This document shows, one piece after another, positions 1 to 64,000 of a stretch of 64,000 bases of DNA (positions are counted from its first letter, which is position 1; each line of letters begins with the position of its first letter). Made by a program: the position numbers and the translations under genes. This stretch comes from Thermoplasmata archaeon (lineage in GTDB: Archaea > Thermoplasmatota > Thermoplasmata > Lutacidiplasmatales > UBA184), in NCBI GenBank assembly GCA_027314915.1, contig DAHUZZ010000003.1, positions 1 through 64,000 of the forward strand, given 5' to 3'. The notes below the pieces were generated by a model. That model saw only the letters and a program-made list of their open reading frames with translations. It was not told the origin of the DNA and ran no database searches.

Positions 1-340
1 GGCGCTTCAGCACGCGGTGGACGGTGACCCAGCTCACCCGGACCCCTCGACGTCGAAGGATGGCGTGGATTCGTAGAGCACCCCAGGCGGGGTGCTTTCG
101 CCTCAGCTGGAGGATGCGATGGACGAGGTTCCCGTGGACGCGGTTCGGGCTGTGGTGTGGACGCCGGGACTCGTCCCGGAGGCCTTCGCCGCCTTCTTCT
201 CGGTAGTTTCGGCACCAGTAGCGGAGCGTCCTCTCGGAGATCCCCAAGAGTTGGCAGATCTCTGCGGCCCGGACTCCCTTCTCAAGATGCTGCTTGACGG
301 CGTGCAGTCGAAGACGGACGTCCTCCTTGACCAAAGCCAC
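1..340 (-). CDS. IS481-like transposase, N-terminal fragment (runs off left edge)
   Basis: This reading frame is not listed correctly in the ORF track because it uses a non-ATG start and is open at the left edge. Translating the minus strand from GTG at 340 (or TTG at 334, which is better spaced from GGAGAG) gives two helix-turn-helix units. The first contains 'ICQLLGISERTLRYWCRNY'; after a basic linker the second contains 'WGALRIHAILRRRGVRVSW'. Two HTH units before an rve/DDE integrase core is the usual IS481/IS3 OrfB-type architecture. The catalytic core would lie left of the window, so integrity cannot be judged. Confidence 0.65.
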   Translation of the reverse strand, partial: MALVKEDVRLRLHAVKQHLEKGVRAAEICQLLGISERTLRYWCRNYREEGGEGLRDESRRPHHSPNRVHGNLVHRILQLRRKHPAWGALRIHAILRRRGVRVSWVTVHRVLKR

Positions 341-351
341 CCTCTCCGGGG

Positions 352-391
352 GGCGGCAATATGTCCTGACAATTCAGGCGGCAAGATGTCC
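352..391. repeat. Two direct 15-bp repeats at the IS end
   Basis: GGCGGCAATATGTCC (352-366) and GGCGGCAAGATGTCC (377-391) differ at one base and are spaced 25 bp apart. They sit between the transposase start and the inferred IS terminus, where transposase-binding sites are expected. That role is inferred. Confidence 0.6.
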
Positions 392-413
392 GGCTACACT
401 ACACCTAGAACCG

Positions 414-1463
414 TCAGCGACCTCGGCGCGATCGGTCCACCGAAAGAAGTTCACGCTGTGCCCGAGGGGTCGGTGTTCGGGATGCGTGGGGCACGTGTCT
501 CGCATCTCGCTCCCGCAGGCCACCCTCGATCAGTCGATCAAAACATCGCGGGAAGTAGCGGGTCTCCGCCGGAAAACTGAGAAGTGCCTCGCGGACGCCC
601 GGGCGCTCGGAAACGTCCCTCGCCACATCCGAGGCCGCCGCGGCGCTCTCCACGTGGAACAGGAATCCGATGTACCGGTTTCGATCCCCGCGATAACTCT
701 CGGCTGACTCAAACCATCCGGGCACCGTCGGGGTGATGGGCAGGAGACGCGCGCCCGCGTCAATGATGGCCGCCCGCAGCGTCGCGAGTTCGCCCGACCG
801 ATCAAACCGGATCATGAGGTGTCCCACCACGCCGGGGAATCTCCGGTAATCGAGCAGCGGGTAGGCAAAAAATGCATGTTCGGTAAACATTGCACCGTAG
901 TTTCTAGCCACAGTGTGTGGAGTGGCTCCGAGGGCCTTGGCAAGCTCGATTGAGCGGGGACGCTCCGACTTCCGAAGCTCGTTAAGGAGCCGCCACTGGA
1001 ACGCGGACAAGGGGCGCTGCGGGCTCGGCAAATCGATCGAGACAGGAGGGGACTCCAAAGAAAGACCATCGATCCGCTCGAGGTACTCGATCCATCGATC
1101 GGAGGCCCCGTAACCCTCATCGACCAGGAGGATCCACGTGCGGTCGGCCAAGTCCGTGGAGACCAGGATCTCGCTCGAAAGATCCACGGCCTGAGAGAGG
1201 CCGTTTCGGGCCAGATTGGACTTGGTAGCGACCAGGAGCCCCACGAGTCGCGAGTGGACGAGCCCTGGGTTGGGGAAAATGGCCAGCCCTCGGAGTATCC
1301 CTCCGGCCGCCCGCCACTGGTTTGAGTGCGAGAGCACGGTGTTGCGGCTGACCCCGATCCCAAGGGCGATGCGGGCTGCGGGGATCAGTGGGTCTACGCC
1401 GATCGCGGGCTGAGTAGGGTTCACCTGGATCCGATCCAAGATGTCGAGGTCCAGCCGTTTCAC
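414..1463 (-). CDS. Two-domain winged-HTH regulator, Lrp/AsnC-like
   Basis: About 349 residues from GTG at 1463; the ORF track starts at TTG 1526. I prefer 1463 because the first domain then begins directly with 'KRLDLDILDRI', as AsnC-type HTH domains do. Residues about 1-75 form one HTH ('ALGIGVSRNTVLSHSNQW'), and about 150-200 a second ('IELAKALGATPHTVARNY'). The rest looks like a ligand-sensing alpha/beta region. Double-HTH regulators of about 350 residues are common in Thermoplasmata and euryarchaea. The C-terminal tail is very basic and ends 15 bp from the IS terminus, so insertion may have altered the natural end. Target genes are unknown; the divergent neighbour at 1795 is a candidate. 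Confidence 0.6.
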   Translation of the reverse strand: MKRLDLDILDRIQVNPTQPAIGVDPLIPAARIALGIGVSRNTVLSHSNQWRAAGGILRGLAIFPNPGLVHSRLVGLLVATKSNLARNGLSQAVDLSSEILVSTDLADRTWILLVDEGYGASDRWIEYLERIDGLSLESPPVSIDLPSPQRPLSAFQWRLLNELRKSERPRSIELAKALGATPHTVARNYGAMFTEHAFFAYPLLDYRRFPGVVGHLMIRFDRSGELATLRAAIIDAGARLLPITPTVPGWFESAESYRGDRNRYIGFLFHVESAAAASDVARDVSERPGVREALLSFPAETRYFPRCFDRLIEGGLRERDARHVPHASRTPTPRAQRELLSVDRSRRGR

Positions 1464-1794
1464 GCCCCTCAACTCCGATGCGCTCCCTCGGGGTAAACGG
1501 ACAAGGGTAGATGAATGTAATGACAAACAGTCGTTTTCCGTGGCCGGGCAATAAGATTGTCCTTACACCGTTACCATAATGACGAAACACGGTTGGTTCC
1601 GCAGTATCCGCAGGTGCCACCCGACCCTAGCTCCGGCCGCGGGGTCCGGCTCGTCGAACATCAAGGTCCGCCTTGATCCATCGCCACGGCGCGGTTCGGT
1701 CCGGGCGCAGGACATTCGGGCGATCCCGTCACGGGAAGCGAAGGTTGCGACGGCGGACCACGCCGGTGTTGAAGGCCCGGGGAGACATGAGGCT

Positions 1795-2205
1795 ATGAAT
1801 GAGGCTACGCGGAAGAAAAAGGACCGGAAGGGAACCTCGGTCCCGAGCAGGGCGCCCTTCGATTCCCCTCGGCCGAGTCAGCTCGGCACGTCAAAGTTCC
1901 CCCGGAACGAGGAGCCGGTGAAGGCGAATGATGCCGCCGCGCTTGCGCGGCTGCATCTCCATGCCCTCCTTGGTCAAGGGTCGTACCTGTATCGCGAGTT
2001 CTCCATTCGATCATCTCGCTCCAATCAGGCCAAGGAGATCTTCCTCGTTTCCGCGACGGTAGATTGCGCCGGGGTCGAAACGTGGTACACCCTGGAGTAC
2101 GACAAGTCCTCTGGCGCACTGGTCGATGTCTGGAAGGATGGGGTTCGAATGGCGGTCCTACCGAGCCCATCGTCGTACGGGCCGGGCCGGACAGGATCGC
2201 CGTAG
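1795..2205 (+). CDS. Hypothetical protein, 136 aa
   Basis: No family recognised. The track ORF starts at 1579, but ATG 1795 has GGGGAGA about 10 nt upstream, and the residues before it look non-protein-like. The first ~45 residues are basic and low-complexity ('RKKKDRKG'), and the remainder ('LLGQGSYLYREFSIRSS') resembles a small beta-rich domain. It is divergent from the Lrp-like regulator with about 330 bp between them, which holds A/T-rich stretches around 1545-1580 that could serve promoters in both directions. Expression is not otherwise supported. Confidence 0.4.
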   Translation: MNEATRKKKDRKGTSVPSRAPFDSPRPSQLGTSKFPRNEEPVKANDAAALARLHLHALLGQGSYLYREFSIRSSRSNQAKEIFLVSATVDCAGVETWYTLEYDKSSGALVDVWKDGVRMAVLPSPSSYGPGRTGSP

Positions 2206-2645
2206 GAGAGCCGCCCAACTGGCGCTCTTCCGAGCCGGTTCAACGCGGTCGCGTCTCCGCAAATTCACGGGACGGAGTCTTGGGTCTCGCCACTCTTGAG
2301 GCTGCCGCTGGAACGACCCACTTCCCTCCGGGGGAATGGCAGCTCTTCCTCGGGAATCCCAACGTGGGAGCGGTACCGGTGCGCGTGGATGCGACGGGGG
2401 AGCGGAACTGCCCAACGCCGGAGCGATCTTGTGATCCGGCGGGGGTAGCTAGGGTGACCGCGCAATCTGGCGACAGGGTCCGGTCCATATCGCAGCGCTG
2501 CCGCCTGCGCGACCGCGGCCAGATGCCCCCCCATGCACGCGATCTGTCGGGACTCTTGGGAGAGCGCTTCCCAGCTCTGGCTCTTCCGATACCCCTAGCT
2601 TCAGCGAAGCTCGCGCTTATACGAAGGTCGAGGTACCATGAGGAC

Positions 2646-3008
2646 GTGGCCGTCCTGAGCCCGAACAAGCATCTCATCACGACGTACATGAACGCGGACC
2701 GGTCGAAATCCGGGGAGCTCATGACCGACGACATCCAATGGGTAGAATGGGTGGATGGCGTCCCGCCAGCAGGGAGCGTGAACGAGGGGAAGGCAGCCGT
2801 CATGGGCAACGCCGGAGACGATGTGCTTCGTAACGAGATCACCCGGATGACCGAGGAAGGCAACGTCGTGGTCGTCGAGGGCATCTGCCACGTGACCAAG
2901 AAGGATGGCAGTACCCTGAAGGTCCGATTTTGCAACGTCTTCGAGCTGAAGGGCGGCCAAGTGAAGCGCCAGGACTCCTTCGGGGCCTTGCTCAAGGATT
3001 CGACATAG
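2646..3008 (+). CDS. SnoaL/NTF2-like small protein, 120 aa
   Basis: Only the C-terminal part of the 314-aa track ORF looks like protein. From GTG 2646 it begins 'VAVLSPNKHLITTYMNA' and continues with a compact alpha+beta cone-fold pattern: an N-terminal helix, 'DIQWVEWVDG', a helix containing 'DVLRNEITRM', then strands 'NVVVVEGICHV', 'TLKVRFCNVFEL' and 'GQVKRQDSFGAL'. This fits the SnoaL/NTF2-like superfamily, whose members bind or act on small hydrophobic ligands. The cysteine and aromatic residues lining the strands are visible, but no catalytic set can be assigned. The start is uncertain; ATG 2688 is an alternative. Confidence 0.55.
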   Translation: MAVLSPNKHLITTYMNADRSKSGELMTDDIQWVEWVDGVPPAGSVNEGKAAVMGNAGDDVLRNEITRMTEEGNVVVVEGICHVTKKDGSTLKVRFCNVFELKGGQVKRQDSFGALLKDST

Positions 3009-3311
3009 GCCGCGAGTCCGCGCTCGGGGGGTCGGCGACCTCGGAACTCGAGACGGTCTGTGGGGGGGCTCGAACAACTCGCCATCGTTCCGCGGTCGAC
3101 GTTGGACGTTTCCGAGCAGGGACCGATTCGAAAGGATCGCCGGCCGGAGATCGCTGCGGCGGGGCCACGTATCCCGAAGGACGGGTCCATCGACCCGCCG
3201 TTGTACTCCAGCATCTGTGCCCCACCGGACTCCTGACCTCAGGCAGCGTGCACGCGGATCCCTTACCGGTCCCCCGACCGCCGGCGACAGCCCAGGTGGC
3301 CCCTCGCGGTC

Positions 3312-3881
3312 GTGGTCGGTTCCTCCCTTGCCGCCTTCGTGGTACTCTGGCTGTACGTACTCCCGAGTTCGCAGCCGGCCCCGGTCTGCACCGGCGACCT
3401 CGGGTACCAAATCCCCTGCGGTAGCGCAGGCCCCATCGGGCTCGGCCAGGCGAACAACCTCACCGCACTGCCCGGAGGCATTCCCACCGGTGGATGCCCT
3501 GCACCCATGCCCGGTCCGGCGAACGACTGTTTTTCCGTACCGGTCGCCAGCGTCAGCGAACAGTGGTCCGCCGCCCACATTTCATTCGAACTCGTGGACG
3601 CCAAGGGCACCGCACTGCCGATCCGCTCCCCGGATTCCGTCACCCTCGAAGCCCAGAACGGCTCGGGACTCGCGATCTGGACGCCTGCCGGTGGCTGGGG
3701 GTCGTGCAGCACAAGGACGTGCACGAGCCTTCCTTCGTACGCCGTCCGCCTACCGGTCGCCCTGACGGCCGGACCGAAGTTCGTCGTGTTTTCGGGGCAG
3801 CCGTCGCTTTCCGGCGAGTCGCTCCGCGTGCTGGGTCTTGGGCCCCTCGACCGTGAGACGACTTCGACGCCCTTCCCGTAA
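3312..3881 (+). CDS. Membrane-anchored extracellular protein of unknown function, 189 aa
   Basis: GTG start with one hydrophobic N-terminal segment ('SLAAFVVLWLYVLPSS', about residues 4-20), which should act as a signal anchor. No alternative start exists between the upstream in-frame stop at 3234 and this GTG. The exported part (about 165 aa) contains six cysteines, mostly in the Gly/Pro-rich first half ('PVCTGD', 'IPCGS', 'GGCPAP', 'NDCFS') and in 'GSCSTRTC', suggesting disulfides. The latter half looks like a beta-sandwich. This resembles small secreted proteins abundant in uncultured Thermoplasmata, but no named family was recognised. Confidence 0.5.
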   Translation: MVGSSLAAFVVLWLYVLPSSQPAPVCTGDLGYQIPCGSAGPIGLGQANNLTALPGGIPTGGCPAPMPGPANDCFSVPVASVSEQWSAAHISFELVDAKGTALPIRSPDSVTLEAQNGSGLAIWTPAGGWGSCSTRTCTSLPSYAVRLPVALTAGPKFVVFSGQPSLSGESLRVLGLGPLDRETTSTPFP

Positions 3882-5002
3882 CCGTCCCCCCAAGAGCAAG
3901 CCCGCTGAGGTCAGCATCCACGGCGGCTCGCACCGTTCGGACCCCAGGGCGCTGGGCGATGCGATGTCAGGGCGAACCCGCTCCACGTCGCACCACCATG
4001 CGGACCACGGCTCGGGCATGACCTTCTGACTTGGAGTCCAGTACCCCTGCCCGAGCGCGCGTCCTCCCGGTGGCGAGAGAGGCAGCTTCAGCAACTGCCG
4101 TCGGCAGAAGTCCCGTCCGGCAGGATACGGCGACATCGTAGGGCGGACGAGTAGCCGCCGGTGGACGCGGACGACACGCGCCGCCCGGCCGCCACCGACT
4201 GACGGGCCCCGCGCACGTCAACGAAGGTTGACTTCCGGTTTATGCCGCCGGAGGCGGGCGGGCCCATCATGACCGTCCCTCGAAGATACGTCGCCCGGGT
4301 CTTCACGGCCACCGAGCCGGCGCCCGCCGAGCTGCCGAGGGTGATGACCCGCCACCCCGGGAGGTGCGACGTCGCCTCCGCGATCGAGTACGGCTTCCGC
4401 GACGAGCCCAGCCTCTTCCGTTCCGAGGGTCCGGCGGAGGGATGCGGCGCGGTCCGGCATCGGCTCCTTCTTCGCCGGGCGATCGGAGGGACCCCGCCGG
4501 CCGAACTCTCCTGGAGAGCCTTCGAGGTCTGCGAGGTTCATCTCCGCCAGATCCTTCGCGCCAGACCCCCCGCCCTCCCCGACGGAGCGGAGAGGGCCCC
4601 GCGGGGTCGGCTCCCGCCAGACCGGACCGACAGTCCGCGCGGTCCGGCGATCCCGGCCCGCTGACCACCCGGCGTCGGCCGGGCCGGCCCGGGAGCTCTA
4701 CGGCCTCCACCCGGACGACGGTATCGCCTCGCGCCGAACGCCGCCGCCTCGGCGCACCCACCGGGGGGACTCTCCGGAGGCGGAAGTGCGACCCCTCCCG
4801 TCGGGGCCGGCCCTGGAGCGTCCCCTACGTTCCGGGCCGGTTTGGGGAACCCCTAACAGGGGTCCGTCGCACCGCGCGCTTCCCTCGAGCCCGGCCGAAA
4901 TGTCTTTACTTGATGCGCGACCATCTGAACATCAGCCCGACAGGATCGTGGCTCCCCGCCGGGAGCTGCGGCCGGTGATTTTCCGACGACGATGGAGGTA
5001 GT
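3882..5002. other. Gene-poor stretch, about 1.1 kb
   Basis: Overlapping ORFs exist on both strands (for example 4242-4664 plus, 4218-4541 minus, 4088-4312 minus), but all are Arg/Pro/Gly-rich and look like shadows of high-GC DNA. I see no recognisable domain and no RNA gene. The segment 4905-4920 is locally A/T-rich ('GTCTTTACTTGA') and may be the promoter of the gene at 5003. Confidence 0.4.
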
Positions 5003-5296
5003 GTGAAGGTAGTGGAAGAGGTCTCGACCGAGGAAGCCCTGCGGGCGCTGCGGGTGCAGTTCTCCCAGATCCTCGATCGATACGACGTGACCCCCGAGGA
5101 CCGAGTGGCGCTGGACCGCATCGAGCTCGAGTTCTTCCAGATCAAATCCGATCTTCTGGGAAAGCTCGACCGGCTCATGACGGCGCTGAAGGACGAGGCC
5201 CGCGAACGCTCGGAGGGGGCTTCCATCGATCCGGGGCCCTCGGCGCCCGGGGGGCCGCCGACCCGCCGGATGTCCCGAACCAGGCCCAGCCGCTAA
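5003..5296 (+). CDS. Small helical coiled-coil protein, 97 aa
   Basis: GTG start preceded by GGAGGT three bases upstream; GTG 5012 is a better-spaced alternative. Residues about 8-70 are acidic and helical with heptad-like hydrophobics ('LRVQFSQILDRYDV', 'LELEFFQIK'-type pattern, 'LLGKLDRLMTALKDEA'), followed by a disordered Pro/Arg tail. It probably dimerises through the helices. No family was recognised. It is isolated, with a possible TATA-like box around 4909-4917. Confidence 0.5.
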   Translation: MKVVEEVSTEEALRALRVQFSQILDRYDVTPEDRVALDRIELEFFQIKSDLLGKLDRLMTALKDEARERSEGASIDPGPSAPGGPPTRRMSRTRPSR

Positions 5297-5335
5297 AGGA
5301 TCACGAAGCGAAGCGCCTCCGGGTGCGCCCCGGCC

Positions 5336-5554
5336 GTGGCGGGCACGTTCCGGACGCCGCTCTCGCCGACCTCGGGCGCCCGCCCGTTGCGCCGGCTCAC
5401 CGGCCTCGGGTTTCGGATCCTGGTCCCGCACGAGGGCTACGACCGGGTCGGGGACCTCCGCCGCTCCGTGGCCCGGATCGGGTCCGTCGAGGACCGGGAG
5501 TCCCGGCTCGCGGCCGCCGACCTGCTGGACTGGGCCACCGATCACCCGGAGTAG
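5336..5554 (+). CDS. Possible small hypothetical protein, 72 aa
   Basis: GTG start in the same frame as the 5003 gene, after its TAA. 'LTGLGFRILVPHEGYDRVGDL' and an acidic helical end ('RLAAADLLDWATDHPE') look more protein-like than other local ORFs, but there is no Shine-Dalgarno sequence and no family match. It may be non-coding. Confidence 0.25.
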   Translation: MAGTFRTPLSPTSGARPLRRLTGLGFRILVPHEGYDRVGDLRRSVARIGSVEDRESRLAAADLLDWATDHPE

Positions 5555-5669
5555 GCCCTGCACGGCGCCGACGTGGTACGGGAAAGCCTGCCGCTCGCCC
5601 CCAGGGGATCTCCCGGGAGCCCCGGGGACCGGTGGTCCCCGGACGCGCGTCAACGGCGGCCGTCGCCTC

Positions 5670-6491
5670 TCAGACGGGGGGTCCCTCGGAACTGGGGGCC
5701 GGAGGGACGCGCGGGGCCTCGAGAGGGCTCGTGGCGGGCGCCGACCGCGGCGGGGAGGGGGCCGTCTGGAGCGCTTCGGCGATCCGCCGGTGGACCTCGG
5801 TGAGGAGCGATTCCCGGTCCTCGGCCCGCCGGATCATGACCGTCACGGCGAGCTCGGCCACCTGGGGGGAGCGGGAGCGCGTGGTCACCACCGGGGGGAA
5901 CCTGCGATCGAGCCGCATCCGCAGCTTGCCGAGCCGCTTGCGGAGCTCGCTCTCGAACTCCGCAAGGTCGACCGAGCCCGGCACCGAGAACGGGACCGTG
6001 AGCTCCTTCCAGGCCTGGGGGGACTCGTTGACCATCGGCTCCCGCATGAACATCGAGTTGGGCAGCGAGACCAGCCGGTCGTCCGCGGTGAGCAGGACGG
6101 TCGTCATGGCGTTGATCTCGATGACGCGGCCCTCGTGCTCCCGGATCCGGATCTGGTCGCCCAGCTTGAAGGGGCTGTAGACGTCGGAGAAGTACTTCGC
6201 GCCCAGGTTCTCGAGCTGCTCGCGGAGCGCGATGAGGGCGGCGATGCCGCACAGCGCGACCACCAGGAGGAGGACCTCCACACTGAGCCCGATCTCCTGG
6301 ATGGCCAGGATCCCGCCCATCAGCCAGATCACGACCGCCACGAGCCTCCGGGCTCCCAGCGCCACCTGGGGGCTGCTCTGCTGCATGAGCTCCCCCACGA
6401 GGAACGCGCCCACCCGCGCCACGAGCCAGGTGAGCCCGAGGATGATCGCGGCGTAGAGGAACGGGGTGAGGGCGGGGGGGAGGACGAACAT
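5670..6491 (-). CDS. MscS-family mechanosensitive channel, 273 aa
   Basis: Small-conductance mechanosensitive channel that releases solutes when membrane tension rises. Three hydrophobic helices lie at about residues 8-32, 47-68 and 71-95; the third leads into 'ENLGAKYFSDVYSPFKLGDQI', the TM3b/beta-domain signature. The beta domain continues 'GRVIEINAMTTVLLTADDRLVSLPNS', and the C-terminus ends in a Pro/Ala/Ser-rich tail. The start is ATG 6491, sharing one base with the stop of the upstream glycosyltransferase (TGATG) behind GGAG, so translation is probably coupled. The track start (TTG 6494) is one codon longer. A second MscS lies at 47520-48473. Confidence 0.88.
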   Translation of the reverse strand: MFVLPPALTPFLYAAIILGLTWLVARVGAFLVGELMQQSSPQVALGARRLVAVVIWLMGGILAIQEIGLSVEVLLLVVALCGIAALIALREQLENLGAKYFSDVYSPFKLGDQIRIREHEGRVIEINAMTTVLLTADDRLVSLPNSMFMREPMVNESPQAWKELTVPFSVPGSVDLAEFESELRKRLGKLRMRLDRRFPPVVTTRSRSPQVAELAVTVMIRRAEDRESLLTEVHRRIAEALQTAPSPPRSAPATSPLEAPRVPPAPSSEGPPV

Positions 6492-7864
6492 CAAATCTCC
6501 ACGAGCCCGTCGAGCATCGCCATCTCGCCGTGCATCGCCGTCTCGAGGCTGCAGACCTCGGCCGAGTCCCGCGCGGCCCGGGTGAAGCCCCGCCGGGGGG
6601 AGGAGCGCTCGAGGAGCCGGCGGAGCGCGCCCGCCATCGCTCCCAGGTCGTCCGGGTCGACCAGGAGGCCGTTCTCCCCGTCGCGGACGAGCTCGGCGAC
6701 GCCCGCGTTCCGGCTCACGATCACCGGTCGGTCATGGAGCCAGCTCTCGACGACGACCAGCCCGAACCCCTCCCGGACGGAGGGCAGCACCGTGAACCGG
6801 CACCGCTCGTAGAGGGCGTCCAGCTCCGACTGCCGAACGTGCCCGGTGAAGGTCACCCGGTCCGAGATGCCCAGCGTGAGCGCGAGCTGCTCGAGGTCGG
6901 CCCGGTACTGCGCGCCCTTGGACAACCCCACCCCGCCCGCCGAGCTCGAGAAGCTGCCGTTGCCGACGAGCACGAGCCGGGCCGTGGGGAACTCCGGGGC
7001 GATCCGCGCGAAGGCGCGGAGCGCCCGATCGAGGCCCTTCATCGGATCCATGCGCGCCACCGTCAGGATCACGACCTCCTCGGGCCGGATGCCGAACTGC
7101 TGGCAGACCCCCTCGATCTCGGTGGGGCCCGGCCGGCCGTACTCCGCCGGGTCCACGTACGGGTACAGCCGGACGATGCGGCCCGCGTGCCCGAAGGAAC
7201 GGAGGGCATCGCGGTACCGGTCGGAGCTCACCACCACGACGTCGTAGCTCGCGAGCGCGCCCGAGAGCACCGGACGCCACTCCGCGGGGATCGCGTCGGC
7301 CTCGAACGGGATGTGCCACCGGAAGATCTTCGGCTTGAGCGTGTCGAGCATCTGCCCGACCTGGAGCTGCTGGAAGTCGTGGATGTAGAACACGTCGAAG
7401 TCCTCCCGCTGATCGAGCCGCCGGAGGTACTCGGCCGTCCGGCGGTTGTAGAAGGCGTACTCGCTGAACTCCTCCGACCAGAAGAGGTCCTCCGCGGCTC
7501 CGGGGCCGGTCCCGTGCGCCGCCGACCAGATCGCCTCTTTCGTACGACCGTAGGCCGGCATCTTGTCGGAGGGGAGCCGGAGGTTGTGCAGGGTGAGACC
7601 GGGCAGGCGGACCACGGGCGGGCCGTTCGGGTTCAGCGCGACCCAGTGCGCCGCATGGACCCGGCCGTGATGGTGGAGCCACTTCACGAGCGGGAACACC
7701 ATCCGGGTGACCCCCCCGGGCGAGAACCGGTAGTCCGCGCCCTCCTTGAGCTCGGAGAGGTCGACCGAGTCCGGCCAGTACCGGGTCTGCCCGTTCTCCG
7801 GGATCACGGTGGAGAACTGGAGCAGCGGGGTCTGGGTGTTGATGCAAAGGTCCATCGGGTCCAT
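6491..7864 (-). CDS. GT-B glycosyltransferase (GT4-like, trehalose-synthase-like features), 457 aa
   Basis: Retaining GT-B glycosyltransferase using a nucleotide sugar. ATG 7864 follows GGGGAGA; the longer track start is not protein-like. The N-terminal half contains 'FYIHDFQQLQVGQML' and 'FRWHIPFEADAIP', reminiscent of the acceptor half of TreT and of GT20 trehalose-phosphate synthases. The C-terminal half has the GT4 pattern 'ILTVARMDPMKGLDRAL', 'LVLVGNG' and the donor-binding 'VREGFGLVVVESW', with the expected E-x7-E-type spacing. Coupling to mscS through a one-base stop-start overlap suggests a role in osmoprotectant synthesis. Substrate is inferred only; a cell-surface glycan transferase is the alternative. 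Confidence 0.75.
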   Translation of the reverse strand: MDPMDLCINTQTPLLQFSTVIPENGQTRYWPDSVDLSELKEGADYRFSPGGVTRMVFPLVKWLHHHGRVHAAHWVALNPNGPPVVRLPGLTLHNLRLPSDKMPAYGRTKEAIWSAAHGTGPGAAEDLFWSEEFSEYAFYNRRTAEYLRRLDQREDFDVFYIHDFQQLQVGQMLDTLKPKIFRWHIPFEADAIPAEWRPVLSGALASYDVVVVSSDRYRDALRSFGHAGRIVRLYPYVDPAEYGRPGPTEIEGVCQQFGIRPEEVVILTVARMDPMKGLDRALRAFARIAPEFPTARLVLVGNGSFSSSAGGVGLSKGAQYRADLEQLALTLGISDRVTFTGHVRQSELDALYERCRFTVLPSVREGFGLVVVESWLHDRPVIVSRNAGVAELVRDGENGLLVDPDDLGAMAGALRRLLERSSPRRGFTRAARDSAEVCSLETAMHGEMAMLDGLVEI

Positions 7865-8006
7865 GGTCTCCCCGCGGAAGACGCCGGGCCGGCCGGCGGC
7901 ACGGTAGGGCTCCCGGGCTCTACACGGGACGGGACGCTCCAGAGCTTGAAGTTTGGCTTTCTCGGGTATCCCCCGTCGGAGCGGTGCCCCCGCCCGGGCG
8001 CGGCGT

Positions 8007-8234
8007 TCAGCCCGGACCCTGCCGAGCCTCACGCTCGGCGATGCGACGGCCCGCGTCCCCCGCGGGCGGCGAGGCGAACAGCCCCATGAGCGCGGGGAAG
8101 AGGGCGAGGAAGACCAGGAACTCGAGCAGGAGATTCGCCCCGGGAGGCGCGGTGCCCCGCGCGTTCAGGAGCGCGAGGAACGTGAGGGCGATCGCGATCG
8201 CCGCGAGCCCCCCGAGCAGGACCTTCGGCACCAC
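8007..8234 (-). CDS. Small two-helix membrane protein, 75 aa
   Basis: Two strongly hydrophobic segments, 'VLLGGLAAIAIALTFLALL' (about residues 4-23) and 'LLLEFLVFLALFPALMGLF' (about 35-53), are followed by a charged tail. The hydrophobicity pattern supports a real protein. The frame is open some 15 codons further upstream, but without an obvious ATG/GTG/TTG, so GTG 8234 is kept. It lies between the divergent methyltransferase and the glycosyltransferase. Function unknown. Confidence 0.5.
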   Translation of the reverse strand: MVPKVLLGGLAAIAIALTFLALLNARGTAPPGANLLLEFLVFLALFPALMGLFASPPAGDAGRRIAEREARQGPG

Positions 8235-8417
8235 CGGGTCCGTGAGGACGCGGCGGACCTTAGGCCCTCGGGCGGCGAGCGCCTGTCCGGCAGCGGCGGC
8301 CCGGCCCGGGGAGCCTCCATCGCCTCATCGCAGGGGGAGAGCCGCACCGATCGCGCCGGCCGCAAAGGGCATGGACCCCGCCCGGCTGCCCCGGTCGCGA
8401 GGGGGCGGGAACCTAAG

Positions 8418-9104
8418 GTGCGCGCACGGCGGGACGGAACGATCCGAGCAGTCCGCGCCGCCATTCCCGAAGCGACCCGGAGGCAGTGGTCGAGGACCTA
8501 TGCCGAGACGCCCTACCACGAACTTCCTTGGTTCTCTCCGCGGCCCTTCCCCTGGATCGCCGCCGGGGCGGCCCGCGGGGTGTGGCGGAGGGGCACCCCG
8601 GTCCTGGACGTCGGCTGCGGGGCGGGGACCAATGCCATCTTCCTCGCCCGCCACGGGCTCCAGGTCACCGGCGTCGACCTGGCTCCGGGCGCGGTCGACG
8701 TCGCCCGTTCGCGGTCCCGGAGAGTGGGCGCACGGGCCGAGTTCCGGGTCGCGGACGGGCTCGACCTCCCCTTCCCGGACCGCGCCTTCGGCGGCGCGAT
8801 CGATGTCGGTTGCTTCCACACGCTGCCCCCCGAGCTCCGTTCGGCGTACGCCCGGGAGCTCGCGCGGGTCCTCCGGCCCCGCGGCACGCTCCTTCTCGCC
8901 GTGGTGGCGCGGGAGTATCCGGGCGAGCGCGGTCCGCCGCACCGGCTCTCCCTCGAAGAGGTGACCCGCGCGTTCGAAGAGGAGTTCCTCATCCTCCGGT
9001 CGGAGTACCGCCCGAGCTACACCGGGCGCGCGATCCCGGGGGCGATGCCCGTGTACTGCCTCGAGCTCCGTCGGAGGAGCGTCCCCCGGCCGCCGTCCCG
9101 CTAG
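8418..9104 (+). CDS. Class I SAM-dependent methyltransferase, 228 aa
   Basis: Rossmann-fold methyltransferase. Motif I is 'VLDVGCGAGTNAIFLARHG', motif II 'VTGVDLAPGAVDVA', and the acidic adenine-contacting region 'FRVADGLDLPFPD' follows. A 'LARVLRPRGTLLLAV' strand-helix and a C-terminal substrate-side strand complete the fold. GTG 8418 is chosen because the ~155 preceding residues in the track ORF lie antisense to the small membrane protein and are not protein-like. Substrate is unknown; the tellurite/thiopurine-type ThiJ/TehB-like branch is one possibility. Its stop overlaps that of the kelch protein by 4 nt (convergent). Confidence 0.75.
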   Translation: MRARRDGTIRAVRAAIPEATRRQWSRTYAETPYHELPWFSPRPFPWIAAGAARGVWRRGTPVLDVGCGAGTNAIFLARHGLQVTGVDLAPGAVDVARSRSRRVGARAEFRVADGLDLPFPDRAFGGAIDVGCFHTLPPELRSAYARELARVLRPRGTLLLAVVAREYPGERGPPHRLSLEEVTRAFEEEFLILRSEYRPSYTGRAIPGAMPVYCLELRRRSVPRPPSR

Positions 9105-12076
9105 GTCGAACCCTCGGTCGGAGGCTCCTCGTCCCAGGCGGGGGGCGCCATCTCGTATCCCTCCACGGGCGGAGCCTCCTCGTCGGAGGGGACCTCCTCC
9201 TCGGGGGGCGGGGCCTCCCCGCGCCGTCGCCGCAGCAGCAGCGCCACGGCCAGGAGCGCGACGATCACGACGATCCCGATGATCGCGTAGGTGAGCACGC
9301 CGCCCCCGCCGAAGAGCCCCCCGGCGCTCGGGCTCGTCACGTTGAGCCAACCGGTCCAGCTCCCGGTGATCCCCCGGGTGTCGGTGACCAGGATGCTGAC
9401 GTGGTAATCGCCGGTCGCGCTGGGGGTGCAGCTGAGGCTCGATCGGTCGGCGCTGCTGCACCCGGTCGGGAGCCCGGAGTAGCTGTAGGTGTAGCTGCCG
9501 GAGCCGCCCGTGACCTGCACGGTGAGGGTCATCGACTGCCCCTGGACCGGGGGCGAGGGGTTCGTGGACACCCCGGTGACGGTCGGATCGGCCACCACCG
9601 TCACCGTCGTGTTGGCCATCGGGAGGTGCTTGCCGTCGAAGTCGATGCCGGTGACCTGGATGACCAGCGGTCCCACCGCGCTCGGCGCGCAGGTGAAGTT
9701 CCCGTTGGAGCCCGCCGCGGCCGGGCAGACCGAGGGGAGCGTCGTGGCCGTGAACCGGAACGGACCGATCCCCCCGACGGTCGTGACGTTGACGCTGAGC
9801 GTCTCGAGCGCGTCCACGAGCGTCGCCGAGGCGGTCACGACCGCCGTCGGATCCGCCACGACGGTCAGGTTGACCGACGCCCGGGCGATGCCCCCGCCCG
9901 CATCGGTCACGTTGACCCCGACCGTGAAGTTGCCCGTCGAGCCCGGCGAGCACTGGGGGCTCGGGGAGTTCGCGAGCGTGCAGCCCGTCGGCAGTCCGGA
10001 GAAGGCGTAGGACATCGACCCGCTACCTCCGGCGGTCGCGATCGAGAACTGCGCCGGCGTGCCGAGATCCACCGCGGGGGCGGAGACATTGAACGCCGTC
10101 ACCACGAGCGCCGGGTCCACGACCAGCGAGAGGTTCGCCCGGCTCGTGAAGCCGAACTCGTCCGTCGCCGTGACCAGGATCTGGTAGGTGAAGGCCGTGG
10201 TCGGGGTGCAGGGCAGCGGGTCGAGGTTGGCGGAGGTGCAACCGGCCGGGAGGCCGGAGTAGGCGTAGACGAAGGGAGCGGTCCCGCCCGCCACGCTCAC
10301 GTTGAGCTCGGTGGTGGCGTTCACGTCGACCGGCCCCGGGGTCGCCACGAACGCATCGATCGCCCCGACGGGGTTCACGACGAAGCTGGTGTTGCCGTAG
10401 ATGTGGTAGCCGTAGTCATCGATGGCGATGACCTCGACATGGTAGGTGCCCACCTTCCCCGGCTGGCAGGGCAGGACGGCGAGGTCCTGGGTGGGGCATC
10501 CGGTGGTGGGCAGCCCCAGGTAGCTGTAGCGGATCGGCGGCGTGCCGCCGTTGATCTTCGTGGTCAGGTTGAAACGCCCCCCGACGGTGACCGCGGGGTA
10601 CTGGGGGGTGAACGAGCCCAGGGTCGGCGCCGCCGCCACGATGAGCGTCGTCGTCGCGTTGTTCTCATGGCCATGGGTGTCGACGACGGTGAGGTTGACC
10701 GCGAAGGTCCCCGTGCTGGTCGGGACGCACCGGATCACCGTGACGTTTCCGCCGGTGCACCCGGACGGTAGCCCCGAGTAGCTCAGGTTCACGGGGACGT
10801 CGTTGGAGAAACCGGCCGCCGAGAACGTGACCCCCTGGCCCAGGTCGATCGCGGTCGGTGCGACGGCGAGGGAGCTGGGGAGGAGCGGCCCGTAGCCCCA
10901 GGTATCGTTCGTGATGTTGTTGCCCGCGCCGTTGTTCGACCCGCCGAACATGATCACGGAGGAGAGCTCCGGATCGTAGGCGGCCACCTGGAAGCCCCGC
11001 ATGTACGGCGTCACGGAGATGTTCTTGGTCTGGTCGTACCACTTTCCGCCGGAGAAGGCCCAGGTATCGCTGCTGCCGGGACCGGAGAGCCCGGTGGCGC
11101 CCCCGAAGAGGATCACCTGGCCGGTCAGGTTGTCGTAGGACAGCGGGGTGTACACGCGCGCCGAGGGGGCCGTCCCGTCCGAGGAGGAGAGGTCCGTCCA
11201 GGTGCCGTTGACGTAGGACCAGGCGTAGTTGTCCGGGCAGGTGGAGGAGGTGCAGCCGCCGAACATGAGCACGTAGCCGTCGGCGGCATCCCAGACGGCG
11301 GAGGCACGGTAGGTGCCGGGCGGCTTCCCGGTCACCTTGCTCGTGATGTCCGTCCAGTTCCCCGCCGCGTAGGTCCAGGTGTCGGAGAGGACGTTGCCGG
11401 AGGAGTCGGTCCCGCCGTAGAGGACGACGTACTTGTTGATGGCATCGTAGGCCATCACGCCGCGCCAGCGCTCGGACGGCGCGGGGCCGGAGACGGTGAT
11501 CTGGGTCCACTTATCGTGGACGAACGCCCAGGTGTCGTTGAAGTAGGTGACGCTCTCGTCGAAGCCGCCGAAGAGGAGGACGTAGCCGTCGAGCGGGTCG
11601 AAGGTCATCATCGCCACCGCGCGGCCGGACGGCGCGAAGATGAGGTTCTGCGACAGGTCCGTCCAGGTGCCGTTCGCGAAGATCCAGGTGTCCCCGAGGA
11701 CGCCGCTGGCTCCGTCGCCCCCGAAGAGGAGGACGCAGTGATCGATCGGATCGTAGGCCATCTGGGCGATGAACCGGGCGGGCGGCACGGCATGCCCCTT
11801 CATCGAACGCGAGTAGTCGGTCCAGTTCTGGGTCGTTCCGAGCGGGGACTCGACGGGGAAGAGGGGGTGGGATCTCGGGAGGAGCGCCTCCGCGGACGCG
11901 GTCAGGTTCAGCGTCCGGGGGGACGAGGGGGCCGAGACGGACCCCGCGGCCGGAGGATGCGCCGTCAGGAACGGGGTCGGCGTCAGCAGGAGCGCGGGGA
12001 GCAGCGCCGCCACCACCAAAAGGGCGACCCGGGTCGGCGAAACGGTTCGATTCCGTCGGGTTGGTCCTCGACCCAT
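9101..12076 (-). CDS. Secreted kelch-repeat and Ig-like-repeat surface protein, about 991 aa
   Basis: Large exported, membrane-anchored protein. A basic N-terminus and hydrophobic signal ('VALLVVAALLPALLL') lead to six kelch-like repeats (about residues 60-370) built around '(L/M)FGG...DTW.(Y/F)..GTW(T/Y)D'; together these could close a beta-propeller. About six Ig-like domains of ~85 aa follow, most carrying 'SGLPxGC' and a second Cys about 9-10 residues later. One C-terminal TM helix ('IIGIVVIVALLAVALLL') ends in Arg and an acidic cytoplasmic tail. Many N-x-S/T sequons suggest N-glycosylation. ATG 12076 is chosen because a TATA-like box at 12102-12109 sits about 27-30 nt upstream; ATG 12100 is the alternative. 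Likely role: adhesion or carbohydrate binding, inferred. Confidence 0.78.
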   Translation of the reverse strand: MGRGPTRRNRTVSPTRVALLVVAALLPALLLTPTPFLTAHPPAAGSVSAPSSPRTLNLTASAEALLPRSHPLFPVESPLGTTQNWTDYSRSMKGHAVPPARFIAQMAYDPIDHCVLLFGGDGASGVLGDTWIFANGTWTDLSQNLIFAPSGRAVAMMTFDPLDGYVLLFGGFDESVTYFNDTWAFVHDKWTQITVSGPAPSERWRGVMAYDAINKYVVLYGGTDSSGNVLSDTWTYAAGNWTDITSKVTGKPPGTYRASAVWDAADGYVLMFGGCTSSTCPDNYAWSYVNGTWTDLSSSDGTAPSARVYTPLSYDNLTGQVILFGGATGLSGPGSSDTWAFSGGKWYDQTKNISVTPYMRGFQVAAYDPELSSVIMFGGSNNGAGNNITNDTWGYGPLLPSSLAVAPTAIDLGQGVTFSAAGFSNDVPVNLSYSGLPSGCTGGNVTVIRCVPTSTGTFAVNLTVVDTHGHENNATTTLIVAAAPTLGSFTPQYPAVTVGGRFNLTTKINGGTPPIRYSYLGLPTTGCPTQDLAVLPCQPGKVGTYHVEVIAIDDYGYHIYGNTSFVVNPVGAIDAFVATPGPVDVNATTELNVSVAGGTAPFVYAYSGLPAGCTSANLDPLPCTPTTAFTYQILVTATDEFGFTSRANLSLVVDPALVVTAFNVSAPAVDLGTPAQFSIATAGGSGSMSYAFSGLPTGCTLANSPSPQCSPGSTGNFTVGVNVTDAGGGIARASVNLTVVADPTAVVTASATLVDALETLSVNVTTVGGIGPFRFTATTLPSVCPAAAGSNGNFTCAPSAVGPLVIQVTGIDFDGKHLPMANTTVTVVADPTVTGVSTNPSPPVQGQSMTLTVQVTGGSGSYTYSYSGLPTGCSSADRSSLSCTPSATGDYHVSILVTDTRGITGSWTGWLNVTSPSAGGLFGGGGVLTYAIIGIVVIVALLAVALLLRRRRGEAPPPEEEVPSDEEAPPVEGYEMAPPAWDEEPPTEGST

Positions 12077-12101
12077 TCGCGGGCGCGACGTGCTCCCCAT
12101 C

Positions 12102-12109
12102 CATATACA
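12102..12109 (-). promoter_or_regulatory. TATA-like box for the kelch surface protein
   Basis: TGTATATG on the minus strand, the most A/T-rich point of the divergent region. Transcription starting about 26-28 nt downstream would begin close to ATG 12076, giving a nearly leaderless mRNA. Confidence 0.45.
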
Positions 12110-12311
12110 TTCTGTAATGAGACTCCCGGGGGAGCGGGCCGCCGGCCGCGGTGCACGGCGAACAGCACCCACCCCCCGCCGCGGAACCGCGGAGCGAAAA
12201 AGAGAGCGGCGGGCCACTCCGTACCCGTTCGGGGATCGCACCCCACCGCCTACCCAGCAAATACTGGCAACTCCTTCTGGAGGCTTGGAGGGCGGGCGCT
12301 TGGGGCCGCTC

Positions 12312-14843
12312 ATGAACGCGGGAAGGCGACGGCTCCCCCAGCTCTGCGCGGCCTGCTTGGGGGTGCTCTCGCTCTTCCCGTCCGGCACCCCCGCCGGGGT
12401 GCCACCGCCCGCGGTGGCCGCTCCCGTCGCGGGGGCGGCGCCGCTCTCGACGGGCGCGGCCCTTTCGGGCCGCCTCGCGCCGAGTGCCGCGGGTCCGGCG
12501 TGGCAGAACTGGCCGAACTACCTGGTCGGTTCGTCGCGGACCTCCGCGAACCTCGCCGAACGTACCCTCGCCCCGAGCAACGTCTCCCGGCTCCGGGTCC
12601 GCAGGTCCGTCGCCACCGACGGGCGGATCACGCCCTCCCCCACGGTGGTGAACGGCACCGTCTACGTCGGAGGAGGGGACGGATGCTGGTACGCGCTCCA
12701 CGCCACCACGGGAAGCGTGGACTGGCGGGTCTATGTGGAGAACATCTCGAACGACGGCCAGAACTGGGCGAGCCCGCTCCTGTACGAAGGCCACGCCTAC
12801 ATCGGGGTGTCCGACGGCGGCGTGGTCGGGAAGACGCCCGTCCCGGGGCAACTGCTGGAAGTGAACCTCACGGGCGAGCACACCGTCCGCGCGGCCTTCG
12901 AGGTGGTACCCCCCGGCCAGGCGGGGGGCACGATCGACGCCTCCCCCGTGGTCGACCCTGCGCGGAACGAGGTGGTCGTGGCCACGTCCTCCGCCATGGG
13001 CGAGACGCAGTCGCTTACGGACGCCGTCGTCGCCCTCAACGCGACGACGATGAACTTGACCGGTTCCTGGCAGGAGACGGCGGGATGCTACATCGGGTTG
13101 GGCTTCGGGGCGACCCCGTTGCTCTCCCCGGGCGTGAACGGCACGCCCATGATCGCGGCGTACAACATGAACGGCGACATCGTGGCCCCGGACCTCGCCA
13201 ACGCCACCGCGAACGGGAGCGGGCGCCCCACGTGGAAGTACAACGTCCACGCCGAGTCCCTGTCCCTGCAGTTTTCCCCCGGGGCCTACGCCGGGCACAC
13301 CCTCTACTTCTCGGTGGTCGACCCCGTCCTGAAGGGCACCGGAGATGCGGGGAGCTTGGTCGCCCTCGACGCGCTCCACGGTCGCGTGATCTGGGATCGG
13401 CCCCCGAACCAGAGTCCGCAGATGGGCGCGGTCACCTACGCGAACGGCATGGTCTTCGACCCAGAGAACGACGTCCTCGAGATCCGGAATGCGACGAACG
13501 GGGATCTTCTCACGAGCTTCACCCCGCCGGCCCTATCGATCGAGGACTCCGTCACCGTCGTCGACGGCCAGGTGATCTTCGGGGCGCGAGGCTACCTCTA
13601 CGACCTCGGGCTCCCCTTCCGCGGCACGGCGCAGGTCGGCCCCCAGGGATGGGACGCCGGCTCGCTGCTCCACTTCTCGGCGATCCCCACCGGTGGGGTG
13701 CCCCCGTACTCGGGGACCTGGGAGTTCGGCGACCAGATCAACGGCACCGGGCTCACCGCGCACCACGCCTGCGCCCAGGCCGGGAACTACACCGCCTCTC
13801 TCGTCTTCGCCGATGCGGGGGGTTCGAAGGTCACGGAGACGCTGAACCTCTCGGTCGTCCCGCCCTTGAAGGTCGCCCTCTCCGCGGGGCCTCGGCTCGC
13901 CGGGGATCCTGCGCTCTCGGTCCATTTCGAGAGCGTGATCTCCGGGGGCACCCTTCCGCGGAGCCTCTCATGGGACTTCGGCGACGGTTCTCCGAACGCG
14001 AGCTCGGCGGATCCTGTTCATGCGTACCTCACGCCGCGCAGCTATGCCGTCACCCTCACGGTCCGGGATCCTACCGGGGGGTCCTGGGAGTCCCGCACGG
14101 AGGTGGTCGTGCACGGCTTCCCCGCGCTGAACACCTCGGCCAGCACCCTCGAGCGCGAAGCGCCCCTCACGGTCGACTTCGCCTCGAGGGTCACCGGCGG
14201 CACCAATGCGTCGACCCCGATCGGGAGCTGGGGCGACGGATCGGCGAACACGACCGGCACGGACCCCGCGCATACCTTCTCCACGGCGGGCGTCTTCCTC
14301 GTGACGACCCGGGTGGTCGACGCGCTCGGGATCGTCGATGGAGCGACGCTGACCGTCTCCGTCGCGACGCCCCTGTCGGCGCTGCTGATCGCGACCCCGC
14401 TGGGGCCCTCCTGCCCCGCCGCGACGGAAGGCTACTCCTTCGTGGCGAGCCCGGGCGGAGGCGCGGGGCCGTTTCAGTACGGGTGGTCCTTCGGGGATGG
14501 GACGCTGGGCCCGGGCTCGAACCGCACCCTCGAACACCCGTACCGTGTCTCGGGCTCGATCCCGGTCACCCTGAACATCTCCGACGCGTTCGGCCACACC
14601 GCCTCCGATCCGGTCCTGCTCACGGTCCCGAAGGCGAGCTGCGGGCCCGGCCCGACCTCCCGGGGCCCCGCACCCTCGGGCACCCCGGGAGCCCTCGGGT
14701 GGTGGCTGCTCGCGGGGGCCTCCGCCGGGCTCGCGGCGGTCGGCCTCTCCGTCGCATGGGTCCGGCGGCGCCGGTCGCGGCCCCCGGGGGACCGCGGTCC
14801 CGCCGCCGTGCCACTCCCGGGACGCCCCGCAGGGAAGAGATGA
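12312..14843 (+). CDS. PQQ-type beta-propeller and PKD-domain surface protein, about 843 aa
   Basis: Exported protein with an N-terminal signal-like segment ('LCAACLGVLSLFPSGTPAG'). Residues about 75-430 form a PQQ-like/quinoprotein-type propeller ('NGTVYVGGGDGCWYALHATTG', 'GSLVALDALHGRVIWD', 'VTYANGMVFDPEN'). About four PKD-like domains follow, with 'WDFGDGSPN', 'WGDGSAN' and 'WSFGDGT' signatures. The C-terminus has one TM helix ('WWLLAGASAGLAAVGLSVAWV') ending in RRRRS. ATG 12312 opens the protein-like part; 'CAAATACTGG' around 12258 could be its TATA region. It is divergent from the kelch protein, and both are probably cell-surface glycoproteins. The propeller lacks a clearly visible PQQ cofactor set, so it may be purely structural. 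Confidence 0.75.
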   Translation: MNAGRRRLPQLCAACLGVLSLFPSGTPAGVPPPAVAAPVAGAAPLSTGAALSGRLAPSAAGPAWQNWPNYLVGSSRTSANLAERTLAPSNVSRLRVRRSVATDGRITPSPTVVNGTVYVGGGDGCWYALHATTGSVDWRVYVENISNDGQNWASPLLYEGHAYIGVSDGGVVGKTPVPGQLLEVNLTGEHTVRAAFEVVPPGQAGGTIDASPVVDPARNEVVVATSSAMGETQSLTDAVVALNATTMNLTGSWQETAGCYIGLGFGATPLLSPGVNGTPMIAAYNMNGDIVAPDLANATANGSGRPTWKYNVHAESLSLQFSPGAYAGHTLYFSVVDPVLKGTGDAGSLVALDALHGRVIWDRPPNQSPQMGAVTYANGMVFDPENDVLEIRNATNGDLLTSFTPPALSIEDSVTVVDGQVIFGARGYLYDLGLPFRGTAQVGPQGWDAGSLLHFSAIPTGGVPPYSGTWEFGDQINGTGLTAHHACAQAGNYTASLVFADAGGSKVTETLNLSVVPPLKVALSAGPRLAGDPALSVHFESVISGGTLPRSLSWDFGDGSPNASSADPVHAYLTPRSYAVTLTVRDPTGGSWESRTEVVVHGFPALNTSASTLEREAPLTVDFASRVTGGTNASTPIGSWGDGSANTTGTDPAHTFSTAGVFLVTTRVVDALGIVDGATLTVSVATPLSALLIATPLGPSCPAATEGYSFVASPGGGAGPFQYGWSFGDGTLGPGSNRTLEHPYRVSGSIPVTLNISDAFGHTASDPVLLTVPKASCGPGPTSRGPAPSGTPGALGWWLLAGASAGLAAVGLSVAWVRRRRSRPPGDRGPAAVPLPGRPAGKR

Positions 14844-14874
14844 GGCCCGTACCCGACCCGATCCCATACCTCCC

Positions 14875-15690
14875 ATGACGGTCGTACGGACCGGCTGTTC
14901 GTCGTGGACCTCGCCGGCCTGGAACGGCCGGTTCTACCCCGCGGGGCTCGCCGATGGCGAGCGGCTCGCCTTCTACGCCCGGTACTTCGACTGCGTCGAG
15001 GTCGACTCGACCTACTACGCCCCCCCGAACCCCCACGCGGTCCGGGGGTGGGCCCGCAAGACCCCGGAAGGGTTCTCCTTCACGCTCAAGCTCTTCCGCG
15101 AGCTCCTGGACCCGAAGCAGGGGCTCCAACCGGAGAAGCTGCGGGCGTTCGTGGCCACCGCCGGGGGGCTCGGCGAGAAGCTCGCCGCGATCCTGCTCCA
15201 GTTCCCGCCCGGCTTCCGGGCCCCGAGTTCGGGGTCCGGGGGAAACCTCGACTACCTGACGGCGCTGCTCGATCTCCTGCCGGCCGGGCCGCGCTACGCC
15301 GTGGAGCTGCGGGACGCGAGCTGGTTCTCCTCCCCGAGCGCCGGGGTCCTCCGGGCGCTCCTCCGCGCGCACCGGATCCCGCTCTGCTGGTCGTACCTGA
15401 CCTACCTGCAGGTCCCGCCCTGGAGGACGGCCGACTGGGGCTACGTGCGGTTCATCGGCGACCACACGACCGTTCCGGCGGAGGTCCACGGGAGCCTCCG
15501 GATCGACCGCACCCGGGAGACCGAGGAGTGGGCGCGGGTGCTGGGGGCCTCGGAGCTCGAGAGCGCCTTCGCCTTCTTCAACAACCACTTCGCGGGGTAC
15601 GCCCCGGAGTCGGTGAACCTCTTCCGGGCGAGCCTGGGCCTTCCGACCCTCCGCTTCCGCACCGAGAGCCAGCTCCGGCTCGACGCGTGA
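14875..15690 (+). CDS. DUF72 family TIM-barrel protein, 271 aa
   Basis: Member of DUF72 (YecE-like), a widespread TIM-barrel family of uncertain biochemical role. Family signatures are visible in order: 'TGCSSWTSPAWNGRFYPAG' at the N-terminus, 'VEVDSTYYAPP', 'FSFTLKLFREL', 'LLQFPPGF', 'YAVELRDASWF', 'YVRFIGDHTTVP' and near the end 'AFAFFNNHFAGYAPESVNLF'. Length matches the family. It starts 31 nt after the PQQ-protein stop and converges on the M1 peptidase. All landmarks look intact. Confidence 0.88.
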   Translation: MTVVRTGCSSWTSPAWNGRFYPAGLADGERLAFYARYFDCVEVDSTYYAPPNPHAVRGWARKTPEGFSFTLKLFRELLDPKQGLQPEKLRAFVATAGGLGEKLAAILLQFPPGFRAPSSGSGGNLDYLTALLDLLPAGPRYAVELRDASWFSSPSAGVLRALLRAHRIPLCWSYLTYLQVPPWRTADWGYVRFIGDHTTVPAEVHGSLRIDRTRETEEWARVLGASELESAFAFFNNHFAGYAPESVNLFRASLGLPTLRFRTESQLRLDA

Positions 15691-15703
15691 CGCCCGACCG
15701 GTC

Positions 15704-18169
15704 CTACCCCCCCGCGGACGTGGGACCGCCCGAGCGGGGTCCGCCCTCCGTCCCGGGGAGCGCCCCCTGGTCGCGGAGGAAGCGGAGGTAGATCTCCAGC
15801 CGCTCGAGCCCCTTGACGACCCCGCGGCTCCCCTCGGGGAACGCGTGGGTCCGGAAGTACTCCCGGACCTCGTCGGGATGGTAGACGCCGAGCGTCGAGA
15901 TCGCCGCCTCCAGGGTCCGGGTGAGGAGCGGCGTGCCCGAGAGGAGGCGATCGACCTCGGGGAGCCTCCGCGCGAGCCACTCCCAGACGATCGAGGGCTG
16001 GGTCCGGGTGAGGGCGAGCGCGCTCAGCATGGTCCAGGATCGGGACGCGGGCATGCGGGGATCGAGCACCAGATCGAGCACGTCGCGGACGGCGGAGGCC
16101 TCCTCGAGCGCGACGAGGCCGCTCATCATCTGCCGGGCCTCATCCTCGCTGCCCGCCGCGAACATCCGGTCCCTCAGGACGGGGAACGCCTCCGGGCCGG
16201 CGGTGAGGGCGTAGGCGATGATCGTGGCGACCCGACGGTCCGCGGGGATCCGGTCGAGCTGGGCGAACCCCTCGGCCACCTCGCGGGCGTAGGAACGGTC
16301 GAGGACGATCCGGGAGACGAGGAGGGACGCGCCCAGCGCCGCCCAGGGCTCCGAGGCGCCGTCCCGGTCCCGCGCCTCCACCGTCGGTGCGATCTCCCGG
16401 ACGAACTCGAGCGCGGCGTGCGTCACCTCGGGAAGGAGCCGGGCGAAGGGGCCGAGCTCCGCCAGATCGTGGAGCACCTCGCCGCACGGGATCGGTCCGG
16501 GATGGCGGCCCGCCACGCGCACGAGCTCGAGGTACTTCCCGAGCGGCAGGCGACCGGAGACGACGAAGGAGAAGCTGTCGCGCAGGAGCCCCCAGCGGTC
16601 GAGCTCGGAGAGCTCGGCGTACCGGGCCAGCTGCTCCTCGAAGAGCGGGCCCTCGTAGAGGACCCGGTAGAAGCCCGCCCGGTCGGGATTGACCACGAGG
16701 GGACGCGACCCGTCGAGCGGGAGCCGCAGCTCGCGGCCCTCGAAGAGGACGCGCGCGACCTCACCGCCGGTCCGGTAGGTGAGCGGGATCGGCCAGAGCG
16801 TCGGCGAGCTCCCCCGGTCGAGGAGGAACCGCTCCTGCACGAGCTCGACCCCCGCTCCGATCCGCCGCACCCGGACCACGGGGTGGCCCTCGAGCCGGAT
16901 CCAGCGCTCCATGATGCGGGCCACCGGCTCCCGGCTCGCCGCCTGGAGCGACTCCCAGAGGTCCTGGCTCCGCGCGTTGCCGTAGGCGAAGCGCTTCAGG
17001 TAGGCGTTCACCCCGTCGCGGAAGGGGCCCTCGCCGAGGTACGCCTCCACCATCCGCAGGACGCCGGCCCCCTTCCCGTAGGTGATCTCGTCGGCCAGCT
17101 GGCCGAGCTCCGCGGGGGCGTGCACCTCGACCTCGATGGGATGCGTCGAGCGCAGCGCGTCCCCCTCGTAGGCCACCCGGAGCCCCACCGGGGGGGACAG
17201 GAAGAACTCGGTCCAGAGCTCGAGGTCCGGGTAGAGCTCGGCGTCGAGCTTCGCCTGCATGAACATGGCGAAGCTCTCGTTGAGCCAGAAGTCGTTCCAC
17301 CAGACCATCGTGACGAGGTTGCCGAACCACTGGTGCGCGATCTCGTGGGTGACCGTCTCGCGCACGCGGCGCCGGGAGCGCACGCCCGTGGTCGGATCGA
17401 CCAGGAGCCGGGTCTCGTGGAAGGCGATCGCCCCCCAGTTCTCCATCGCGCCGGCCCAGAAGTCGGTGAGCGACACCAGGTCGAGCTTCGGGAGCGGGTA
17501 GGGGATCCCGTAGTACCGTTCGAACCCGGCGAGCGCCCGGCCGGCGTGCTCGAGGGCGAACTCGCTCGCGTCCTCCCGCCCCGGCGGGGTCGCGGCGCGG
17601 ATCCGGACGGCGCCGCCGGCCCGCTCGCGGAGGGCGAAGCGCCCCACCGCGAGGAACACGAGGTAGGTCGACATCTTCGGGGTCGGGGCGAACCGGACCG
17701 TCTTCCGGCCGCCGGAGACCTCGGTCGACTCGGCGGGGGTGTTGAACAGGACCTCCGAGCCCGCGTCCGCCTCGATCGTGACCTCGAAGACGGACTTCTG
17801 CGCGGGCTCGTCGAAGCACGGGAAGACGCGCCGGGCCCCGTTCGGGTAGAGCATCGATCCCACGACGTGGCCGCCCGGGATCGCGGAGCGGTAGAGTCCG
17901 ATCAGCCCCTTCTCGAGGATCCGGCCCCGGAAGGCGGCCTCGATCCGGTGGCTCCCGGGCGTGGTGGGGGCGAGCCGGAGCTCCTCCCGTTCGGGGACGA
18001 GCTCGAAGTCGACCGGGTGCCCGTCCACGGCGAGCGACGTGATCTCGAGCTCGTGCGAACTCAGGACCAGCGGACCCGACGCCTCGAGGATCTCGATCGC
18101 GACGGCCCCGCGGAAGCTCCCGGCGCGCTCGTCGAGGTCGAGCTTCAGCCGGTACCGCGGGGCCTGCAT
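15704..18169 (-). CDS. M1 family zinc aminopeptidase (tricorn-factor-like), 821 aa
   Basis: Zinc metallopeptidase that removes N-terminal residues from peptides. The exopeptidase motif GAMEN is present ('WAGAMENWGAIAF'), and the zinc site is 'HEIAHQWFGN' with the third ligand in 'WLNESFAMFM' (HExxH-x18-E). Domain order is an N-terminal beta saddle (1-190), the thermolysin-like catalytic domain (190-430), a small beta domain, and a C-terminal alpha-helical bowl. Length and order match archaeal tricorn-interacting factors F2/F3, which finish peptide degradation after the proteasome or tricorn; no tricorn is in this window. It is 28 nt downstream of the acyl-CoA dehydrogenase and may be co-transcribed. 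Confidence 0.93.
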   Translation of the reverse strand: MQAPRYRLKLDLDERAGSFRGAVAIEILEASGPLVLSSHELEITSLAVDGHPVDFELVPEREELRLAPTTPGSHRIEAAFRGRILEKGLIGLYRSAIPGGHVVGSMLYPNGARRVFPCFDEPAQKSVFEVTIEADAGSEVLFNTPAESTEVSGGRKTVRFAPTPKMSTYLVFLAVGRFALRERAGGAVRIRAATPPGREDASEFALEHAGRALAGFERYYGIPYPLPKLDLVSLTDFWAGAMENWGAIAFHETRLLVDPTTGVRSRRRVRETVTHEIAHQWFGNLVTMVWWNDFWLNESFAMFMQAKLDAELYPDLELWTEFFLSPPVGLRVAYEGDALRSTHPIEVEVHAPAELGQLADEITYGKGAGVLRMVEAYLGEGPFRDGVNAYLKRFAYGNARSQDLWESLQAASREPVARIMERWIRLEGHPVVRVRRIGAGVELVQERFLLDRGSSPTLWPIPLTYRTGGEVARVLFEGRELRLPLDGSRPLVVNPDRAGFYRVLYEGPLFEEQLARYAELSELDRWGLLRDSFSFVVSGRLPLGKYLELVRVAGRHPGPIPCGEVLHDLAELGPFARLLPEVTHAALEFVREIAPTVEARDRDGASEPWAALGASLLVSRIVLDRSYAREVAEGFAQLDRIPADRRVATIIAYALTAGPEAFPVLRDRMFAAGSEDEARQMMSGLVALEEASAVRDVLDLVLDPRMPASRSWTMLSALALTRTQPSIVWEWLARRLPEVDRLLSGTPLLTRTLEAAISTLGVYHPDEVREYFRTHAFPEGSRGVVKGLERLEIYLRFLRDQGALPGTEGGPRSGGPTSAGG

Positions 18170-18197
18170 GCGGGCGGTGGGGAGGCCCGCCGGTCCT

Positions 18198-19367
18198 TCA
18201 ACCCTTTGGGGCGTCGCGCCCGGACGGGCGGAAGAGCTCCCGCGCGGCGACCAGGTGCATGATCTCGTCGGTGCCGTGGGCCACCCGCGCGCTCCGCAGG
18301 TCGCGGTACCGCTGGGCGAAGGGCAGCTCCTCGGAGTAGCCGGCGCCGCCGTGCACCTGGAGGGCGTGGTCGAGGACCGTGAGGGCCACCTCGCCCGCGT
18401 ACCACTTGGCGAGCGCGGCGTCGCCCTCCGTCGCCGTCCGGGCGTCGAGCCTCCGGAGCCCGCGTTCGACGAGCAGCCAGGCGGCCAGGAGCCGGGCCCG
18501 GTCCTCGGCGAGGGGGAACGCGACCGCCTGCTGCGCGGCGAGCGGCTTGCCGAACGCCGTTCGCGCGCCGGCGAACCGGACCGCCTCCTCCCAGGCGGCC
18601 CAGGCCACCCCGAGGTAGATCGCCCCCAGGAGGGCGCGCTCGTGGGAGAGCTCCGCCCGGAGGAGCTCGAAGGCCCGGCCTTCCGGTCCGAGCCGGGCGT
18701 CCGCCGGCACCCGGACCTCCTCGTAGACGACCTCCCCCCGGCGCATCCACCGTTCGCCGTAGTCCGGAACCACGCGCCGATGGATCCCCTCCTGACGCTG
18801 CGGGATCACGAACGCCGAGATCCCGCGCCCGTCCGTCCCCGGCCCCTCCGTCCGGGCGTAGACGAGGGCCGCGACGGCGTCCTCCGCGAACGCGGCCTGG
18901 CTCTTCGTCCCGCTCACGAGGTAGCTCCCGCCGTCGCGGCGCGCGACCGTCGCGATCGCCTGCACGTCGGAACCGGCGTGGGGCTCCGTGATCTGGTTGC
19001 CGACCACGAGCTCGCCCCGGAGCATCGGGGCCCAGTAGCGCGACCGCATCTCGTCGGAACCGTGCGTGCCGAGCAGGGACGAGAACTCCGGCTGGAGGGC
19101 GAGCTTCCCGAACATGGTGCCGCCCCGATAGGCCAGCTCGAAGAGGGTCCCTCCGGCCGTCTCGGCGGAGAGCCCGCGCCCTCCGAGCGGCGGGGGCACG
19201 GTGAGGCCCAGCAGCCCCGCCTCGCCCATCGCCCGGAACTCCTCCGCCGGGAAGGCGGGGGTCCGGTCGCGGCGGCGGCCGCCGGCCAGCATCTGGATCC
19301 GCGCGTCGAGGCGGCGCACCTCCTCCCGCGGCCCGCTCTCGGGCACGGGGAGCTCGGTCGCCGTCAC
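18198..19367 (-). CDS. Acyl-CoA dehydrogenase family flavoprotein, 389 aa
   Basis: FAD-dependent acyl-CoA dehydrogenase fold: N-terminal helical domain, middle beta domain with 'NQITEPHAGSDVQAIAT' and 'LVSGTKSQAAFAEDA', C-terminal helical domain with 'ARTAFGKPLAAQQAVAFPLAE' and 'VHGGAGYSEELPFAQRYRD'. The position holding the catalytic Glu in MCAD/SCAD (YEGT) reads AHGT here, so the base must lie elsewhere, as in isovaleryl/long-chain-type enzymes, or the activity differs. GTG 19367 overlaps the CoA-transferase stop by 4 nt (GTGA), implying a shared acyl-CoA substrate pathway. Substrate is unknown. Confidence 0.85.
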   Translation of the reverse strand: MTATELPVPESGPREEVRRLDARIQMLAGGRRRDRTPAFPAEEFRAMGEAGLLGLTVPPPLGGRGLSAETAGGTLFELAYRGGTMFGKLALQPEFSSLLGTHGSDEMRSRYWAPMLRGELVVGNQITEPHAGSDVQAIATVARRDGGSYLVSGTKSQAAFAEDAVAALVYARTEGPGTDGRGISAFVIPQRQEGIHRRVVPDYGERWMRRGEVVYEEVRVPADARLGPEGRAFELLRAELSHERALLGAIYLGVAWAAWEEAVRFAGARTAFGKPLAAQQAVAFPLAEDRARLLAAWLLVERGLRRLDARTATEGDAALAKWYAGEVALTVLDHALQVHGGAGYSEELPFAQRYRDLRSARVAHGTDEIMHLVAARELFRPSGRDAPKG

Positions 19368-20716
19368 AGCCCCTCCCGGACGAAGTACGGCGGCGCCGGG
19401 GGCGGGGCGGCCGCGGGCGGGTGCTCTCCGATCGTCCCCTCCGCACGGAGGGACCGTATCCGCTCGGGCGGGTACCGGAGCAGCTCCCCGAGGATGCGCT
19501 CGTTGTCCTGGCCGAGCCAGGGCGCGCCCCTCCAGACGCCGCCGGGCGTCTCGGAGAACCGGGGCGCCACGCCGGCGCCCTTGACCCGGCCCGCGACCGG
19601 GTCCTCCCATTCGAGGAACATCCCGCGCGCGCGATAGTGCGGGTCGCGGGCGATCGCGGCCATGTCGTACACCCGGGAGATCGCCGTGTCGTGCTCGCGC
19701 CCGATCGACTCGAGCTCCGACACGCTGTGCTCGCCGCACCAGGCCGCCAGCCGGGCGTCCACCTCGGCCCGATGCTCGCGTCGCCAGACCTCGTCGTCGG
19801 CCGCCGCCTCGGGGAACCCGAGGAGCGGCCGCAGCCGCCGCCAGGCCTCGGGTGTCGGGGCCGCCACCACGACCCAGCCGTCCCGCGCCCGGAGGAGGTC
19901 GTAGGGATGGAGCCGGGCGTGGGCGTTCCCGTACCGGCCCCGGACGACCCCCCGGAGGAAGTAGTCGATGGCCAGGTTCTCGAGCAGCGTGAAGAAGACC
20001 TCGTACTGGGCGACGTCGACGACCTGGCCACGGCCCGTCCGGAGGCTCGCGAGGTGGCCCATGAGGGCCGCCCCGGCGGCGGCGAGCCCCGTGACCGTGT
20101 CGTTGAGGGCGGTGCCCGCGCGCATCGGGGCGCCCGGCTCGGGGTCCCCCTGGAGCGAGAGGAAGCCGCTGAAGGCCTGCCCGGTGAGGTCGTAGGACGG
20201 GGCGCGGAGCCGCTCCGGCTCGCCGGTCTGGCCGAACCCCGAGACGTGGACGATCGTGAGCCGGGGGTTGGCGGAGTGGACCGCCGCGTCCCCGAGCCCG
20301 AGCCGGTCGTAGCTGCCCGGTCGGGAGGACTCGATCCAGACGTCGGAGACCCGGAGCAGGTCGAGGAACACCGCCCGGCCGGCCGGCGATCGCAGGTCGA
20401 GCCCGAGCGAGAGCTTGTTCCGCGAGTACTGGACCCAGGACTCCGAGACCTGGCGGGGACGCTCCGCGCCCTCGGGGATCAGCGGCGGGAGGCTCCGCGT
20501 GGGGTCCGAGTACGGCGGGGCGAACGGAGGCCCCTCGACGTGGATCACCTCGGCCCCGAACTCGCCGAGGTAGGTGCCCGCCCACGGCCCCGCCACGAAC
20601 CGTCCGGAGTCGACGACCCGGAGCCCGGCGAGCGGGCCGAACCCGGGGATGAGCGGGGGCGGAGGTCCGGCGCCAGCGGCCACGCCGTACGGGCCGGCGG
20701 TAGCCCGATAACGCAC
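19364..20716 (-). CDS. Class III (CaiB/BaiF) CoA-transferase, about 450 aa
   Basis: Family III CoA-transferase moving CoA between acids, a formyl-CoA/carnitine transferase relative. Landmarks are 'GPLAGLRVVDSGRFVAGPWAGTYLGEFGAEVIHVE', 'NKLSLGLDLRSPAGRAVFL' and 'VHVSGFGQTGEP', then 'YDLTGQAFSGFLSLQG' and 'GTALNDTVTGLAAAGAALMGHL'; the C-terminal small domain is complete. Start choice: GTG 20716 lies 26-28 nt from a TATA-like box at 20744-20748 and suits a leaderless mRNA; GTG 20683 is the alternative, and neither has a Shine-Dalgarno sequence. It forms an operon with the acyl-CoA dehydrogenase. A 22-bp palindrome overlapping its start is a probable operator. Confidence 0.85.
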   Translation of the reverse strand: MRYRATAGPYGVAAGAGPPPPLIPGFGPLAGLRVVDSGRFVAGPWAGTYLGEFGAEVIHVEGPPFAPPYSDPTRSLPPLIPEGAERPRQVSESWVQYSRNKLSLGLDLRSPAGRAVFLDLLRVSDVWIESSRPGSYDRLGLGDAAVHSANPRLTIVHVSGFGQTGEPERLRAPSYDLTGQAFSGFLSLQGDPEPGAPMRAGTALNDTVTGLAAAGAALMGHLASLRTGRGQVVDVAQYEVFFTLLENLAIDYFLRGVVRGRYGNAHARLHPYDLLRARDGWVVVAAPTPEAWRRLRPLLGFPEAAADDEVWRREHRAEVDARLAAWCGEHSVSELESIGREHDTAISRVYDMAAIARDPHYRARGMFLEWEDPVAGRVKGAGVAPRFSETPGGVWRGAPWLGQDNERILGELLRYPPERIRSLRAEGTIGEHPPAAAPPPAPPYFVREGL

Positions 20717-20737
20717 GAGGTTCCGTACGGAACCTCG
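20716..20737. promoter_or_regulatory. 22-bp perfect palindrome, probable operator in divergent promoter
   Basis: Arms CGAGGTTCCGT / ACGGAACCTCG pair perfectly over 22 bp. The palindrome lies between the TATA-like box at 20741-20749 and the inferred transcription start/start codon of the CoA-transferase, and just upstream of the box that would also serve the divergent 20777 gene. A repressor bound here could block both promoters. No cognate regulator gene is adjacent. Confidence 0.6.
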
Positions 20738-20740
20738 CGC

Positions 20741-20749
20741 TCCAAATAG
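20741..20749. promoter_or_regulatory. Possible shared bidirectional TATA-like box
   Basis: TCCAAATAG reads CTATTTGGA on the other strand, so the same A/T core lies about 28 nt before GTG 20716 on the minus strand and about 30 nt before ATG 20777 on the plus strand. No other A/T-rich element is visible in this 60-bp spacer. Confidence 0.4.
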
Positions 20750-20776
20750 GCCCGGCCGAAGCTCCGCCGAGGAGCG

Positions 20777-21502
20777 ATGAGCGAACCTCCCTGGATCCGG
20801 TACGAAGGGGCCCAGTTCCGCGACGAACTCACCCGGTTCAAGATGGGCCAGCACCCGTTCCGGACGCACCCCTTCTTCGACCGCATCGAACGCGGCGACG
20901 CCCCGCGGGAGCTCATCCACCGCTGGGCGGCCCAGTTCTACCCCTGGCTCGCGTGCGTTCCCATCGCCATGGCGGAGCGGTTCAGCCGCTGCCCCTGGGA
21001 GGCCCGGTTCGACCCCTACCGGAAGATGATCCTCGACCAGCTCCTCGAGGAGGCCGGCGATCCGAAGGGCAAGGAGCCGGGGCACCCGGAGCTGTGGCTC
21101 AGGTTCTGCGAGGGGCTCGGCCTGCCGCGGGCGACGATCCACGCGACCGCCCCGCTTCCCAGCACGCTCGTCGCCATGGACGACTTCCTCTACCTGAACC
21201 GCGAGGCGCCCTTCTTCGTCTCGGCGGGCGGCTCCTCCGAGCCCCCGAACGTCGAGCTCTGTGCGCGGCTCCTGCCGGCGTTCCGGAAGCACTACGGCGT
21301 GGGCGAACCTGCGCTCACCTACTACACCCTCCACGTGACGGCGGACGAGGACCACAGCCGGTGGGTGAACCAGATGGTGGCCGACTTCGCGAAGACCCCG
21401 GAGGTCCGCAAGGAGATGTGGGACGCGATGCTCCGCGGCTTCGCGCTCCACCGGCTCCTGATCGACGGCGCCGTCGGGACCGACGGGACGAACCCGCCGT
21501 GA
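20777..21502 (+). CDS. CADD/PqqC-like putative diiron protein (heme-oxygenase-like fold), 241 aa
   Basis: All-helical protein of the TenA/PqqC/CADD superfamily. The N-terminal 'HPFFDRIERGDAPRELIHRWAAQFYPW' is characteristic. Probable metal ligands are visible: 'EEAGDPKGKEPGHPEL' supplies Glu and His, and 'HVTADEDH' gives an H-x3-D-x2-H arrangement near residue 190, matching the ligand pattern of diiron members such as Chlamydia CADD and absent from thiaminases. CADD makes p-aminobenzoate. Placement directly before the chorismate operon (45-nt gap) makes an aromatic or pABA-related role attractive but unproven. A PqqC-like oxidase or generic iron-containing redox enzyme are alternatives. Confidence 0.7.
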   Translation: MSEPPWIRYEGAQFRDELTRFKMGQHPFRTHPFFDRIERGDAPRELIHRWAAQFYPWLACVPIAMAERFSRCPWEARFDPYRKMILDQLLEEAGDPKGKEPGHPELWLRFCEGLGLPRATIHATAPLPSTLVAMDDFLYLNREAPFFVSAGGSSEPPNVELCARLLPAFRKHYGVGEPALTYYTLHVTADEDHSRWVNQMVADFAKTPEVRKEMWDAMLRGFALHRLLIDGAVGTDGTNPP

Positions 21503-21547
21503 GCCGGCCGTAGGGACGCACGGACCCCGCGGACCATCAGGACTCCG

Positions 21548-22315
21548 ATGTACGGTCACGATCTCCGGATGCACCGGCTGTTCCCCGAGCCGGGGCGCCG
21601 GCTCTTCTCGGTCCCGCTCGATCACTCCGTCACCCTCGGGCCCATCGAGGGGCTCGAGAGCACCGCCGCCACCGCGCGCGAGCTCCAGGAGGGCGGGGCG
21701 GACCTGCTCATCGTCGCCAAGGGCGCGGTACGCGACGTCGTCCCCGTCCTCTCCCCGCCCACCCTCCTCGGCATCCACCTCTCGGCCTCGACCGCGCTCG
21801 GGGACCGGGCGGACCGCAAGGTGCTCGTCGGCACCGCCGCCGAGGCCTCCGCGCTCGGCGCCGATCTGGTCTCGGTCCAGGTCAACTTCGGCGTACCGGA
21901 CGAGCCCGAGATGCTCCGCGACCTGGGCGGGATGGTCGATCAGTGTCGTGCCGCCGGCCTGCCGCTCCTCGTGATGGCCTACGTGAAGGGCCGCGCGACG
22001 CCCGGCGAGGCGGAGATACGGCACGCGGCCCGGGCCGCCGCCGACCTCGGTGCCGACCTGGTCAAGACCAGTTACCCCGGCACTCCGGAGGCGTTCCAAC
22101 GGCTCGTCGCGTCGACCCCCGTGCCGGTCCTCCTGGGGGGAGGCGTCCGGCTCGACGACGAGGCGGCCGCGCTCGGGCTGATCCGCACGGTCGTGGACGG
22201 GGGGGGCGCCGGCATCTGCATCGGACGGAACCTCTTCCAGCGCCCGCCGCTCGTGCCGTTCGCCCAGAAGGTCGCGCGGATCCTCCACGGGGAGCCGCGG
22301 CCCAACGCACGATGA
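21548..22315 (+). CDS. 2-Amino-3,7-dideoxy-D-threo-hept-6-ulosonate (ADH) synthase, 255 aa
   Basis: Class I aldolase-fold enzyme (FbaB/DhnA family) of archaeal aromatic synthesis. It joins L-aspartate semialdehyde to a 6-deoxy-5-ketofructose-1-phosphate-derived unit to give ADH, replacing the DAHP synthase step. Key regions are 'VPLDHSVTLGP' at residues about 22-32, 'VQVNFG' and 'MAYVKGRA'. The Schiff-base Lys is in 'GADLVKTSYPGTPEAF', followed by the phosphate-binding 'GGGVRLDD' and 'AGICIGRNLFQ'. The pairing with 3-dehydroquinate synthase II directly downstream (4-nt ATGA overlap) separates it from a glycolytic aldolase. It heads the stop-start-coupled operon. Confidence 0.92.
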   Translation: MYGHDLRMHRLFPEPGRRLFSVPLDHSVTLGPIEGLESTAATARELQEGGADLLIVAKGAVRDVVPVLSPPTLLGIHLSASTALGDRADRKVLVGTAAEASALGADLVSVQVNFGVPDEPEMLRDLGGMVDQCRAAGLPLLVMAYVKGRATPGEAEIRHAARAAADLGADLVKTSYPGTPEAFQRLVASTPVPVLLGGGVRLDDEAAALGLIRTVVDGGGAGICIGRNLFQRPPLVPFAQKVARILHGEPRPNAR

Positions 22316-23337
22316 CGCGCGGTCGGGCGATCCTCGCCCTCGCGCCGGCCGATCGCGCGGCGCTCGCCACGATCCTCGCCCGGGCCCGGAGGCTCGGATT
22401 CCACCGGTTCGTGGGCGAGCCGGAACCGGGACCGGCCTCGGAGACCTGGTACCGGGCGACCGACGAGGGGTACTCCGACCTCGGCGACCCTCCCCGAGCC
22501 CGCGTGCGCCTCCGCGACGCGCACGACCCGGCGACCTGGGCGGAGCTCCGCGACGCCCGGCGGTCGGGCGAGTCCGTCGCGGTCCGATGGCAGGGCGACC
22601 GCATCCTCCCGCTCGAGAACCTGCTCGCCGAGCCCTCGGGCGGCGGGGAGCTGTGGGTGCTCGCCTCCACCGCGAGCGAGGCCCCGGGGCTCGTCGGGGC
22701 GCTCGAGCGGGGCGCGGATGCCGTGGTCGTCCCGGTGCGCTCCGAGCGCGACGTCGAGGAGCTCGCCCGGTTCCTCGAGCCGTCGCTTCCGGACGCGCTC
22801 GACTGGCACGCCGTGCCCGTCCGACGCGTCGAGCCGGCGGGCCTCGGGGACCGGGTGATCGTGGACACGACGTCGCTGCTGGATCCCAGCGAAGGGCTCC
22901 TGGTGGGCAGCGCCTCCGCTTTCCTCTTCCATGTGGCCAGCGAGGCCACCGGCTCCGCGCACACCCGGCCCCGGGCCTTCCGCGTGAACGCCGGGGCCCC
23001 GCACTCCTACGTCCTGCTCGCCGACGGATCCTCGCGCTACCTGAGCGAGCTCGCACCGGGGGAGGCCGTGCTCGTCGCGCGACCCCGGGGGGCGCTCCGC
23101 TCGGTGCGGGTGGGCCGGCTCAAGATCGAGCGGCGTCCGCTCACCCTGGTCGAGGCGGAGTTCGCCGGGCGAGCGCGTACCGTCTTCGTCCAGGAGGCGG
23201 AGACCGTCCGGCTCTCCGGGGAGTCCGATCGGATCGAGGTCACGCGGCTCACGCCGGGCGAGAAGGTCCTCGGCGTCCGGGCGGCACCGGCCCGCCACTT
23301 CGGCCAGGCCATCGAAGAGCAGATCGAGGAGCGATGA
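22312..23337 (+). CDS. 3-Dehydroquinate synthase II, 341 aa
   Basis: Archaeal-type 3-dehydroquinate synthase (AroB' family): NAD-dependent oxidative deamination and cyclisation of ADH to 3-dehydroquinate. The family-defining C-terminal block is present: 'VIVDTTSLLDPSEGLLVGS', 'SEATGSAHTRPRAFRVNAGAPHSYVLL', 'YLSELAPGEAVLVA', 'VRVGRLKIERRPLTLVEAE' and 'VFVQEAETVRL'. The N-terminal half is more divergent and Arg-rich. Length matches the family. ATG 22312 overlaps the ADH synthase stop, and its own stop overlaps aroDE by 4 nt. Confidence 0.93.
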   Translation: MTRGRAILALAPADRAALATILARARRLGFHRFVGEPEPGPASETWYRATDEGYSDLGDPPRARVRLRDAHDPATWAELRDARRSGESVAVRWQGDRILPLENLLAEPSGGGELWVLASTASEAPGLVGALERGADAVVVPVRSERDVEELARFLEPSLPDALDWHAVPVRRVEPAGLGDRVIVDTTSLLDPSEGLLVGSASAFLFHVASEATGSAHTRPRAFRVNAGAPHSYVLLADGSSRYLSELAPGEAVLVARPRGALRSVRVGRLKIERRPLTLVEAEFAGRARTVFVQEAETVRLSGESDRIEVTRLTPGEKVLGVRAAPARHFGQAIEEQIEER

Positions 23338-24830
23338 GCGATCGCCGGCTCCCCTCGATCGCGGCCTCCCTGCCCGGGCGCTCCGTGCCCGAGCTCCGGG
23401 CCGAGCTTCGAGCGGCCCGGGAGGCCGGCGCGGACCTCGCGGAGATCCGGGTCGACCGGCTGACGGACGCCGGCCCCGGTTCGGTCGACGAGCTGTTCCC
23501 GGCCGAACTGCCCCTCATCGCGACGTACCGGTCCCGGGCCGAGGGCGGGCACGGCGCGACGGACGCCGCCGCGCGCGGGGCGCTCCTCCTGGGGCTCGCG
23601 GCGCGCCCGTTCCGGTTCCTTGATCTTGAGCTGGCCCGGGACCTCCCGCTCCGGCCGGAGCTCGCGCGGGCGCTCGACCGACCGGGAGCCCCGACGCCGA
23701 TCCTCTCGGCCCACCTGCCCCAGGGGACCGCCCCCTCGGTGCTCCATCAGCTCGTGGCGGACTCGGTGCGGCCCGGGGCGATCGTCAAGGTGGTCCTTCC
23801 CGCCGACATCGGCGAGCTGCTCGAGGAGATCCTGCCCCAGCTTCCGCCGCCCGGCCTGGGGACGCACGTGGTCCTCACCACGGGGCGCTCCGGTCCCCTC
23901 CTCCGGGCCCTCAGCCGCCGGTTGCAGGCTCCGCTCGTCTATGCCGCGCTGCCCGAGCGGCCGGCGGTCGAGCCGGCGCAGATCCGCGCGGACCGTTTAC
24001 GGAACTACTTCCGCGGCCCCGAGGGGGCGCCCCTCTTCGGGGTCGCCGGCCGATCGGTCGCCCGGAGCCGTTCTCCCGAGCTCCACCACGCGTGGATGGA
24101 CGCCCTCGGACTCGCCGGCCTCTACCTTCCGCTCGAGTTCGTCGAGGGCGGGGAATTCCTTGGGGCGCTCCCGCACCTCGCGGCGTGCGGGTTCCGGGGA
24201 GTGAACGTCACCCATCCGTTCAAGATCGAGGCCCTCGAAGCCGCGGACCGCGCCGGGCCGGCGGCCGAGCGCGCGGGCTGCGCGAACCTGCTCACCTTCG
24301 AGGCGGGTACCGTCACCGCGGAGAACACCGACGTGGCGGCCATGATCCAGCGGCTCGGCGAACTGCGCGCGGCCCGGGCCCGGGGGATCGGCCGGGTCAC
24401 CATCCTGGGCTCCGGGGGCGCCGCCCGCGCCGCGCTTGCCGCGGCCGAGGCGACCGCCCTGCCGGCCGAGATCCGTGCGCGCAACCCGGCCCGCGCCGGC
24501 GAGCTCGCCCGGGAGTTCGGTGCGGAGGTGGGGCGGGATCGGCCGGCCGGGCCCGCCGACCTGCTCATCCAGGCCACGCCCGCGGGCACCCCGGGGGCGC
24601 CGACGCTCGAGGTGGACCTGGACGGACTCCTCGGTCCGGGCAGCCATGTCCTCGACTACGTCTACGACCCCCAACCCCGGTCCCTGGAGGAGCGGGCGCG
24701 CCGGAGCGGCGCGACGTACGAGGATGGGAGTCGGCTCCTCGTCTACCAGGCGGCGCTGAGCTTCGAGACGTGGTGGTCCCGCCAGGTCCCGGACGAGCTC
24801 CTCCGGGCCTCCCTGCCGGGGGCGGCATGA
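23334..24830 (+). CDS. aroDE: Bifunctional 3-dehydroquinate dehydratase / shikimate dehydrogenase, 498 aa
   Basis: Fusion of two consecutive shikimate-pathway steps. Residues about 1-220 are type I dehydroquinase: 'LAEIRVDRLTD', catalytic His in 'ILSAHLPQGTAP', and Schiff-base Lys in 'GAIVKVVLPAD'. Residues about 230-498 are shikimate dehydrogenase: 'SRSPELHHAWMDALGL', 'GVNVTHPFKIEALEAAD' (catalytic Lys), 'AENTDVAAM' (catalytic Asp) and NADP loop 'ILGSGGAARAALAAAE'. The C-terminal 'EDGSRLLVYQAALSFETW' is typical. Both active sites look intact. Fusion is known in plants and some bacteria and archaea. ATGA overlaps occur on both sides. Confidence 0.93.
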   Translation: MSDRRLPSIAASLPGRSVPELRAELRAAREAGADLAEIRVDRLTDAGPGSVDELFPAELPLIATYRSRAEGGHGATDAAARGALLLGLAARPFRFLDLELARDLPLRPELARALDRPGAPTPILSAHLPQGTAPSVLHQLVADSVRPGAIVKVVLPADIGELLEEILPQLPPPGLGTHVVLTTGRSGPLLRALSRRLQAPLVYAALPERPAVEPAQIRADRLRNYFRGPEGAPLFGVAGRSVARSRSPELHHAWMDALGLAGLYLPLEFVEGGEFLGALPHLAACGFRGVNVTHPFKIEALEAADRAGPAAERAGCANLLTFEAGTVTAENTDVAAMIQRLGELRAARARGIGRVTILGSGGAARAALAAAEATALPAEIRARNPARAGELAREFGAEVGRDRPAGPADLLIQATPAGTPGAPTLEVDLDGLLGPGSHVLDYVYDPQPRSLEERARRSGATYEDGSRLLVYQAALSFETWWSRQVPDELLRASLPGAA

Positions 24831-25717
24831 GGGGGCTCGGACGGGCCAGCGCGGCGATCTCCATCGTGAACGCCCTCCCGACCGGGTTCGGCGCCGCGGC
24901 CGCCCTCCGGCTCGGCCTCCACGCCGCGGTCGAGCTCCGACGGGCGGGGCCGGGGGAGGTCCCGGAGTACCGGGTCCGCCCGGAGGACACGCCGCTCCTC
25001 CGTGCCACCGTGGGGGCGGCGCTGCGGGCCTACGCACCCCTCGAGTCGAACCACGTCCTGCTCGACGTCGAGTCCTCGATCCCACCGGGCCGCGGGCTCA
25101 AGAGCTCCTCCGCGGTCACGGTGGCGGTCTTCGAGGCCATCGCCATCGCGCGGGGCCACGCTCCTCCCCCGGAGGAGGTCGCCCGACGGAGCGCCGACCT
25201 CGCCCAGCAGTCGGGGCAGAGCGCGACCGGGGCGTTCGACGACGCGGTCGCCTCGGCCGCGGGCGGGGTGGTGATGACCGACAACCGTCGCCGCGAGGTC
25301 CTCGCCCGCGCGGAGATGCCGCCGGAGCTCCTCTGCGCCCTCCTGATCCCCCCGGCCGAGCACGCCCCGTCGCCGCAGCTCGTCGACCGGTTCGCCGGGC
25401 TGGAGGAGGCATCGACGCGTGCCTTCGAGGCCGCGCGGGACGGCCGCCTCCTCGAGGCGATGGCCCGGAACTCCGAGCTGGTGGAACGGGCGATGGGCTA
25501 CCGTGTGGCCGCGACCCGGGACCGCCTGGTCTCCGCCGGCGCGGAACTGGTCACGGTCACCGGGATGGGTCCCGCGCTCGCCGTGCTCGTCCGGCCGCCG
25601 GGGTTGCCCGCGGTGCTCGACGAGCTGGGGAAGCAAGAAGGGAGGGTCATCGTCTCCGGGTTCCGCCGGGCGGGCGAGACCGTCGGGGGTTCCCCCGAGG
25701 TCCGGTCGGTCCCATGA
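24827..25717 (+). CDS. Archaeal GHMP-type shikimate kinase, 296 aa
   Basis: Phosphorylates shikimate to shikimate 3-phosphate; archaea use a GHMP-superfamily enzyme unrelated to bacterial AroK. Visible GHMP features are the N-terminal 'ASAAISIVNALPTGFGAAAAL', ATP-binding motif 2 'ESSIPPGRGLKSSSAVTVA', 'FDDAVASAAGGVVMTDN', and C-terminal motif 3 'VTVTGMGPALAVLV'. Length is typical. Its place between shikimate dehydrogenase and EPSP synthase confirms the assignment. Starts within the aroDE stop (ATGA) and ends overlapping aroA. Confidence 0.93.
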   Translation: MRGLGRASAAISIVNALPTGFGAAAALRLGLHAAVELRRAGPGEVPEYRVRPEDTPLLRATVGAALRAYAPLESNHVLLDVESSIPPGRGLKSSSAVTVAVFEAIAIARGHAPPPEEVARRSADLAQQSGQSATGAFDDAVASAAGGVVMTDNRRREVLARAEMPPELLCALLIPPAEHAPSPQLVDRFAGLEEASTRAFEAARDGRLLEAMARNSELVERAMGYRVAATRDRLVSAGAELVTVTGMGPALAVLVRPPGLPAVLDELGKQEGRVIVSGFRRAGETVGGSPEVRSVP

Positions 25718-27006
25718 GCGGCGTGCGACTCCTCGGGGGCGTGGTCGGGGGGCGCATCGCCGCTCCGCCCTCGAAATCCTACACCCATCGGGCGCTCGTG
25801 GCCGGCTTCCTCACCGGCCGACCCTACCACGTGCATCATCCGAACCCGGGGGAGGACGCCCGGGCCACCCTCTCCGGCCTCGAGGCGCTGGGGGCCGAGC
25901 TCGAGTTCCGCCGCAACGGCTGGACCCTGTGCGCCCGGCGCGGTACCGACGCCCCGCGCCCACGGTCCGGCGCCCGGGTCGACTGCCGCTCCTCCGGGAC
26001 GACGCTCCGGTTCCTGACCGCGGTCGCGGCCGCGCGGACGGGGGAGACGAGCTTCCGCGGGAGCCGGGAGCTCGCCCGCCGGCCGCTGACGGGGCTCCTG
26101 GACGCGCTGCGGGCCGGGGGCGCCCGGGTCCACGGCCCCCCCAAGGACCGGGCGCTCCCCTTCAGCATCCTCGGGAGGATCCGGCCGGGAGCGTACGAGC
26201 TCCCGGGCGACGTGAGCTCGCAGTACCTCTCGGCCATGCTCTTCGCCCTGCCCGGTCTCGCGGCGCCCTCGACGATCCGGGTCCGCGGTCGGCAGGTCTC
26301 GCGGCCCTACGTCGACGCCACGATCGCCGTCCTGCACGCCCACGGGGTGGACGTGCGGCGCACCGCGCTCGGGATCGAGGTGCCGGCGCCGCAGCGGTTC
26401 GTCGGACGCCAGTTCTTCGTGCCCGGGGACGTCTCCTCGGCCGCCTACCTCTGGAGCGCGGCCGCGCTCACCGGCGGCCGGGTCCGGGTCACCGGCATCG
26501 ATCCGCGGTGGCCCCAGGCGGACGTTGCCATCCTCGACCTCCTCGGGTCGATGGGGGCGCGAATCCATCGCGCGCGGCGGGCGATCACCGTGGAGGGCCC
26601 GGTCCGACGGAGGTTCGAGGCGGACCTGACCGCCGCCCCCGACCTCGCCCCGCTCGCCGCGGTCCTCGCGGCGTCGGTCCCGGGGGCGACCTCGGTCCTG
26701 CGGGGCGGCCCCCAGCTGCTCCACAAGGAGTCGGACCGGCGCGAGGGGTCGGAGGCGCTCGCCCGGGCGTTCGGGGCCGGGGTGCGTTCGGAGCCGGGAC
26801 GGATCGAGGTCACCGGCGGCCGGCGGCCCCGGGCGGTGCGGCTCGACGGCCTGACCGACCACCGCCTGGTCATGGCCGCGGCGGTGGGCGCCGCGTCGCT
26901 CGCCGCCCCGAGCCTCCTCTCCGACGCCGGGGCGGTCGACAAGTCCTACCCCGGGTTCTGGGCCGATCTCGCGCAGCTCGGCGTCGGGGTGGAGCGGAGA
27001 ACATGA
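25714..27006 (+). CDS. aroA: 3-Phosphoshikimate 1-carboxyvinyltransferase (EPSP synthase), 430 aa
   Basis: Transfers enolpyruvate from PEP to shikimate 3-phosphate. Two-domain inside-out barrel. Motifs include 'APPSKSYTHRALVAGFL' (catalytic Lys and Arg), 'DCRSSGTTLRFLTAVAA' (PEP-binding loop region; S where many enzymes have N-A-G), 'RPLTGLLDALRAGGA', 'DVSSQYLSAMLFALP', 'VPGDVSSAAYLWSAAALTGG', 'LHKESDR' and near the end 'DHRLVMAAAVGA'. Complete length. ATGA overlaps with the shikimate kinase and chorismate synthase. Confidence 0.94.
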   Translation: MSGVRLLGGVVGGRIAAPPSKSYTHRALVAGFLTGRPYHVHHPNPGEDARATLSGLEALGAELEFRRNGWTLCARRGTDAPRPRSGARVDCRSSGTTLRFLTAVAAARTGETSFRGSRELARRPLTGLLDALRAGGARVHGPPKDRALPFSILGRIRPGAYELPGDVSSQYLSAMLFALPGLAAPSTIRVRGRQVSRPYVDATIAVLHAHGVDVRRTALGIEVPAPQRFVGRQFFVPGDVSSAAYLWSAAALTGGRVRVTGIDPRWPQADVAILDLLGSMGARIHRARRAITVEGPVRRRFEADLTAAPDLAPLAAVLAASVPGATSVLRGGPQLLHKESDRREGSEALARAFGAGVRSEPGRIEVTGGRRPRAVRLDGLTDHRLVMAAAVGAASLAAPSLLSDAGAVDKSYPGFWADLAQLGVGVERRT

Positions 27007-28088
27007 TGTCCTTCGGGCGGGGGTTCCGGGTCGAGCTGTTCGGATCGAGCCACGCCCCGCAGGTCGGCGCCGTGATCGAGGGGGTGCCCGAGGGGATGGC
27101 GCTCGACCTCGACGCCCTCCAGGCGATGCTCGACCGCCGGCGTCCGGTCGGCCGGTCGCTCGCTTCGCGTCGGCAGGAGGAGGACCGGCTCGTGCTCGAC
27201 GAAGGGATCGAAGGGGGCGTCGTGGTGGGACCCCGGGTCCGCGCGCACGTCGCGAACCTGGATGTCCGCCCGGCGGATTACGAGCCGTACCGGACGCTCC
27301 CCCGGCCGGGGCACGCCGACTATCCGGCCCGGACCCGGTACGGCCCGGAGGCGGACCTCGCCGGGGGCGGCATCTTCTCCGGCCGCATGACCGTGGGGCT
27401 CGTCCTCGCCGGCGCGATCGCCTCCCAGATGCTGAGGCCGAAGGGGTTCGACGTGGTGAGCTTCACGAGCTCCGTGGGCGGGATCGGGTGCGAGGTCGAC
27501 GAGCGCGGGCCGCTCCGCGAACTCGCCCACGCGGCCGGGCTCAACGAGGTGGGCTGCCCGGACCCGGACGCGGCCGAGGCGATGGCCCAGGCGATCGCGG
27601 AGGCGCGTCGGGCCGGCGACAGCCTGGGGGGCCTCGTCGAGACCCGGGCCGACGGACTCCCGGTCGGGCTCGGCGAGCCCTTCTTCGATTCCCTGGAGTC
27701 GGAGATCGCCCACCTGGCCTTCTCCGTGCCGGCGGTCAAGGGCATCGAGTTCGGGGCCGGGTTCGCCGCGGCCCGGATGCGCGGGAGCGAGCACAACGAC
27801 CCCTTCTACTGGGTCGAGGGCGCCGTGCGGACCCGGACCAACCACGCCGGCGGGATCCTGGGCGGGCTCTCGAACGGGATGCCGCTCCGGTTCCGCGTCG
27901 CGGTCAAGCCGACCAGCTCCATCGCCCGGCCCCAGGAGACGGTGGACCTCGCGCGGCGCACGCCGGCCACCCTCGTCGTCCGCGGGCGCCACGACCCCTG
28001 CATCGTGCCCCGGGCCGTCGTCGTGCTCGAGTCGATCACCTGGATCGCGCTCGCCGATCTGGCCCGGACCGGGGGGTTCGCGCCGTGA
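27003..28088 (+). CDS. aroC: Chorismate synthase, 361 aa
   Basis: FMN-dependent 1,4-trans elimination of phosphate from EPSP to chorismate. 'ELFGSSHAPQVGAVIEGVPEGM' is the N-terminal signature; typical enzymes have GESHG, here GSSHA. 'RPGHADYPARTRYG' and 'AGGGIFSGRMTVGLVLAGAIA' carry the conserved His and FMN-site residues, and 'GSEHNDPFYW', 'TNHAGGILGGLSNGMPL' and 'KPTSSIARPQETVD' are all present. The two N-terminal substitutions are worth noting but occur in other divergent archaeal enzymes. ATG 27003 overlaps the aroA stop. Confidence 0.94.
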   Translation: MMSFGRGFRVELFGSSHAPQVGAVIEGVPEGMALDLDALQAMLDRRRPVGRSLASRRQEEDRLVLDEGIEGGVVVGPRVRAHVANLDVRPADYEPYRTLPRPGHADYPARTRYGPEADLAGGGIFSGRMTVGLVLAGAIASQMLRPKGFDVVSFTSSVGGIGCEVDERGPLRELAHAAGLNEVGCPDPDAAEAMAQAIAEARRAGDSLGGLVETRADGLPVGLGEPFFDSLESEIAHLAFSVPAVKGIEFGAGFAAARMRGSEHNDPFYWVEGAVRTRTNHAGGILGGLSNGMPLRFRVAVKPTSSIARPQETVDLARRTPATLVVRGRHDPCIVPRAVVVLESITWIALADLARTGGFAP

Positions 28089-29137
28089 CGGGCCGCCTCC
28101 CCGTCGCGGTGCTCGGCGCCGGCGGGCTCATCGGACAGCACTTCGTCGAGCGGCTCCTCGACCATCCGGACTTCGAGCTCCGCGCGCTCACGGGGGGTTC
28201 CCGTTCGAGCGGTCGCCGCCTCGGGGAGCTCTGGCGGATCTCCGGTTCCCCGCCCGGAGCGGCCGAGGAGCTCCCGCTCGAGAGCACGTCACCGTCGGCG
28301 CTCGCCCGGCGCGGCATCCGCGTCGCCTTCTCCGGGCTCCCGTCCGGGGAGGCGGCCGCCGTGGAACGGGAGCTCGTGCGCCGGGGGATCCACGTCTTCT
28401 CGAACGCGAGCGACCACCGGGGGGCGCCCGGCGTCCCGCTGCTCCTCCCCGAGGTGAACGGTCCCATCCTGGCGCGGCAGGTGCGCCGCGGAGCGACGCT
28501 CCTCGTCACCAATCCGAACTGCACGGCGACCGGGCTCGCGCTCGCCCTCGCGCCGATCCTCCCGCATCTGCGTCCGCAGAGCCTCCATGTCGCCACCTAC
28601 CAGGCGCTCTCCGGCGCGGGGCTCCCGGGCGTCGCGTCCCTCGCCGCGTTGGACAATGTCCTGCCCTTCATCCCGGGCGAGGAGGAGAAGGTCGCGCGGG
28701 AGACGAACCTCCTCCTCGGCCGGGCCCGGGGCCGGACGGTCCGCCCGGCCGGCCTGCCGATCCTGGCGAACTGCGCGCGCGTCGGGGTCCGGGACGGTCA
28801 CCTCGAGGCGGTCTCGCTCGTGGCCCGCGGCCGCCCGACGGTGGCCGAGCTCACGCGGGCCTGGGAGGAGTTCGATCCGCTCCGGGGCCGCACCCTCGCC
28901 TCCGCGCCCCATCCCCCGGTCCGCTTCGATCCCCGGGACGACCGGCCCCAGCCGCTCCGGGACCGGGATTCGGGATCCGGTCGCACGCGGGGGATGCCGG
29001 TCGTCGTCGGTCGGCCCCGCTGGGAGCCCCCGTACTTCCGGTTCTTCGTGCTGAGCCACAATGCCGTGCGAGGCGGGGCCGGCGGTTCGCTGCTCAATGC
29101 GGAGTTCGCCCGGGAGGAGGGGTACCTTCCCTCATGA
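28085..29137 (+). CDS. asd: Aspartate-semialdehyde dehydrogenase, 350 aa
   Basis: NADPH-dependent reduction of aspartyl phosphate to L-aspartate semialdehyde. NADP-binding 'AVLGAGGLIGQHFVERLLDHPDFEL' opens the protein, the catalytic Cys is in 'TNPNCTATGLALALAPI', and 'LPILANCARVGVRDGHLEAVSL' contains the expected catalytic His region. Archaeal/fungal-type length. In this lineage its product is also the amino donor/acceptor unit for ADH synthase, which explains its place inside the aromatic operon. GTG 28085 overlaps the aroC stop and its stop overlaps the kinase start. Confidence 0.92.
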   Translation: MTGRLPVAVLGAGGLIGQHFVERLLDHPDFELRALTGGSRSSGRRLGELWRISGSPPGAAEELPLESTSPSALARRGIRVAFSGLPSGEAAAVERELVRRGIHVFSNASDHRGAPGVPLLLPEVNGPILARQVRRGATLLVTNPNCTATGLALALAPILPHLRPQSLHVATYQALSGAGLPGVASLAALDNVLPFIPGEEEKVARETNLLLGRARGRTVRPAGLPILANCARVGVRDGHLEAVSLVARGRPTVAELTRAWEEFDPLRGRTLASAPHPPVRFDPRDDRPQPLRDRDSGSGRTRGMPVVVGRPRWEPPYFRFFVLSHNAVRGGAGGSLLNAEFAREEGYLPS

Positions 29138-30321
29138 CGCGGTCACGCGTCGCCCGATCCCCGGGGCCCCCCACGGTGATCAAGTTCGGGGGGTCGACCC
29201 TGACCACACCCGGCAGGGTGGTCCAGTGGATCCGCCGCACGCGCGAGCGCGCCCCGCGGCTGGTGGTGGTGGTCTCGGCGCGGGCGAAGGTGACGGATGC
29301 GCTCGAGCGGGCGCTCGATCGACCCGGGGATACCGCGGGCCACCAGAGGCTCCTGACCCGGCTGCGCCGCCTCCACCGGCCCCTCACGCCGGAGATCCGC
29401 GGCGAGCTCGGGCGGCTCCGCGGTCGCTTCCGCGCGCTCGAGCGCGGGGGGGCGAGCGACCCCGACCTTCGGCCGGCGATCAGCGCGACCGGAGAGCGCC
29501 TGGCGGCCGAGTGGATGGCCGAACAGCTCCGGGCGAACGGGCTGCCGGCCCGGGTCCTGCACGCCGATCGCGCGGGGCTCCGGGTGCGCGGGGGACCCGC
29601 CGCGCCCCGCGTCAATCTCCCGGGCTCGGCGCGGGAGTTCCGGGCCGCGGCGCGGGCGGCGCTCCGGCACGGCACGGTCGCGATCCTCACCGGCTACCTC
29701 GGTCGCGGACCGGGCGGAGCGGTGCGGACGCTCGGTCGCGGAGGCTCCGATTACACGGCCGTGGCGTGTGCGGCGATCCTCGGTGCCCGGGACGTGGTGC
29801 TCGTGAAGCGCGATGCGCCGCTGCGTGCGGCCGATCCGGCCCTCCTCTCGGGGGCGGCGCCGATCCCGGAGCTCAGCTACGCGCGCGCGGGACTGCTGGC
29901 CCGGCTGGGCGCGCGGGCGCTCCATCCCCCGGCGATCGCGCTCGCCCGGAGGACCCGGATCGGGATCCACATCACGTCGCTCCACGACCCCTCCCGCGCG
30001 ACCCGCATCGACCGGGGGACGCGGGACCCCGATCACCCGATCCTCGTCCTCCTCCCCGCGGCGCGCGCCGGGCCGGACGCCCGCCCACCGGCGGTCCGGG
30101 TCGCGGTCGTCGGCGGGGCGGCGGGCCGTACGCCCTCGGAGCTCCCGCCCACGGTGGACCGGATCCGGGTCCTGCGCGGGCTCACGGTCCTGGAGCTCGG
30201 GCTGGGCGACCCCGTGCAGGCCTTGGCCCGCCTCCACCGCTCGCTCGTGGGGGGAGCCCATCGGCTCCGGCAGGGTCAAGCTTATTCGACCGGGCCCTCC
30301 GTGGGGCGTTCGACCCGATGA
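29134..30321 (+). CDS. Aspartate kinase, 395 aa
   Basis: Phosphorylates L-aspartate, the first step to aspartate semialdehyde. Amino-acid-kinase fold: 'VIKFGGSTLTTPGRVVQWI' (ATP site), 'LVVVVSARAKVTDALERAL', 'SATGERLAAEWMAEQL', 'ILTGYLGRGPGGAVRTLGRGGSDYTAVACA' (aspartate/ATP site) and 'VVLVKRDAPLRAADP'. After the kinase domain (about residue 290) only a shortened ACT-like region remains ('GLTVLELGL'), so the tandem ACT regulation of standard lysC may be reduced. Co-expression with asd and ADH synthase points to supply of the shikimate route. Confidence 0.9.
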   Translation: MTRSRVARSPGPPTVIKFGGSTLTTPGRVVQWIRRTRERAPRLVVVVSARAKVTDALERALDRPGDTAGHQRLLTRLRRLHRPLTPEIRGELGRLRGRFRALERGGASDPDLRPAISATGERLAAEWMAEQLRANGLPARVLHADRAGLRVRGGPAAPRVNLPGSAREFRAAARAALRHGTVAILTGYLGRGPGGAVRTLGRGGSDYTAVACAAILGARDVVLVKRDAPLRAADPALLSGAAPIPELSYARAGLLARLGARALHPPAIALARRTRIGIHITSLHDPSRATRIDRGTRDPDHPILVLLPAARAGPDARPPAVRVAVVGGAAGRTPSELPPTVDRIRVLRGLTVLELGLGDPVQALARLHRSLVGGAHRLRQGQAYSTGPSVGRSTR

Positions 30322-30968
30322 GGACGTTCGTCAAGATCTGCGGCATCACCGACCCGGCGATCCTCTCCGAGATCCCGTACGGCGGGGGAGCGGGGTTCCT
30401 GATCGGGGCGCCCGAGTCGCCGCGCTCCCTGACCGTGGAGCAGGTGCCCCCGCTCATCGACCGGTTGCCGAACGGCGTCGAGGCGTGGGGGGTCGTCGTC
30501 GACCCCACCGCCGAGCTCATCCACCGGCTCTACGACGAGGCCGGCGTGGACCGCATCCAGGTGTACGGGCCGGTCCCCTCCGGCCTCGAGTTCCTGGAGA
30601 TCCACCCCCTGGTCCCGTCGCTGCCGGTGGCGCCGGAGGGGACGCCGGGAAGCCCCCCGACGGTGCCCCCGGCCGAGGACTATCCTCGGCTCCACCTCGA
30701 CGCCGCCGGTACCCCGTGGGTCTCGGGAAGCCTCCTCACGCCCGACTGGTCGGTCTGCGCGTCGCTCGTCGACGCCCATCCGGGACGGAAGTTCACCCTC
30801 GCGGGCGGGCTGAGCCCCGAGAACGTCGCCGAGGCGCTCACGCGGGTCCGCCCCTGGGGGATCGATCTCGCCGCCGGGGTCGAGAGCGCGCCCGGCCGCA
30901 AGGAGGTCGCCCGGATCCGGGCCCTCCTCACCGCCGTGGACGCCTACGAGAAAGAGCTCCTGACCTGA
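30318..30968 (+). CDS. trpF: Phosphoribosylanthranilate isomerase (TrpF), 216 aa
   Basis: Amadori rearrangement in tryptophan synthesis, beta/alpha barrel. The N-terminal 'TFVKICGITDPAI' holds the catalytic Cys. 'LHLDAAGTPWVSGSLLTPDW' is where the general-acid Asp is expected, although the loop is longer and less canonical than in bacterial TrpF. 'FTLAGGLSPENVAEAL' and 'GIDLAAGVESAPGRK' form the phosphate-binding end. No other trp genes are in the window. ATG 30318 overlaps the kinase stop; it is the last gene of the aromatic operon. Confidence 0.9.
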   Translation: MRTFVKICGITDPAILSEIPYGGGAGFLIGAPESPRSLTVEQVPPLIDRLPNGVEAWGVVVDPTAELIHRLYDEAGVDRIQVYGPVPSGLEFLEIHPLVPSLPVAPEGTPGSPPTVPPAEDYPRLHLDAAGTPWVSGSLLTPDWSVCASLVDAHPGRKFTLAGGLSPENVAEALTRVRPWGIDLAAGVESAPGRKEVARIRALLTAVDAYEKELLT

Positions 30969-31010
30969 GCGGGCGCGGCCCCCGGGGGTGGGGATCGGAC
31001 CGCTTAAACG

Positions 31011-31847
31011 ATGGGGTTAGAGGATTCCGCGGGCCATGACGCTCGGGCGGTCTCTGCGGGGCCCACGACGTCCGAAGCTCCGCCGCGCCCGACGATCCTC
31101 CTGCCCCCCGTGCTGGACGGCTCCCCGGAGGAGTTCGACCCGCTGCTCCGTGCGCTGAAGGAGTCGGTCGCCCCGCTCTCGCACGAGACCGAGTTCGCCG
31201 CCTGGAACGAGCTGCCGGTCTGCTACGGCATCGGTTCCGAGGTGGTCCGCATCAAGCGCACCGTCGACTGGGCCGGGGTCCCGGCGGTCGACCTCCTCGG
31301 GGTCGGCGGAGGCGCGGCGATCGCGGTCGCGTTCGCGATGCGCTACCCGAAGCGGGTCGGAAGCCTCGGCCTCATCGAATCGCTGGGGTTCCTCCGGGCC
31401 CTGACGGCGGAGCTCGACGTCGCCGAGGAGGACGCGGCGGTCGTCGACCCGGCCCGTTGGAGCGACGAGACCGCCCTCGAGGTGCTGGTCCGCCGGACGG
31501 TCGATCCGAGCCTCTCCTCCGAGGTGTACCGACGGCTGCTCGCCTTGACGCGGGAGCACCGGCTCGCAGTACCGAAGGCCCGCGCCTTCCTCCGGGCGCT
31601 GGAGGAGTACCCGGCCGACCTGCACCTCCTGCGCCAGGTCACCGCGCCCGTCTACCTGGCCTGGGGGAGCCTCTCGAATCCGGTCTGGGTGCGTGCCCAC
31701 CGTGCGCTCGCCGAGCGGTTCCCCCGCTCGCGCACGCACGAGTTCCCGGGGCGGCACACGTTCGATCCCCCGCACCGCTCCGAGCCGGAGCGGGTGGCCG
31801 AGGACCTGATCTCGATGTGGTCGGAGCCGCGGCCGAAAGCCGCCTAG
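31011..31847 (+). CDS. Alpha/beta-hydrolase-fold protein lacking the nucleophile motif, 278 aa
   Basis: The fold is recognisable: 'VDLLGVGGGAAIAVAFAMRYPKRVGSLGLIE' is the strand-elbow-helix, 'VTAPVYLAWGSLSNPVW' the later strand, and 'FPGRHTFDPPHR' contains the His. The nucleophile elbow, normally G-x-S-x-G, reads GVGGG, so the Ser is replaced by Gly. Either the protein is non-hydrolytic or it uses another residue. The start is ATG 31011, close behind a 'CTTAAACG' element that could be a promoter for a downstream start. It converges on the methyltransferase with a 4-nt overlap. Confidence 0.65.
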   Translation: MGLEDSAGHDARAVSAGPTTSEAPPRPTILLPPVLDGSPEEFDPLLRALKESVAPLSHETEFAAWNELPVCYGIGSEVVRIKRTVDWAGVPAVDLLGVGGGAAIAVAFAMRYPKRVGSLGLIESLGFLRALTAELDVAEEDAAVVDPARWSDETALEVLVRRTVDPSLSSEVYRRLLALTREHRLAVPKARAFLRALEEYPADLHLLRQVTAPVYLAWGSLSNPVWVRAHRALAERFPRSRTHEFPGRHTFDPPHRSEPERVAEDLISMWSEPRPKAA

Positions 31848-32614
31848 CGGCGGGCGTACAGGACCCGGTCGTCGAGGTCGTTCCAGAGCGCGGCGACCCG
31901 CCGGAAGCCCGCGCGACGGAGCGCGCGGACGTGGACCTCCCATGGGGGCGTCGCGTGGTGGGGATGCTCGGCCCGGCGGCGGGTGCGTTCCTGGAACTCC
32001 GCCCGGAGCGCCGGCAGCCGTTCGGCGTCCGCCCACCACTTCTCCCAGCCCTTCCACGGGGCGCCGGCCGCGGCCGAGCGGTCGCGGACCTTCCGGGTCC
32101 GCCGCGAGAGCCGTTGGAGGTCCCGTTCGGCGGGGCCGAAGGGGAGGAGGTCGGCGTTGAGGACGATGCCCCCCGGCCGGAGGATCCGAGCGAGGTCGGA
32201 GTACAGCCGTCCCAGGGCGGGGGCCTTGAGCCAGTGGAGCGCGGAGGTGCTGAACGCGGCGTCGAACCGGCGGGCCGGGAGCGCGGCCGGGAACCCCGCC
32301 GATCCCAGCTGCGCGTCGATCCAACGGAGCCGCCCGCCCTGCGAGCCGAGCGCCCCCTGCCCGATCCGCAGGGTGACGGGATCGTAGTCCACCGCGCAGA
32401 CCCGCGCGCTCGGGAACCTCCGGAGCAGGCGGACGCTCAACGAGCCGGGTCCGCAGCCGAGGTCGAGGGCGGAGAACCTCCGGCCGAGCGACGCCTCGGC
32501 CAGGTCGAAGATCCGGGCGAACCGGGCCTCCCGGTCCGGGAGGAACATCTCCTGCTGGGCATCCCAGCGCGCGAGCCACGGGCTCCAGTCCGTCTCGGGG
32601 CTCCTGCGGACCAC
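31844..32614 (-). CDS. Class I SAM-dependent methyltransferase, 256 aa
   Basis: Rossmann methyltransferase: motif I 'FSALDLGCGPGSLSVRLLRRFP', acidic 'VCAVDYDPVTL', 'FDAAFSTSALHWLKAP' and 'LARILRPGGIVLNADLLPF'. The pattern resembles trans-aconitate/small-molecule methyltransferases. A C-terminal Arg/Trp-rich segment ('HATPPWEVHVRALRRAGF') follows. GTG start at 32614, about 45-60 nt downstream of an A/T element shared with the divergent ZIP gene. Substrate unknown. Confidence 0.8.
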   Translation of the reverse strand: MVRRSPETDWSPWLARWDAQQEMFLPDREARFARIFDLAEASLGRRFSALDLGCGPGSLSVRLLRRFPSARVCAVDYDPVTLRIGQGALGSQGGRLRWIDAQLGSAGFPAALPARRFDAAFSTSALHWLKAPALGRLYSDLARILRPGGIVLNADLLPFGPAERDLQRLSRRTRKVRDRSAAAGAPWKGWEKWWADAERLPALRAEFQERTRRRAEHPHHATPPWEVHVRALRRAGFRRVAALWNDLDDRVLYARR

Positions 32615-32676
32615 GGCAGGGGCCAGCGGGCACCGGGATTTGAGCTCCGTTCCCCCGGAGCGTCCCGTTGCGACAA

Positions 32677-32692
32677 CCTAAGTACTCAAGGG
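32677..32692. promoter_or_regulatory. Divergent TATA-like element between methyltransferase and ZIP genes
   Basis: ACCTAAGTACTCAAGG is the only A/T-rich stretch in the 100-bp spacer. It sits about 30-35 nt before the ZIP ATG at 32716 and could also drive the methyltransferase with a longer leader. Confidence 0.4.
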
Positions 32693-32715
32693 GAGACCAC
32701 CGGTCGGGTCACGGG

Positions 32716-33690
32716 ATGGGCTTCGCCGAATTCCTGGCGGTCACCCTCCTGATGGGGCTGTCGATCTTCCTCTCCCTCCCGCTGGTCCTCCGCCGGAGCC
32801 GCCAGGCGCGCACGACGACGCTCCTCGGCGCGCTCGCGATCGGGATCCTCGTCTTCCTGCTGGCCGACATCTTCGGCGACGTCCTGGGGGTCCTCGCGAG
32901 CCGGACGAACACCTACCTCACCGATCCCGTCCCCGACCTCGCCTTCGTGGGCGGCGTGCTGCTCGCCTTCCTCTTCCTCTACCTCTTCGAGTCGCGCGAG
33001 GGCGCGGGGACGCCCTCCGCCCGGAGGCTCGCCATCATCATCGCCGTCGGGATGGCGTTCCAGAACCTGACCGAGGGGCTCGTCTTCGGCGTCGCCTGGT
33101 CCGCCGGGACGGTGGGCCTCGAGGCGGTGGTCTTCCTCGGGTTCGTGATCCAGAACATCACCGAGGGGTTCCCGATCGGCGCCCCCTTCTTCGGCGAGAG
33201 CGAGCGGCCGGCGGGGCTCCTCGCGAGCCTCTTCTTCCTCGCCGGCATCACGACGGTCCTCGGGGGCGTGATCGGCTACTTCCACACGACGGTGCTCGTC
33301 GAGGTCTTCTTCGACGCGCTCGCCATCGGGGCCATCCTCTACGTGCTCGTCCCCATGCTCCGGGGCGCGTTCCGCCCCCTCGCGACCCCGGAGGCGGGCC
33401 GCGCCCGGGACCGGCTCGTCTACCTCGGGCTCCTGGGAGGCTTCCTCCTGGGCTTCCTGTCAACGCGATCTGAACGGGAGCGCCCGGCCGGGCCGTCTCA
33501 CGGGCGCATCCGTTCGAGCGCGAGGCAGCGCACGGAGCCGGCGGGGTCCACCGCGGCGAGCAGGAACTCCTTGCGGACGCCCTGCGCGAGCCGCACGTGG
33601 CCCGCGACGGTGGGCCACGGGGCCTTCAGGTCGCTCGGCGCGGCCTGGATCAAGTACCGGGCGTGCGTGTGCTCCGGGTCCCGTACGTAG
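32716..33690 (+). CDS. ZIP-family metal transporter with probable C-terminal frameshift
   Basis: Divalent-metal (zinc) transporter. About eight hydrophobic helices; TM4-5 carry the metal-binding motifs 'AFQNLTEGLVFGVAW' and 'IQNITEGFPIGAPFF'. The natural end is expected just after 'LGGFLLGFL'. In the sequence as given the frame continues to 33690, antisense to EndA, with Arg/Ser-rich non-protein-like residues. Inserting one base near 33459 would change the end to a typical 'LVNAI' plus TGA at 33471-33473, give exactly 253 codons, and leave 24 nt before EndA. I conclude a 1-nt deletion, either real or a sequencing error. The body of the transporter is intact. Confidence 0.82.
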   Translation: MGFAEFLAVTLLMGLSIFLSLPLVLRRSRQARTTTLLGALAIGILVFLLADIFGDVLGVLASRTNTYLTDPVPDLAFVGGVLLAFLFLYLFESREGAGTPSARRLAIIIAVGMAFQNLTEGLVFGVAWSAGTVGLEAVVFLGFVIQNITEGFPIGAPFFGESERPAGLLASLFFLAGITTVLGGVIGYFHTTVLVEVFFDALAIGAILYVLVPMLRGAFRPLATPEAGRARDRLVYLGLLGGFLLGFLSTRSERERPAGPSHGRIRSSARQRTEPAGSTAASRNSLRTPCASRTWPATVGHGAFRSLGAAWIKYRACVCSGSRT

Positions 33691-34559
33691 GCGCGGAAAT
33701 GGGCCCCGTACTTGAACCCGGTCTTCACCACGAGCCCGCGGTCGCGCAGCCAGCCGTAGGCGCGGAGCCGGAGCTCGAGCTCCGGCTCGAGGCGCCGCGC
33801 GCGCCGCCGCACCACCTCCTCGGCGAGCGGCCGGTGGGTGGCGGCCGAGCGGAACGCGAGCGCGCCCCGCGAGGCGAGAAAGATCGCCTCGACGAGCGAG
33901 AGCTCGAGCCGGGCGCCGATGCGGCTGCCGAACCCCTGTTCCCGGCCGAGGAGCTCGACCCCCGCCGGCTCGGTGAGCAGGACCCGGTCGTCGCTCACGA
34001 ACGCGGGGATCGGCGCCGCCGGCCCGCGGGGCGGATGGACCCCCTGCGGGAGCGGGGCGGTGACCCGGTAGTAGGTCAGGTCCGACTCCTCGTCCACGAC
34101 GCCCAGGAGGAGCATCTTCCGGGCCCCGTGCGCCCGGTCGAACGTTTCGGCGAGCCCGGCCAGGTCGAAGGGCGCGCGCTCGCTGATCGGCTGCACCCAG
34201 AACTTGGAGGGCGTCTTGTGGAGCGTACCGCCCCGCGGCAGGACCGCGAAGGTGGCCGGCGGGGGCGAGTCCCGTACGATGTAGCCCCGCTGCCTCAGGT
34301 CCCGGTAGACGAGGTACCGTACCGGGAACTCCGGGTCGGCCCGGACCGCCCGCCGCAGCACCTCCGTCCACGGCGCGGGCCGCGACCGCTCGTCCACCAC
34401 CTCGAGCCGGCCCATCTCGGAGAGGTAGACCGACTCGGGCCGCTCGAGGGAGAGCCCGTCGGGGCGCACGGTGCCGAAGAAGCCGCGGCCGTAGATCGTG
34501 CCGGCCTCGGAGGGATCCTCGATCCGGACCGTCCCGTCCGACGCGAGCCGACCGCTCAC
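33498..34559 (-). CDS. endA: tRNA-splicing endonuclease EndA, tandem-repeat type, 353 aa
   Basis: Cleaves introns from pre-tRNA at bulge-helix-bulge motifs. The length (353 aa) is that of the fused-repeat homodimeric type. The degenerate N-terminal repeat includes 'RYLVYRDLRQRGYIV'; the catalytic C-terminal repeat includes 'AYGWLRDRGLVVKTGFKYGAHFRAY', 'HTHARYLI' and 'VRKEFLLAAVD', supplying the Tyr-His-Lys triad. Its GTG start overlaps the pyrE stop by 4 nt. It is the last gene of the minus-strand lipid operon. Confidence 0.92.
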   Translation of the reverse strand: MSGRLASDGTVRIEDPSEAGTIYGRGFFGTVRPDGLSLERPESVYLSEMGRLEVVDERSRPAPWTEVLRRAVRADPEFPVRYLVYRDLRQRGYIVRDSPPPATFAVLPRGGTLHKTPSKFWVQPISERAPFDLAGLAETFDRAHGARKMLLLGVVDEESDLTYYRVTAPLPQGVHPPRGPAAPIPAFVSDDRVLLTEPAGVELLGREQGFGSRIGARLELSLVEAIFLASRGALAFRSAATHRPLAEEVVRRRARRLEPELELRLRAYGWLRDRGLVVKTGFKYGAHFRAYVRDPEHTHARYLIQAAPSDLKAPWPTVAGHVRLAQGVRKEFLLAAVDPAGSVRCLALERMRP

Positions 34560-35119
34560 GCGGGGACCCCGCGCAGATCCGTCATGGAGGCGAGCGCCTC
34601 GAGCTCCACCCCGACCGCGCGGAGCCGCTCCCGCGCGCCCGCCTCGCGGTCGACGACCGTCACGGCGCGCTCCACCGTCGCCCCGGCCTCCCGCAGGAGC
34701 CGGACGGTCTCGACGAGCGATCCACCCGACGTCGTCACGTCCTCGAGCACGAGGACGCGCGCCCCGGCCCGAAGCTCCCCCTCGATCCGGCGGCCCGTCC
34801 CGTGCGACCGTTCGCCCTTGCGGACGATGACGTAGGGCCGCCCCGTCGCGAGGGCGGTGGCCACGACCAGCGGCACCGCCCCGAGCTCCATGCCGGCGAG
34901 CAGATCGTCGGGCCCCACGCGGGGCGCGAAGGCCCGGGCGAGCATCTCGAGCCGCTCCGGCCGGGTCCAGACCTGCTTGATGTCGACGTAGACGTCGCTC
35001 TCGGCCCCGCTCGTGAGCACGAACCGGCCGAACCGGACGGCGCCCGCCTCCAGGATCATGGCCCGGAGCTCGGCGGGGCTCGGGGCACTCCTCTTCGGCG
35101 TCACGGCGGACCCGGTCAC
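34556..35119 (-). CDS. pyrE: Orotate phosphoribosyltransferase, 187 aa
   Basis: Converts orotate plus PRPP to OMP in pyrimidine synthesis. 'FVLTSGAESDVYVDIKQVWTRP' is the N-terminal orotate-site signature, 'YVIVRKGERSHGTGRRIEG' the catalytic loop, and 'VLVLEDVTTSGGSLVETVRLLREAGA' the PRPP loop. Length is normal. GTG 35119 overlaps the carS stop by 4 nt; GTG at 'TPKRSAP' is an alternative. Confidence 0.94.
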   Translation of the reverse strand: MTGSAVTPKRSAPSPAELRAMILEAGAVRFGRFVLTSGAESDVYVDIKQVWTRPERLEMLARAFAPRVGPDDLLAGMELGAVPLVVATALATGRPYVIVRKGERSHGTGRRIEGELRAGARVLVLEDVTTSGGSLVETVRLLREAGATVERAVTVVDREAGARERLRAVGVELEALASMTDLRGVPA

Positions 35120-35694
35120 CAGGGGACCTTCTTCAGACCGGCCCAGTAGCCCACGTAGTTGAAAATGATATGGAGCCCGATCGTGAAGAGCGCGGTCCAG
35201 AGCACGGCCGCGACGGAGAGGAAGGTCGGCCCGAAGACGTCGGGGTAGAGCACCAGCCCGAGGCCGACCGGCACCAGGACGAAGAGGAGCTGGTCGAGGA
35301 GGAAGACCCGGCCGCCGGGGGGGACGCCGCGCCGCCGCTTGAGGAAGGAGCCGACGGCGTCGCCCGTGAGCGCCCCCATCGTGAGGAGGAGGACGACCGG
35401 CACCGCGCCCGCGAGCGTCCCGGCGTAGGCCGGGACGACCCGGAGATCCGGCGGCGCGATGGCGACCAGGTAGTTCTGGAATAGACCGACCCAGAGCGGG
35501 AAGAGCGAGCCCACCAGGAAGCCGCTCCAGGTCTTCGAGCTCCCCAGGATCCGACGACCGTCGTAGGGCCAGCTCCGTCCGAGGTCCATGGAGGGTCCCC
35601 GCCCCTTGGGGAAGGTCGCCGCCGCGTTCGCGAGGTAGGCCGGCAGGAGCACCCAGAGCACCTGCGCCGGGACGAGGTACCACGCGGAGACCAT
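35116..35694 (-). CDS. carS: CDP-archaeol synthase, 192 aa
   Basis: Membrane CTP:unsaturated archaeol-phosphate cytidylyltransferase (CarS, DUF46), which activates the ether lipid for head-group addition. Several TM helices; motifs 'AYLANAAATFPKGRGPSMDLGR', 'DGRRILGSSKTWSGFLVGSLF', 'GALTGDAVGSFLKRRRGVPPG' and 'LLDQLLFVLVP' match the CDP-alcohol cytidylyltransferase signature. It is 9 nt downstream of the M20 peptidase. Confidence 0.94.
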   Translation of the reverse strand: MVSAWYLVPAQVLWVLLPAYLANAAATFPKGRGPSMDLGRSWPYDGRRILGSSKTWSGFLVGSLFPLWVGLFQNYLVAIAPPDLRVVPAYAGTLAGAVPVVLLLTMGALTGDAVGSFLKRRRGVPPGGRVFLLDQLLFVLVPVGLGLVLYPDVFGPTFLSVAAVLWTALFTIGLHIIFNYVGYWAGLKKVPW

Positions 35695-35703
35695 CGGGGT
35701 ACG

Positions 35704-37347
35704 CTACGGGCTCCGGACGAATTCGCAGATCGTGCGCACCACGCCGCCGAGCAGCGCCGGGTCGACGCTCTCCTCCGCCTCGTGGATGTGGGCGGACCGG
35801 TCCATGCTGCCGAAGACGAGCGCGGGGAGCGGGGCGCCCGAGGGGGTCCTCACGCCGAGGAGGCTGCTCGCGTCGGTCCCGCCGTACTCGCCGTACACGC
35901 CCTCCACGCCGAAGACCTCCCGCATGATCCGGTCGAGCTTCACGACCATCGGGTGGTCGGGCGCCAGCGCGTAGCCGCCGCGCTGCCGGTCCGGCGGGGC
36001 CGAGATGGTCGCACCGATGGGGTGGTGGGCGCCCCACTCCTCGATGGCGCCTAGGCCCCGGCGGCGGCCCTCCTCGAGCCCCATCTCCGGCGGCAGCCTC
36101 AGGTCGACCCCGAAGGAGGCGGAGACGAACCCCTCCTCCTCGATCTTCGCGTTGCCGACCGTCTCGTCGAGGAGCGCGAGCGCCGCCGGGACGGGGTTCA
36201 GCGCCTGGTGCGGGTAGCCGGCGTGGTAGCTCTTCCCGACGAGGGACAGGGCGAGCGCGCCGGGCGGCACCACCACGGCGGAGGAGACGAGCGGGGTGAG
36301 CCGGAACGGCCGGGGGACCTGGGAGGGGAGCCACCTGCCGAGCTCGATGAGCTTCTCGCCCGGACCCTCGAAGACGAAGGTGACCGACTGGGCGATCTGG
36401 TTCGTCGCGTCGGTCTCGGCGTGGATCCGGGTGAGCCGGGGCCGGAGCGCGCCGCGCGCCGGCCCCTCGAGATCGAACCGGGTCACCGTCGCCCGGCCCG
36501 TGATCACGGGCTCGGGGGCGGCGTGCTCCGGCCAGTCCGGCGAGCGGTAGGCGGACCTCCACTCCCGGGCGAGCTCATGGAGCCGGACGAGCGAGACGCC
36601 GTAGGCCACGACCGCGGAGTAGCCCACCGGCCGGTCGAAGCCGGCGTCCAAGAAGAGGACCCCGGAGGAGCCGGCGCAGACGTGCGGGCTCCCGTCGGGG
36701 ATGAGCGCCACCTCCGCCCGGAGGATCCGGCTCGGGTCCGACTCGGGCAGCGACGCGTCGTGGGCCTTGATCGCCTCGATGCCTCCCGAGCCGCCGGTCT
36801 CCTCGTCGCAGCAGAGGAGGAGCCGGACGTTCCGCGGCGAGCCGCCCTCCCGGGCGAGCCGCCGCAGCGCGAGCAGTCCGCCCACGACCCCGCTGCCGAG
36901 GTCGTCGTTCGACCCCCGGCCGTACAGCCGCCCGTCCTCCCGGAGGGTGAGCACGTGCGGCGGGCTCTGCCATCGGGGCAGCTGCTCGACGGGCACGGGC
37001 ACCACGTCGTAGTGCGCGAGGATGAGCACCCGCTCCGGCGCCCCCACGTCGAGATCGACGATCACGTTGGGGCGGGCGATCCCGTGCAGCCCGGCCGCTT
37101 CCCCGCGGGACATGGGATCGTAGATCCGCGCCCCGAACCCGAAGCCGCGGGCGACCCGCACGAGCTCCTCGGCGACCACCGGGTAGTTCGGCTTCTCCCA
37201 GCGGCCGTGGGCGGGGTCCTCCAGGTTCGTGGGGGCGAGCGCGACCAGCCGGGCGAGGAGCTGGAGCCCCTCCGGATCCCCCAGCCGTTCCGCCAGGCGG
37301 GTCCCGGAGTCACCGGAGAAGCGGGCCGGCCCCGCCGACCCGCTCAT
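35704..37347 (-). CDS. M20 family metallopeptidase, 547 aa
   Basis: Zinc-dependent M20/ArgE-type peptidase or deacylase, larger than usual. 'VLILAHYDVVPVP' holds the first zinc ligand pair, 'LYGRGSNDDLGSGVVGGLLALR' the bridging Asp, 'LLLCCDEETGGSGG' the catalytic Glu pair. Later 'AGYPHQALNPV' and 'GVYGEYGGTDASSLLGVRTPSG' contribute dimerisation/ligand residues, and 'SAHIHEAEESVD' the final His. Substrate is unknown. ATG 37347 overlaps the DUF2070 stop. Confidence 0.87.
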   Translation of the reverse strand: MSGSAGPARFSGDSGTRLAERLGDPEGLQLLARLVALAPTNLEDPAHGRWEKPNYPVVAEELVRVARGFGFGARIYDPMSRGEAAGLHGIARPNVIVDLDVGAPERVLILAHYDVVPVPVEQLPRWQSPPHVLTLREDGRLYGRGSNDDLGSGVVGGLLALRRLAREGGSPRNVRLLLCCDEETGGSGGIEAIKAHDASLPESDPSRILRAEVALIPDGSPHVCAGSSGVLFLDAGFDRPVGYSAVVAYGVSLVRLHELAREWRSAYRSPDWPEHAAPEPVITGRATVTRFDLEGPARGALRPRLTRIHAETDATNQIAQSVTFVFEGPGEKLIELGRWLPSQVPRPFRLTPLVSSAVVVPPGALALSLVGKSYHAGYPHQALNPVPAALALLDETVGNAKIEEEGFVSASFGVDLRLPPEMGLEEGRRRGLGAIEEWGAHHPIGATISAPPDRQRGGYALAPDHPMVVKLDRIMREVFGVEGVYGEYGGTDASSLLGVRTPSGAPLPALVFGSMDRSAHIHEAEESVDPALLGGVVRTICEFVRSP

Positions 37348-39158
37348 ACGAGCAGCGCCACCACCAGGAGCGACGAAGCGACCAGGAGGGAGAAGGTGAG
37401 CGCCGCGGCGTTCGCGAACACCGAGATCGTGTCCCCGAGCGAGGTCAAAAGCCGAGCGGTGTAACCGGGCCCCAGGACCCGTACCGAGGGGACCTCGGTC
37501 GAACCGGCGGAGACCGTCACCGGCACGAGCTCGCGGAGCGCCGCGTCGACGACGCCGAGGATGTCGTGGATCAGGTCGCCTGCCGGGTAGCGCTCCCCGA
37601 GGATGTTCACCGATCCGTCCACCTCGTGCACCACGTGGTTGTCGGTGGTCATCACCTCCGCGGCCGTGACCCGGTCCCGGAGGGCGTCCAGGATCTGCTG
37701 CCGGAGCCCGACGAGCAGGTTGTTGCCGTCGATGAGGACGTAGGCGGTCCGGGTCCCGGCGGCCTCGAGGACGAGGGCCCGGATCCCCTCGGGCCCGATG
37801 CCGTGGAGCGCGACCGAGTAGCCCGTCCGAGCGGCGACGCCGGCCCGCACCGGGCCGGGCCGGGCCGCGCCCAGCGCCGCCTCGATCGCCGCGGGGAGCT
37901 CGCGGACGAGCTGGCCGTGCACCGGCGATCCGAAGGTGATGTCGCCGGTGTCGTTCTCGTAGGAGTTGTGGCAGTCGATGAAGGCGACGACGGGCCGCTC
38001 GCCCGCGTAGGATCGCCCGTAGAAGGGGGCGATGATGGCGTAGTCGATGTCGTCGCTCGCCGCCGGCGCCTGCGTGATGAGCGCGAGCACGGCGTCCCCG
38101 AGCACCTGGGCCCGGACCAGCGAGGTCGGCGAGGGGCTCAAGAGCGGGCTCGCGCGCATCCGTTCCACCGGTGCGAGCCGGCCGGAGAGCTCCTGGAGGG
38201 CGAGCCGGATCCGGTCCACCTCCGCCTCGCCCGGCAGGTCGAGGTCGTGGTTGCAGGGCGTGTGGGGCACGAAGACCATCCCGGCGGACTCCCCGAGCGC
38301 CGTCGCGATCTTGCGCGGGAGGTCGCTCGCGCCGACCGCGGCGAACGGCCCCGGGTGCACCGTCGGGAGCGCGATCGTCGCGAGGCGGCGATCGCCGGCG
38401 GTGAGGGCGAGGAGCGTGACCTTGAGGTCGGCCAGGATCGCCTTCTGCCCGAAGAAGTTCTCGAGCTGGCGGGTCGCCCACGGGTCGCGCATCGAGACAT
38501 GCTCCATGAGCGGGCGGAGGAGCCCCACGCCGGAGAAACCGAACTCCCGGCGGATCGGCCGGTCGGAGATCGCGAGCAGCTCCACCGAGCAGAGGAACCC
38601 GAGGGAAAGGAGCGCCACCGTGCCGGCGATCAGGGCCGCATCCGGCGGGACGAGCGCGAAGAGGAAGAGGAGCGCGAACACCGGCTGGAGCAGCCCGGGC
38701 GGGAGCGAGAGGCCATGGTGCGGCCGGGACACCCCGAAGAGGCTCAGGTGCCGGAACCAGAGCCCGGCGGAGAGCCCGACGAGGATCATCCACTCGACCT
38801 CGGGGAGCCCGATCCCGGGCAGGGCGGATACCAGGATCCTCCACACGAGGAGGAAGGGGAAGGCGAGCCCCTCGCTGATGAGCGCGAGGAGCGCGGAGCG
38901 GCGGAGCGAGATCCGCCCCCCGAGCGCGCGCGCGAACGGCGAGGTCAGCAGGCTCGCGAGGAGGGCGGGCGCGAAGAAGACGCCGAGGATCCCCGCCAGC
39001 AGGAGGAGCGGCGGGTCGCCGGCGAAGGCCAGCAGCCCGAGCACGACGGCGGCGATCAGCTGGAGCGCGAACGCGACGGCCGGACGGGGCGCGGGCGGGA
39101 TGAACCGCGAGTAGCGGGCCCCCCGGTCCGTCGGGGCGGGCCGCAGCCTACCGCGCAC
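37344..39158 (-). CDS. DUF2070 family membrane protein, 604 aa
   Basis: Archaea-specific integral membrane family. The N-terminal ~210 residues hold six or seven hydrophobic helices ('VAFALQLIAAVVLGLLAF' through 'GTVALLSLGFLCSVELLAI'). A large soluble domain then contains 'ALPTVHPGPFAAVGASDLPRKIA', 'FVPHTPCNHDLDLPGEAEVDRI', 'VAFIDCHNSYENDTGDITFGS' and 'EVMTTDNHVVHEVDG', a conserved His/Asp-rich set suggesting metal-dependent hydrolysis. A final TM pair lies at the C-terminus. Function is not established. The GTG start lies inside the end of GGGPS (11-nt overlap); location among lipid genes suggests a membrane role. Confidence 0.85.
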   Translation of the reverse strand: MRGRLRPAPTDRGARYSRFIPPAPRPAVAFALQLIAAVVLGLLAFAGDPPLLLLAGILGVFFAPALLASLLTSPFARALGGRISLRRSALLALISEGLAFPFLLVWRILVSALPGIGLPEVEWMILVGLSAGLWFRHLSLFGVSRPHHGLSLPPGLLQPVFALLFLFALVPPDAALIAGTVALLSLGFLCSVELLAISDRPIRREFGFSGVGLLRPLMEHVSMRDPWATRQLENFFGQKAILADLKVTLLALTAGDRRLATIALPTVHPGPFAAVGASDLPRKIATALGESAGMVFVPHTPCNHDLDLPGEAEVDRIRLALQELSGRLAPVERMRASPLLSPSPTSLVRAQVLGDAVLALITQAPAASDDIDYAIIAPFYGRSYAGERPVVAFIDCHNSYENDTGDITFGSPVHGQLVRELPAAIEAALGAARPGPVRAGVAARTGYSVALHGIGPEGIRALVLEAAGTRTAYVLIDGNNLLVGLRQQILDALRDRVTAAEVMTTDNHVVHEVDGSVNILGERYPAGDLIHDILGVVDAALRELVPVTVSAGSTEVPSVRVLGPGYTARLLTSLGDTISVFANAAALTFSLLVASSLLVVALLV

Positions 39159-39900
39159 GGGCCCGCCTCACCTCGGAGAGGATCTCCTGGAGCCCCCCGT
39201 CGAGCCGCTCCTCCTCGGTCACGGTGCCGGTGACGAGGAGCTGCGCCCCGGCGGAGAGGAGCCGCGCGGCGTCCGCCCCGGTCCGGATCCCCCCGCCCAC
39301 GATGAGCGGGACGGAGAGGACGCTCCGCACGGCGCGGATCATCTCCTCCGGCACCGGCTGCGGCGCCCCCGAGCCCGCTTCCAGGTAGATCATCTGCATC
39401 CCGAGGAACTCCCCGGCGAGCGCGTACCCCTGCGCGGAAGCGAGGTCGTCGCGCGCCACCGCGTCGACCTGCCCGACCTCGCCCACCCGCATCCCCGGGG
39501 CGACCACGAGGTACCCGAGCGCGATGGGCTCGATCCGCATCGCCCGGACCGCGAGCGCGGCGCGGGCCTGGGCCCGGATCACCAGGTCGAGGTTCCGCGA
39601 GTTGAGGAGGCTCATGAAGTAGATCGCGTCGGCGTCGGGCGAGAGCGACGCGGGCCCCTCGGGGAAGATGATCGTCGGGACCGAGACGGCCGCGCGCACC
39701 GCCCGGGCCGCCTCGCCCATGCGGGCGTTCGAGATCCCCGTGGACCCGCCCAGCATGATGGCGTCGCTCCCCAGGTCGACCGCCCCCCGCGCGAGCCGGG
39801 CGGCGACGGGCCCGGGCGACTTCTCCGGATCGATGAGCGTCAGGTGGACGGGGCCCTTGGCGAGCCGCTCCCGGAGGTAGGTGAGGACCCGTCCGACCAT
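39148..39900 (-). CDS. Geranylgeranylglyceryl phosphate synthase, 250 aa
   Basis: Forms the first ether bond of archaeal lipids: sn-glycerol-1-phosphate plus geranylgeranyl-PP. PcrB/GGGPS TIM barrel with 'HLTLIDPEKSPGPVAARLARGAVDLGSDAIMLGGSTG', 'PTIIFPEGPASLSPDADAIYFMSLLNSRN', 'ALGYLVVAPGMRVGEVG', 'MIYLEAGSGAPQPVPEEMI' and 'PLIVGGGIRTGADAA'. Complete, cytosolic or membrane-peripheral. Followed by DUF2070, preceded by DGGGPS. Confidence 0.95.
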   Translation of the reverse strand: MVGRVLTYLRERLAKGPVHLTLIDPEKSPGPVAARLARGAVDLGSDAIMLGGSTGISNARMGEAARAVRAAVSVPTIIFPEGPASLSPDADAIYFMSLLNSRNLDLVIRAQARAALAVRAMRIEPIALGYLVVAPGMRVGEVGQVDAVARDDLASAQGYALAGEFLGMQMIYLEAGSGAPQPVPEEMIRAVRSVLSVPLIVGGGIRTGADAARLLSAGAQLLVTGTVTEEERLDGGLQEILSEVRRARAR

Positions 39901-39918
39901 CCGCGCCGACCGACCCCC

Positions 39919-40767
39919 CTACCGGAACGCCGTGACCAGGAACGCCACGAGCGCCACGGTCATCGCGTACTTGCTCACGCGCTGCGCCTGGTGGAGCCGC
40001 TCGGGCAACCGGGCGACCGAGACCACGAACAGCGCGTCCGCGGCGGCCACCGATGCGAGGTAGATAATGCCGACGACGCTCGTCAGCGGCACCAGGTAGA
40101 GGAACGGCAGCGGGCTCAGCACGAGGGCGACCGCGACCGCCCCCCGGGCCACGGCGGAGGCGACCGGGAGCCCCCGGGTGCGGGGGAGCGTCCGCCGGTC
40201 GACGTCCCCCGCGGCATCCTCCATGTCCTTGATCACCTCGCGGCTCAGCGTCGCGAAGAACGCCATCAGGGCGAACGGGACCACCAGCTCCGGCGCCCCC
40301 ACCGAGGCCGCCCCGTAGAGGAAGACGAGCCCGGTCAGGAGGGCGACGAAGAGGTTGCCCGCGATGCCGACCGCCTTGAGCCGGAGCTCGTAGCCGAAGA
40401 GCGCCAGGAGGGCGATCCCCAGGATGACCCCGAGGAGCGGACGGGTCGGGATCTGGGGCAGGACGACGAGCACGGCCAGGACGAACAGGGCGATCCCGAT
40501 CCCGCGGGCGGTGCCCGGCGAGATCTCCCCGCTGACGAGCGGGCGGTCCGGGTGGTTCACCCGGTCCGACTCCCGGTCGAGGAGGTCGTTGAGGACGTTG
40601 CCCCCCGCGGTGACGCACGCGGTCGAGACGGCGGCGAGGAGGAGCGCGACATAGCTCCCTTCGGTGAGCGAGAGCCCGACGCCCGCCGCGGCCCAGCCCC
40701 CCACGACGGTCCCGACGAGGGAGACGAGCACGTTCCCGATCCGGACGAGCCTCAGGACCGGGTGCAC
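39919..40767 (-). CDS. Digeranylgeranylglyceryl phosphate synthase (UbiA family), 282 aa
   Basis: Adds the second geranylgeranyl chain to GGGP. UbiA prenyltransferase with about eight TM helices; Asp-rich motifs 'GGNVLNDLLDRESDRVNHPDRPLVSG' and 'SREVIKDMEDAAGDVDRRTLP' bind the Mg-pyrophosphate. The lipid context excludes quinone prenyltransferase as the first choice. GTG 40767 starts about 26-30 nt from a TATA-like element at 40792-40804, so the operon mRNA is probably leaderless. Confidence 0.95.
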   Translation of the reverse strand: MHPVLRLVRIGNVLVSLVGTVVGGWAAAGVGLSLTEGSYVALLLAAVSTACVTAGGNVLNDLLDRESDRVNHPDRPLVSGEISPGTARGIGIALFVLAVLVVLPQIPTRPLLGVILGIALLALFGYELRLKAVGIAGNLFVALLTGLVFLYGAASVGAPELVVPFALMAFFATLSREVIKDMEDAAGDVDRRTLPRTRGLPVASAVARGAVAVALVLSPLPFLYLVPLTSVVGIIYLASVAAADALFVVSVARLPERLHQAQRVSKYAMTVALVAFLVTAFR

Positions 40768-40791
40768 GGGGGCGCGATGGGGGCCGCCCGG

Positions 40792-40804
40792 TCATACCCT
40801 TTTC
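40792..40804 (-). promoter_or_regulatory. Promoter element of the lipid operon
   Basis: On the minus strand 'GAAAAGGGTATGA' is the A/T-richest point before GTG 40767, at the right distance for a leaderless start. Confidence 0.4.
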
Positions 40805-40830
40805 GCCGGAGGCCTCCGCCCGCGGTCACG

Positions 40831-40838
40831 ATTTATAA
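40831..40838 (+). promoter_or_regulatory. TATA box of the M16 peptidase operon
   Basis: ATTTATAA in a GC-rich background, with TTTATA beginning about 26-27 nt before GTG 40859, implying a leaderless mRNA. It decides the start of the M16 gene against the longer track ORF. Confidence 0.6.
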
Positions 40839-40858
40839 CCCCCCTCGCTCGGAGGGCC

Positions 40859-42178
40859 GTGGCGACCGCGGTCGGGCCCGGGGGTCCGGTCGAGGCGTTC
40901 CGCCTCGGCAACGGGCTCCGGGTCCTGCTCGCGCCCCGGCCGGGCGCCTCGACCGTCAGCGTGTGGGTCTGGTACCGGGTGGGTTCCAAGAACGAGTGGC
41001 CCGGGGCGACCGGGGCCTCCCACTGGGTCGAGCACATGATGTTCAACGGCTCGCCCCGGTTCCCCAAGGGCGTCATCGACCGGGCCGTGATGGACGTCGG
41101 CGGGCAGCTCAACGCCTTCACCGACGTCGACTTCACCGCCTACCTCACGACGGTGCCCGCCGAGCACGCGATGGTCCCGATCCGGATCGAGGCCGACCGG
41201 ATGACCCGCGCCCGGATGACCGAGGCGGAGGTGGAGCGCGAACGCTCGATCGTGCTCTCGGAACGGGACGGGAACGAGAACTGGCCGGAGTTCCGGGCCG
41301 ACGAGGAGCTCTACGAGCTCGCCTTCCGCCATCATCCCTACCGCTGGGACCCGCTCGGCTTCCGTTCCGATATCGAGCGGATGGACGCGCGGCGGCTCGC
41401 CGACTACTATCGGCGGTTCTACGGCCCCCGGAACGCGACCCTCGTGGTCGTGGGCCGGTTCGAGCCGCGCCGGCTCGCCCGGGAGGTCCGCCGGAGGTTC
41501 GGCGGCCTGCCCGCGACCGGAGAGCGGCCCGGGGTCGGCTCGGTGGAGCCGCCCCAGCGCGGCGAGCGCTCCGCGACCCTCACCGGCCCCGGGACCACGC
41601 CGTTCCTCATGGCGGGCTACCGCACCCCGGGGATCCGGGACCCCCAGACGCCGGCGCTCCTCCTCCTCGATACGCTGCTCGGCGGCGAGACCCGGCTCTT
41701 CTCCGGCTCGGGCTGGGGGCGCGGCGGAGAGCACCCGTCGGCGCGCCTGTACCGGAGCCTCGTCGAGCCCGGCCTCGCGGTCCGGGCCTCGAGCGAGTGG
41801 CGCCCCCGGGAGCATCCGGGGCTGTTCGTCCTCCATGTCCAGGCGGCCTCCGGAGTGACCCTCTCGCGGGTCGAGGAGGTCCTCGCCGAGGAGATGCGCC
41901 GGGTGGCGGCCGAGGGCCCGACCCCGCGGGAGCTCGCGGAGATCCGCGAGAAGATCCGCGCCTCCGCACGCCTGGCCTACGAGGGCCCCACGCGGACCGC
42001 GTTCCGGCTCGGCTACTTCGCCCAGCTCGGCGACCCCGGGTTCGAATCGCGGCTCCTCCGCGGCCTGCTCCGCACGCCCGCGAGGGCGATCCGGGACGCC
42101 GCCGCCCGCCTCTTCCGGCCGGACTCGCGGGTCGTCGTGCGCTACCTTCCGACCCCGGAGGCGCCCCGTGCCCGCTGA
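40859..42178 (+). CDS. M16 family zinc peptidase, catalytic subunit, 439 aa
   Basis: Processing-peptidase/pitrilysin-like enzyme. The inverted zinc motif HxxEH is visible as 'ASHWVEHMMFNGSPRFP' near residue 60, and the third ligand Glu lies in the helix 'EAEVERERSIVLSERDGN' about 75 residues later. Two M16 domains of ~215 aa; 'YHHHPYRWDPLGF'-type region ('FRHHPYRWDPLG') and 'FYGPRNATLVVVGRF' end the first. The GTG 40859 start is supported by the TATA box. Overlaps the next gene by 11 nt, so the two subunits are probably co-translated as a heterodimer, like mitochondrial and bacterial alpha/beta pairs. Confidence 0.9.
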   Translation: MATAVGPGGPVEAFRLGNGLRVLLAPRPGASTVSVWVWYRVGSKNEWPGATGASHWVEHMMFNGSPRFPKGVIDRAVMDVGGQLNAFTDVDFTAYLTTVPAEHAMVPIRIEADRMTRARMTEAEVERERSIVLSERDGNENWPEFRADEELYELAFRHHPYRWDPLGFRSDIERMDARRLADYYRRFYGPRNATLVVVGRFEPRRLAREVRRRFGGLPATGERPGVGSVEPPQRGERSATLTGPGTTPFLMAGYRTPGIRDPQTPALLLLDTLLGGETRLFSGSGWGRGGEHPSARLYRSLVEPGLAVRASSEWRPREHPGLFVLHVQAASGVTLSRVEEVLAEEMRRVAAEGPTPRELAEIREKIRASARLAYEGPTRTAFRLGYFAQLGDPGFESRLLRGLLRTPARAIRDAAARLFRPDSRVVVRYLPTPEAPRAR

Positions 42179-43463
42179 CGAGATCGGTCCCCTCCGGTTC
42201 GAGGCCGGTCGCCTCGACCGGGGCGCGGAGCTCGTCCGCCAGGGCCCGCCCGCCGGCGCGGCCAGCTTCGCCCTGACGGTCGTCACGCCGGCCGGATGGG
42301 GCCTGGAGCCCCCGGCGCAGGCGGGCATCGCGCTCATGGCCTCCGAGCTCGCCACCGCCGGCGCCGGGACGCGGAGCCGCCTCGAGGTGGCCCGCGAGCT
42401 GGATCGGCATGGGGCGAGCCTCGTCACGGACTGCCACCCGGAGTGCTCGGAGATCACGCTCTGGGGTCCGGCCGACCGGCTCGAGGAGCTCCTCCCGCTC
42501 CTCGCGGACGCCGTGATCCGCCCCCGGTTCGATGCGCGCGAGGTCGCGCGGCTCCGGCGGCAGATCGTCGAGCGGCAGATGCGCGAACGGACCCAGCCGG
42601 ACCGCCGGGCCGAGCGCGAACTGTTCCGACGCATCTATCCCAAGGGCCATCCGTACCGCGAGACCGGGCTCGGCTCGCCCGCGTCGATCGCGAAGATCGA
42701 CCGCGACGACCTCCGGAGGTTCCACCGGACCTGCCGGACCGCCCGGGCGAGCGTCGTGGCGGCCACCTGCCGGGAGCCGCTCGACCGGCTCGCACCGCTG
42801 CTTGACCGGGCGTTCGAGGGCTGGGACGGCGGACCGCAGGCCCCGTCGCCGGCGCTCCCCCGGCCCTCCGCCCCCTCGGCGCCGTACCGCGTGGACGTCC
42901 CCGGGGGCAGCCAGGTGGAGATCCGGGTCGGGGGAGCGACGCTCGCCCGGGACGATCCCGGCTATCCGGCGGCCTTCCTCGCCAACGAGATCCTGGGAGG
43001 CCGGCCGGTCATCTCCCGCCTGTTCCAGCGTCTGAGGGAGAAGGAAGGGCTCGTCTACCACGCGAGCAGCTCGCTCGAGTCGATGCGATGGGGCGGCTAC
43101 TGGATCGCGCAGGCCGGGGCCGATGCCGCCAAGGCGCCGAGGGTGCTCGACCGTTTGACCGAGGAGACCCGGATCCTCGCGCGGCGCGAGCCGCCGAGCG
43201 GGGAGCTCGACCGGGTCCGGGAGAGCTACATCGGCTCGCTCCACCTGCAGGTCGAGACCACCGCCTCGGCGCACGAGCTCGCCACCGAGGTCGCCTACTA
43301 CCACCTGCCCACGACCTTCTACTCCGAGTGGCCGGACCGCATCCGCGCCATCTCGCCCCGCGAGGTCCGCGAGGGCGCCGAGCGGGGGCTGGATCCCGCG
43401 CGCGCCGCGACCGTCCTCGCGGGTCCCCTGGGGCGAACCTCCGACGGAGCTATCCGTCCGTAG
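42168..43463 (+). CDS. M16 family peptidase-like, non-catalytic partner, 431 aa
   Basis: Same two-domain fold but no HxxEH: the corresponding helix reads 'AGIALMASELATAGAGTRS'. Fold markers remain ('YPKGHPYRETGLGSPASI', 'ANEILGGRPVISRLFQRLREKEGLVYHASSS' with the substrate-binding R/Y region, 'AYYHLPTTFYSEW'). The second domain supplies the conserved R-x-Y-like substrate-binding part, as in non-catalytic subunits. GTG 42168 lies inside the catalytic gene. Likely forms the active heterodimer with it. Confidence 0.88.
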   Translation: MPADEIGPLRFEAGRLDRGAELVRQGPPAGAASFALTVVTPAGWGLEPPAQAGIALMASELATAGAGTRSRLEVARELDRHGASLVTDCHPECSEITLWGPADRLEELLPLLADAVIRPRFDAREVARLRRQIVERQMRERTQPDRRAERELFRRIYPKGHPYRETGLGSPASIAKIDRDDLRRFHRTCRTARASVVAATCREPLDRLAPLLDRAFEGWDGGPQAPSPALPRPSAPSAPYRVDVPGGSQVEIRVGGATLARDDPGYPAAFLANEILGGRPVISRLFQRLREKEGLVYHASSSLESMRWGGYWIAQAGADAAKAPRVLDRLTEETRILARREPPSGELDRVRESYIGSLHLQVETTASAHELATEVAYYHLPTTFYSEWPDRIRAISPREVREGAERGLDPARAATVLAGPLGRTSDGAIRP

Positions 43464-43495
43464 AGGGGTCCATACGCATCGAGGGGAAGCGCATC

Positions 43496-43501
43496 ATTAA
43501 G
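43496..43501 (+). promoter_or_regulatory. TATA-like box before the RHH-like gene
   Basis: ATTAAG, 30 nt before ATG 43526, in an otherwise GC-rich spacer; fits a leaderless or nearly leaderless transcript. Confidence 0.4.
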
Positions 43502-43525
43502 AGCAAGTAGCCCCTGCGCCCGACG

Positions 43526-43777
43526 ATGCCCCCTTCCGTGCGAAATATCGGCATGCTCCGCAAGAACATCACGATCACGCCGGAAGAGGCGGCGTTCCTC
43601 GAGCGCCATCCGGAGATCAACCAGAGCGCGCTCTTCCGTCAGGTCATCGAGAGCATGATGATGGCCGAGAAGGCGCCCCATGTCGCGTCGGTCCGCGACC
43701 TGAGGCTGGGCAAGGCGGTCTACCGCAGCGGGGCCGTCATGTTCCAGCGCAGCGCGAAGCGCGAAGCGGTCGAGTGA
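43526..43777 (+). CDS. Small ribbon-helix-helix-like protein, 83 aa
   Basis: The segment 'RKNITITPEEAAFLERHPEINQSALFRQVIESMM' has the strand-helix-turn-helix pattern of CopG/Arc-type DNA-binding proteins (strand NITIT, helix A PEEAAFLER, turn, helix B QSALFRQVIESM). The C-terminal 30 residues are basic. ATG 43526 has a TATA-like box 30 nt upstream; ATG 43553 would remove nine residues. It probably dimerises and regulates transcription, but no target is visible. Confidence 0.65.
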   Translation: MPPSVRNIGMLRKNITITPEEAAFLERHPEINQSALFRQVIESMMMAEKAPHVASVRDLRLGKAVYRSGAVMFQRSAKREAVE

Positions 43778-43791
43778 TCTGAGCCGCCGGA

Positions 43792-44625
43792 TCATCCGGA
43801 GGGTGGCCCGGCGCGTCCCGGGGCATCCTGATCGCGCAATCGGCCCCCGAGGCGGTTCCATGCGCCGCGTTCGGCGTCGGCCGCCCGGGCGTAAAGGATC
43901 CCTTCGGCCCCCGGCGTGAGCTCCCAGGCCGCGCGCGCCACGTCGGGCTCGACGGCCCCGAGCGCGTGCCGCGGGATGAGGTGCCCGAACGCCCAATGCC
44001 GTCGCAGGGCGAGGTCCGCGAAGTGGGGCATGTAGTGGCCTCCTCCGACGCCGAGCGCGACGCGGTCGACGGGATCCTCCTCGATCGTGGGGATCGCCTC
44101 CGCGATCGCATGGAGGACCTCCGGGGCGGGGCGGTCGAAGTCCTCGCCGCCGCCCACCTCGAGGAAGAACGCGGGGTGCCCGAGCGCCGGCCCGTGATGC
44201 GTCGCCTCGTAGGTGGCCGGGATCCCGATCCGGTCGCCCGCCTCCCGGAGGCGGCGCAGGGCCGAGGCCATCAGCCGCGGGGCCGTGGGGGAGAGCGTCC
44301 GTGGAAAGCCGCCGACCTCCGCGGAGCCGGTGAGGTTGCCCAGCGGATGGACCGTGAAGCAGCGCGGCCCGGTCTCGCTCCGGTGGAGGGAGACGAAGAG
44401 GAGCGGGACCCGCGCCGACCGGAGGACCTCGGGGAGCAGCTCGTCGAGCCCGTTGTCCTCCACGTGCCACCCCGGTCGGTGGAGGGTCCAGACCTCGTCG
44501 GTGAGCCGGCGGATCGGGGTGCCTTCGACGTGGCCCCACGCGGTGGGGAGGCCGCCCCAGCGCTCCGCGACCCCTCGGGCGACCGGGTCCCGGTCGCTGA
44601 GGATGACGAGGAACCTCGGGCTCAC
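43792..44625 (-). CDS. dtdA: Archaeal D-aminoacyl-tRNA deacylase, 277 aa
   Basis: Hydrolyses D-aminoacyl-tRNAs, protecting translation (DtdA/GEK1 family, unrelated to bacterial Dtd). Signatures include 'LVILSDRDPVARGVAERW', 'VPLLFVSLHRSETGPRCFTVHPLGNL', 'ATYEATHHGPALGHPAFFLEVGGGE' and 'VALGVGGGHYMPHFADLAL', with the conserved HHGP and GGGHY. GTG 44625 is chosen because it follows GAGGGAG and the preceding track residues are non-protein-like. Convergent with the RHH-like gene. Confidence 0.92.
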   Translation of the reverse strand: MSPRFLVILSDRDPVARGVAERWGGLPTAWGHVEGTPIRRLTDEVWTLHRPGWHVEDNGLDELLPEVLRSARVPLLFVSLHRSETGPRCFTVHPLGNLTGSAEVGGFPRTLSPTAPRLMASALRRLREAGDRIGIPATYEATHHGPALGHPAFFLEVGGGEDFDRPAPEVLHAIAEAIPTIEEDPVDRVALGVGGGHYMPHFADLALRRHWAFGHLIPRHALGAVEPDVARAAWELTPGAEGILYARAADAERGAWNRLGGRLRDQDAPGRAGPPSG

Positions 44626-44773
44626 GCACTCCCTCGTCCCGCGGGACGCACTCCTTGGCTTAGAGCCTGCCCGACGGTTGGACGGGCGACGTGCGGCGCG
44701 GCGTCGCGGGGTCGCCCCCGTCGCCCCGGACGCGGCGGGAACCACCTTGGGCGGGACGCCCGCGAGAGGACAG

Positions 44774-44780
44774 TTTTTAT
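44774..44780 (+). promoter_or_regulatory. TATA box before the cyclic-nucleotide-binding-domain gene
   Basis: TTTTTAT in GC-rich surroundings, about 40 nt before ATG 44816; predicted transcript has a leader of about 10-15 nt. Confidence 0.5.
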
Positions 44781-44815
44781 CGAGGCGGCCCCGTGGCCCG
44801 CGAAGGGCAACCTCC

Positions 44816-45250
44816 ATGCCGGGACTGGAAGATCCGAACGCCATCATCGCCCGACTGCGCCCCGTGCCCCTCTTCTCCAAGCTCAGCAAGAAGCAGATGA
44901 ACACGCTCGCCGGGACCGCGACCGACCGGAGCTACCCGCCGGGCGACACCATCGTCAAGGAGGGGGAAACGAAGACCGGCTTCTTCCTCATCACGGGCGG
45001 GAAGGTCGCGATCGAGAAGGGCGGCCGCCAGGTCGCGACGCTGGCCGCGGGTCAGTACTTCGGGGAGATGTCGCTGATTGACGAGATGCCCCGCTCCGCG
45101 ACGGTGAAGGCGCTGGAGCCCACGCGCTGCCTCGTCGTCTTCCCCTGGGAGTTCTGGAGCTCGGTCGGGAACGATCCCGACGCCATTCGGTCCCTCTTCC
45201 GCGAAACGGTGCGTCGGCTCCGCGAGACCCCCTCCGGTCCCTCGGAATAA
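44816..45250 (+). CDS. Cyclic-nucleotide-binding (CRP-like) sensor domain protein, 144 aa
   Basis: A single cNMP-binding-type domain covers most of the protein: 'LFSKLSKKQMNTLAG', 'SYPPGDTIVKEGETKTGFFLITGGKVAIEKGGRQVATLAAGQYFGEMSLIDEMPRSATVKA'. The phosphate-binding cassette is 'FGEMSLIDEMPRSATV', with the E and R expected for cNMP contact. No HTH follows, so it is not a CRP regulator; it may be a stand-alone sensor or subunit. Many archaea encode such proteins without known cyclases. Start ATG 44816. Confidence 0.85.
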   Translation: MPGLEDPNAIIARLRPVPLFSKLSKKQMNTLAGTATDRSYPPGDTIVKEGETKTGFFLITGGKVAIEKGGRQVATLAAGQYFGEMSLIDEMPRSATVKALEPTRCLVVFPWEFWSSVGNDPDAIRSLFRETVRRLRETPSGPSE

Positions 45251-45329
45251 GGGCCGGGCGGGGGCCCGGTCGGAGGAGATCGGCGCCGCGGCCCGGCTCA
45301 GGCTCCCGGCGGGCGGACCGGCCGCGGTC

Positions 45330-45701
45330 CTACAGGCCGAGACGGCTCCGGAGGTAGTCGAACGCCGCGGCTCCCTTCGGGGTGCGCTTCTCCACATTCG
45401 GGCGCCCGGACCCGGGCGGGACCCGGCTCGGATCCCGGTAGGCGAGGACCGCGTCGAACGCTTCGGCGGTCCAGCTTATCACCACGTCGGGAGGGCCGAC
45501 CGAGCCCTCGAACGCCTGGCTTTGGCCGTCGGGGCCGACGTGCAGCGTCGCGCTTGCCCCGGGGCTGACGAACCACCAGGTCTGAGGAAGGTACCGCCGA
45601 AGGAGGCCGCCGAACAGCGGGTGGGACAGCCGCGGTTGCAGCTGCGCCGTGACCTGAGGGGCAACGTGGGCGGCGAGGTGCTCGGCGAGGGTGGGGGGCA
45701 T
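45330..45701 (-). CDS. SCP2/sterol-carrier-like domain protein, 123 aa
   Basis: A small alpha/beta protein whose core 'WWFVSPGASATLHVGPDG' and 'DVVISWTAEAFDAVL' followed by 'KGAAAFDYLRSRLGL' fits the SCP-2 lipid-binding fold (ligand strand, 'D..I..S...F..il.G' segment, C-terminal helix). ATG 45701 is supported by a TATA-like 'CTTATTT' at 45734-45740 about 33-39 nt upstream. Ligand unknown; possibly lipids or acyl-CoA. Confidence 0.6.
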   Translation of the reverse strand: MPPTLAEHLAAHVAPQVTAQLQPRLSHPLFGGLLRRYLPQTWWFVSPGASATLHVGPDGQSQAFEGSVGPPDVVISWTAEAFDAVLAYRDPSRVPPGSGRPNVEKRTPKGAAAFDYLRSRLGL

Positions 45702-45733
45702 GAGGGGCTCGGACGGGACGTCACGTCGACCCC

Positions 45734-45740
45734 AAATAAG
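45734..45740 (-). promoter_or_regulatory. TATA-like box of the SCP2-like gene
   Basis: CTTATTT on the minus strand; TSS predicted about 10 nt before ATG 45701. Confidence 0.4.
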
Positions 45741-46096
45741 CCCGAGGACCCGGCGCACGGCCGCCGCGGGCCGCGTGCGCGGGCGTGGCGCGCCGTACCC
45801 CGGCCGTGGCCGCTCGAACGGGGCCGGACCTCGACGGAAGGGGAGGTCCGGCTCCTTCGCCTTTCTCGCACTGCGTCGATCGGGACCGCGCGGCCCTGGG
45901 TCGTGGCGCGGCCGGGCCGGGCCGGACACCCCCGTGGATCGCCGGCGGTAGGGGGAGGCGACCCTCCCCAGCGGCACCCTCCGGTGGTCACCTCGCGGTC
46001 ACCGGTCCCGGGCGGAGAAGTTGTCAGCTCGGGGACCCCACGCGGGTGGGTAGCAGCGTCTTAAGGGAGGGTCAATTCTTGGAGGGACGATTCCAG

Positions 46097-46177
46097 ATGA
46101 TCGAGACGCGCCCCGCCGGGTCGCCTCCCCACGCAGGGGATCTCGCTCCGCACGGCCCGGGGGGTCCCAGGTCATGA
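46097..46177 (+). CDS. Possible 26-aa leader peptide upstream of arsC
   Basis: ATG 46097 follows GGAGGGA (46081-46087) with 9-nt spacing and encodes 26 residues ending exactly in an ATGA overlap with arsC. The peptide is Pro/Gly/His-rich without cysteine. Its role may be translational coupling rather than a functional peptide; it is too short for the ORF track as a separate entry. Confidence 0.35.
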   Translation: MIETRPAGSPPHAGDLAPHGPGGPRS

Positions 46178-46629
46178 CCCCGTCGCCCCGTACCGTGCTC
46201 TTCATCTGCGTCGAGAACGCCGGCCGTTCGCTCATGGCGGAGGCGTTCTTCAACGCCGACCCGCCGCCGGGGTGGATCGCCGTGTCCGCCGGGACCCGAC
46301 CGGCCCCCGCGGCGAACCCCCGGACCGGGCCGATGCTCCGGGAGGTCGGCCTGCCGCTGCCCGCGCACGGGCCGGTGCTCCTCACGAGGGAGATGATGGA
46401 TGAGGCCCGCGTGCGCGTCACGATGGGCTGCCTCGACGACGCGAGCTGCCCGGCCCATCTCAAGGGCCTCGAGCTGCGGGACTGGTCCCTCCCGGACCCC
46501 GCGCGGCTGGATGACGCCGGGTTCCGCGGCGTGCGCGACCAGATCCGGGCCCGGGTGAAGGGGCTCCGGGCCGAGCTCGCCCTCGCCGATCCCGAGTCGA
46601 CCGGTCGGGCGGGGGATCGGACCCGTTGA
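46174..46629 (+). CDS. Low-molecular-weight-phosphatase-type arsenate reductase, 151 aa
   Basis: LMW protein-tyrosine-phosphatase fold. P-loop 'FICVENAGRSLMAEAFFN' is a CX5R motif in the E-N-A-G-R form seen in arsenate reductases rather than the G-N-I-C-R form of phosphatases. 'SLPDPARL' gives the general-acid Asp ('DWSLPDPA'). Additional cysteines for a redox cascade are in 'TMGCLDDASCPAH'. Reduces arsenate to arsenite. Overlaps the downstream aquaporin by 4 nt (TTGA), consistent with an arsenic-detoxification pair. Confidence 0.8.
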   Translation: MTPSPRTVLFICVENAGRSLMAEAFFNADPPPGWIAVSAGTRPAPAANPRTGPMLREVGLPLPAHGPVLLTREMMDEARVRVTMGCLDDASCPAHLKGLELRDWSLPDPARLDDAGFRGVRDQIRARVKGLRAELALADPESTGRAGDRTR

Positions 46630-47351
46630 TCCGCGCCTCGCTCCGCCCGTGGGCGGCGGAGCTCCTGGGGACCGCCCTCCTCGTCGGCATCGGCACCGGG
46701 ACGATCGTGGCGGCCGGCCGCATCGGGGGGATCCCGCAGTGGGCGATGGCGATCGCCTGGTTCCTCGCCGTGTTCCTCCCCATCCAGCTCTTCGCCCCGG
46801 TCTCCGGCGCCCACCTGAACCCGGCGGTCACGCTCGCGCTGGCCACCAGTCGCCGGGTACCCTGGAGGATCGTCCCCGGCCACGTGGCCGCCCAGCTCCT
46901 CGGCGCGCTCGCGGGGAGCGCGGTGGTCCTCCTCCTCCTCGGTGCGGGGCAGCATCTCGGGGCGACGATCCCGGTCGGAAGCTCGCTCGTGCTCGACTTC
47001 GCGGGGGAGGCGCTCTTCACCGCGCTGCTGGTGGCGAGCGTCTTCGTGCTCGCGGATCGGGGACCGGGCCGGTACCATTGGCGCGACCTCTTGCCCGCAC
47101 TCGCGGTGGGAGCTTCGACCTACCTGATCGGGCCCCTCACCGGCAGCTCGCTCAACCCGGCCCGTACCCTGGCCCCGGCCCTCCTCTCGGGCACCTACAC
47201 CGGTCTCGGGCTCTACCTCACGATCGTGCCGATCGCGGCGCTCGCGGTGGCCCTCACCTGGTCGCGGCCCCGGCGAGGGGGCCGGGGCTCCGCGGCGGGC
47301 GCTCCGCCCCCGGAACGGGAGACGCCGGGGGACCCGTCACGATCTTCGTGA
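46626..47351 (+). CDS. MIP-family aquaglyceroporin-like channel, 241 aa
   Basis: Six-helix major intrinsic protein with both NPA loops: 'VSGAHLNPAVTLALA' and 'LTGSSLNPARTLAPALL'. TM helices span most of residues 10-215, with a charged disordered tail. Start TTG 46626 is fixed by overlap with the arsC stop. In Sinorhizobium and others an aquaglyceroporin (AqpS) with ArsC lets arsenite leave the cell down its gradient; the same logic is inferred here. No ars regulator is adjacent. Confidence 0.9.
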   Translation: MIRASLRPWAAELLGTALLVGIGTGTIVAAGRIGGIPQWAMAIAWFLAVFLPIQLFAPVSGAHLNPAVTLALATSRRVPWRIVPGHVAAQLLGALAGSAVVLLLLGAGQHLGATIPVGSSLVLDFAGEALFTALLVASVFVLADRGPGRYHWRDLLPALAVGASTYLIGPLTGSSLNPARTLAPALLSGTYTGLGLYLTIVPIAALAVALTWSRPRRGGRGSAAGAPPPERETPGDPSRSS

Positions 47352-47519
47352 GCCGGCCCCCGACCGAGTCCCGTCCTACCGCTCCGGGCGATCCGGCAAG
47401 GAACCGGATCCCGCAGCGCCCGCGTCCTGCGCCGGCAGGGTGCGCGGCCCTCGGCGAACGGTTCCTTCCCGGGTACCCCGCGTTCGGCTCGATCGACTCC
47501 CGCGGGTCGGGGTGCGGGC

Positions 47520-48473
47520 TCAGCTCCCCCGGGCCGGCGCCGGACGATTCGCGGGTCCCGGCGAGGGTCCGGGTCCGCTCTTCAGCCCGCCCACGAGGTG
47601 GATGAGCTCGATGAGAAAGTCGCTTCGGGGCGGCTCTTCGACCGCCCCGTGGCAGACCGCGTCCACGACGACCACGTAGCTCGCCATCGTGGCCGCACCG
47701 ATGCTGACCCGCAGCGTCTCGGGGCGGGCCACCCACGGACTCTGTCGCAGGCGCTCCGCGGCGAGCGGCAGCAGGACCTTCGGGTCGACGTCGGGCGGGA
47801 CCTCGTACTTCGTGCGGACCCAGCGCTCCACGACGTCGTGGGCGAGCACCGCGGCTTGGATCACGATGTTGTTCGGCAGCCGCACGAGGGTCCCATCGTC
47901 GCGCCGAACGACGGTGTACGCGAGCCCGATCGACCGAAGGACGCCGGTGAAGCCGAGGACCAGGAGGTCGTCCGAGTAGAACTTGGGAGGGTAGGCCGGG
48001 CCGAGGAACGGGTACTGCCACGTGGTGATCGTGATCCGGTCGCCCTCGCGGAACGGTCGGACGATGAGCAGCGTCACGCCCGCGATGACATTCCCGAGGG
48101 CGGTTTGGGCCGCGAGCCCGATGACGAGGCCCGCGAACGTCCCCCCGGCGAGCAGGGCGGTCCCGTTGACGCCCAGGGCGTACAGGACCACCAGGGCGAC
48201 CACGGCGTAGGCGGCCAGTCGGTACACATCGAGCACCCGATACGCGCGGTCCGGGCCGAGCCGCTTCTCCGACTCCCGCCGCAGCCCGCGCCCGATGAGC
48301 ATGACCGAGAGGACGCCCACCACGGCGACGAGCGCGGCGACCAGGTACCGATCGAGGGAGGGAGGAACGAGGTGGTGTGCGCTCAGGAAGAGATACAGGG
48401 CCACCGCCAGGACGATCAGGGCGGCGCTCCCGAGCGCGACCGCCATCCAACGGTTGCGGTTCGCAGCTTCCAT
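47520..48473 (-). CDS. MscS-family mechanosensitive channel (second copy), 317 aa
   Basis: About five hydrophobic segments: 'MAVALGSAALIVLAVALYLFL', 'YLVAALVAVVGVLSVMLIG', 'YRLAAYAVVALVVLYALGV', then the pore helix 'LLAGGTFAGLVIGLAAQTALGNVIAGVTLLIVRPFREGDRI'. The A/G pattern and 'AQTALGNVIAG' are diagnostic MscS TM3. The beta domain reads 'TVVRRDDGTLVRLPNNIVIQAAV'. ATG 48473 is chosen because TAAAGG at 48495-48500 lies about 26 nt upstream (leaderless); the track GTG 48479 is two codons longer. Confidence 0.9.
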   Translation of the reverse strand: MEAANRNRWMAVALGSAALIVLAVALYLFLSAHHLVPPSLDRYLVAALVAVVGVLSVMLIGRGLRRESEKRLGPDRAYRVLDVYRLAAYAVVALVVLYALGVNGTALLAGGTFAGLVIGLAAQTALGNVIAGVTLLIVRPFREGDRITITTWQYPFLGPAYPPKFYSDDLLVLGFTGVLRSIGLAYTVVRRDDGTLVRLPNNIVIQAAVLAHDVVERWVRTKYEVPPDVDPKVLLPLAAERLRQSPWVARPETLRVSIGAATMASYVVVVDAVCHGAVEEPPRSDFLIELIHLVGGLKSGPGPSPGPANRPAPARGS

Positions 48474-48494
48474 GGGCACCTATGCCGAGCGTCC

Positions 48495-48500
48495 CCTTTA
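48495..48500 (-). promoter_or_regulatory. TATA-like box of the second MscS gene
   Basis: TAAAGG on the minus strand, about 27 nt before ATG 48473. Confidence 0.35.
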
Positions 48501-48632
48501 CCCGTGCTGTACGGGCCCTGCATCCCCGAGTAGGGAACCGCCCCGTCGCGCAAGAACCGGGTCGGGCCATCCCCACGGTTCGACGTCGGGCGCGGAGCGT
48601 GTCGCGGGCCTCTTCACCGCATCGAGAACGGA

Positions 48633-49172
48633 GTGCACCTCTCGCTAGTCCCGAGGAGATATCGTGCGGGCCGCTCGAGGCCGGGAGGATCCCTGGTCGA
48701 AACCTCCCCTGCGGCCCGGATCTACGGTGCGTTCTGCGCCCTCGCGTTCGCCCTGAGCGGCGTGATGCTCCTCACCGATACGAATCTGAGGACCGACCTC
48801 GGAGCGGTAGCGAGCGGCTACTTCCTTCCCTGGGACGTGGTGCTCGTGACCGCCCTCGCGGATCTGGTCGGCGCCGTGCTCCTCAGGGCGGTCCCCTCGC
48901 GGCGCGCGATCGCGGCCGGCGTGGTAGGATCCGGTTGGCTGGCCCTGGTCTTCGTCGGCGATCTCTTCACCTACCGCAGCGTCGGATTCGCCACCGCCAC
49001 CGGTTTCGCGCAGTACCTGTTCGGGATCACCTACTACGGGGGAGACGTTCGTTACCTGTACGACCTCGTGCTCGTGGTCTACCTCGCGGCCTTCGTCTTC
49101 GGAGCGGCGGCGCTGGCCAGGACCCGGAGCCCCGTGCCCCCGACCGGCGGGTCCGACCCCGGCCCGCCGTAG
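48633..49172 (+). CDS. Four-helix membrane protein of unknown function, 179 aa
   Basis: Four hydrophobic segments: 'IYGAFCALAFALSGVMLL' (about 30-47), 'WDVVLVTALADLVGAVLL' (67-84), 'AIAAGVVGSGWLALVFVGDLF' (92-112) and 'LYDLVLVVYLAAFVFGAAAL' (141-160). The first ~25 residues from GTG 48633 are basic and may not belong to the protein, but no better start is visible. No family recognised. It is divergent from MscS. Confidence 0.5.
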   Translation: MHLSLVPRRYRAGRSRPGGSLVETSPAARIYGAFCALAFALSGVMLLTDTNLRTDLGAVASGYFLPWDVVLVTALADLVGAVLLRAVPSRRAIAAGVVGSGWLALVFVGDLFTYRSVGFATATGFAQYLFGITYYGGDVRYLYDLVLVVYLAAFVFGAAALARTRSPVPPTGGSDPGPP

Positions 49173-49312
49173 CCTTCTCCCCGGAGCTCCTCGGTCGCGC
49201 TCTCGACTTCCAACCCGACCGGCCCGGCCGGTCGAGACGAACCTGGACGGGAGGTCCGCTCGCTCCGAGGGGCCCGAAAGCGAGGGCCGGGGGAGCCCCG
49301 AGGAAACTAGGT

Positions 49313-49328
49313 GCTCCCGGCGGGGAGC
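49313..49328. terminator. Short GC hairpin between convergent genes
   Basis: GCTCCCGGCGGGGAGC forms a 6-bp stem with a 4-nt loop, about 110 bp before the 3' end of the metallo-beta-lactamase gene. Could aid termination; no T-tract is present. Confidence 0.3.
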
Positions 49329-49440
49329 CTATTGACTATTCATGGGTTGTTACCATGACGTCTCTGGGCTCGGTCCACGCACCGTCTTCGAGGGCCGCTC
49401 CGGCAACCCGGGATCCGTGCTCCATCTCCTCCGTTCGCTC

Positions 49441-50394
49441 TCAACCGGAAGAGAGCCTACCGAAACGGTAGCGGAGGTTGCCGAACTTTCCTCGGAGGAT
49501 CTGCTTCAGCAGCGCGCCGGTACTTGGGCCGTTGTAAATTGCGAAGTCCTCGAAGGCATGAGCGCCGGGCCTCGACTTCACCGCCTCGGCTGCATCGCGG
49601 ACGGCCTTGAGGCGATCCACGGTCATCGTGAGCGCCTTCTCGTGCGGTTGGTATCGGGCCCCTACGGGATAGTCACGGAACGGCCTATCGGACATCTCGA
49701 TGTGTCCTCCCAAGACTCGGGTCACGGCGCGGCTACCCGCGAAGCGGACGAGCCGGTCGAGGCTACAGAGAAAAGCGTCGAAGTCGAACGCGTACAGGCG
49801 AGCGGGGCAGACCGTATCGCCGGTCAAGAGGAACCCCGTCCATCGATCGAAGATCGCGATTGAAGCGGGGTGGTGGCCGGGAATCGAAAAGACCTCGAGT
49901 ACGCGTCCTCCAAGGTCGAACCGACCGACAGCGTCCAGGTTCTCAGAGAGTCCGAAGAACCCTCGAACCGCCTCGGGCTCTTTCCCGACGATTCGGGTGA
50001 AGGGACGGTCGATGAACTGAGCGTCTCCCGCACGGTGGTCGGTGTGAGAGTGGCTGTGGGCCACCACGAGTTCGTAGTTCGCCCGAGGATGATGGGTCAG
50101 CCACCCGCTGATCAGTCGGTCGATGACGACTCGTATGGGGAAGCGTGCAGGGTCCGAGGTGGCTCCCGTGTCCACGAGGAGTGCCCGTTGGTTCCCGAAC
50201 AGAAGGTAAAGGAACGGAGCCTCGAACGAAACGTCCTTGCTCTCGCGAAGCACGAACGTGTGCTCATCATAGGAATGCACCTGGATCGGTGGATCGGTCC
50301 GGTGCCTCGGCGAAGCGGAACCATGGATCCAACGAACCTCCATCTGCCCCGCCATCGGTGCGTCGGTCTCAAAGTCGATAGCTTCGCGGCTCAT
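49441..50394 (-). CDS. Metallo-beta-lactamase-fold hydrolase, 317 aa
   Basis: Zinc-binding HxHxDH motif is visible in 'ELVVAHSHSHTDHRAGDAQFI'; further ligands in 'SIPGHHPASIAIFDRW', 'FLLTGDTV' and 'RVLGGHIEMS' complete the dinuclear site. The N-terminal 'FLYLLFGNQRALLVDTGATSDP' is the conserved beta-sandwich strand with D-T-G. The family includes glyoxalase II-like and lactonase-like enzymes; substrate not assigned. Its ATG overlaps the TetR stop by 4 nt, so it is probably the enzyme controlled by that repressor's ligand. Confidence 0.88.
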   Translation of the reverse strand: MSREAIDFETDAPMAGQMEVRWIHGSASPRHRTDPPIQVHSYDEHTFVLRESKDVSFEAPFLYLLFGNQRALLVDTGATSDPARFPIRVVIDRLISGWLTHHPRANYELVVAHSHSHTDHRAGDAQFIDRPFTRIVGKEPEAVRGFFGLSENLDAVGRFDLGGRVLEVFSIPGHHPASIAIFDRWTGFLLTGDTVCPARLYAFDFDAFLCSLDRLVRFAGSRAVTRVLGGHIEMSDRPFRDYPVGARYQPHEKALTMTVDRLKAVRDAAEAVKSRPGAHAFEDFAIYNGPSTGALLKQILRGKFGNLRYRFGRLSSG

Positions 50395-51032
50395 GGCTCT
50401 CGGCGCCCCCGGCTCGGCGCGAACGACCGTGAAACACCGTCAAACAGCGCGCTCTGGATCGAGCGAAGAATGCGGGGCGCTCGGTTCCTTCTTGGCGTGG
50501 CGAGCGCCCACTCCAGGGTACATCCGTCGAGTAGGGCGAGCAGGATAGCTGCCGTGCCTTCTGCGTCGAGATCGGCGCGGTACTCTCCGCGCTGCACGCC
50601 TTGAAGTAGGAGCCCGGCGAAGAGTTTGTGATGTCGCTCGTACCGGGCATCGATCTGGCTCCGGAGCGATCGTCGGTGCGCGGCCGATAGAAGCAACTCG
50701 AGGTTCAGCCGGAGCTGATCCGTTGAGGCGGCCTGTGCCCAGTCGAGGTAGGTCGTGAGCAGTTGGTTGATTCGCTCGGTGGAAGAGGCCGGGTCTGAGA
50801 ACCGGCTCGTGACTTCCTCGATCCGGCGTTCCAGCGTGAGGTCCTGAAGGGCCAGGAGGAGCTGTTCCTTGCTCTCGAAGTGCCCGTAGAGGGCCCCTTT
50901 GCTGAGTCCGCTGGCTTCGACGATATCGTCCATCGACGTCTCGTGGATTCCCCGTTGACCGACAACCCGGCGGGCGGCGGCAAGAATCCGGTCTCGAACC
51001 TCGGCCCGACGGGCCTCGGAGATCTTGGGCAT
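50391..51032 (-). CDS. TetR-family repressor, 213 aa
   Basis: N-terminal TetR HTH: 'RDRILAAARRVVGQRGIHETSMDDIVEASGLSKGALYGHFESKEQLLLAL'. The helical C-terminal ligand/dimer domain follows. ATG 51032 is chosen because the HTH begins at residue 12 and a TATA-like box lies about 26-30 nt upstream. An 18-bp operator overlaps that promoter, so autoregulation of the tetR-metallo-beta-lactamase operon is likely. The extra residues in the longer track ORF are not protein-like. Confidence 0.92.
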   Translation of the reverse strand: MPKISEARRAEVRDRILAAARRVVGQRGIHETSMDDIVEASGLSKGALYGHFESKEQLLLALQDLTLERRIEEVTSRFSDPASSTERINQLLTTYLDWAQAASTDQLRLNLELLLSAAHRRSLRSQIDARYERHHKLFAGLLLQGVQRGEYRADLDAEGTAAILLALLDGCTLEWALATPRRNRAPRILRSIQSALFDGVSRSFAPSRGRREP

Positions 51033-51059
51033 GTGGTAAGGAATACGCCAGCCGTACAT

Positions 51060-51077
51060 AAACCGACTGGTCGGTTT
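51060..51077. promoter_or_regulatory. TetR-type operator palindrome
   Basis: AAACCGAC-TG-GTCGGTTT: perfect 8-bp arms with a 2-bp centre, 28 bp before the tetR start. It overlaps the TATA-like TTTATG (51057-51062, minus). Shape and spacing are typical of TetR/AcrR operators, hence the inferred autoregulation. Confidence 0.75.
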
Positions 51078-51211
51078 TAATCGGAGCCGGACCTCGTCGA
51101 CCCTCGATCCCCCTGGTGATTCCAGCTGTCGATTCCCGGTACGCAAGAACGGCCGGGCGCCCTGGGGGCAGCTTCCGGGCCCCCTCCGGGACGGGTCGGT
51201 CTCAGTCCCCC

Positions 51212-51247
51212 AACGTAAGATTTTATAGGTCACTGAGAACTTACGTT
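51212..51247 (+). promoter_or_regulatory. TATA box flanked by inverted repeat (MNT-HEPN promoter)
   Basis: TTTTATAGG (51221-51229) is placed about 28-32 nt before ATG 51253, so the mRNA is probably leaderless. It is flanked by AACGTAAG (51212-51219) and CTTACGTT (51240-51247), perfect inverted 8-bp arms 28 bp centre to centre. This would suit repression by the toxin-antitoxin complex. Confidence 0.6.
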
Positions 51248-51252
51248 CGCCG

Positions 51253-51681
51253 ATGGCGGCCCCTCGTTTGCCCGCCCACTGTTACCGCTGCGGGTACTAC
51301 TGGTTCCCGAGGCGGGTGCAGGTCCGCATCTGTCCCCGATGCAAGTCGCCCTACTTCGCGACCCCTCGGTTGCGGATCCCAACCTTCGGTGGGGGCCTGG
51401 GAATTGAGGCCGTGATCGGGGACCGACGTCCGGCCGTCATCCGACTCGCCGAACGGTATGGCGCTCGCGAGGTGAGGGTGTTCGGCTCCGTGGCCCGAAG
51501 GGAAGCCACCCTCGCAAGTGATGTGGATCTGTTGGTATCCCCCGTGATGCGCCGTTACGATCCCATCTCCCTCCAGCGTGAGCTCACTCGGCTGCTCGGT
51601 CGCAGGGTCGACGTGGTTACCGAACAGTCACTTCACTGGTGGGTCCAACCCCAGGTCATCGCCGAGGCGATTCCCCTGTGA
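51253..51681 (+). CDS. Zinc-ribbon plus MNT nucleotidyltransferase antitoxin, 142 aa
   Basis: Residues about 9-40 form a zinc ribbon: 'CYRCGYYWFPRR' and 'CPRCKSPYF' give two CxxC pairs. Residues about 50-142 are a minimal nucleotidyltransferase: 'AVIRLAERYGAREVRVFGSVARREATLASDVDLLV' with the GSxxR...SDxDLLV motif, and 'RRVDVVTE' the third acidic strand. In MNT-HEPN modules the MNT antitoxin neutralises (often AMPylates) the HEPN RNase toxin. The zinc-ribbon fusion is an added DNA/RNA-binding element, possibly operator binding. Its stop overlaps the HEPN start (GTGA). Confidence 0.85.
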   Translation: MAAPRLPAHCYRCGYYWFPRRVQVRICPRCKSPYFATPRLRIPTFGGGLGIEAVIGDRRPAVIRLAERYGAREVRVFGSVARREATLASDVDLLVSPVMRRYDPISLQRELTRLLGRRVDVVTEQSLHWWVQPQVIAEAIPL

Positions 51682-52022
51682 CCTCCGATCGAACGACCGA
51701 GCGGCTCGCCCTCGCGATCGAGCACCTTCAGAACGCGGTCGAGTACTCACGACGGGGTCGGGAGTTGTTCCTCGACTCCGGGAACCCCGACACTCGACGA
51801 TTGGTCGAGGGCGAGCTCCGAAAGGCGTTCGAATCCCTCGATCGGCAGGGGGACGCCTTCTTCCACGCAAACCCTGCCCTGGACAGAGAATGGATTGGAG
51901 GAGTTCGTCAGTTGCTGACCCACGACTACGCGGACGTCGATCCGGGGACACTTTGGAAGCTCGTCCGCGAAGATGCGCCTCGGTTGCTGCGCCGACTCGT
52001 TCGGGCTACTGCCCCGACGTGA
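51678..52022 (+). CDS. HEPN-domain toxin, 114 aa
   Basis: Helical HEPN protein, the toxin half of the pair. The RNase signature R-x4-H is visible in 'GVRQLLTHDYADVDPGTLW' (Arg and His flanking QLLT), followed by the DY typical of the target of MNT AMPylation. GTG 51678 is set by the 4-nt overlap with the antitoxin gene; the longer track ORF start is not needed. It would cleave RNA when free. Confidence 0.85.
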   Translation: MTSDRTTERLALAIEHLQNAVEYSRRGRELFLDSGNPDTRRLVEGELRKAFESLDRQGDAFFHANPALDREWIGGVRQLLTHDYADVDPGTLWKLVREDAPRLLRRLVRATAPT

Positions 52023-52102
52023 GCACCTACGACGCACGTCCGCGGTTCAGTTTCTCACGGCAGACCGGCTCGGGGGTCGCGTCGTACGTGCTCACTTCGA
52101 GC

Positions 52103-52526
52103 TCACGGGGGCTTCTCTGCGTCGCGGGCATGCGCTAGCAGAGAGCCCCAGAGGAAATCCTGTCTCTTCGGGTCGATCTTCCCGAGCGAGCACGGCCTGC
52201 CGTCGATGAACACCCGGTCTGCGTGGTAACGCAGTCCGTACTGCAGCAACGCTCCCAGGATCGGCGCGGCATCCTTCCCTCGGGGGATGAGGTGGTAGCG
52301 AACGCGTCTTCGGTCCAGTGGGTCCGCGGCCCGGATGATCGCTCCTTCGTGGAGAAGATTGCGAAGCTGGAGGGGCAACGCGCGGGGGGGTGGGGCCCGG
52401 ATTCCGGCGGAGGATCTGGCCGAAGGTCGGGTCGCCGAGGAAGGCGACGTCCCGAAGGACGAGCAGCGCCCACTTCCGTCCGAAGCACTCCAGGCTCTCG
52501 GGGATCGGGCAGATTTCGAACGGCAC
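52103..52526 (-). pseudogene. HxlR-family regulator split by a 1-nt frameshift
   Basis: The N-terminal part from GTG 52526 reads 'PFEICPIPESLECFGRKWALLVLRDVAF' with the HxlR Cys and winged-helix start, up to 'FGQILRRNPG'. The rest lies in another frame: 'LQLRNLLHEGAIIR', 'RRRVRYHLIPRGKDAAPIL', then the C-terminal helix. The junction is a run of seven C (G7 on the plus strand, 52384-52390). Deleting one base restores a single 140-aa protein of normal HxlR length. A real frameshift or a homopolymer sequencing error cannot be distinguished here. Confidence 0.75.
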
Positions 52527-53408
52527 CTGAGACGTGAGCGGATGAGGGGACGGTGAAGACCGAGGCACAGATTTCAGTATGCTGGGATGTCGGTTCCGAT
52601 AAGAAGATCGTAGACCAATGTTACGAACGACGACCATCGGATCGAGTCGAGGCCCGGGCTATCGTGTGCCCGCACGATGCACTGCGTCGCGCGAGCCGCC
52701 GACCCCGTAGACGTTGTGAATTACCGCGGAATGGCGAGCTCAGGTTTGCGCACGGGTTCTTGCGGCGTTTCTCTGCGGACCTCTCTCGCCGAGCGCAAGA
52801 ATCCCTCCGTAGAAAGCATCGGAGGGGTCCCCTCGGCTTCGGCGGGCGGGTCGCTGGAACGGAGCGCCGACCATCGCCTCCGCTCGGCTCCGCAGTGTGC
52901 GGAGGGTCTTTGGGGTCTGGGCTCCGATACCAAGATCGGCTCGACCTTCTCTCCGCGCGCGTACGTTGGATACCCGGAGGCGGCGCCTCCTCCACCGGCT
53001 CGTCGCCCTTTGCTCCGGTTCGCTTGCAGGAACGCTCCCCCGGTGAGACGTCGGGGAATCCCGCTGGGTGAGTTGCGGGCCGCGCCTGCCCTTCCCGTGG
53101 CCCTTGGCCATGGGCGTCGGGCCGGCCTCGAATCGCGGGGCCGGCGCTGCCCGGTTCCCCCGGTCGGTCCCTCGGCGGCCCCCGTGTGCGCGGAGAGCGC
53201 GCGCGGTCGCACCGCCGTACCTCGAACCGGGTACTGGGCGGAGGGCGAAGATCTCGTCGCCGGCATGAGGGGCGCCTTCACTCGCCGCACGCGCGAGAAT
53301 ACGTACGCGATCCCGCCTCCACCCCGGATTCATTACCCCTCGTGCCCGATGTGGGAGACGTAGAGGACACCCGGCCTCGATTCCCGGGTCGGTCGGACGG
53401 TTGCCCGT
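52527..53408. other. About 880 bp without a convincing gene; two hairpins
   Basis: ORFs on both strands (52677-53363 plus, 52740-53333 minus) are Arg/Pro/Ala-rich and mutually overlapping, with no domain. Two strong hairpins are visible: CCCTCCG/CGGAGGG around a 10-nt loop (52803-52826) and CTCCGC/GCGGAG around a 5-nt loop (52888-52904). The region separates chromosomal-type genes from the integrases and could hold a structured RNA, decayed sequence or the element's boundary. Confidence 0.45.
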
Positions 53409-54716
53409 TCAGCCTTGGCGGAGGACTGCCCGATCCATCCCCATGGCGGAAACGATCTGCCAACCTCCCGTCAGGAATCCCGGTAGCTCGTCCACGCTCA
53501 CCAGCTTCTCGGCGGGCGCAGCGGACGCACCGGGGACCTTCTTCCGAATCAATTCGCGCGCCTCCTCTAACGACAACTTGGCCGGGTCGATCTGCCGTAG
53601 CTCTTCGTTGCTGTAGCCCATCACACCGAGGATCGTCGTCAGGACCTCCGCGTGGGTGGTCACCCGGTTCAGCGGAGGGTACGGGGAGAGGAGCGGCTCG
53701 CACCGTCGGTACGCGTCCCGCATATCCTCGACCGGCGTCGGGGTCAGGCGGGGCCGCCCGAGGGTGTCGTGCCGTTGGGTGATGTCCCCTTGGTGGCCGA
53801 GCCAGAGCTCGGTGTAGGCGAGCGCCACCTTCCCCTGGGACTCGGCGAACCGCACTTGGGACGCGAAGAACGAGCGGGGGACCTAGGGGCGCTGGCCGGT
53901 GAACCCGCCAGCTTGGAACGCCGTGCGGACGGCGTCCGAGACGTTCAGCGCCCGGAAGAACGGCTTGTCGACGTTCCGGACATGGATCAGGTCGGTCTCC
54001 GGGCCCAGCGCCTCACCCCGAGCCAACCGCTCGGCAAGGTGCTCCCGCAAGGAGCCGCACCCCTCCTCCCCGAGGAAGGTGAGGTAGCCGTGCCGCGCCT
54101 TCGAGAGTTCGGGGCGGACGACGACAAGGGCAGGGGAATGGGAGGACGCGACGTCGTCTCGGCCGATCCGGAGTTCGGGGAGGTCCTTGCGTCGGAGGCC
54201 GTCGGTCCCAAGGTAGTTGCCGAGGACGTGGGGGCGGACCCCGGAGAACGTCATGAGGGCACAGATGACGCGGTTCCTGGGCGTCGCATCTTTGAGAATG
54301 GCTCGCCGCTCGTCCTGGGGGGGACCCGCTCGTCTGCGAGGGTCGGGGCCCTCTGAGCGTCCCGGACCTTGACGCGCAGGTCGATCTTGAGGCCGTGGTG
54401 GAGGAGCCACGACTCGACGCCCTTGAGGTGGGCGGCGGTCGAGGAGCCGGCCTGGCCGCGCTTCTGCTCGGCCTGGACGTCGTCGTGGAGGAGGTCCCGG
54501 ACCCGTGGAGGCTCCATCGAGGCGAGCGCTTGAGGGCGGACCCGCATGAGTCGGCAGAAGAGGGAGAGAGAGCGGAGACGCACCTCGGCGGTCGCACGGG
54601 AACCCTGGGCGAGGTTCTCCCACCAGCGGCGGAGGTCGGGATCCTCCAGCGCGACGGTGCGCCGAGGGCGGAGGCGCGCGCGGCGGACCCTGGGGAGGGC
54701 TTGAACGTAGAATGGT
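53409..54716 (-). pseudogene. Decayed archaeal tyrosine recombinase
   Basis: Three segments belong to one integrase. N-terminal SAM-like part: 'LEDPDLRRWWENLAQGSRAT' through 'LLHHGLKIDLRVKVRDAQRAP'. After a frameshift in a seven-C run (54317-54323) comes 'DERRAILKDATPRNRVICAL', 'FSGVRPHVLGNYLG' (first catalytic Arg) and 'SKARHGYLTFLGEEG'. An in-frame TAG (53883-53885) sits where the intact neighbour has the Tyr of 'GRPYLTRSYF'. Reading continues as 'VPRSFFASQVRFAESQGK', 'LWLGHQGDITQRHDT', where His replaces the expected catalytic Tyr. No normal start codon opens the N-terminus. Three or four independent lesions mean it is not functional. The closest relative in the window is the divergent integrase at 54797. 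Confidence 0.85.
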
Positions 54717-54796
54717 AAAACCCACCGAGTAAGGAGGTGCTCCCGGCGGGAATCCCCTCCAAAGGGGGGTAATACTCGAACTACATCTCCCTCCCG

Positions 54797-56134
54797 GTGC
54801 CGACCGCCCTCCCCTCGACCAAGAAGACACGGCTCGAAGATCCTCTCGTCCACGAGTGGTGGGACGTGCTGTACACCAACTCCCCCGCCACCGGGGACAA
54901 CTACCTGAGGCAGCTCTACAGGTTCTGCCTGGTCGCCGGCACGACGCCCGCCGCCCTCAGAAACATGAGCGCCATGGCGCTGCAGCGCACGGTCAACAAG
55001 TGGATCGCGCTCGTGGCGCGGACGCCCAGCGAGCGGACCAAGAAGCCGATCGAAGCCAGCTCGCGGAGCACGCAGTGGAAAGCCGCCAAGTCCTACTTGG
55101 AGCATGTCGGGCGCAAGTCCGTCTTGGCGAAGGTCACCAAGGTACGAATCGCGGGTTCGCGAACCAGTACCAGGCGCCGTGAGGAGATCGTTCCGACTCA
55201 GGAGGAGGTCGGTCGGATGCTTGCCGCCGCCGGCCCGAGGGCCCGGATGGTGCTCGCGATATCGAAGGACTCGGGCGTTCGGCCGGGGGCGCTCGGATCC
55301 TATACCGGGGACGAGGGCCTCCGGATCAGGGACGTCGAGGGCCTCACCGTGGTCGGCGACAAGATCGTCGTTCCGGAGTGGCCGGCGATGCTCACGGTGT
55401 ACGACCGGTTCCCAGGCGACGAAGAGAGCTACTTCACTTGGCTCGGCAACGAGGCCCTTGAAGCGATCCGCGCGTACCTCACACAACGCCTCAAAGGCGG
55501 GGAAGAACTCGGGCCGGATTCGCCGCTCCTCGACAACCGGGGCGCGAAGCATCTCTTCGTCCCGACGAAGAAGATCTGGAACATCACTTCGAAGCCGCTC
55601 CGGCGCTCCGGGTTCGTCGGCCGCCCCTACCTTACCCGTAGCTACTTCGTCCAGCAGCTGGAGCGGGCCCAACAAAAATGGAAGTTCCCCTCCGAATGGA
55701 AGATCGCGTGGGAGGGGCACGCGACCGACGAGCGAGGTCGCCTCCGGATGCAGATTCCCTACGGGACCGGGAAGGGCCGCCACAACGAGGCTTACTTGAA
55801 GGACCACCGGGACGCGTACCGCCACGCGTACGAGTTCCTTGCCACGGTTCCGGCTCGGGAGGACTCCGAGGCGGAGGACCGCCTGGTCCGGCGAATCCTC
55901 GAGCGTCTCGGGTTTAGCGGAGAGCAGCTCGACCGACTTCTCCTCGCCGACCCCGACGAGCTCAGGCGCCAGGTCGCCGAAAGGCTCCGCCCGCCGGCCC
56001 GGGCTCCGGGCCGTCGGAGCGAACCGCTCGAAGAGGCCCGCCGGCTCGCTGCCACCGGCGAGTGGGAACCTGTCCACGTCGCGGACGGCCAGGTGATCCT
56101 CGAACGCGTACACCTACCGCTTCCTCCGGAGTAG
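54797..56134 (+). CDS. Archaeal tyrosine recombinase/integrase, 445 aa
   Basis: Intact. N-terminal SAM-like domain (about 12-120): 'LEDPLVHEWWDVLYTNSPAT'. Catalytic domain (about 150-350): 'SKDSGVRPGALGSYTGD' (Arg I), 'SYFTWLGNEALEAIRAYL', 'RSGFVGRPYLTRSYFVQQL' (Arg II) and 'WEGHATDERGRLRMQIPYGTGKGRHNEAYL', with the probable nucleophilic Tyr in IPYG. A C-terminal ~90-residue charged helical extension is unusual. GTG 54797 start. It is divergent from its decayed relative with ~80 bp between and overlaps the minus-strand gene at 56114 by 21 nt (convergent). Its attachment site was not found. Confidence 0.88.
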   Translation: MPTALPSTKKTRLEDPLVHEWWDVLYTNSPATGDNYLRQLYRFCLVAGTTPAALRNMSAMALQRTVNKWIALVARTPSERTKKPIEASSRSTQWKAAKSYLEHVGRKSVLAKVTKVRIAGSRTSTRRREEIVPTQEEVGRMLAAAGPRARMVLAISKDSGVRPGALGSYTGDEGLRIRDVEGLTVVGDKIVVPEWPAMLTVYDRFPGDEESYFTWLGNEALEAIRAYLTQRLKGGEELGPDSPLLDNRGAKHLFVPTKKIWNITSKPLRRSGFVGRPYLTRSYFVQQLERAQQKWKFPSEWKIAWEGHATDERGRLRMQIPYGTGKGRHNEAYLKDHRDAYRHAYEFLATVPAREDSEAEDRLVRRILERLGFSGEQLDRLLLADPDELRRQVAERLRPPARAPGRRSEPLEEARRLAATGEWEPVHVADGQVILERVHLPLPPE

Positions 56135-56776
56135 GCTCAGCCACCGAGGGGCCAGGACCTCGAACTCCGCCTCGGTGATCTTGTCGGCTTCGCCCAGAAT
56201 CGCGTCTCTGGCGGGATGATCGGGAGGAAGCGCGAGCGCGTCTTGCTTGTCGAGCGATAGATCGACGTACTCGGGATCGTTCGAAGTTTCCAGAACTGAC
56301 AGGGAGGAAGAGGTTGTTCCATTCAAGCTTGGCGCCTTCGGCGGCGGAGGCCCGACGGACAGGGCGACAGTCGAGGCGCGCACGGCCTTGCGAATGGTGG
56401 TTGTCCTTCGTGACGGAGACCTCGGCCTCTCGGGTCCCCGCGCGAGCAGCACGCGAGCCCGGCGGAGGTGAGCCCGTAGCGTTCGGACCGCATGGGCCCG
56501 GACTTCCTGGATCAACTCGATCCCCGGCGTTGCTGGTTCGATCGGCATCGCCGCAGTTCGGGCAGCCTGACTGATCGCTATGCTCAGTGCATACTCGAGG
56601 TCGGCGGGATCTTGTAGGTCGAGATTCTCGTACTTCACGCGTCGTTGCGTGTCGAGATGCTCGCGACCGTCTGGATCGTCATCCGACCGACGTTCCGGGA
56701 AGCGCGTCGACCTACAAGAACATGCGCGAAACTTTGGGAATCGGCCAACGAAACTCAACGTGACCGATGCCGTCAT
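56114..56776 (-). CDS. Hypothetical element protein, 220 aa
   Basis: No family recognised. ATG 56776 opens the protein-like part of the 451-aa track ORF; GTG 56638 is an alternative beginning 'VKYENLDLQDPADLEYALSIAI'. A helical, Ala/Arg-rich middle ('RAHAVRTLRAHLRRARVLLA') and an acidic C-terminal region ('EYVDLSLDKQDALALPPDHPARDAILGEADKITEAEFEV') suggest a folded protein. It may be driven by the leftward copy of the TATTAGG promoter at 56868-56886, with a leader of about 70 nt. Confidence 0.45.
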   Translation of the reverse strand: MTASVTLSFVGRFPKFRACSCRSTRFPERRSDDDPDGREHLDTQRRVKYENLDLQDPADLEYALSIAISQAARTAAMPIEPATPGIELIQEVRAHAVRTLRAHLRRARVLLARGPERPRSPSRRTTTIRKAVRASTVALSVGPPPPKAPSLNGTTSSSLSVLETSNDPEYVDLSLDKQDALALPPDHPARDAILGEADKITEAEFEVLAPRWLSLLRRKR

Positions 56777-56867
56777 TTCTTGACGGGGCTGAGGCGCCCG
56801 GGGGGGGCGAGTGTCGGTCGGATCCCCCCCGGGGAAGTGGCCGGCTTCGGGTGGTCCACGCTCGCCC

Positions 56868-57008
56868 GGCCCTAATACCCATCCGATCCGCGGCGGGGCT
56901 CCACCGTTCCCCGGCGGAGATCGCGGCGGCGCGCCGGCGGAAATCACGGCGGAATCCCCCAGCGGAGGGCCGCTCCACCATCGGTACCGTCGAATGGGTA
57001 TTAGGGCC
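56868..57008. promoter_or_regulatory. Inverted pair of 19-bp promoter repeats
   Basis: GGCCCTAATACCCATCCGA (56868-56886) and TCGAATGGGTATTAGGGCC (56990-57008) are inverted copies matching at 18 of 19 positions. The rightward TATTAG lies 34 nt before ATG 57031; the leftward copy points at the 56776 gene. A third core, TGGGTATTAGGG, is at 59591-59602. They look like element-specific BRE/TATA promoters, with a shared 19-bp block suggesting a common activator or repressor. Confidence 0.6.
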
Positions 57009-57030
57009 AGAGGAGGTATCTCCGCTGGCG

Positions 57031-58371
57031 ATGCCGCCGAAGGCTTCGCCACGTACCGCTGGGACCTCCGCCCAGAACACCGCCGTGGCCGCTGGGGATT
57101 CCGCCGAAGCCGGCGGAGCCGCCGCTGAGGGCTCCGCCGAGGACCGCCGGGTCGGCGCGGAGCGTGCGGCGACCTCCGCCGACATGGAGAGGGCGCGGGC
57201 GAAGGCCGACCGGATCCGGCTCCTGGCGGGCATGGGCGTATCCCCGAGCGCGATCGCGAGGGACTCGTCGGTGCCCGTCCGCGCGGTCCGCGCTCTCCTT
57301 GAGGAGTCACCTCCGACCGGCCCTGTCGACCCCGCCGCGCCGGCCCCCCCGGACGAGCCACCCGCTCCGTCGCTGTCGAAGTCCACTCGTGAGCGACTCG
57401 AGAAGGCGATGGCAGCGCTAGGGCCTGCGCCCAGGAACGATCCGTTCGACCTCTCGAACATCCAGCCACCGGCGCCCGACGGCGGCGCCGGCATCGCGCT
57501 GGGCAGGAACTTCTCGATCATGACGAACGAGGACGCGTTCATGAAGAGCGCCCTCACGTTCGGCGTCGACAATGGGATCGCGGCCGGGATCGGGATCCAG
57601 TTCTTCAACTCCGGACGGAAGGTCTCCGACTACCGGGAGTTGGAGGCCATCATCCGCCGGGCGGGTGTCAGGCCGAACATCAGCAGCTCAATCGTTTCGA
57701 CCTACCGTAGCCTAGTGGATCCGAACGCCGGCAAGCTGGCTCCTGGCGCCTGGTCCCCAGCGGGCGACGAAGACGACGCGATCACCCGGACGCGCCAAGC
57801 GCTCCTAGCAGATCGACTGGAGCGCCTCGAGGGGTTGCGCCTGGATCGCCTCGAACGTGAGCTCGTGGGCGGAACCGGCGGCGCGTCGTCGGCCGAGCCG
57901 GAGGTCGTTCGCCTCCGCGCCGAGCTCGACGTCCTCAAGCGTGAGAAGGACCAGAGGGCGCTGCTCGACGGAGTCACCGCCCAGCTTAGCGCTCAGATCA
58001 AGCCGCTCCAGGATCAGCTCGCCGAACTGCGGTCCCGTCCGGCGGCCGGTCCCAAGTCGCTGACCGATGTCCAGGCCGGTGTCTACGAGAGCGTGGCGGC
58101 GGCGTTGATCAAGACCGCCGACAACAAGTTGGCCAGGTCCGGCGCCGGTCAGGCCTTCTTGCAGAAGCTGGTCGCGGAGGTCGGGCCCGGCTGGGCTCGC
58201 AAGCTGTCCGTCGAATTGAACCCCGACGGCCCGCCGCCCGAAGTCCTGGCCGCGACGGTTCCCACCGAGGCGGATCTTCTGCTCGCCGCCGCGAGCCTCG
58301 GAGGTCATCCCGCCGCGGTCGAGCCGGAGACGGCGCCTGCGCAGCGCACCCCGTCGTTTCGGTACAACTAG
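57031..58371 (+). CDS. Element protein with HTH and coiled coil, 446 aa
   Basis: ATG 57031 has AGGAGGT 14 nt upstream and the TATTAG box at 34 nt. Residues about 50-90 contain an HTH-like segment ('RIRLLAGMGVSPSAIARDSS', 'PVRAVRALLEE'). A Pro-rich linker precedes a conserved-looking block ('GRNFSIMTNEDAFMKSALTFGVDNGIAAGIGIQFF'). Residues about 255-340 are coiled-coil ('LLADRLERLEGLRLDRLEREL', 'EVVRLRAELDVLKREKDQ'). The C-terminal 100 residues are helical. No family recognised; perhaps a replication/packaging or structural scaffold protein. First gene of the rightward cassette; its stop is directly followed by the next ATG. Confidence 0.55.
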   Translation: MPPKASPRTAGTSAQNTAVAAGDSAEAGGAAAEGSAEDRRVGAERAATSADMERARAKADRIRLLAGMGVSPSAIARDSSVPVRAVRALLEESPPTGPVDPAAPAPPDEPPAPSLSKSTRERLEKAMAALGPAPRNDPFDLSNIQPPAPDGGAGIALGRNFSIMTNEDAFMKSALTFGVDNGIAAGIGIQFFNSGRKVSDYRELEAIIRRAGVRPNISSSIVSTYRSLVDPNAGKLAPGAWSPAGDEDDAITRTRQALLADRLERLEGLRLDRLERELVGGTGGASSAEPEVVRLRAELDVLKREKDQRALLDGVTAQLSAQIKPLQDQLAELRSRPAAGPKSLTDVQAGVYESVAAALIKTADNKLARSGAGQAFLQKLVAEVGPGWARKLSVELNPDGPPPEVLAATVPTEADLLLAAASLGGHPAAVEPETAPAQRTPSFRYN

Positions 58372-59046
58372 ATGATCGACGTCAACACCGCGACAGGCCG
58401 ATCCGAGTTCGTGCGGAAGGCGCTTCGGGTCGCAGTGGCGGAGATCAACGCTTCCGCAGCTCAGCTTCCGCCGCCTCCGCCCTCCCTCGCGGGCCGTTCG
58501 GTCACCGTGATGGTCGTCGTGCTTAACGACGCGACCCAGGCGCGCTTGGTCACCCAGAACGTCGACGACGGCCGCGGCGGCACGCGCCTGGTCCGGATGC
58601 CGGACTTGAACCTGCTGACCTCGCCCGTTCGGGTCGAGGGCACCGCGGTGTGCCTCCGCTTCGGCCCGGGGGTGCATGCCGAGATCGTGACCGAGGTCGT
58701 GAGCGAGACCAACGCCTCCGCGTTCATGGCGTTCGACACGTTCGTGTGCTTGACGTTGGGTTACACTTCCAGGCGGTTGCCCGACGGCTCCGTGGAGAAG
58801 GAGCCCTTCGACCTCGCGCGCGGTTTTCTCCGCGGCGTCGTCGACGGTCCGAACGTCGAAACTTTGCTTCCGGAAATGGCCCAGCTCGGGGATGCCCTGG
58901 TCCTGGTCCGCCGCCGGTTGGATTCGTTGCGCGCCCAAGCTACCGCAGGGATCGCGCCGCCTGAGGCCGCCGCCGAACTGGCCACCCCCGGGCCGCGACG
59001 GATTACCCCTGTCCCCGGATCTTCCGGTCAGGAGAGCGGCGCGTGA
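58372..59046 (+). CDS. Element hypothetical protein, 224 aa
   Basis: ATG immediately after the preceding TAG. Mixed alpha/beta composition: 'SEFVRKALRVAVAEINASAAQL', strands 'SVTVMVVVLND' and 'TAVCLRFGPGVHAEIVTEVV', a helical C-terminal third ('LPEMAQLGDALVLVRRRLDSL') and a disordered end. No TM segment, no recognised motif. Stop overlaps the next start by 4 nt. Confidence 0.5.
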   Translation: MIDVNTATGRSEFVRKALRVAVAEINASAAQLPPPPPSLAGRSVTVMVVVLNDATQARLVTQNVDDGRGGTRLVRMPDLNLLTSPVRVEGTAVCLRFGPGVHAEIVTEVVSETNASAFMAFDTFVCLTLGYTSRRLPDGSVEKEPFDLARGFLRGVVDGPNVETLLPEMAQLGDALVLVRRRLDSLRAQATAGIAPPEAAAELATPGPRRITPVPGSSGQESGA

Positions 59047-59255
59047 CGCCGGGCGAGGACGCGATCCCCGAGATGGTCGCCAAGCGGCCGATCCTGGCCC
59101 TCGTCGCCGGCAGGGTCCAGACCGAGCTGGGCAAGCTCGACGACGCGCTCGCCCGCGTCGGGGCTCTCGAGTTGAGGCTCGCGGAAGTGGAGGTCCGGGT
59201 CGGCGCCCTGGAAGCCAAGAGGGCGCGCCGGAAGAAGTGGGCGAGCGGGAAGTGA
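59043..59255 (+). CDS. Small coiled-coil element protein, 70 aa
   Basis: GTG start overlapping the upstream stop (GTGA). Residues 25-60 are a heptad-rich helix ('LGKLDDALARVGALELRLAEVEVRVGAL') ending in a basic tail ('KRARRKKW'). Likely an oligomerising protein. No family recognised. Confidence 0.5.
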   Translation: MTPGEDAIPEMVAKRPILALVAGRVQTELGKLDDALARVGALELRLAEVEVRVGALEAKRARRKKWASGK

Positions 59256-59259
59256 TCTC

Positions 59260-59586
59260 GTGTGGGCTTCCACGCGCGAGGCCCGGTCCGGCCCGGTCAT
59301 CGGCCTGGTCGAGATCATCGTGCCCGTGCCGGGCGACGGGCGGCAGCTGATCGTAGCACGCCTGACCGAGAGGATCTCGTTCACGATCGGGAGGCGCATC
59401 AGCGTGCCGATGATCGTCCGGACTGTCGACGTCGAGAAGGTGAGGTCCCCCGTGATCCGCGTCCAGGTCGCTCGGGAGCAGGATACGCCACGCAAGATGA
59501 GCGAGCAGCTCGCGGCGGCGTTGGTCAAGGAGATCGAGGCCGTGATCGAGGCGGAGCTCGAGGGCGGGAAGCTCGGGATCGGCTGA
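59260..59586 (+). CDS. Element hypothetical protein, 108 aa
   Basis: GTG start 4 nt after the previous stop. Beta-rich N-terminal two thirds ('VIGLVEIIVPVPGDGRQLIVARL', 'ISVPMIVRTVDVEKV', 'VIRVQVA') and a C-terminal amphipathic helix ('MSEQLAAALVKEIEAVIEAELEGG'). The layout recalls small virion or baseplate-like proteins, but this is a guess. Confidence 0.45.
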   Translation: MWASTREARSGPVIGLVEIIVPVPGDGRQLIVARLTERISFTIGRRISVPMIVRTVDVEKVRSPVIRVQVAREQDTPRKMSEQLAAALVKEIEAVIEAELEGGKLGIG

Positions 59587-59590
59587 CGGG

Positions 59591-59602
59591 TGGGTATTAG
59601 GG
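59591..59602 (+). promoter_or_regulatory. Third TGGGTATTAGG promoter core
   Basis: TGGGTATTAGGG, 32 nt (TATTAG to ATG) before the 59625 gene, same spacing as at 57031. Splits the cassette into two transcription units. Confidence 0.5.
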
Positions 59603-59624
59603 GTAGCCCGCCGGTCCGGCGACG

Positions 59625-59936
59625 ATGCCGACCCCGATCTTGGACGCCATCCGCGGCGCGATCGCCCGACGCCAACGCCTCACGGACTTCCGGGGCGTCG
59701 TCGCACGCCCCGGTCCGAGCAGTGCCAGATACACCGATGCGCCGAAACTCGCTCCTCCGCCCGGGAACTTGCCGGCGCTACGGCAGTCGTTCCATGGCGT
59801 GGTCGTTCCCGACACGTACGAGCGGGCGCCGGCGCCCGCGCGGGATCGCGGATCGGTCCCCGGCGGCACGCCGTCCGCGTCGGCGGCCCCACCTCGATCG
59901 AGGAGCGAGCTGTTCGGCTTCCAGATTCCGCCCTGA
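59625..59936 (+). CDS. Element hypothetical protein, 103 aa
   Basis: ATG 59625, 32 nt from the TATTAG box, so the mRNA is likely leaderless. N-terminal helix 'ILDAIRGAIARRQRLTDFRG', the rest Pro/Ala/Arg-rich and probably disordered. No family recognised. Confidence 0.4.
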   Translation: MPTPILDAIRGAIARRQRLTDFRGVVARPGPSSARYTDAPKLAPPPGNLPALRQSFHGVVVPDTYERAPAPARDRGSVPGGTPSASAAPPRSRSELFGFQIPP

Positions 59937-59937
59937 G

Positions 59938-60516
59938 ATGACCGTGCCTGGCAAGCGAGCCGATCCGAAGGTCCGACGGTCGGGTTACCGCTCGATCCGC
60001 CCGGCCGACCATCCGGGCGGTCCCTGGATCGGTCACTCGAACGCCGCCGGCATGGTCGACCTGGGGCCGCACCCGCTCGCCGTCACCTACGCGCCGACAG
60101 GCCCCGCGCCGCCCGCCCCGAAGCCGACCCCCGTGCCGACGGTGGTGATCCACCCGACGTACAGCTCGAAGCGCCGGATCGGTCAGGTCGGCGTACTGCG
60201 TCTCGACGACGCGGAGGTCCCGCCGCCGTGGGTCGAGGAGCGGCCCCTCCCTGGGCCGCCGGACGCTGCCCCCGCGGTCGCGACCGTCCGCCACGTGCCC
60301 ATGCGCGCCGAGGACTGCTTGCCCTACGTCCCCGAGGGCACCCGCGCCATCGAGGGCATCCCCCCGGTCAACGCGGGGGAGCAGGCGGAGCGCACGGCGG
60401 CCTGGGGCGAGGCGTTCGGAGGGGTGATGTTCGGGGCCCCGCTCGTGGCGGGCAGCCTCGTCCTCCCGCCGTCCACCCCGATCGTCCTCACCCACCAGGA
60501 GGGGATCGGCCAGTGA
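59938..60516 (+). CDS. Element hypothetical protein, 192 aa
   Basis: ATG 59938 starts 1 nt after the previous TGA. Low-complexity Pro-rich N-terminal half; C-terminal half contains 'RIGQVGVLRLDDAEVPPPW', 'LPYVPEGTRAIEGIPPVNAGEQAERTAAWGEAFGG' and a final hydrophobic 'GAPLVAGSLVLPPSTPIVL'. No family recognised. Stop overlaps the next gene (GTGA). Confidence 0.45.
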   Translation: MTVPGKRADPKVRRSGYRSIRPADHPGGPWIGHSNAAGMVDLGPHPLAVTYAPTGPAPPAPKPTPVPTVVIHPTYSSKRRIGQVGVLRLDDAEVPPPWVEERPLPGPPDAAPAVATVRHVPMRAEDCLPYVPEGTRAIEGIPPVNAGEQAERTAAWGEAFGGVMFGAPLVAGSLVLPPSTPIVLTHQEGIGQ

Positions 60517-60611
60517 GCGCGCTCGCCTGGTTCGTGCCGGTGGTTGTGGGCGTGGCGGTGTTCCTCGTGATCCGCGCCGTGGGGCTCCGGGCCGCGGCCA
60601 CCGCCGGCTGA
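60513..60611 (+). CDS. 32-aa single-TM peptide
   Basis: Missed by the ORF track except as the tail of a longer false ORF. GTG 60513 overlaps the upstream stop by 4 nt and encodes 32 residues, of which 'LAWFVPVVVGVAVFLVIRAV' is one membrane helix, followed by a short basic end. Stop-start coupling supports translation. Small TM proteins are common in archaeal virus structural cassettes. Confidence 0.5.
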   Translation: MSALAWFVPVVVGVAVFLVIRAVGLRAAATAG

Positions 60612-60620
60612 TCGCCGGGC

Positions 60621-60845
60621 GTGTGCCACGGCGGGCGGGAGATGGCGGGGAACGCGCGCCCGCGATCGCCCTGTTGCCCGAGGGCCGTCCTCGATCCGGC
60701 GTACAAGCCGCGTGCGTCCGAGGGGACGACGCGCCATCCCCTCTACAGCCAGCGAATCCCTCGGTTCCGAAGGTACGTCTGTTCGTCGTGCCGGGCCCCG
60801 TGGGTGTACGACGTCCAGAACGACACTTGGAAGTCCACCTGGTAG
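60621..60845 (+). CDS. Small Cys-containing element protein, about 74 aa
   Basis: GTG 60621 or ATG 60642. Basic, with 'SPCCPRAV' and 'YVCSSCRAPWVYDV'; the CxxC plus adjacent Cys pair could hold a zinc ion. Last gene of the rightward cassette. No family recognised. Confidence 0.4.
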   Translation: MCHGGREMAGNARPRSPCCPRAVLDPAYKPRASEGTTRHPLYSQRIPRFRRYVCSSCRAPWVYDVQNDTWKSTW

Positions 60846-61029
60846 CCCGATCCCCGGGGTGGGTTCTTGGGCCGGACGCTCCTACGGGGCCCCGTCGGGC
60901 CGAAGTCGGAGCAGCGCGCGAGCGCCCTACCGGCACGGGTCCTACACTCCGAGCAGGAGCGCGATGATCCGCCGCCAAGCGGGGAGCAGCATCCCGTCGA
61001 TTCCAAGGAGCTGAGGAGTGCCGTGGCGT

Positions 61030-61046
61030 ACGGTACTTAGTACCGT
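61030..61046. terminator. 17-nt palindrome at convergent gene ends
   Basis: ACGGTACT-T-AGTACCGT: perfect 8-bp arms around a single base, overlapping the stop codon of the minus-strand membrane protein (61037) and lying downstream of the rightward cassette. Could terminate both transcripts or serve as a protein-binding site. Confidence 0.4.
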
Positions 61047-61834
61047 TTGTAACTCTCTGTCCGGGAGACCACTGAGGACCCTTCGGGCATCAGCGTCGCG
61101 ACGAGCCCTGAGGGCTTGGCGGCCGGCGGCGGGGGCGAGGCGGGCGGTTCCTGCAGTCCGGCGACCGGTGGCTCCGCGAAGTTGATCTTGTTGTGGATGG
61201 CGTTCTCGATCTCGCTCTTGCAGCGCACGAGGTCCTTGTTCGCGTTCTGCCAGTTGAGAGCGTTGCCGTACACCACAAGGGCCGACACGACCCCCGCCAG
61301 GATCAGGAGGACGTACACCGTTTGTGAGAAGTCCGAAGATCCGGAGATATAACCGGCGAATGTGATGGAGGCGACGATCAGAAGCACCGCTAGGGCGGCC
61401 CACCCCTGCCGGGTGTACGAGGCGCACTTGTCGTACAGGACCCTCAGTCGTTCGATCCGTTCCTTGTTCCCGGTGCGCTCTCGGGCCTGTGCTAGGAGCT
61501 TTTCGAGGTCGGCCCGGAGAGCGGGGGCCTTGAGTCGAATGATCTCCTCTAGCGCGTGGACCGTGGCGCCTCCGTCCGCGGACGTTCCGGTAGCGGACCC
61601 CCGGCCGCTCTGCATCGCCTTCCAAAGTTCCGAAGTTGCGAGCGATCGTGCGAACTCTTGGGTCGCAAGATCGTCGAGGTCCTTGCACTTCTTCCAGTTC
61701 TCGTCGTAGAACTCCTTCTTGTCGGCCTCGTACTGACGAGCGGGTGCAGCCCCGCCCAGGAAGTAAAGATCCGCGGCGCCCGCGATGGCCGCCACGACCA
61801 ACGCGCCCAGAAGCGCGGGATCCGGCGGCGTCAT
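61037..61834 (-). CDS. Three-helix membrane protein, possible effector, 265 aa
   Basis: TM1 'LLGALVVAAIAGAADLYFLG' (about 8-27), then a ~115-residue charged helical region, then a TM pair 'GWAALAVLLIVASITFAGYI' and 'TVYVLLILAGVVSALVVYG' (about 145-192), and a Pro-rich cytoplasmic tail. The paired TM with helical stalk resembles 2TM effector layouts (for example SLATT-type) in defence systems, but no sequence motif proves it. ATG 61834 overlaps the winged-helix gene stop (ATGA). Confidence 0.55.
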   Translation of the reverse strand: MTPPDPALLGALVVAAIAGAADLYFLGGAAPARQYEADKKEFYDENWKKCKDLDDLATQEFARSLATSELWKAMQSGRGSATGTSADGGATVHALEEIIRLKAPALRADLEKLLAQARERTGNKERIERLRVLYDKCASYTRQGWAALAVLLIVASITFAGYISGSSDFSQTVYVLLILAGVVSALVVYGNALNWQNANKDLVRCKSEIENAIHNKINFAEPPVAGLQEPPASPPPPAAKPSGLVATLMPEGSSVVSRTESYKRY

Positions 61835-62364
61835 GCGGGGGGAGACCCGAGGACCTCCTCCCTGATCTTGGAGTTCACGGTGTACGCCGGGTAGCTGGAG
61901 TAGACGTAGAAGAGGAGAGCGCTGAGCGGAGCCGCGTTGAACCTGGACTTGATGGAGTAGAAGCCTTGGGCTGTCTCTTCCGGGAGGCCTATCCAGACAC
62001 CGGCGCCGCGGGAGTACCCCGCCTGGGTCAGGCCGACCCGGGCCGCCTCCTGATGCCCGGACTTCTCTTGGGACACCATGCCCATCTCGGTCAGACGCTC
62101 CAGCTCCCGCTGCACAGCGTACGAGGACGGGCCGTAAGGCCCTGCGGTGAACTCGAAAGCGAGTTCCCCCCGCCGCCCGGGTTCTGTCTCGGCCTGGACG
62201 AGGAAGAGCTCCTTCATGAGTCTAGTCCGTCCGTCGACCGGCGCGGCGAACGTGAGCTTCCCCGAATCGTTCTTGCCGTCCGGGCAGACGAGGATCGCGT
62301 AGATCGCCGCCTCGGCGTCGAGCCGCGCGGTCTGTTCCGCGCGGATCCCGCCCGTGGGATCCAT
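61831..62364 (-). CDS. Winged-helix (YwgA/SocA-like) protein, 177 aa
   Basis: After a short N-terminal helix, 'RTRLMKELFLVQAE' and 'FEFTAGPYGPSSYAVQRELERLTEMGMVSQE' match the pattern of YwgA/Panacea-type winged-helix proteins (K-x-x-F-L, x-Y-G-P-x-S, D/E-L-x-x-L-x-x-x-G). 'RVGLTQAG' follows as the wing, then a C-terminal helical part. TTTAAG at 62389-62394 lies about 28 nt before ATG 62364 (leaderless). First gene of an operon with the membrane protein, likely its regulator or antitoxin-type partner; inferred. Confidence 0.6.
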   Translation of the reverse strand: MDPTGGIRAEQTARLDAEAAIYAILVCPDGKNDSGKLTFAAPVDGRTRLMKELFLVQAETEPGRRGELAFEFTAGPYGPSSYAVQRELERLTEMGMVSQEKSGHQEAARVGLTQAGYSRGAGVWIGLPEETAQGFYSIKSRFNAAPLSALLFYVYSSYPAYTVNSKIREEVLGSPPA

Positions 62365-62388
62365 GTGTCTAGCTGCGGGAGCGGCCGT

Positions 62389-62394
62389 CTTAAA
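62389..62394 (-). promoter_or_regulatory. TATA-like box of the winged-helix/membrane operon
   Basis: TTTAAG on the minus strand, about 28-30 nt upstream of ATG 62364, in GC-rich surroundings; predicted leaderless mRNA. Confidence 0.45.
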
Positions 62395-62538
62395 CCCCCC
62401 GCCCGCGCGGTAACGCGTTCGACACCGTCGATCGCCGGCGTGGGCGACGCCGTTCGGAAGATAAGGAGTTGGGGGGGGCCCGCGCGGTGCCCCCGGATGG
62501 GCCGCGCGGACCGGCCACCGCGCGGTTCCGCCGCGACG

Positions 62539-63576
62539 TCACTTGATGTAGACCTTGGCGCCGCGTTCGGTGAGCGAACCCGCGGAGTCGTTGAAGGCCT
62601 GCGTGTCGCGGAGGCCCCCGGTGCAGAGGACCACGATCACCCTGTTGCCGAACAGCTTCTGGTAGCCCTCGACCTGGCCGGTCAGCGTTTGGAGCGGCTG
62701 CCGGGTCTTCGGGTACTTGATCTCGATGACCGCGCCGCACGCGACGAGGTCCGCCCGAGTTCCCCCTACCGCCATCTGGTGGACCACCTTCTGGCTCCGG
62801 AAGTGGCCCGAAATGGCCCCGGCGAGCTCCGCCTCGTAGTTGATCTCCTCGTCCCAGTGCTTGGTGAAGGTGTACGAGTCGAGGAACTTGCAAAGGTCAT
62901 CGAACTGGCCGACGTCTGGTTGGGACGCGAGCGGGGGGGCCGGACCGGAGGACGCGGCGGGCGCGGAGTGCGACGGGGTAGGCGCCGCCACCACGTGGTC
63001 AGGGACGCGGATCTGAGGGGGAGCCGGGGCGGTCGCGACGGCAGTGCGTTCCGCGTCGGAGAGGGCCGAATCGCTCGCCGTGGCGGCGGGTTTCGGTTTG
63101 GGTGCCCAGCCCTGCTTCTTGCCCAAGTCGACCAAATGGGCCTGGAGCCGACCCTTCTCGCCGATCAGCATGTCCTTGGCGTCCATCTGGAAGAAGCTCT
63201 TCTTCGCCGGAAGGGGGAGATCCAGATCGCGCAGGAGCTTCCGCATGTCCTCCTCTGACATCCGCCCGAACACCTCGTCCAAGGAGAGCGTCGAGTCCGC
63301 GAGCACTCGATCGGCCAGCTCGTCCTTTGGTCCGCTAGGGGACCTGCCAGACTTCTCGAGGATCGCCGAGAGGTCGCTCTTTCCGAGATACTTTCGCACC
63401 GCGAGCTCGGTCACCGTCTGGGACGGCGTCGCTTCCGTTTGCCCCACCGGCCGGGCGAACGGGGACCCGAGATAAAGGGAAACGGTCGTAGCTCGAGCTG
63501 CCCGATCCCCTGCGGGAAAAGGGGGGGTCCTCAGCTCGACGAGGCGAACTCGACCGCCGAGAAGGGTCCCAGTCAT
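62539..63576 (-). CDS. SAP-like and PD-(D/E)XK nuclease-domain protein, 345 aa
   Basis: ATG 63576 overlaps the upstream RNase H-like stop. Residues about 50-75 resemble a SAP motif ('LSAILEKSGRSPSGPKDELADRVL'), with a second related helix pair afterwards ('MRKLLRDLDLPLPAKKSFF'). A Pro/Ala linker (about 155-225) precedes a restriction-endonuclease-fold domain: 'VVHQMAVGGTRADLVACGAVIEIKYPKTRQPLQTL', where D and the E-x-K of IEIKY form the catalytic signature, and 'QVEGYQKLFGNRVIVVL' the following helix and strand. A DNA-binding plus nuclease arrangement suggests defence or element maintenance. Confidence 0.7.
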   Translation of the reverse strand: MTGTLLGGRVRLVELRTPPFPAGDRAARATTVSLYLGSPFARPVGQTEATPSQTVTELAVRKYLGKSDLSAILEKSGRSPSGPKDELADRVLADSTLSLDEVFGRMSEEDMRKLLRDLDLPLPAKKSFFQMDAKDMLIGEKGRLQAHLVDLGKKQGWAPKPKPAATASDSALSDAERTAVATAPAPPQIRVPDHVVAAPTPSHSAPAASSGPAPPLASQPDVGQFDDLCKFLDSYTFTKHWDEEINYEAELAGAISGHFRSQKVVHQMAVGGTRADLVACGAVIEIKYPKTRQPLQTLTGQVEGYQKLFGNRVIVVLCTGGLRDTQAFNDSAGSLTERGAKVYIK

Positions 63577-64000
63577 TCGTGAGCCGGGCGGCAACGGCCG
63601 CACATGCACTGCATCTGTTGAAGGTCCGTATCGGCCACGTGGCCGGGAAGGACCGCGCGTGTGAACAGCTCGCCCAGAGCAACGAACGCGCCGCGTTCGG
63701 GATGCGTCCTAGCCGACTTCAAGAGGAGCTTCTTGTGCTCGATGACGTCGTGAACCGCATCCCACGCGAGTGCGTCGGCTTCCCGGTTTTGGTCCTCCGG
63801 GACCCAGCACCAGTCCACGGAGGCGAACGCCTTGCCCACCTCTCGAATGAGCTTCTCGCGGTGGGCGATCGCCCGCGCGTCGGCCACACCTGGCCGTACG
63901 GGGGAACCGGCCGCGAGACGCTCCATTAGGGACTTCGAGTCTCCGTACATTCGAACCCGACCGGCGAAGCCCCTCTCTCTCAGGTAGTGGAGCGCTGAGA
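63573..64000 (-). CDS. RNase H-like protein, C-terminal part (runs off right edge)
   Basis: Open at the right edge; the frame continues upstream of the track ATG as 'ALHYLRERGFAGRVRMYGDSKSL'. This is the RNase HI helix-strand with the second catalytic Asp (GDS), and 'FASVDWCWVPEDQNREADALAWDAV' supplies the last conserved Asp after W-V-P-x-x-x-N. Two CxxC-like cysteines at the end ('MQCMCGRCRPAHE') may bind zinc. The first catalytic Asp/Glu lie outside the window. Coupled by ATGA to the nuclease gene. Confidence 0.7.
   Translation of the reverse strand, partial: SALHYLRERGFAGRVRMYGDSKSLMERLAAGSPVRPGVADARAIAHREKLIREVGKAFASVDWCWVPEDQNREADALAWDAVHDVIEHKKLLLKSARTHPERGAFVALGELFTRAVLPGHVADTDLQQMQCMCGRCRPAHE

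Follow-up and report, generated by a model that had tools for sequence, protein, structure and literature searches.

Among the closest described counterparts of the locus analysed here is the ADH synthase (DKFP) pathway of M. jannaschii (MJ0400/MJ1249) and haloarchaea, which has the same first two enzymes and likewise uses aspartate semialdehyde (ASA). The H. salinarum counterparts are OE1472F/OE1475F, and in this organism ADH synthase is encoded in a trpCBA-OE1472F operon, for which the accessible parts of the source make no mention of asd or ask (PMC4162585). In contrast, in the stretch of 64,000 nucleotides from an uncultured soil archaeon that we examined (the window), all genes to chorismate, together with asd and ask, lie in one overlapping cluster. 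Literature searches, with most subscription papers outside reach, returned no description of an ask-asd-aro operon, of ACT loss or of an orphan TrpF. Gene identities were assigned with Pfam and NCBIfam profiles, several scores being under the NCBIfam equivalog cut-offs, and the relevant features are as follows.

20716..20737, no strand, palindromic operator candidate CGAGGTTCCGTACGGAACCTCG, a perfect 22-nt palindrome
20742..20749, + strand, TATA-like box CCAAATAG of the predicted operon promoter
20777..21502, + strand, TenA/PqqC/CADD-type haem-oxygenase-like protein, related to 4-aminobenzoate synthases (PF14518, 2.8e-19)
21548..22315, + strand, ADH synthase (2-amino-3,7-dideoxy-D-threo-hept-6-ulosonate synthase; NF005556, 1.5e-68; MJ0400 structure match, 8.9e-50)
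22312..23337, + strand, 3-dehydroquinate synthase II (PF01959, 5.3e-72)
23334..24830, + strand, 3-dehydroquinate dehydratase-shikimate dehydrogenase fusion, aroD-aroE (PF01487 at residues 11-224, PF08501 at residues 237-319)
24827..25717, + strand, GHMP-type archaeal shikimate kinase (TIGR01920, 182 bits, above cut-off)
25714..27006, + strand, EPSP synthase (TIGR01356, 307 bits, above cut-off)
27003..28088, + strand, chorismate synthase (TIGR00033, 367 bits, above cut-off)
28085..29137, + strand, aspartate-semialdehyde dehydrogenase (asd), GTG start (TIGR00978, 303 bits, above cut-off)
29134..30321, + strand, aspartate kinase (ask; TIGR00657, profile positions 4-290 only)
30040..30261, + strand, ACT2 remnant of Ask (aa 303-376; alignment with the family and the M. 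jannaschii kinase, MjAK)
30318..30968, + strand, orphan TrpF homologue with the PRAI fold (PF00697, 9.8e-18)

The cluster encodes both ADH synthase and 3-dehydroquinate (DHQ) synthase II, the combination by which the alternative archaeal aromatic pathway is recognized. The ADH synthase scores fall below the NCBIfam cut-offs (231 versus 241, and 203 versus 299). When aligned to MJ0400, the protein, a DhnA-type aldolase, retains Asp33, Tyr153 and Lys184, which we take to be the catalytic residues of this enzyme. Ask and Asd would convert aspartate into ASA, ADH synthase and DHQ synthase II would turn ASA and a deoxyketohexose phosphate into 3-dehydroquinate, and AroDE, the GHMP-type shikimate kinase, EPSP synthase and chorismate synthase would complete the route to chorismate. 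The preliminary description of this DNA had counted asd and ask as members of the aro operon, and the gene order in relatives bears this out: the order ADH synthase-DHQ synthase II-aroDE-shikimate kinase-EPSP synthase-chorismate synthase-asd-ask is kept across the family, which includes the Ca. Lutacidiplasmatales genome AcS1-67 (PMC9287336), and is found again, with one inserted gene, at two loci of a second family of the class. The reading that we favour, and consider likely, is that of a single ADH-synthase-type aromatic operon with its own ASA supply and one promoter, in which Ask and Asd serve mainly aromatics and the kinase has undergone ACT loss.

Whether ASA has other destinations depends on the remaining genes. 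A profile search of the host genome found one Ask and one Asd only, and no second ask/asd set; an additional Ask match was read from its sequence as UMP kinase, and an additional Asd match as ArgC, adjoining ArgJ. Homoserine dehydrogenase (HSD), DapB and a ThrC above the family cut-off were not detected in this genome, which is 84% complete, so that the absence of genes rests on the relatives. HSD and DapB are both absent in 53 of the 61 family genomes, 29 of these 53 being at least 90% complete, and above-cut-off ThrC occurs in HSD-bearing genomes. A 139-bit thrC-like match in one genome (G000) was discounted as threonine synthase because it is below the family cut-off. Relatives with Lys/Thr branches carry a second kinase in seven of eight cases (Fisher p=1.8e-8), and all nine second kinases found are neighbours of dapB or of hom/thrC; in the kinase tree they group in a clade of their own. 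Since the Lys/Thr branches nearly always come with a second kinase, the kinase of the operon is most likely devoted to aromatics, and the absence of the homoserine and DAP-lysine branches suggests that Ask and Asd together work mainly for this pathway.

Alternatively, Ask and Asd could be general ASA suppliers that are merely located in an aro operon, with ASA also going to methionine (through homocysteine) or to another product. A direct route from ASA to homocysteine is known in methanogens (cited in PMC9012536). In one relative (G002), an ACT1-less kinase of the same type adjoins hom/thrC, so this kinase type is not linked to aromatics everywhere, and genomes of family f11 have HSD, and mostly DapB too, alongside the aro-linked kinase. 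Nevertheless, we regard this explanation as unlikely, since HSD, DapB and above-cut-off ThrC are missing here and in most relatives, and the branches, where present, nearly always come with a second kinase.

The preliminary description had also noted a shortened ACT region in the kinase. The core motifs KFGG, GER and GRGGSDY are present in window Ask, and the nearest folds to its AlphaFold model (pLDDT 87) are ordinary aspartokinases. Alignment with the family and MjAK showed that ACT1 is deleted, and the model contains one partial ACT, the ACT2 remnant, with strands at 303-307, 321-326, 341-347 and 350-355 and a helix at 360-376; the tandem ACT1-ACT2 arrangement of feedback-regulated aspartate kinases is thus absent. 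Five kinases of the genus were examined; ACT1 is lacking in each, and these ACT1-less kinases form one clade nested within the operon kinases (support 96). Both ACT domains are kept in most of the family, indicating that ACT loss is a trait of the genus and not of the operon, and also in most family members without Lys/Thr branches, so branch loss alone is insufficient for ACT loss. The shortening therefore holds for the window's genus, where ACT1 is gone and ACT2 eroded, but not for most of the family. The related proposal, that flow would be directed into aromatics without lysine/threonine feedback, stands in part: the normal ACT region is gone and the kinase is predicted to be free of feedback, but neither a Lys (DAP) nor a Thr (homoserine) branch was detected in the genome, leaving little to feed back on it. 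In this genus, the need for Lys/Thr control may have disappeared, upon which the kinase would have lost ACT1 and eroded ACT2.

The same changes could instead reflect a decaying kinase, with ACT loss and long branches as signs of relaxed selection or incipient loss rather than of release from feedback. The genus kinase cores indeed lie on long branches, which could mean relaxed constraint, their C-termini are unequal (327-431 aa), the EEAEELAQFG motif is lost in the window kinase, and ask was not recovered beside asd in two relatives. However, the overlapping reading frame of ask is intact, K17, G120-E121-R122, R202 and D206 are invariant and the core model is confident, and window Ask is the sole kinase of its kind in the genome, which makes decay improbable compared with the favoured reading of a kinase released from control.

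Start and stop coordinates confirmed that all eight junctions of the nine genes from 21548 to 30968 are 4-nt overlaps, seven of the ATGA type and one GTGA. This is the longest run of such overlaps observed here, and most of these junctions also overlap in relatives, although in that comparison a start giving a -4 overlap was preferred wherever one existed. The TenA-like gene, for which the top PDB match is a 4-aminobenzoate synthase (4e-10), ends 45 nt before ADH synthase without overlap, and its position upstream of ADH synthase is conserved in relatives. Other 4-nt overlaps in the window are located at 6491/6494, 19364/19367, 34556/34559, 35116/35119 and 37344/37347; they are frequent in this compact genome and thus mark tight operons generally.

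The operator candidate is flanked by the TenA-like gene and a divergently oriented CoA-transferase gene, and its core, GGTT[CT]-N6-[AG]AACC (GGTTC-N6-GAACC type), precedes the TenA-like gene in 19 of the 19 family loci compared. In most of these, a TATA-like box (CCAAATA, CCATATA or CCTTATA) follows at fixed spacing 3' of the inverted repeat. No 8-mer with at least seven A/T was found in 20.6-31.2 kb, and inside the operon there is no AT-rich box of a strength similar to that in front of TenA. As far as ask there is thus no sign of an internal promoter that would separate asd-ask from the aro genes, although a weak CTTATT at 30281 could supply the last gene with its own promoter. Codirectional overlapping genes behind one promoter most likely represent a single operon, with most likely a single transcript. 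Transcription would be driven by the TATA-like box before the TenA-like gene, under control of a putative regulator binding the 22-bp palindrome. The earlier view of ADH synthase to trpF as one translational unit fits the tight overlaps, but these suggest coupling only, and the unit probably begins one gene before ADH synthase, at 20777. That the overlaps reflect general genome compaction, with several transcription units and internal promoters, is doubtful: such overlaps are frequent elsewhere in the window and internal promoters are reportedly frequent in archaeal operons (Koide 2009), but one conserved promoter block lies before TenA in all 19 loci and AT-rich 8-mers are absent inside the cluster.

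The last gene is probably not a trpF in the functional sense. Its product shares the fold of phosphoribosylanthranilate (PRA) isomerase (4wui, 1v5x and 1lbm; ~200-residue alignments, E=1e-19 to 1e-14), and the catalytic Cys and Asp are both present, whereas among 13 orphan relatives Cys is lost in seven and Asp in two. The phosphate-binding motifs GGxG and DVSSG are replaced by VSGSLL and DLAAG, and occur in none of 13 orphans, against 29/29 and 27/29 TrpFs of trp operons. Neither trpC nor trpD was found in the genome of the window, and the same holds for all of G000-G005, G024, G029 and G038. The orphans form a single clade in a TrpF tree that includes the motif columns, and evolve under purifying selection. 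Taken together, this indicates that the protein is probably no longer a working PRA isomerase. Several independent origins were rejected, because of this single clade and because the tree of chorismate synthase and Asd forces no more than one. Replacement of HisA was also discarded: HisF is missing in these genomes too, and only weak barrel matches below 60 bits were present. We lean, by a modest degree, towards a scenario in which Lutacidiplasmatales without the Trp pathway (in the tested genomes mostly also without His) kept this operon-3' homologue, in which the phosphate-binding motifs disappeared a single time, in a shared ancestor, and which has since taken on another role. This may be a new isomerase or ligand-binding step, or a structural or regulatory part in the aromatic pathway.

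The family offers a natural experiment on the allocation of a shared precursor. Without the Lys/Thr branches, ask and asd remain part of the aromatic operon, and the feedback domain of the kinase can be lost; with these branches, a second kinase is found as well. The conserved operator candidate could serve as bait for the regulator that acts on aromatic biosynthesis in these archaea, and the TrpF homologue is a candidate re-purposed enzyme for functional study.

Among known kinases, the threonine-sensitive aspartokinase of M. jannaschii (PDB 3c1m/3c1n) is the nearest structural neighbour and shares the core and overall fold, but has two full ACT domains instead of one partial ACT2. E. coli LysC, the lysine-sensitive aspartokinase III (2j0w/2j0x), has the catalytic core in common with the window kinase, which is without ACT1, the lysine-binding domain of LysC. 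With respect to gene content, a likeness is found in the aro operons of Bathyarchaeota (Ca. Bathyarchaeum tardum and locus L108), in which kinase, asd, (ADH synthase,) DHQ synthase, aroD, aroE, shikimate kinase, EPSP synthase and chorismate synthase are clustered as in the window; unlike in the window, kinase and asd occupy the 5' end of the cluster, and their kinase is a member of the other clade, sister to AK2.

Nine codirectional genes occupy 21548-30968, and each of the eight junctions overlaps by exactly 4 nt. Pfam and NCBIfam assigned them to ADH synthase (ADHS), DHQ synthase II (DHQS), an AroD-AroE fusion, a GHMP shikimate kinase (SK), EPSP synthase, chorismate synthase (CS), an archaeal-type aspartate-semialdehyde dehydrogenase (asd), an aspartate kinase (ask) and a PRAI-family protein, and alignment indicated that the ADH synthase retains D33, Y153 and K184 of MJ0400. 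The best reading is an aspartate-to-chorismate operon supplying its own precursor; the arrangement given in the preliminary description was confirmed, and its interpretation was supported in part. The order ADHS-DHQS-aroDE-SK-EPSPS-CS-asd-ask recurs across family f1, with overlaps at most junctions in the relatives as well, and another family of the same class (f11; L074, L077) has this order with one additional gene between CS and asd. Family f1 includes locus L085 from isolate AcS1-67, which is classed as Ca. Lutacidiplasmatales, an uncultured, high-GC Thermoplasmatota order from acid soil (PMC9287336); the words 'aromatic', 'chorismate' and 'auxotroph' are absent from the text of that paper. 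In relatives such as L050, apparent trpE, trpG, trpD, trpC, trpF, trpB and trpA follow downstream of ask, with the positions of trpC and trpD confirmed, so the ancestral unit probably covered the whole route between aspartate and tryptophan.

Two features precede the ADH synthase gene:

20716-20737, perfect 22-nt palindrome, upstream of the TenA-like gene
20777-21502, TenA/PqqC/CADD-like gene, 45 nt upstream of ADH synthase

In 19 of 19 family loci compared, a GGTT[CT]-N6-[AG]AACC repeat lies upstream of the TenA-like gene, followed at a fixed distance by a TATA-like box (CCAAATA(G/C) or a variant), and TenA starts 35-47 nt beyond the repeat. The pattern has 54 matches on both strands of 893 kb of family DNA, against 3.6 expected from mononucleotide shuffles, and 38 of these are the 19 sites. 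Many family loci carry a divergent CoA-transferase gene. Where it is apparently absent or displaced (L204, L209, L210 and L081), the repeat persists without the ATAAC/TTAA element of the CoA-transferase side, which assigns the repeat to the aro side. Since this block is conserved and 20.6-31.2 kb contains no 8-mer with at least 7 A/T, the transcription unit probably starts at 20777 from one predicted promoter. The palindrome with its adjoining TATA-like box (20716-20749) is a candidate operator for an aromatic-operon regulator. The TenA-like gene ranks among the best conserved in the cluster, with 65-79% identity across most family loci, and because the nearest PDB matches of its product are 4-aminobenzoate synthases, it may produce pABA for folate or a pterin. 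Divergently, acyl-CoA dehydrogenase-like and CaiB-type CoA-transferase-like genes (18198-20683, minus strand) share the promoter region; the latter reappears in many relatives.

No second aspartate kinase or Asd, and no homoserine dehydrogenase, DapB or above-cut-off ThrC, was found in the window's genome (G000; 76 contigs, 84% complete, window on contig C33). Homoserine dehydrogenase or DapB is present in 8 of 61 family genomes, and a second kinase (AK2) in 7 of these 8 and none of the rest (Fisher p=1.8e-8). All nine second kinases found, a separate clade in the kinase tree, lie as follows:

L035, L037, L039-L045, AK2 beside dapB or hom/thrC, confined to family members that have these branches

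This segregation supports the operon kinase serving aromatics. Aspartate semialdehyde may also be consumed elsewhere, for example in direct homocysteine synthesis. At L034 (9291-10583; G002), an ACT1-less kinase of the window clade adjoins homoserine dehydrogenase and thrC, apparently relocated out of the aro cluster. L072 (G029) and L066 (G004; a short contig) have aro clusters without ask after asd, and AK2 elsewhere in the genome.

The kinase had also been described as seeming to have a shortened ACT region. Full-length family kinases can be aligned with M. jannaschii aspartokinase over their whole length, both ACT domains included, and one modelled structure has two ACT-like units; the match of the window kinase ends at about residue 300. 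Its AlphaFold model (pLDDT 87) has a normal core, then four short strands and one helix, in the model a single incomplete ACT. In the alignment, 5/5 examined kinases of the window's genus lack ACT1, with ACT2 eroded in part or completely; these kinases form a single, long-branched clade. Shortening thus holds for the genus but not as an operon trait, as most relatives without lysine/threonine branches retain ACT domains, perhaps with a different sensing role. For the genus, release from lysine/threonine feedback is the best reading.

Neither trpC nor trpD was found in any of the six genomes of the genus or in G024, G029 and G038, and trpC was also not found in G043, G045, G047, G048, G057 and G060. 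Under a simple independence assumption, incompleteness alone would give the nine-genome trpC absence with a probability of ~3e-10. HisA/HisF were not found in G000 and most trp-less relatives tested either; broad amino-acid auxotrophy is likely. Thirteen such genomes (counting G044, whose sole trpC match is 20-bit) retain a TrpF homologue, mostly straight after asd or ask:

Window 30318-30968; L065, L072, L081, L087, L203-L210, orphan TrpF homologues

In the TrpF tree they group as a single clade (SH-aLRT 95.6). Compared with 29 TrpFs from relatives having trp genes, none of the 13 orphans keeps an intact GGxG (29/29 in the comparison set) or the SS of DVSSG (27/29 there); seven orphans have another residue in place of the catalytic Cys, and two in place of the Asp. 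Between near pairs dN/dS is 0.10-0.24, comparable to asd and ask. Loss of the phosphate-loop motifs at low dN/dS points to a protein kept under purifying selection and probably no longer active as a PRA isomerase, and repurposing is the best reading for this 3'-end gene. It is dispensable, since G001, G003 and G005 do without a TrpF homologue.

A similar kinase-asd-aro linkage occurs in Bathyarchaeota (L108, L153), but there, unlike in the window, asd and the kinase stand at the 5' end of the cluster, and the kinase is related to AK2.
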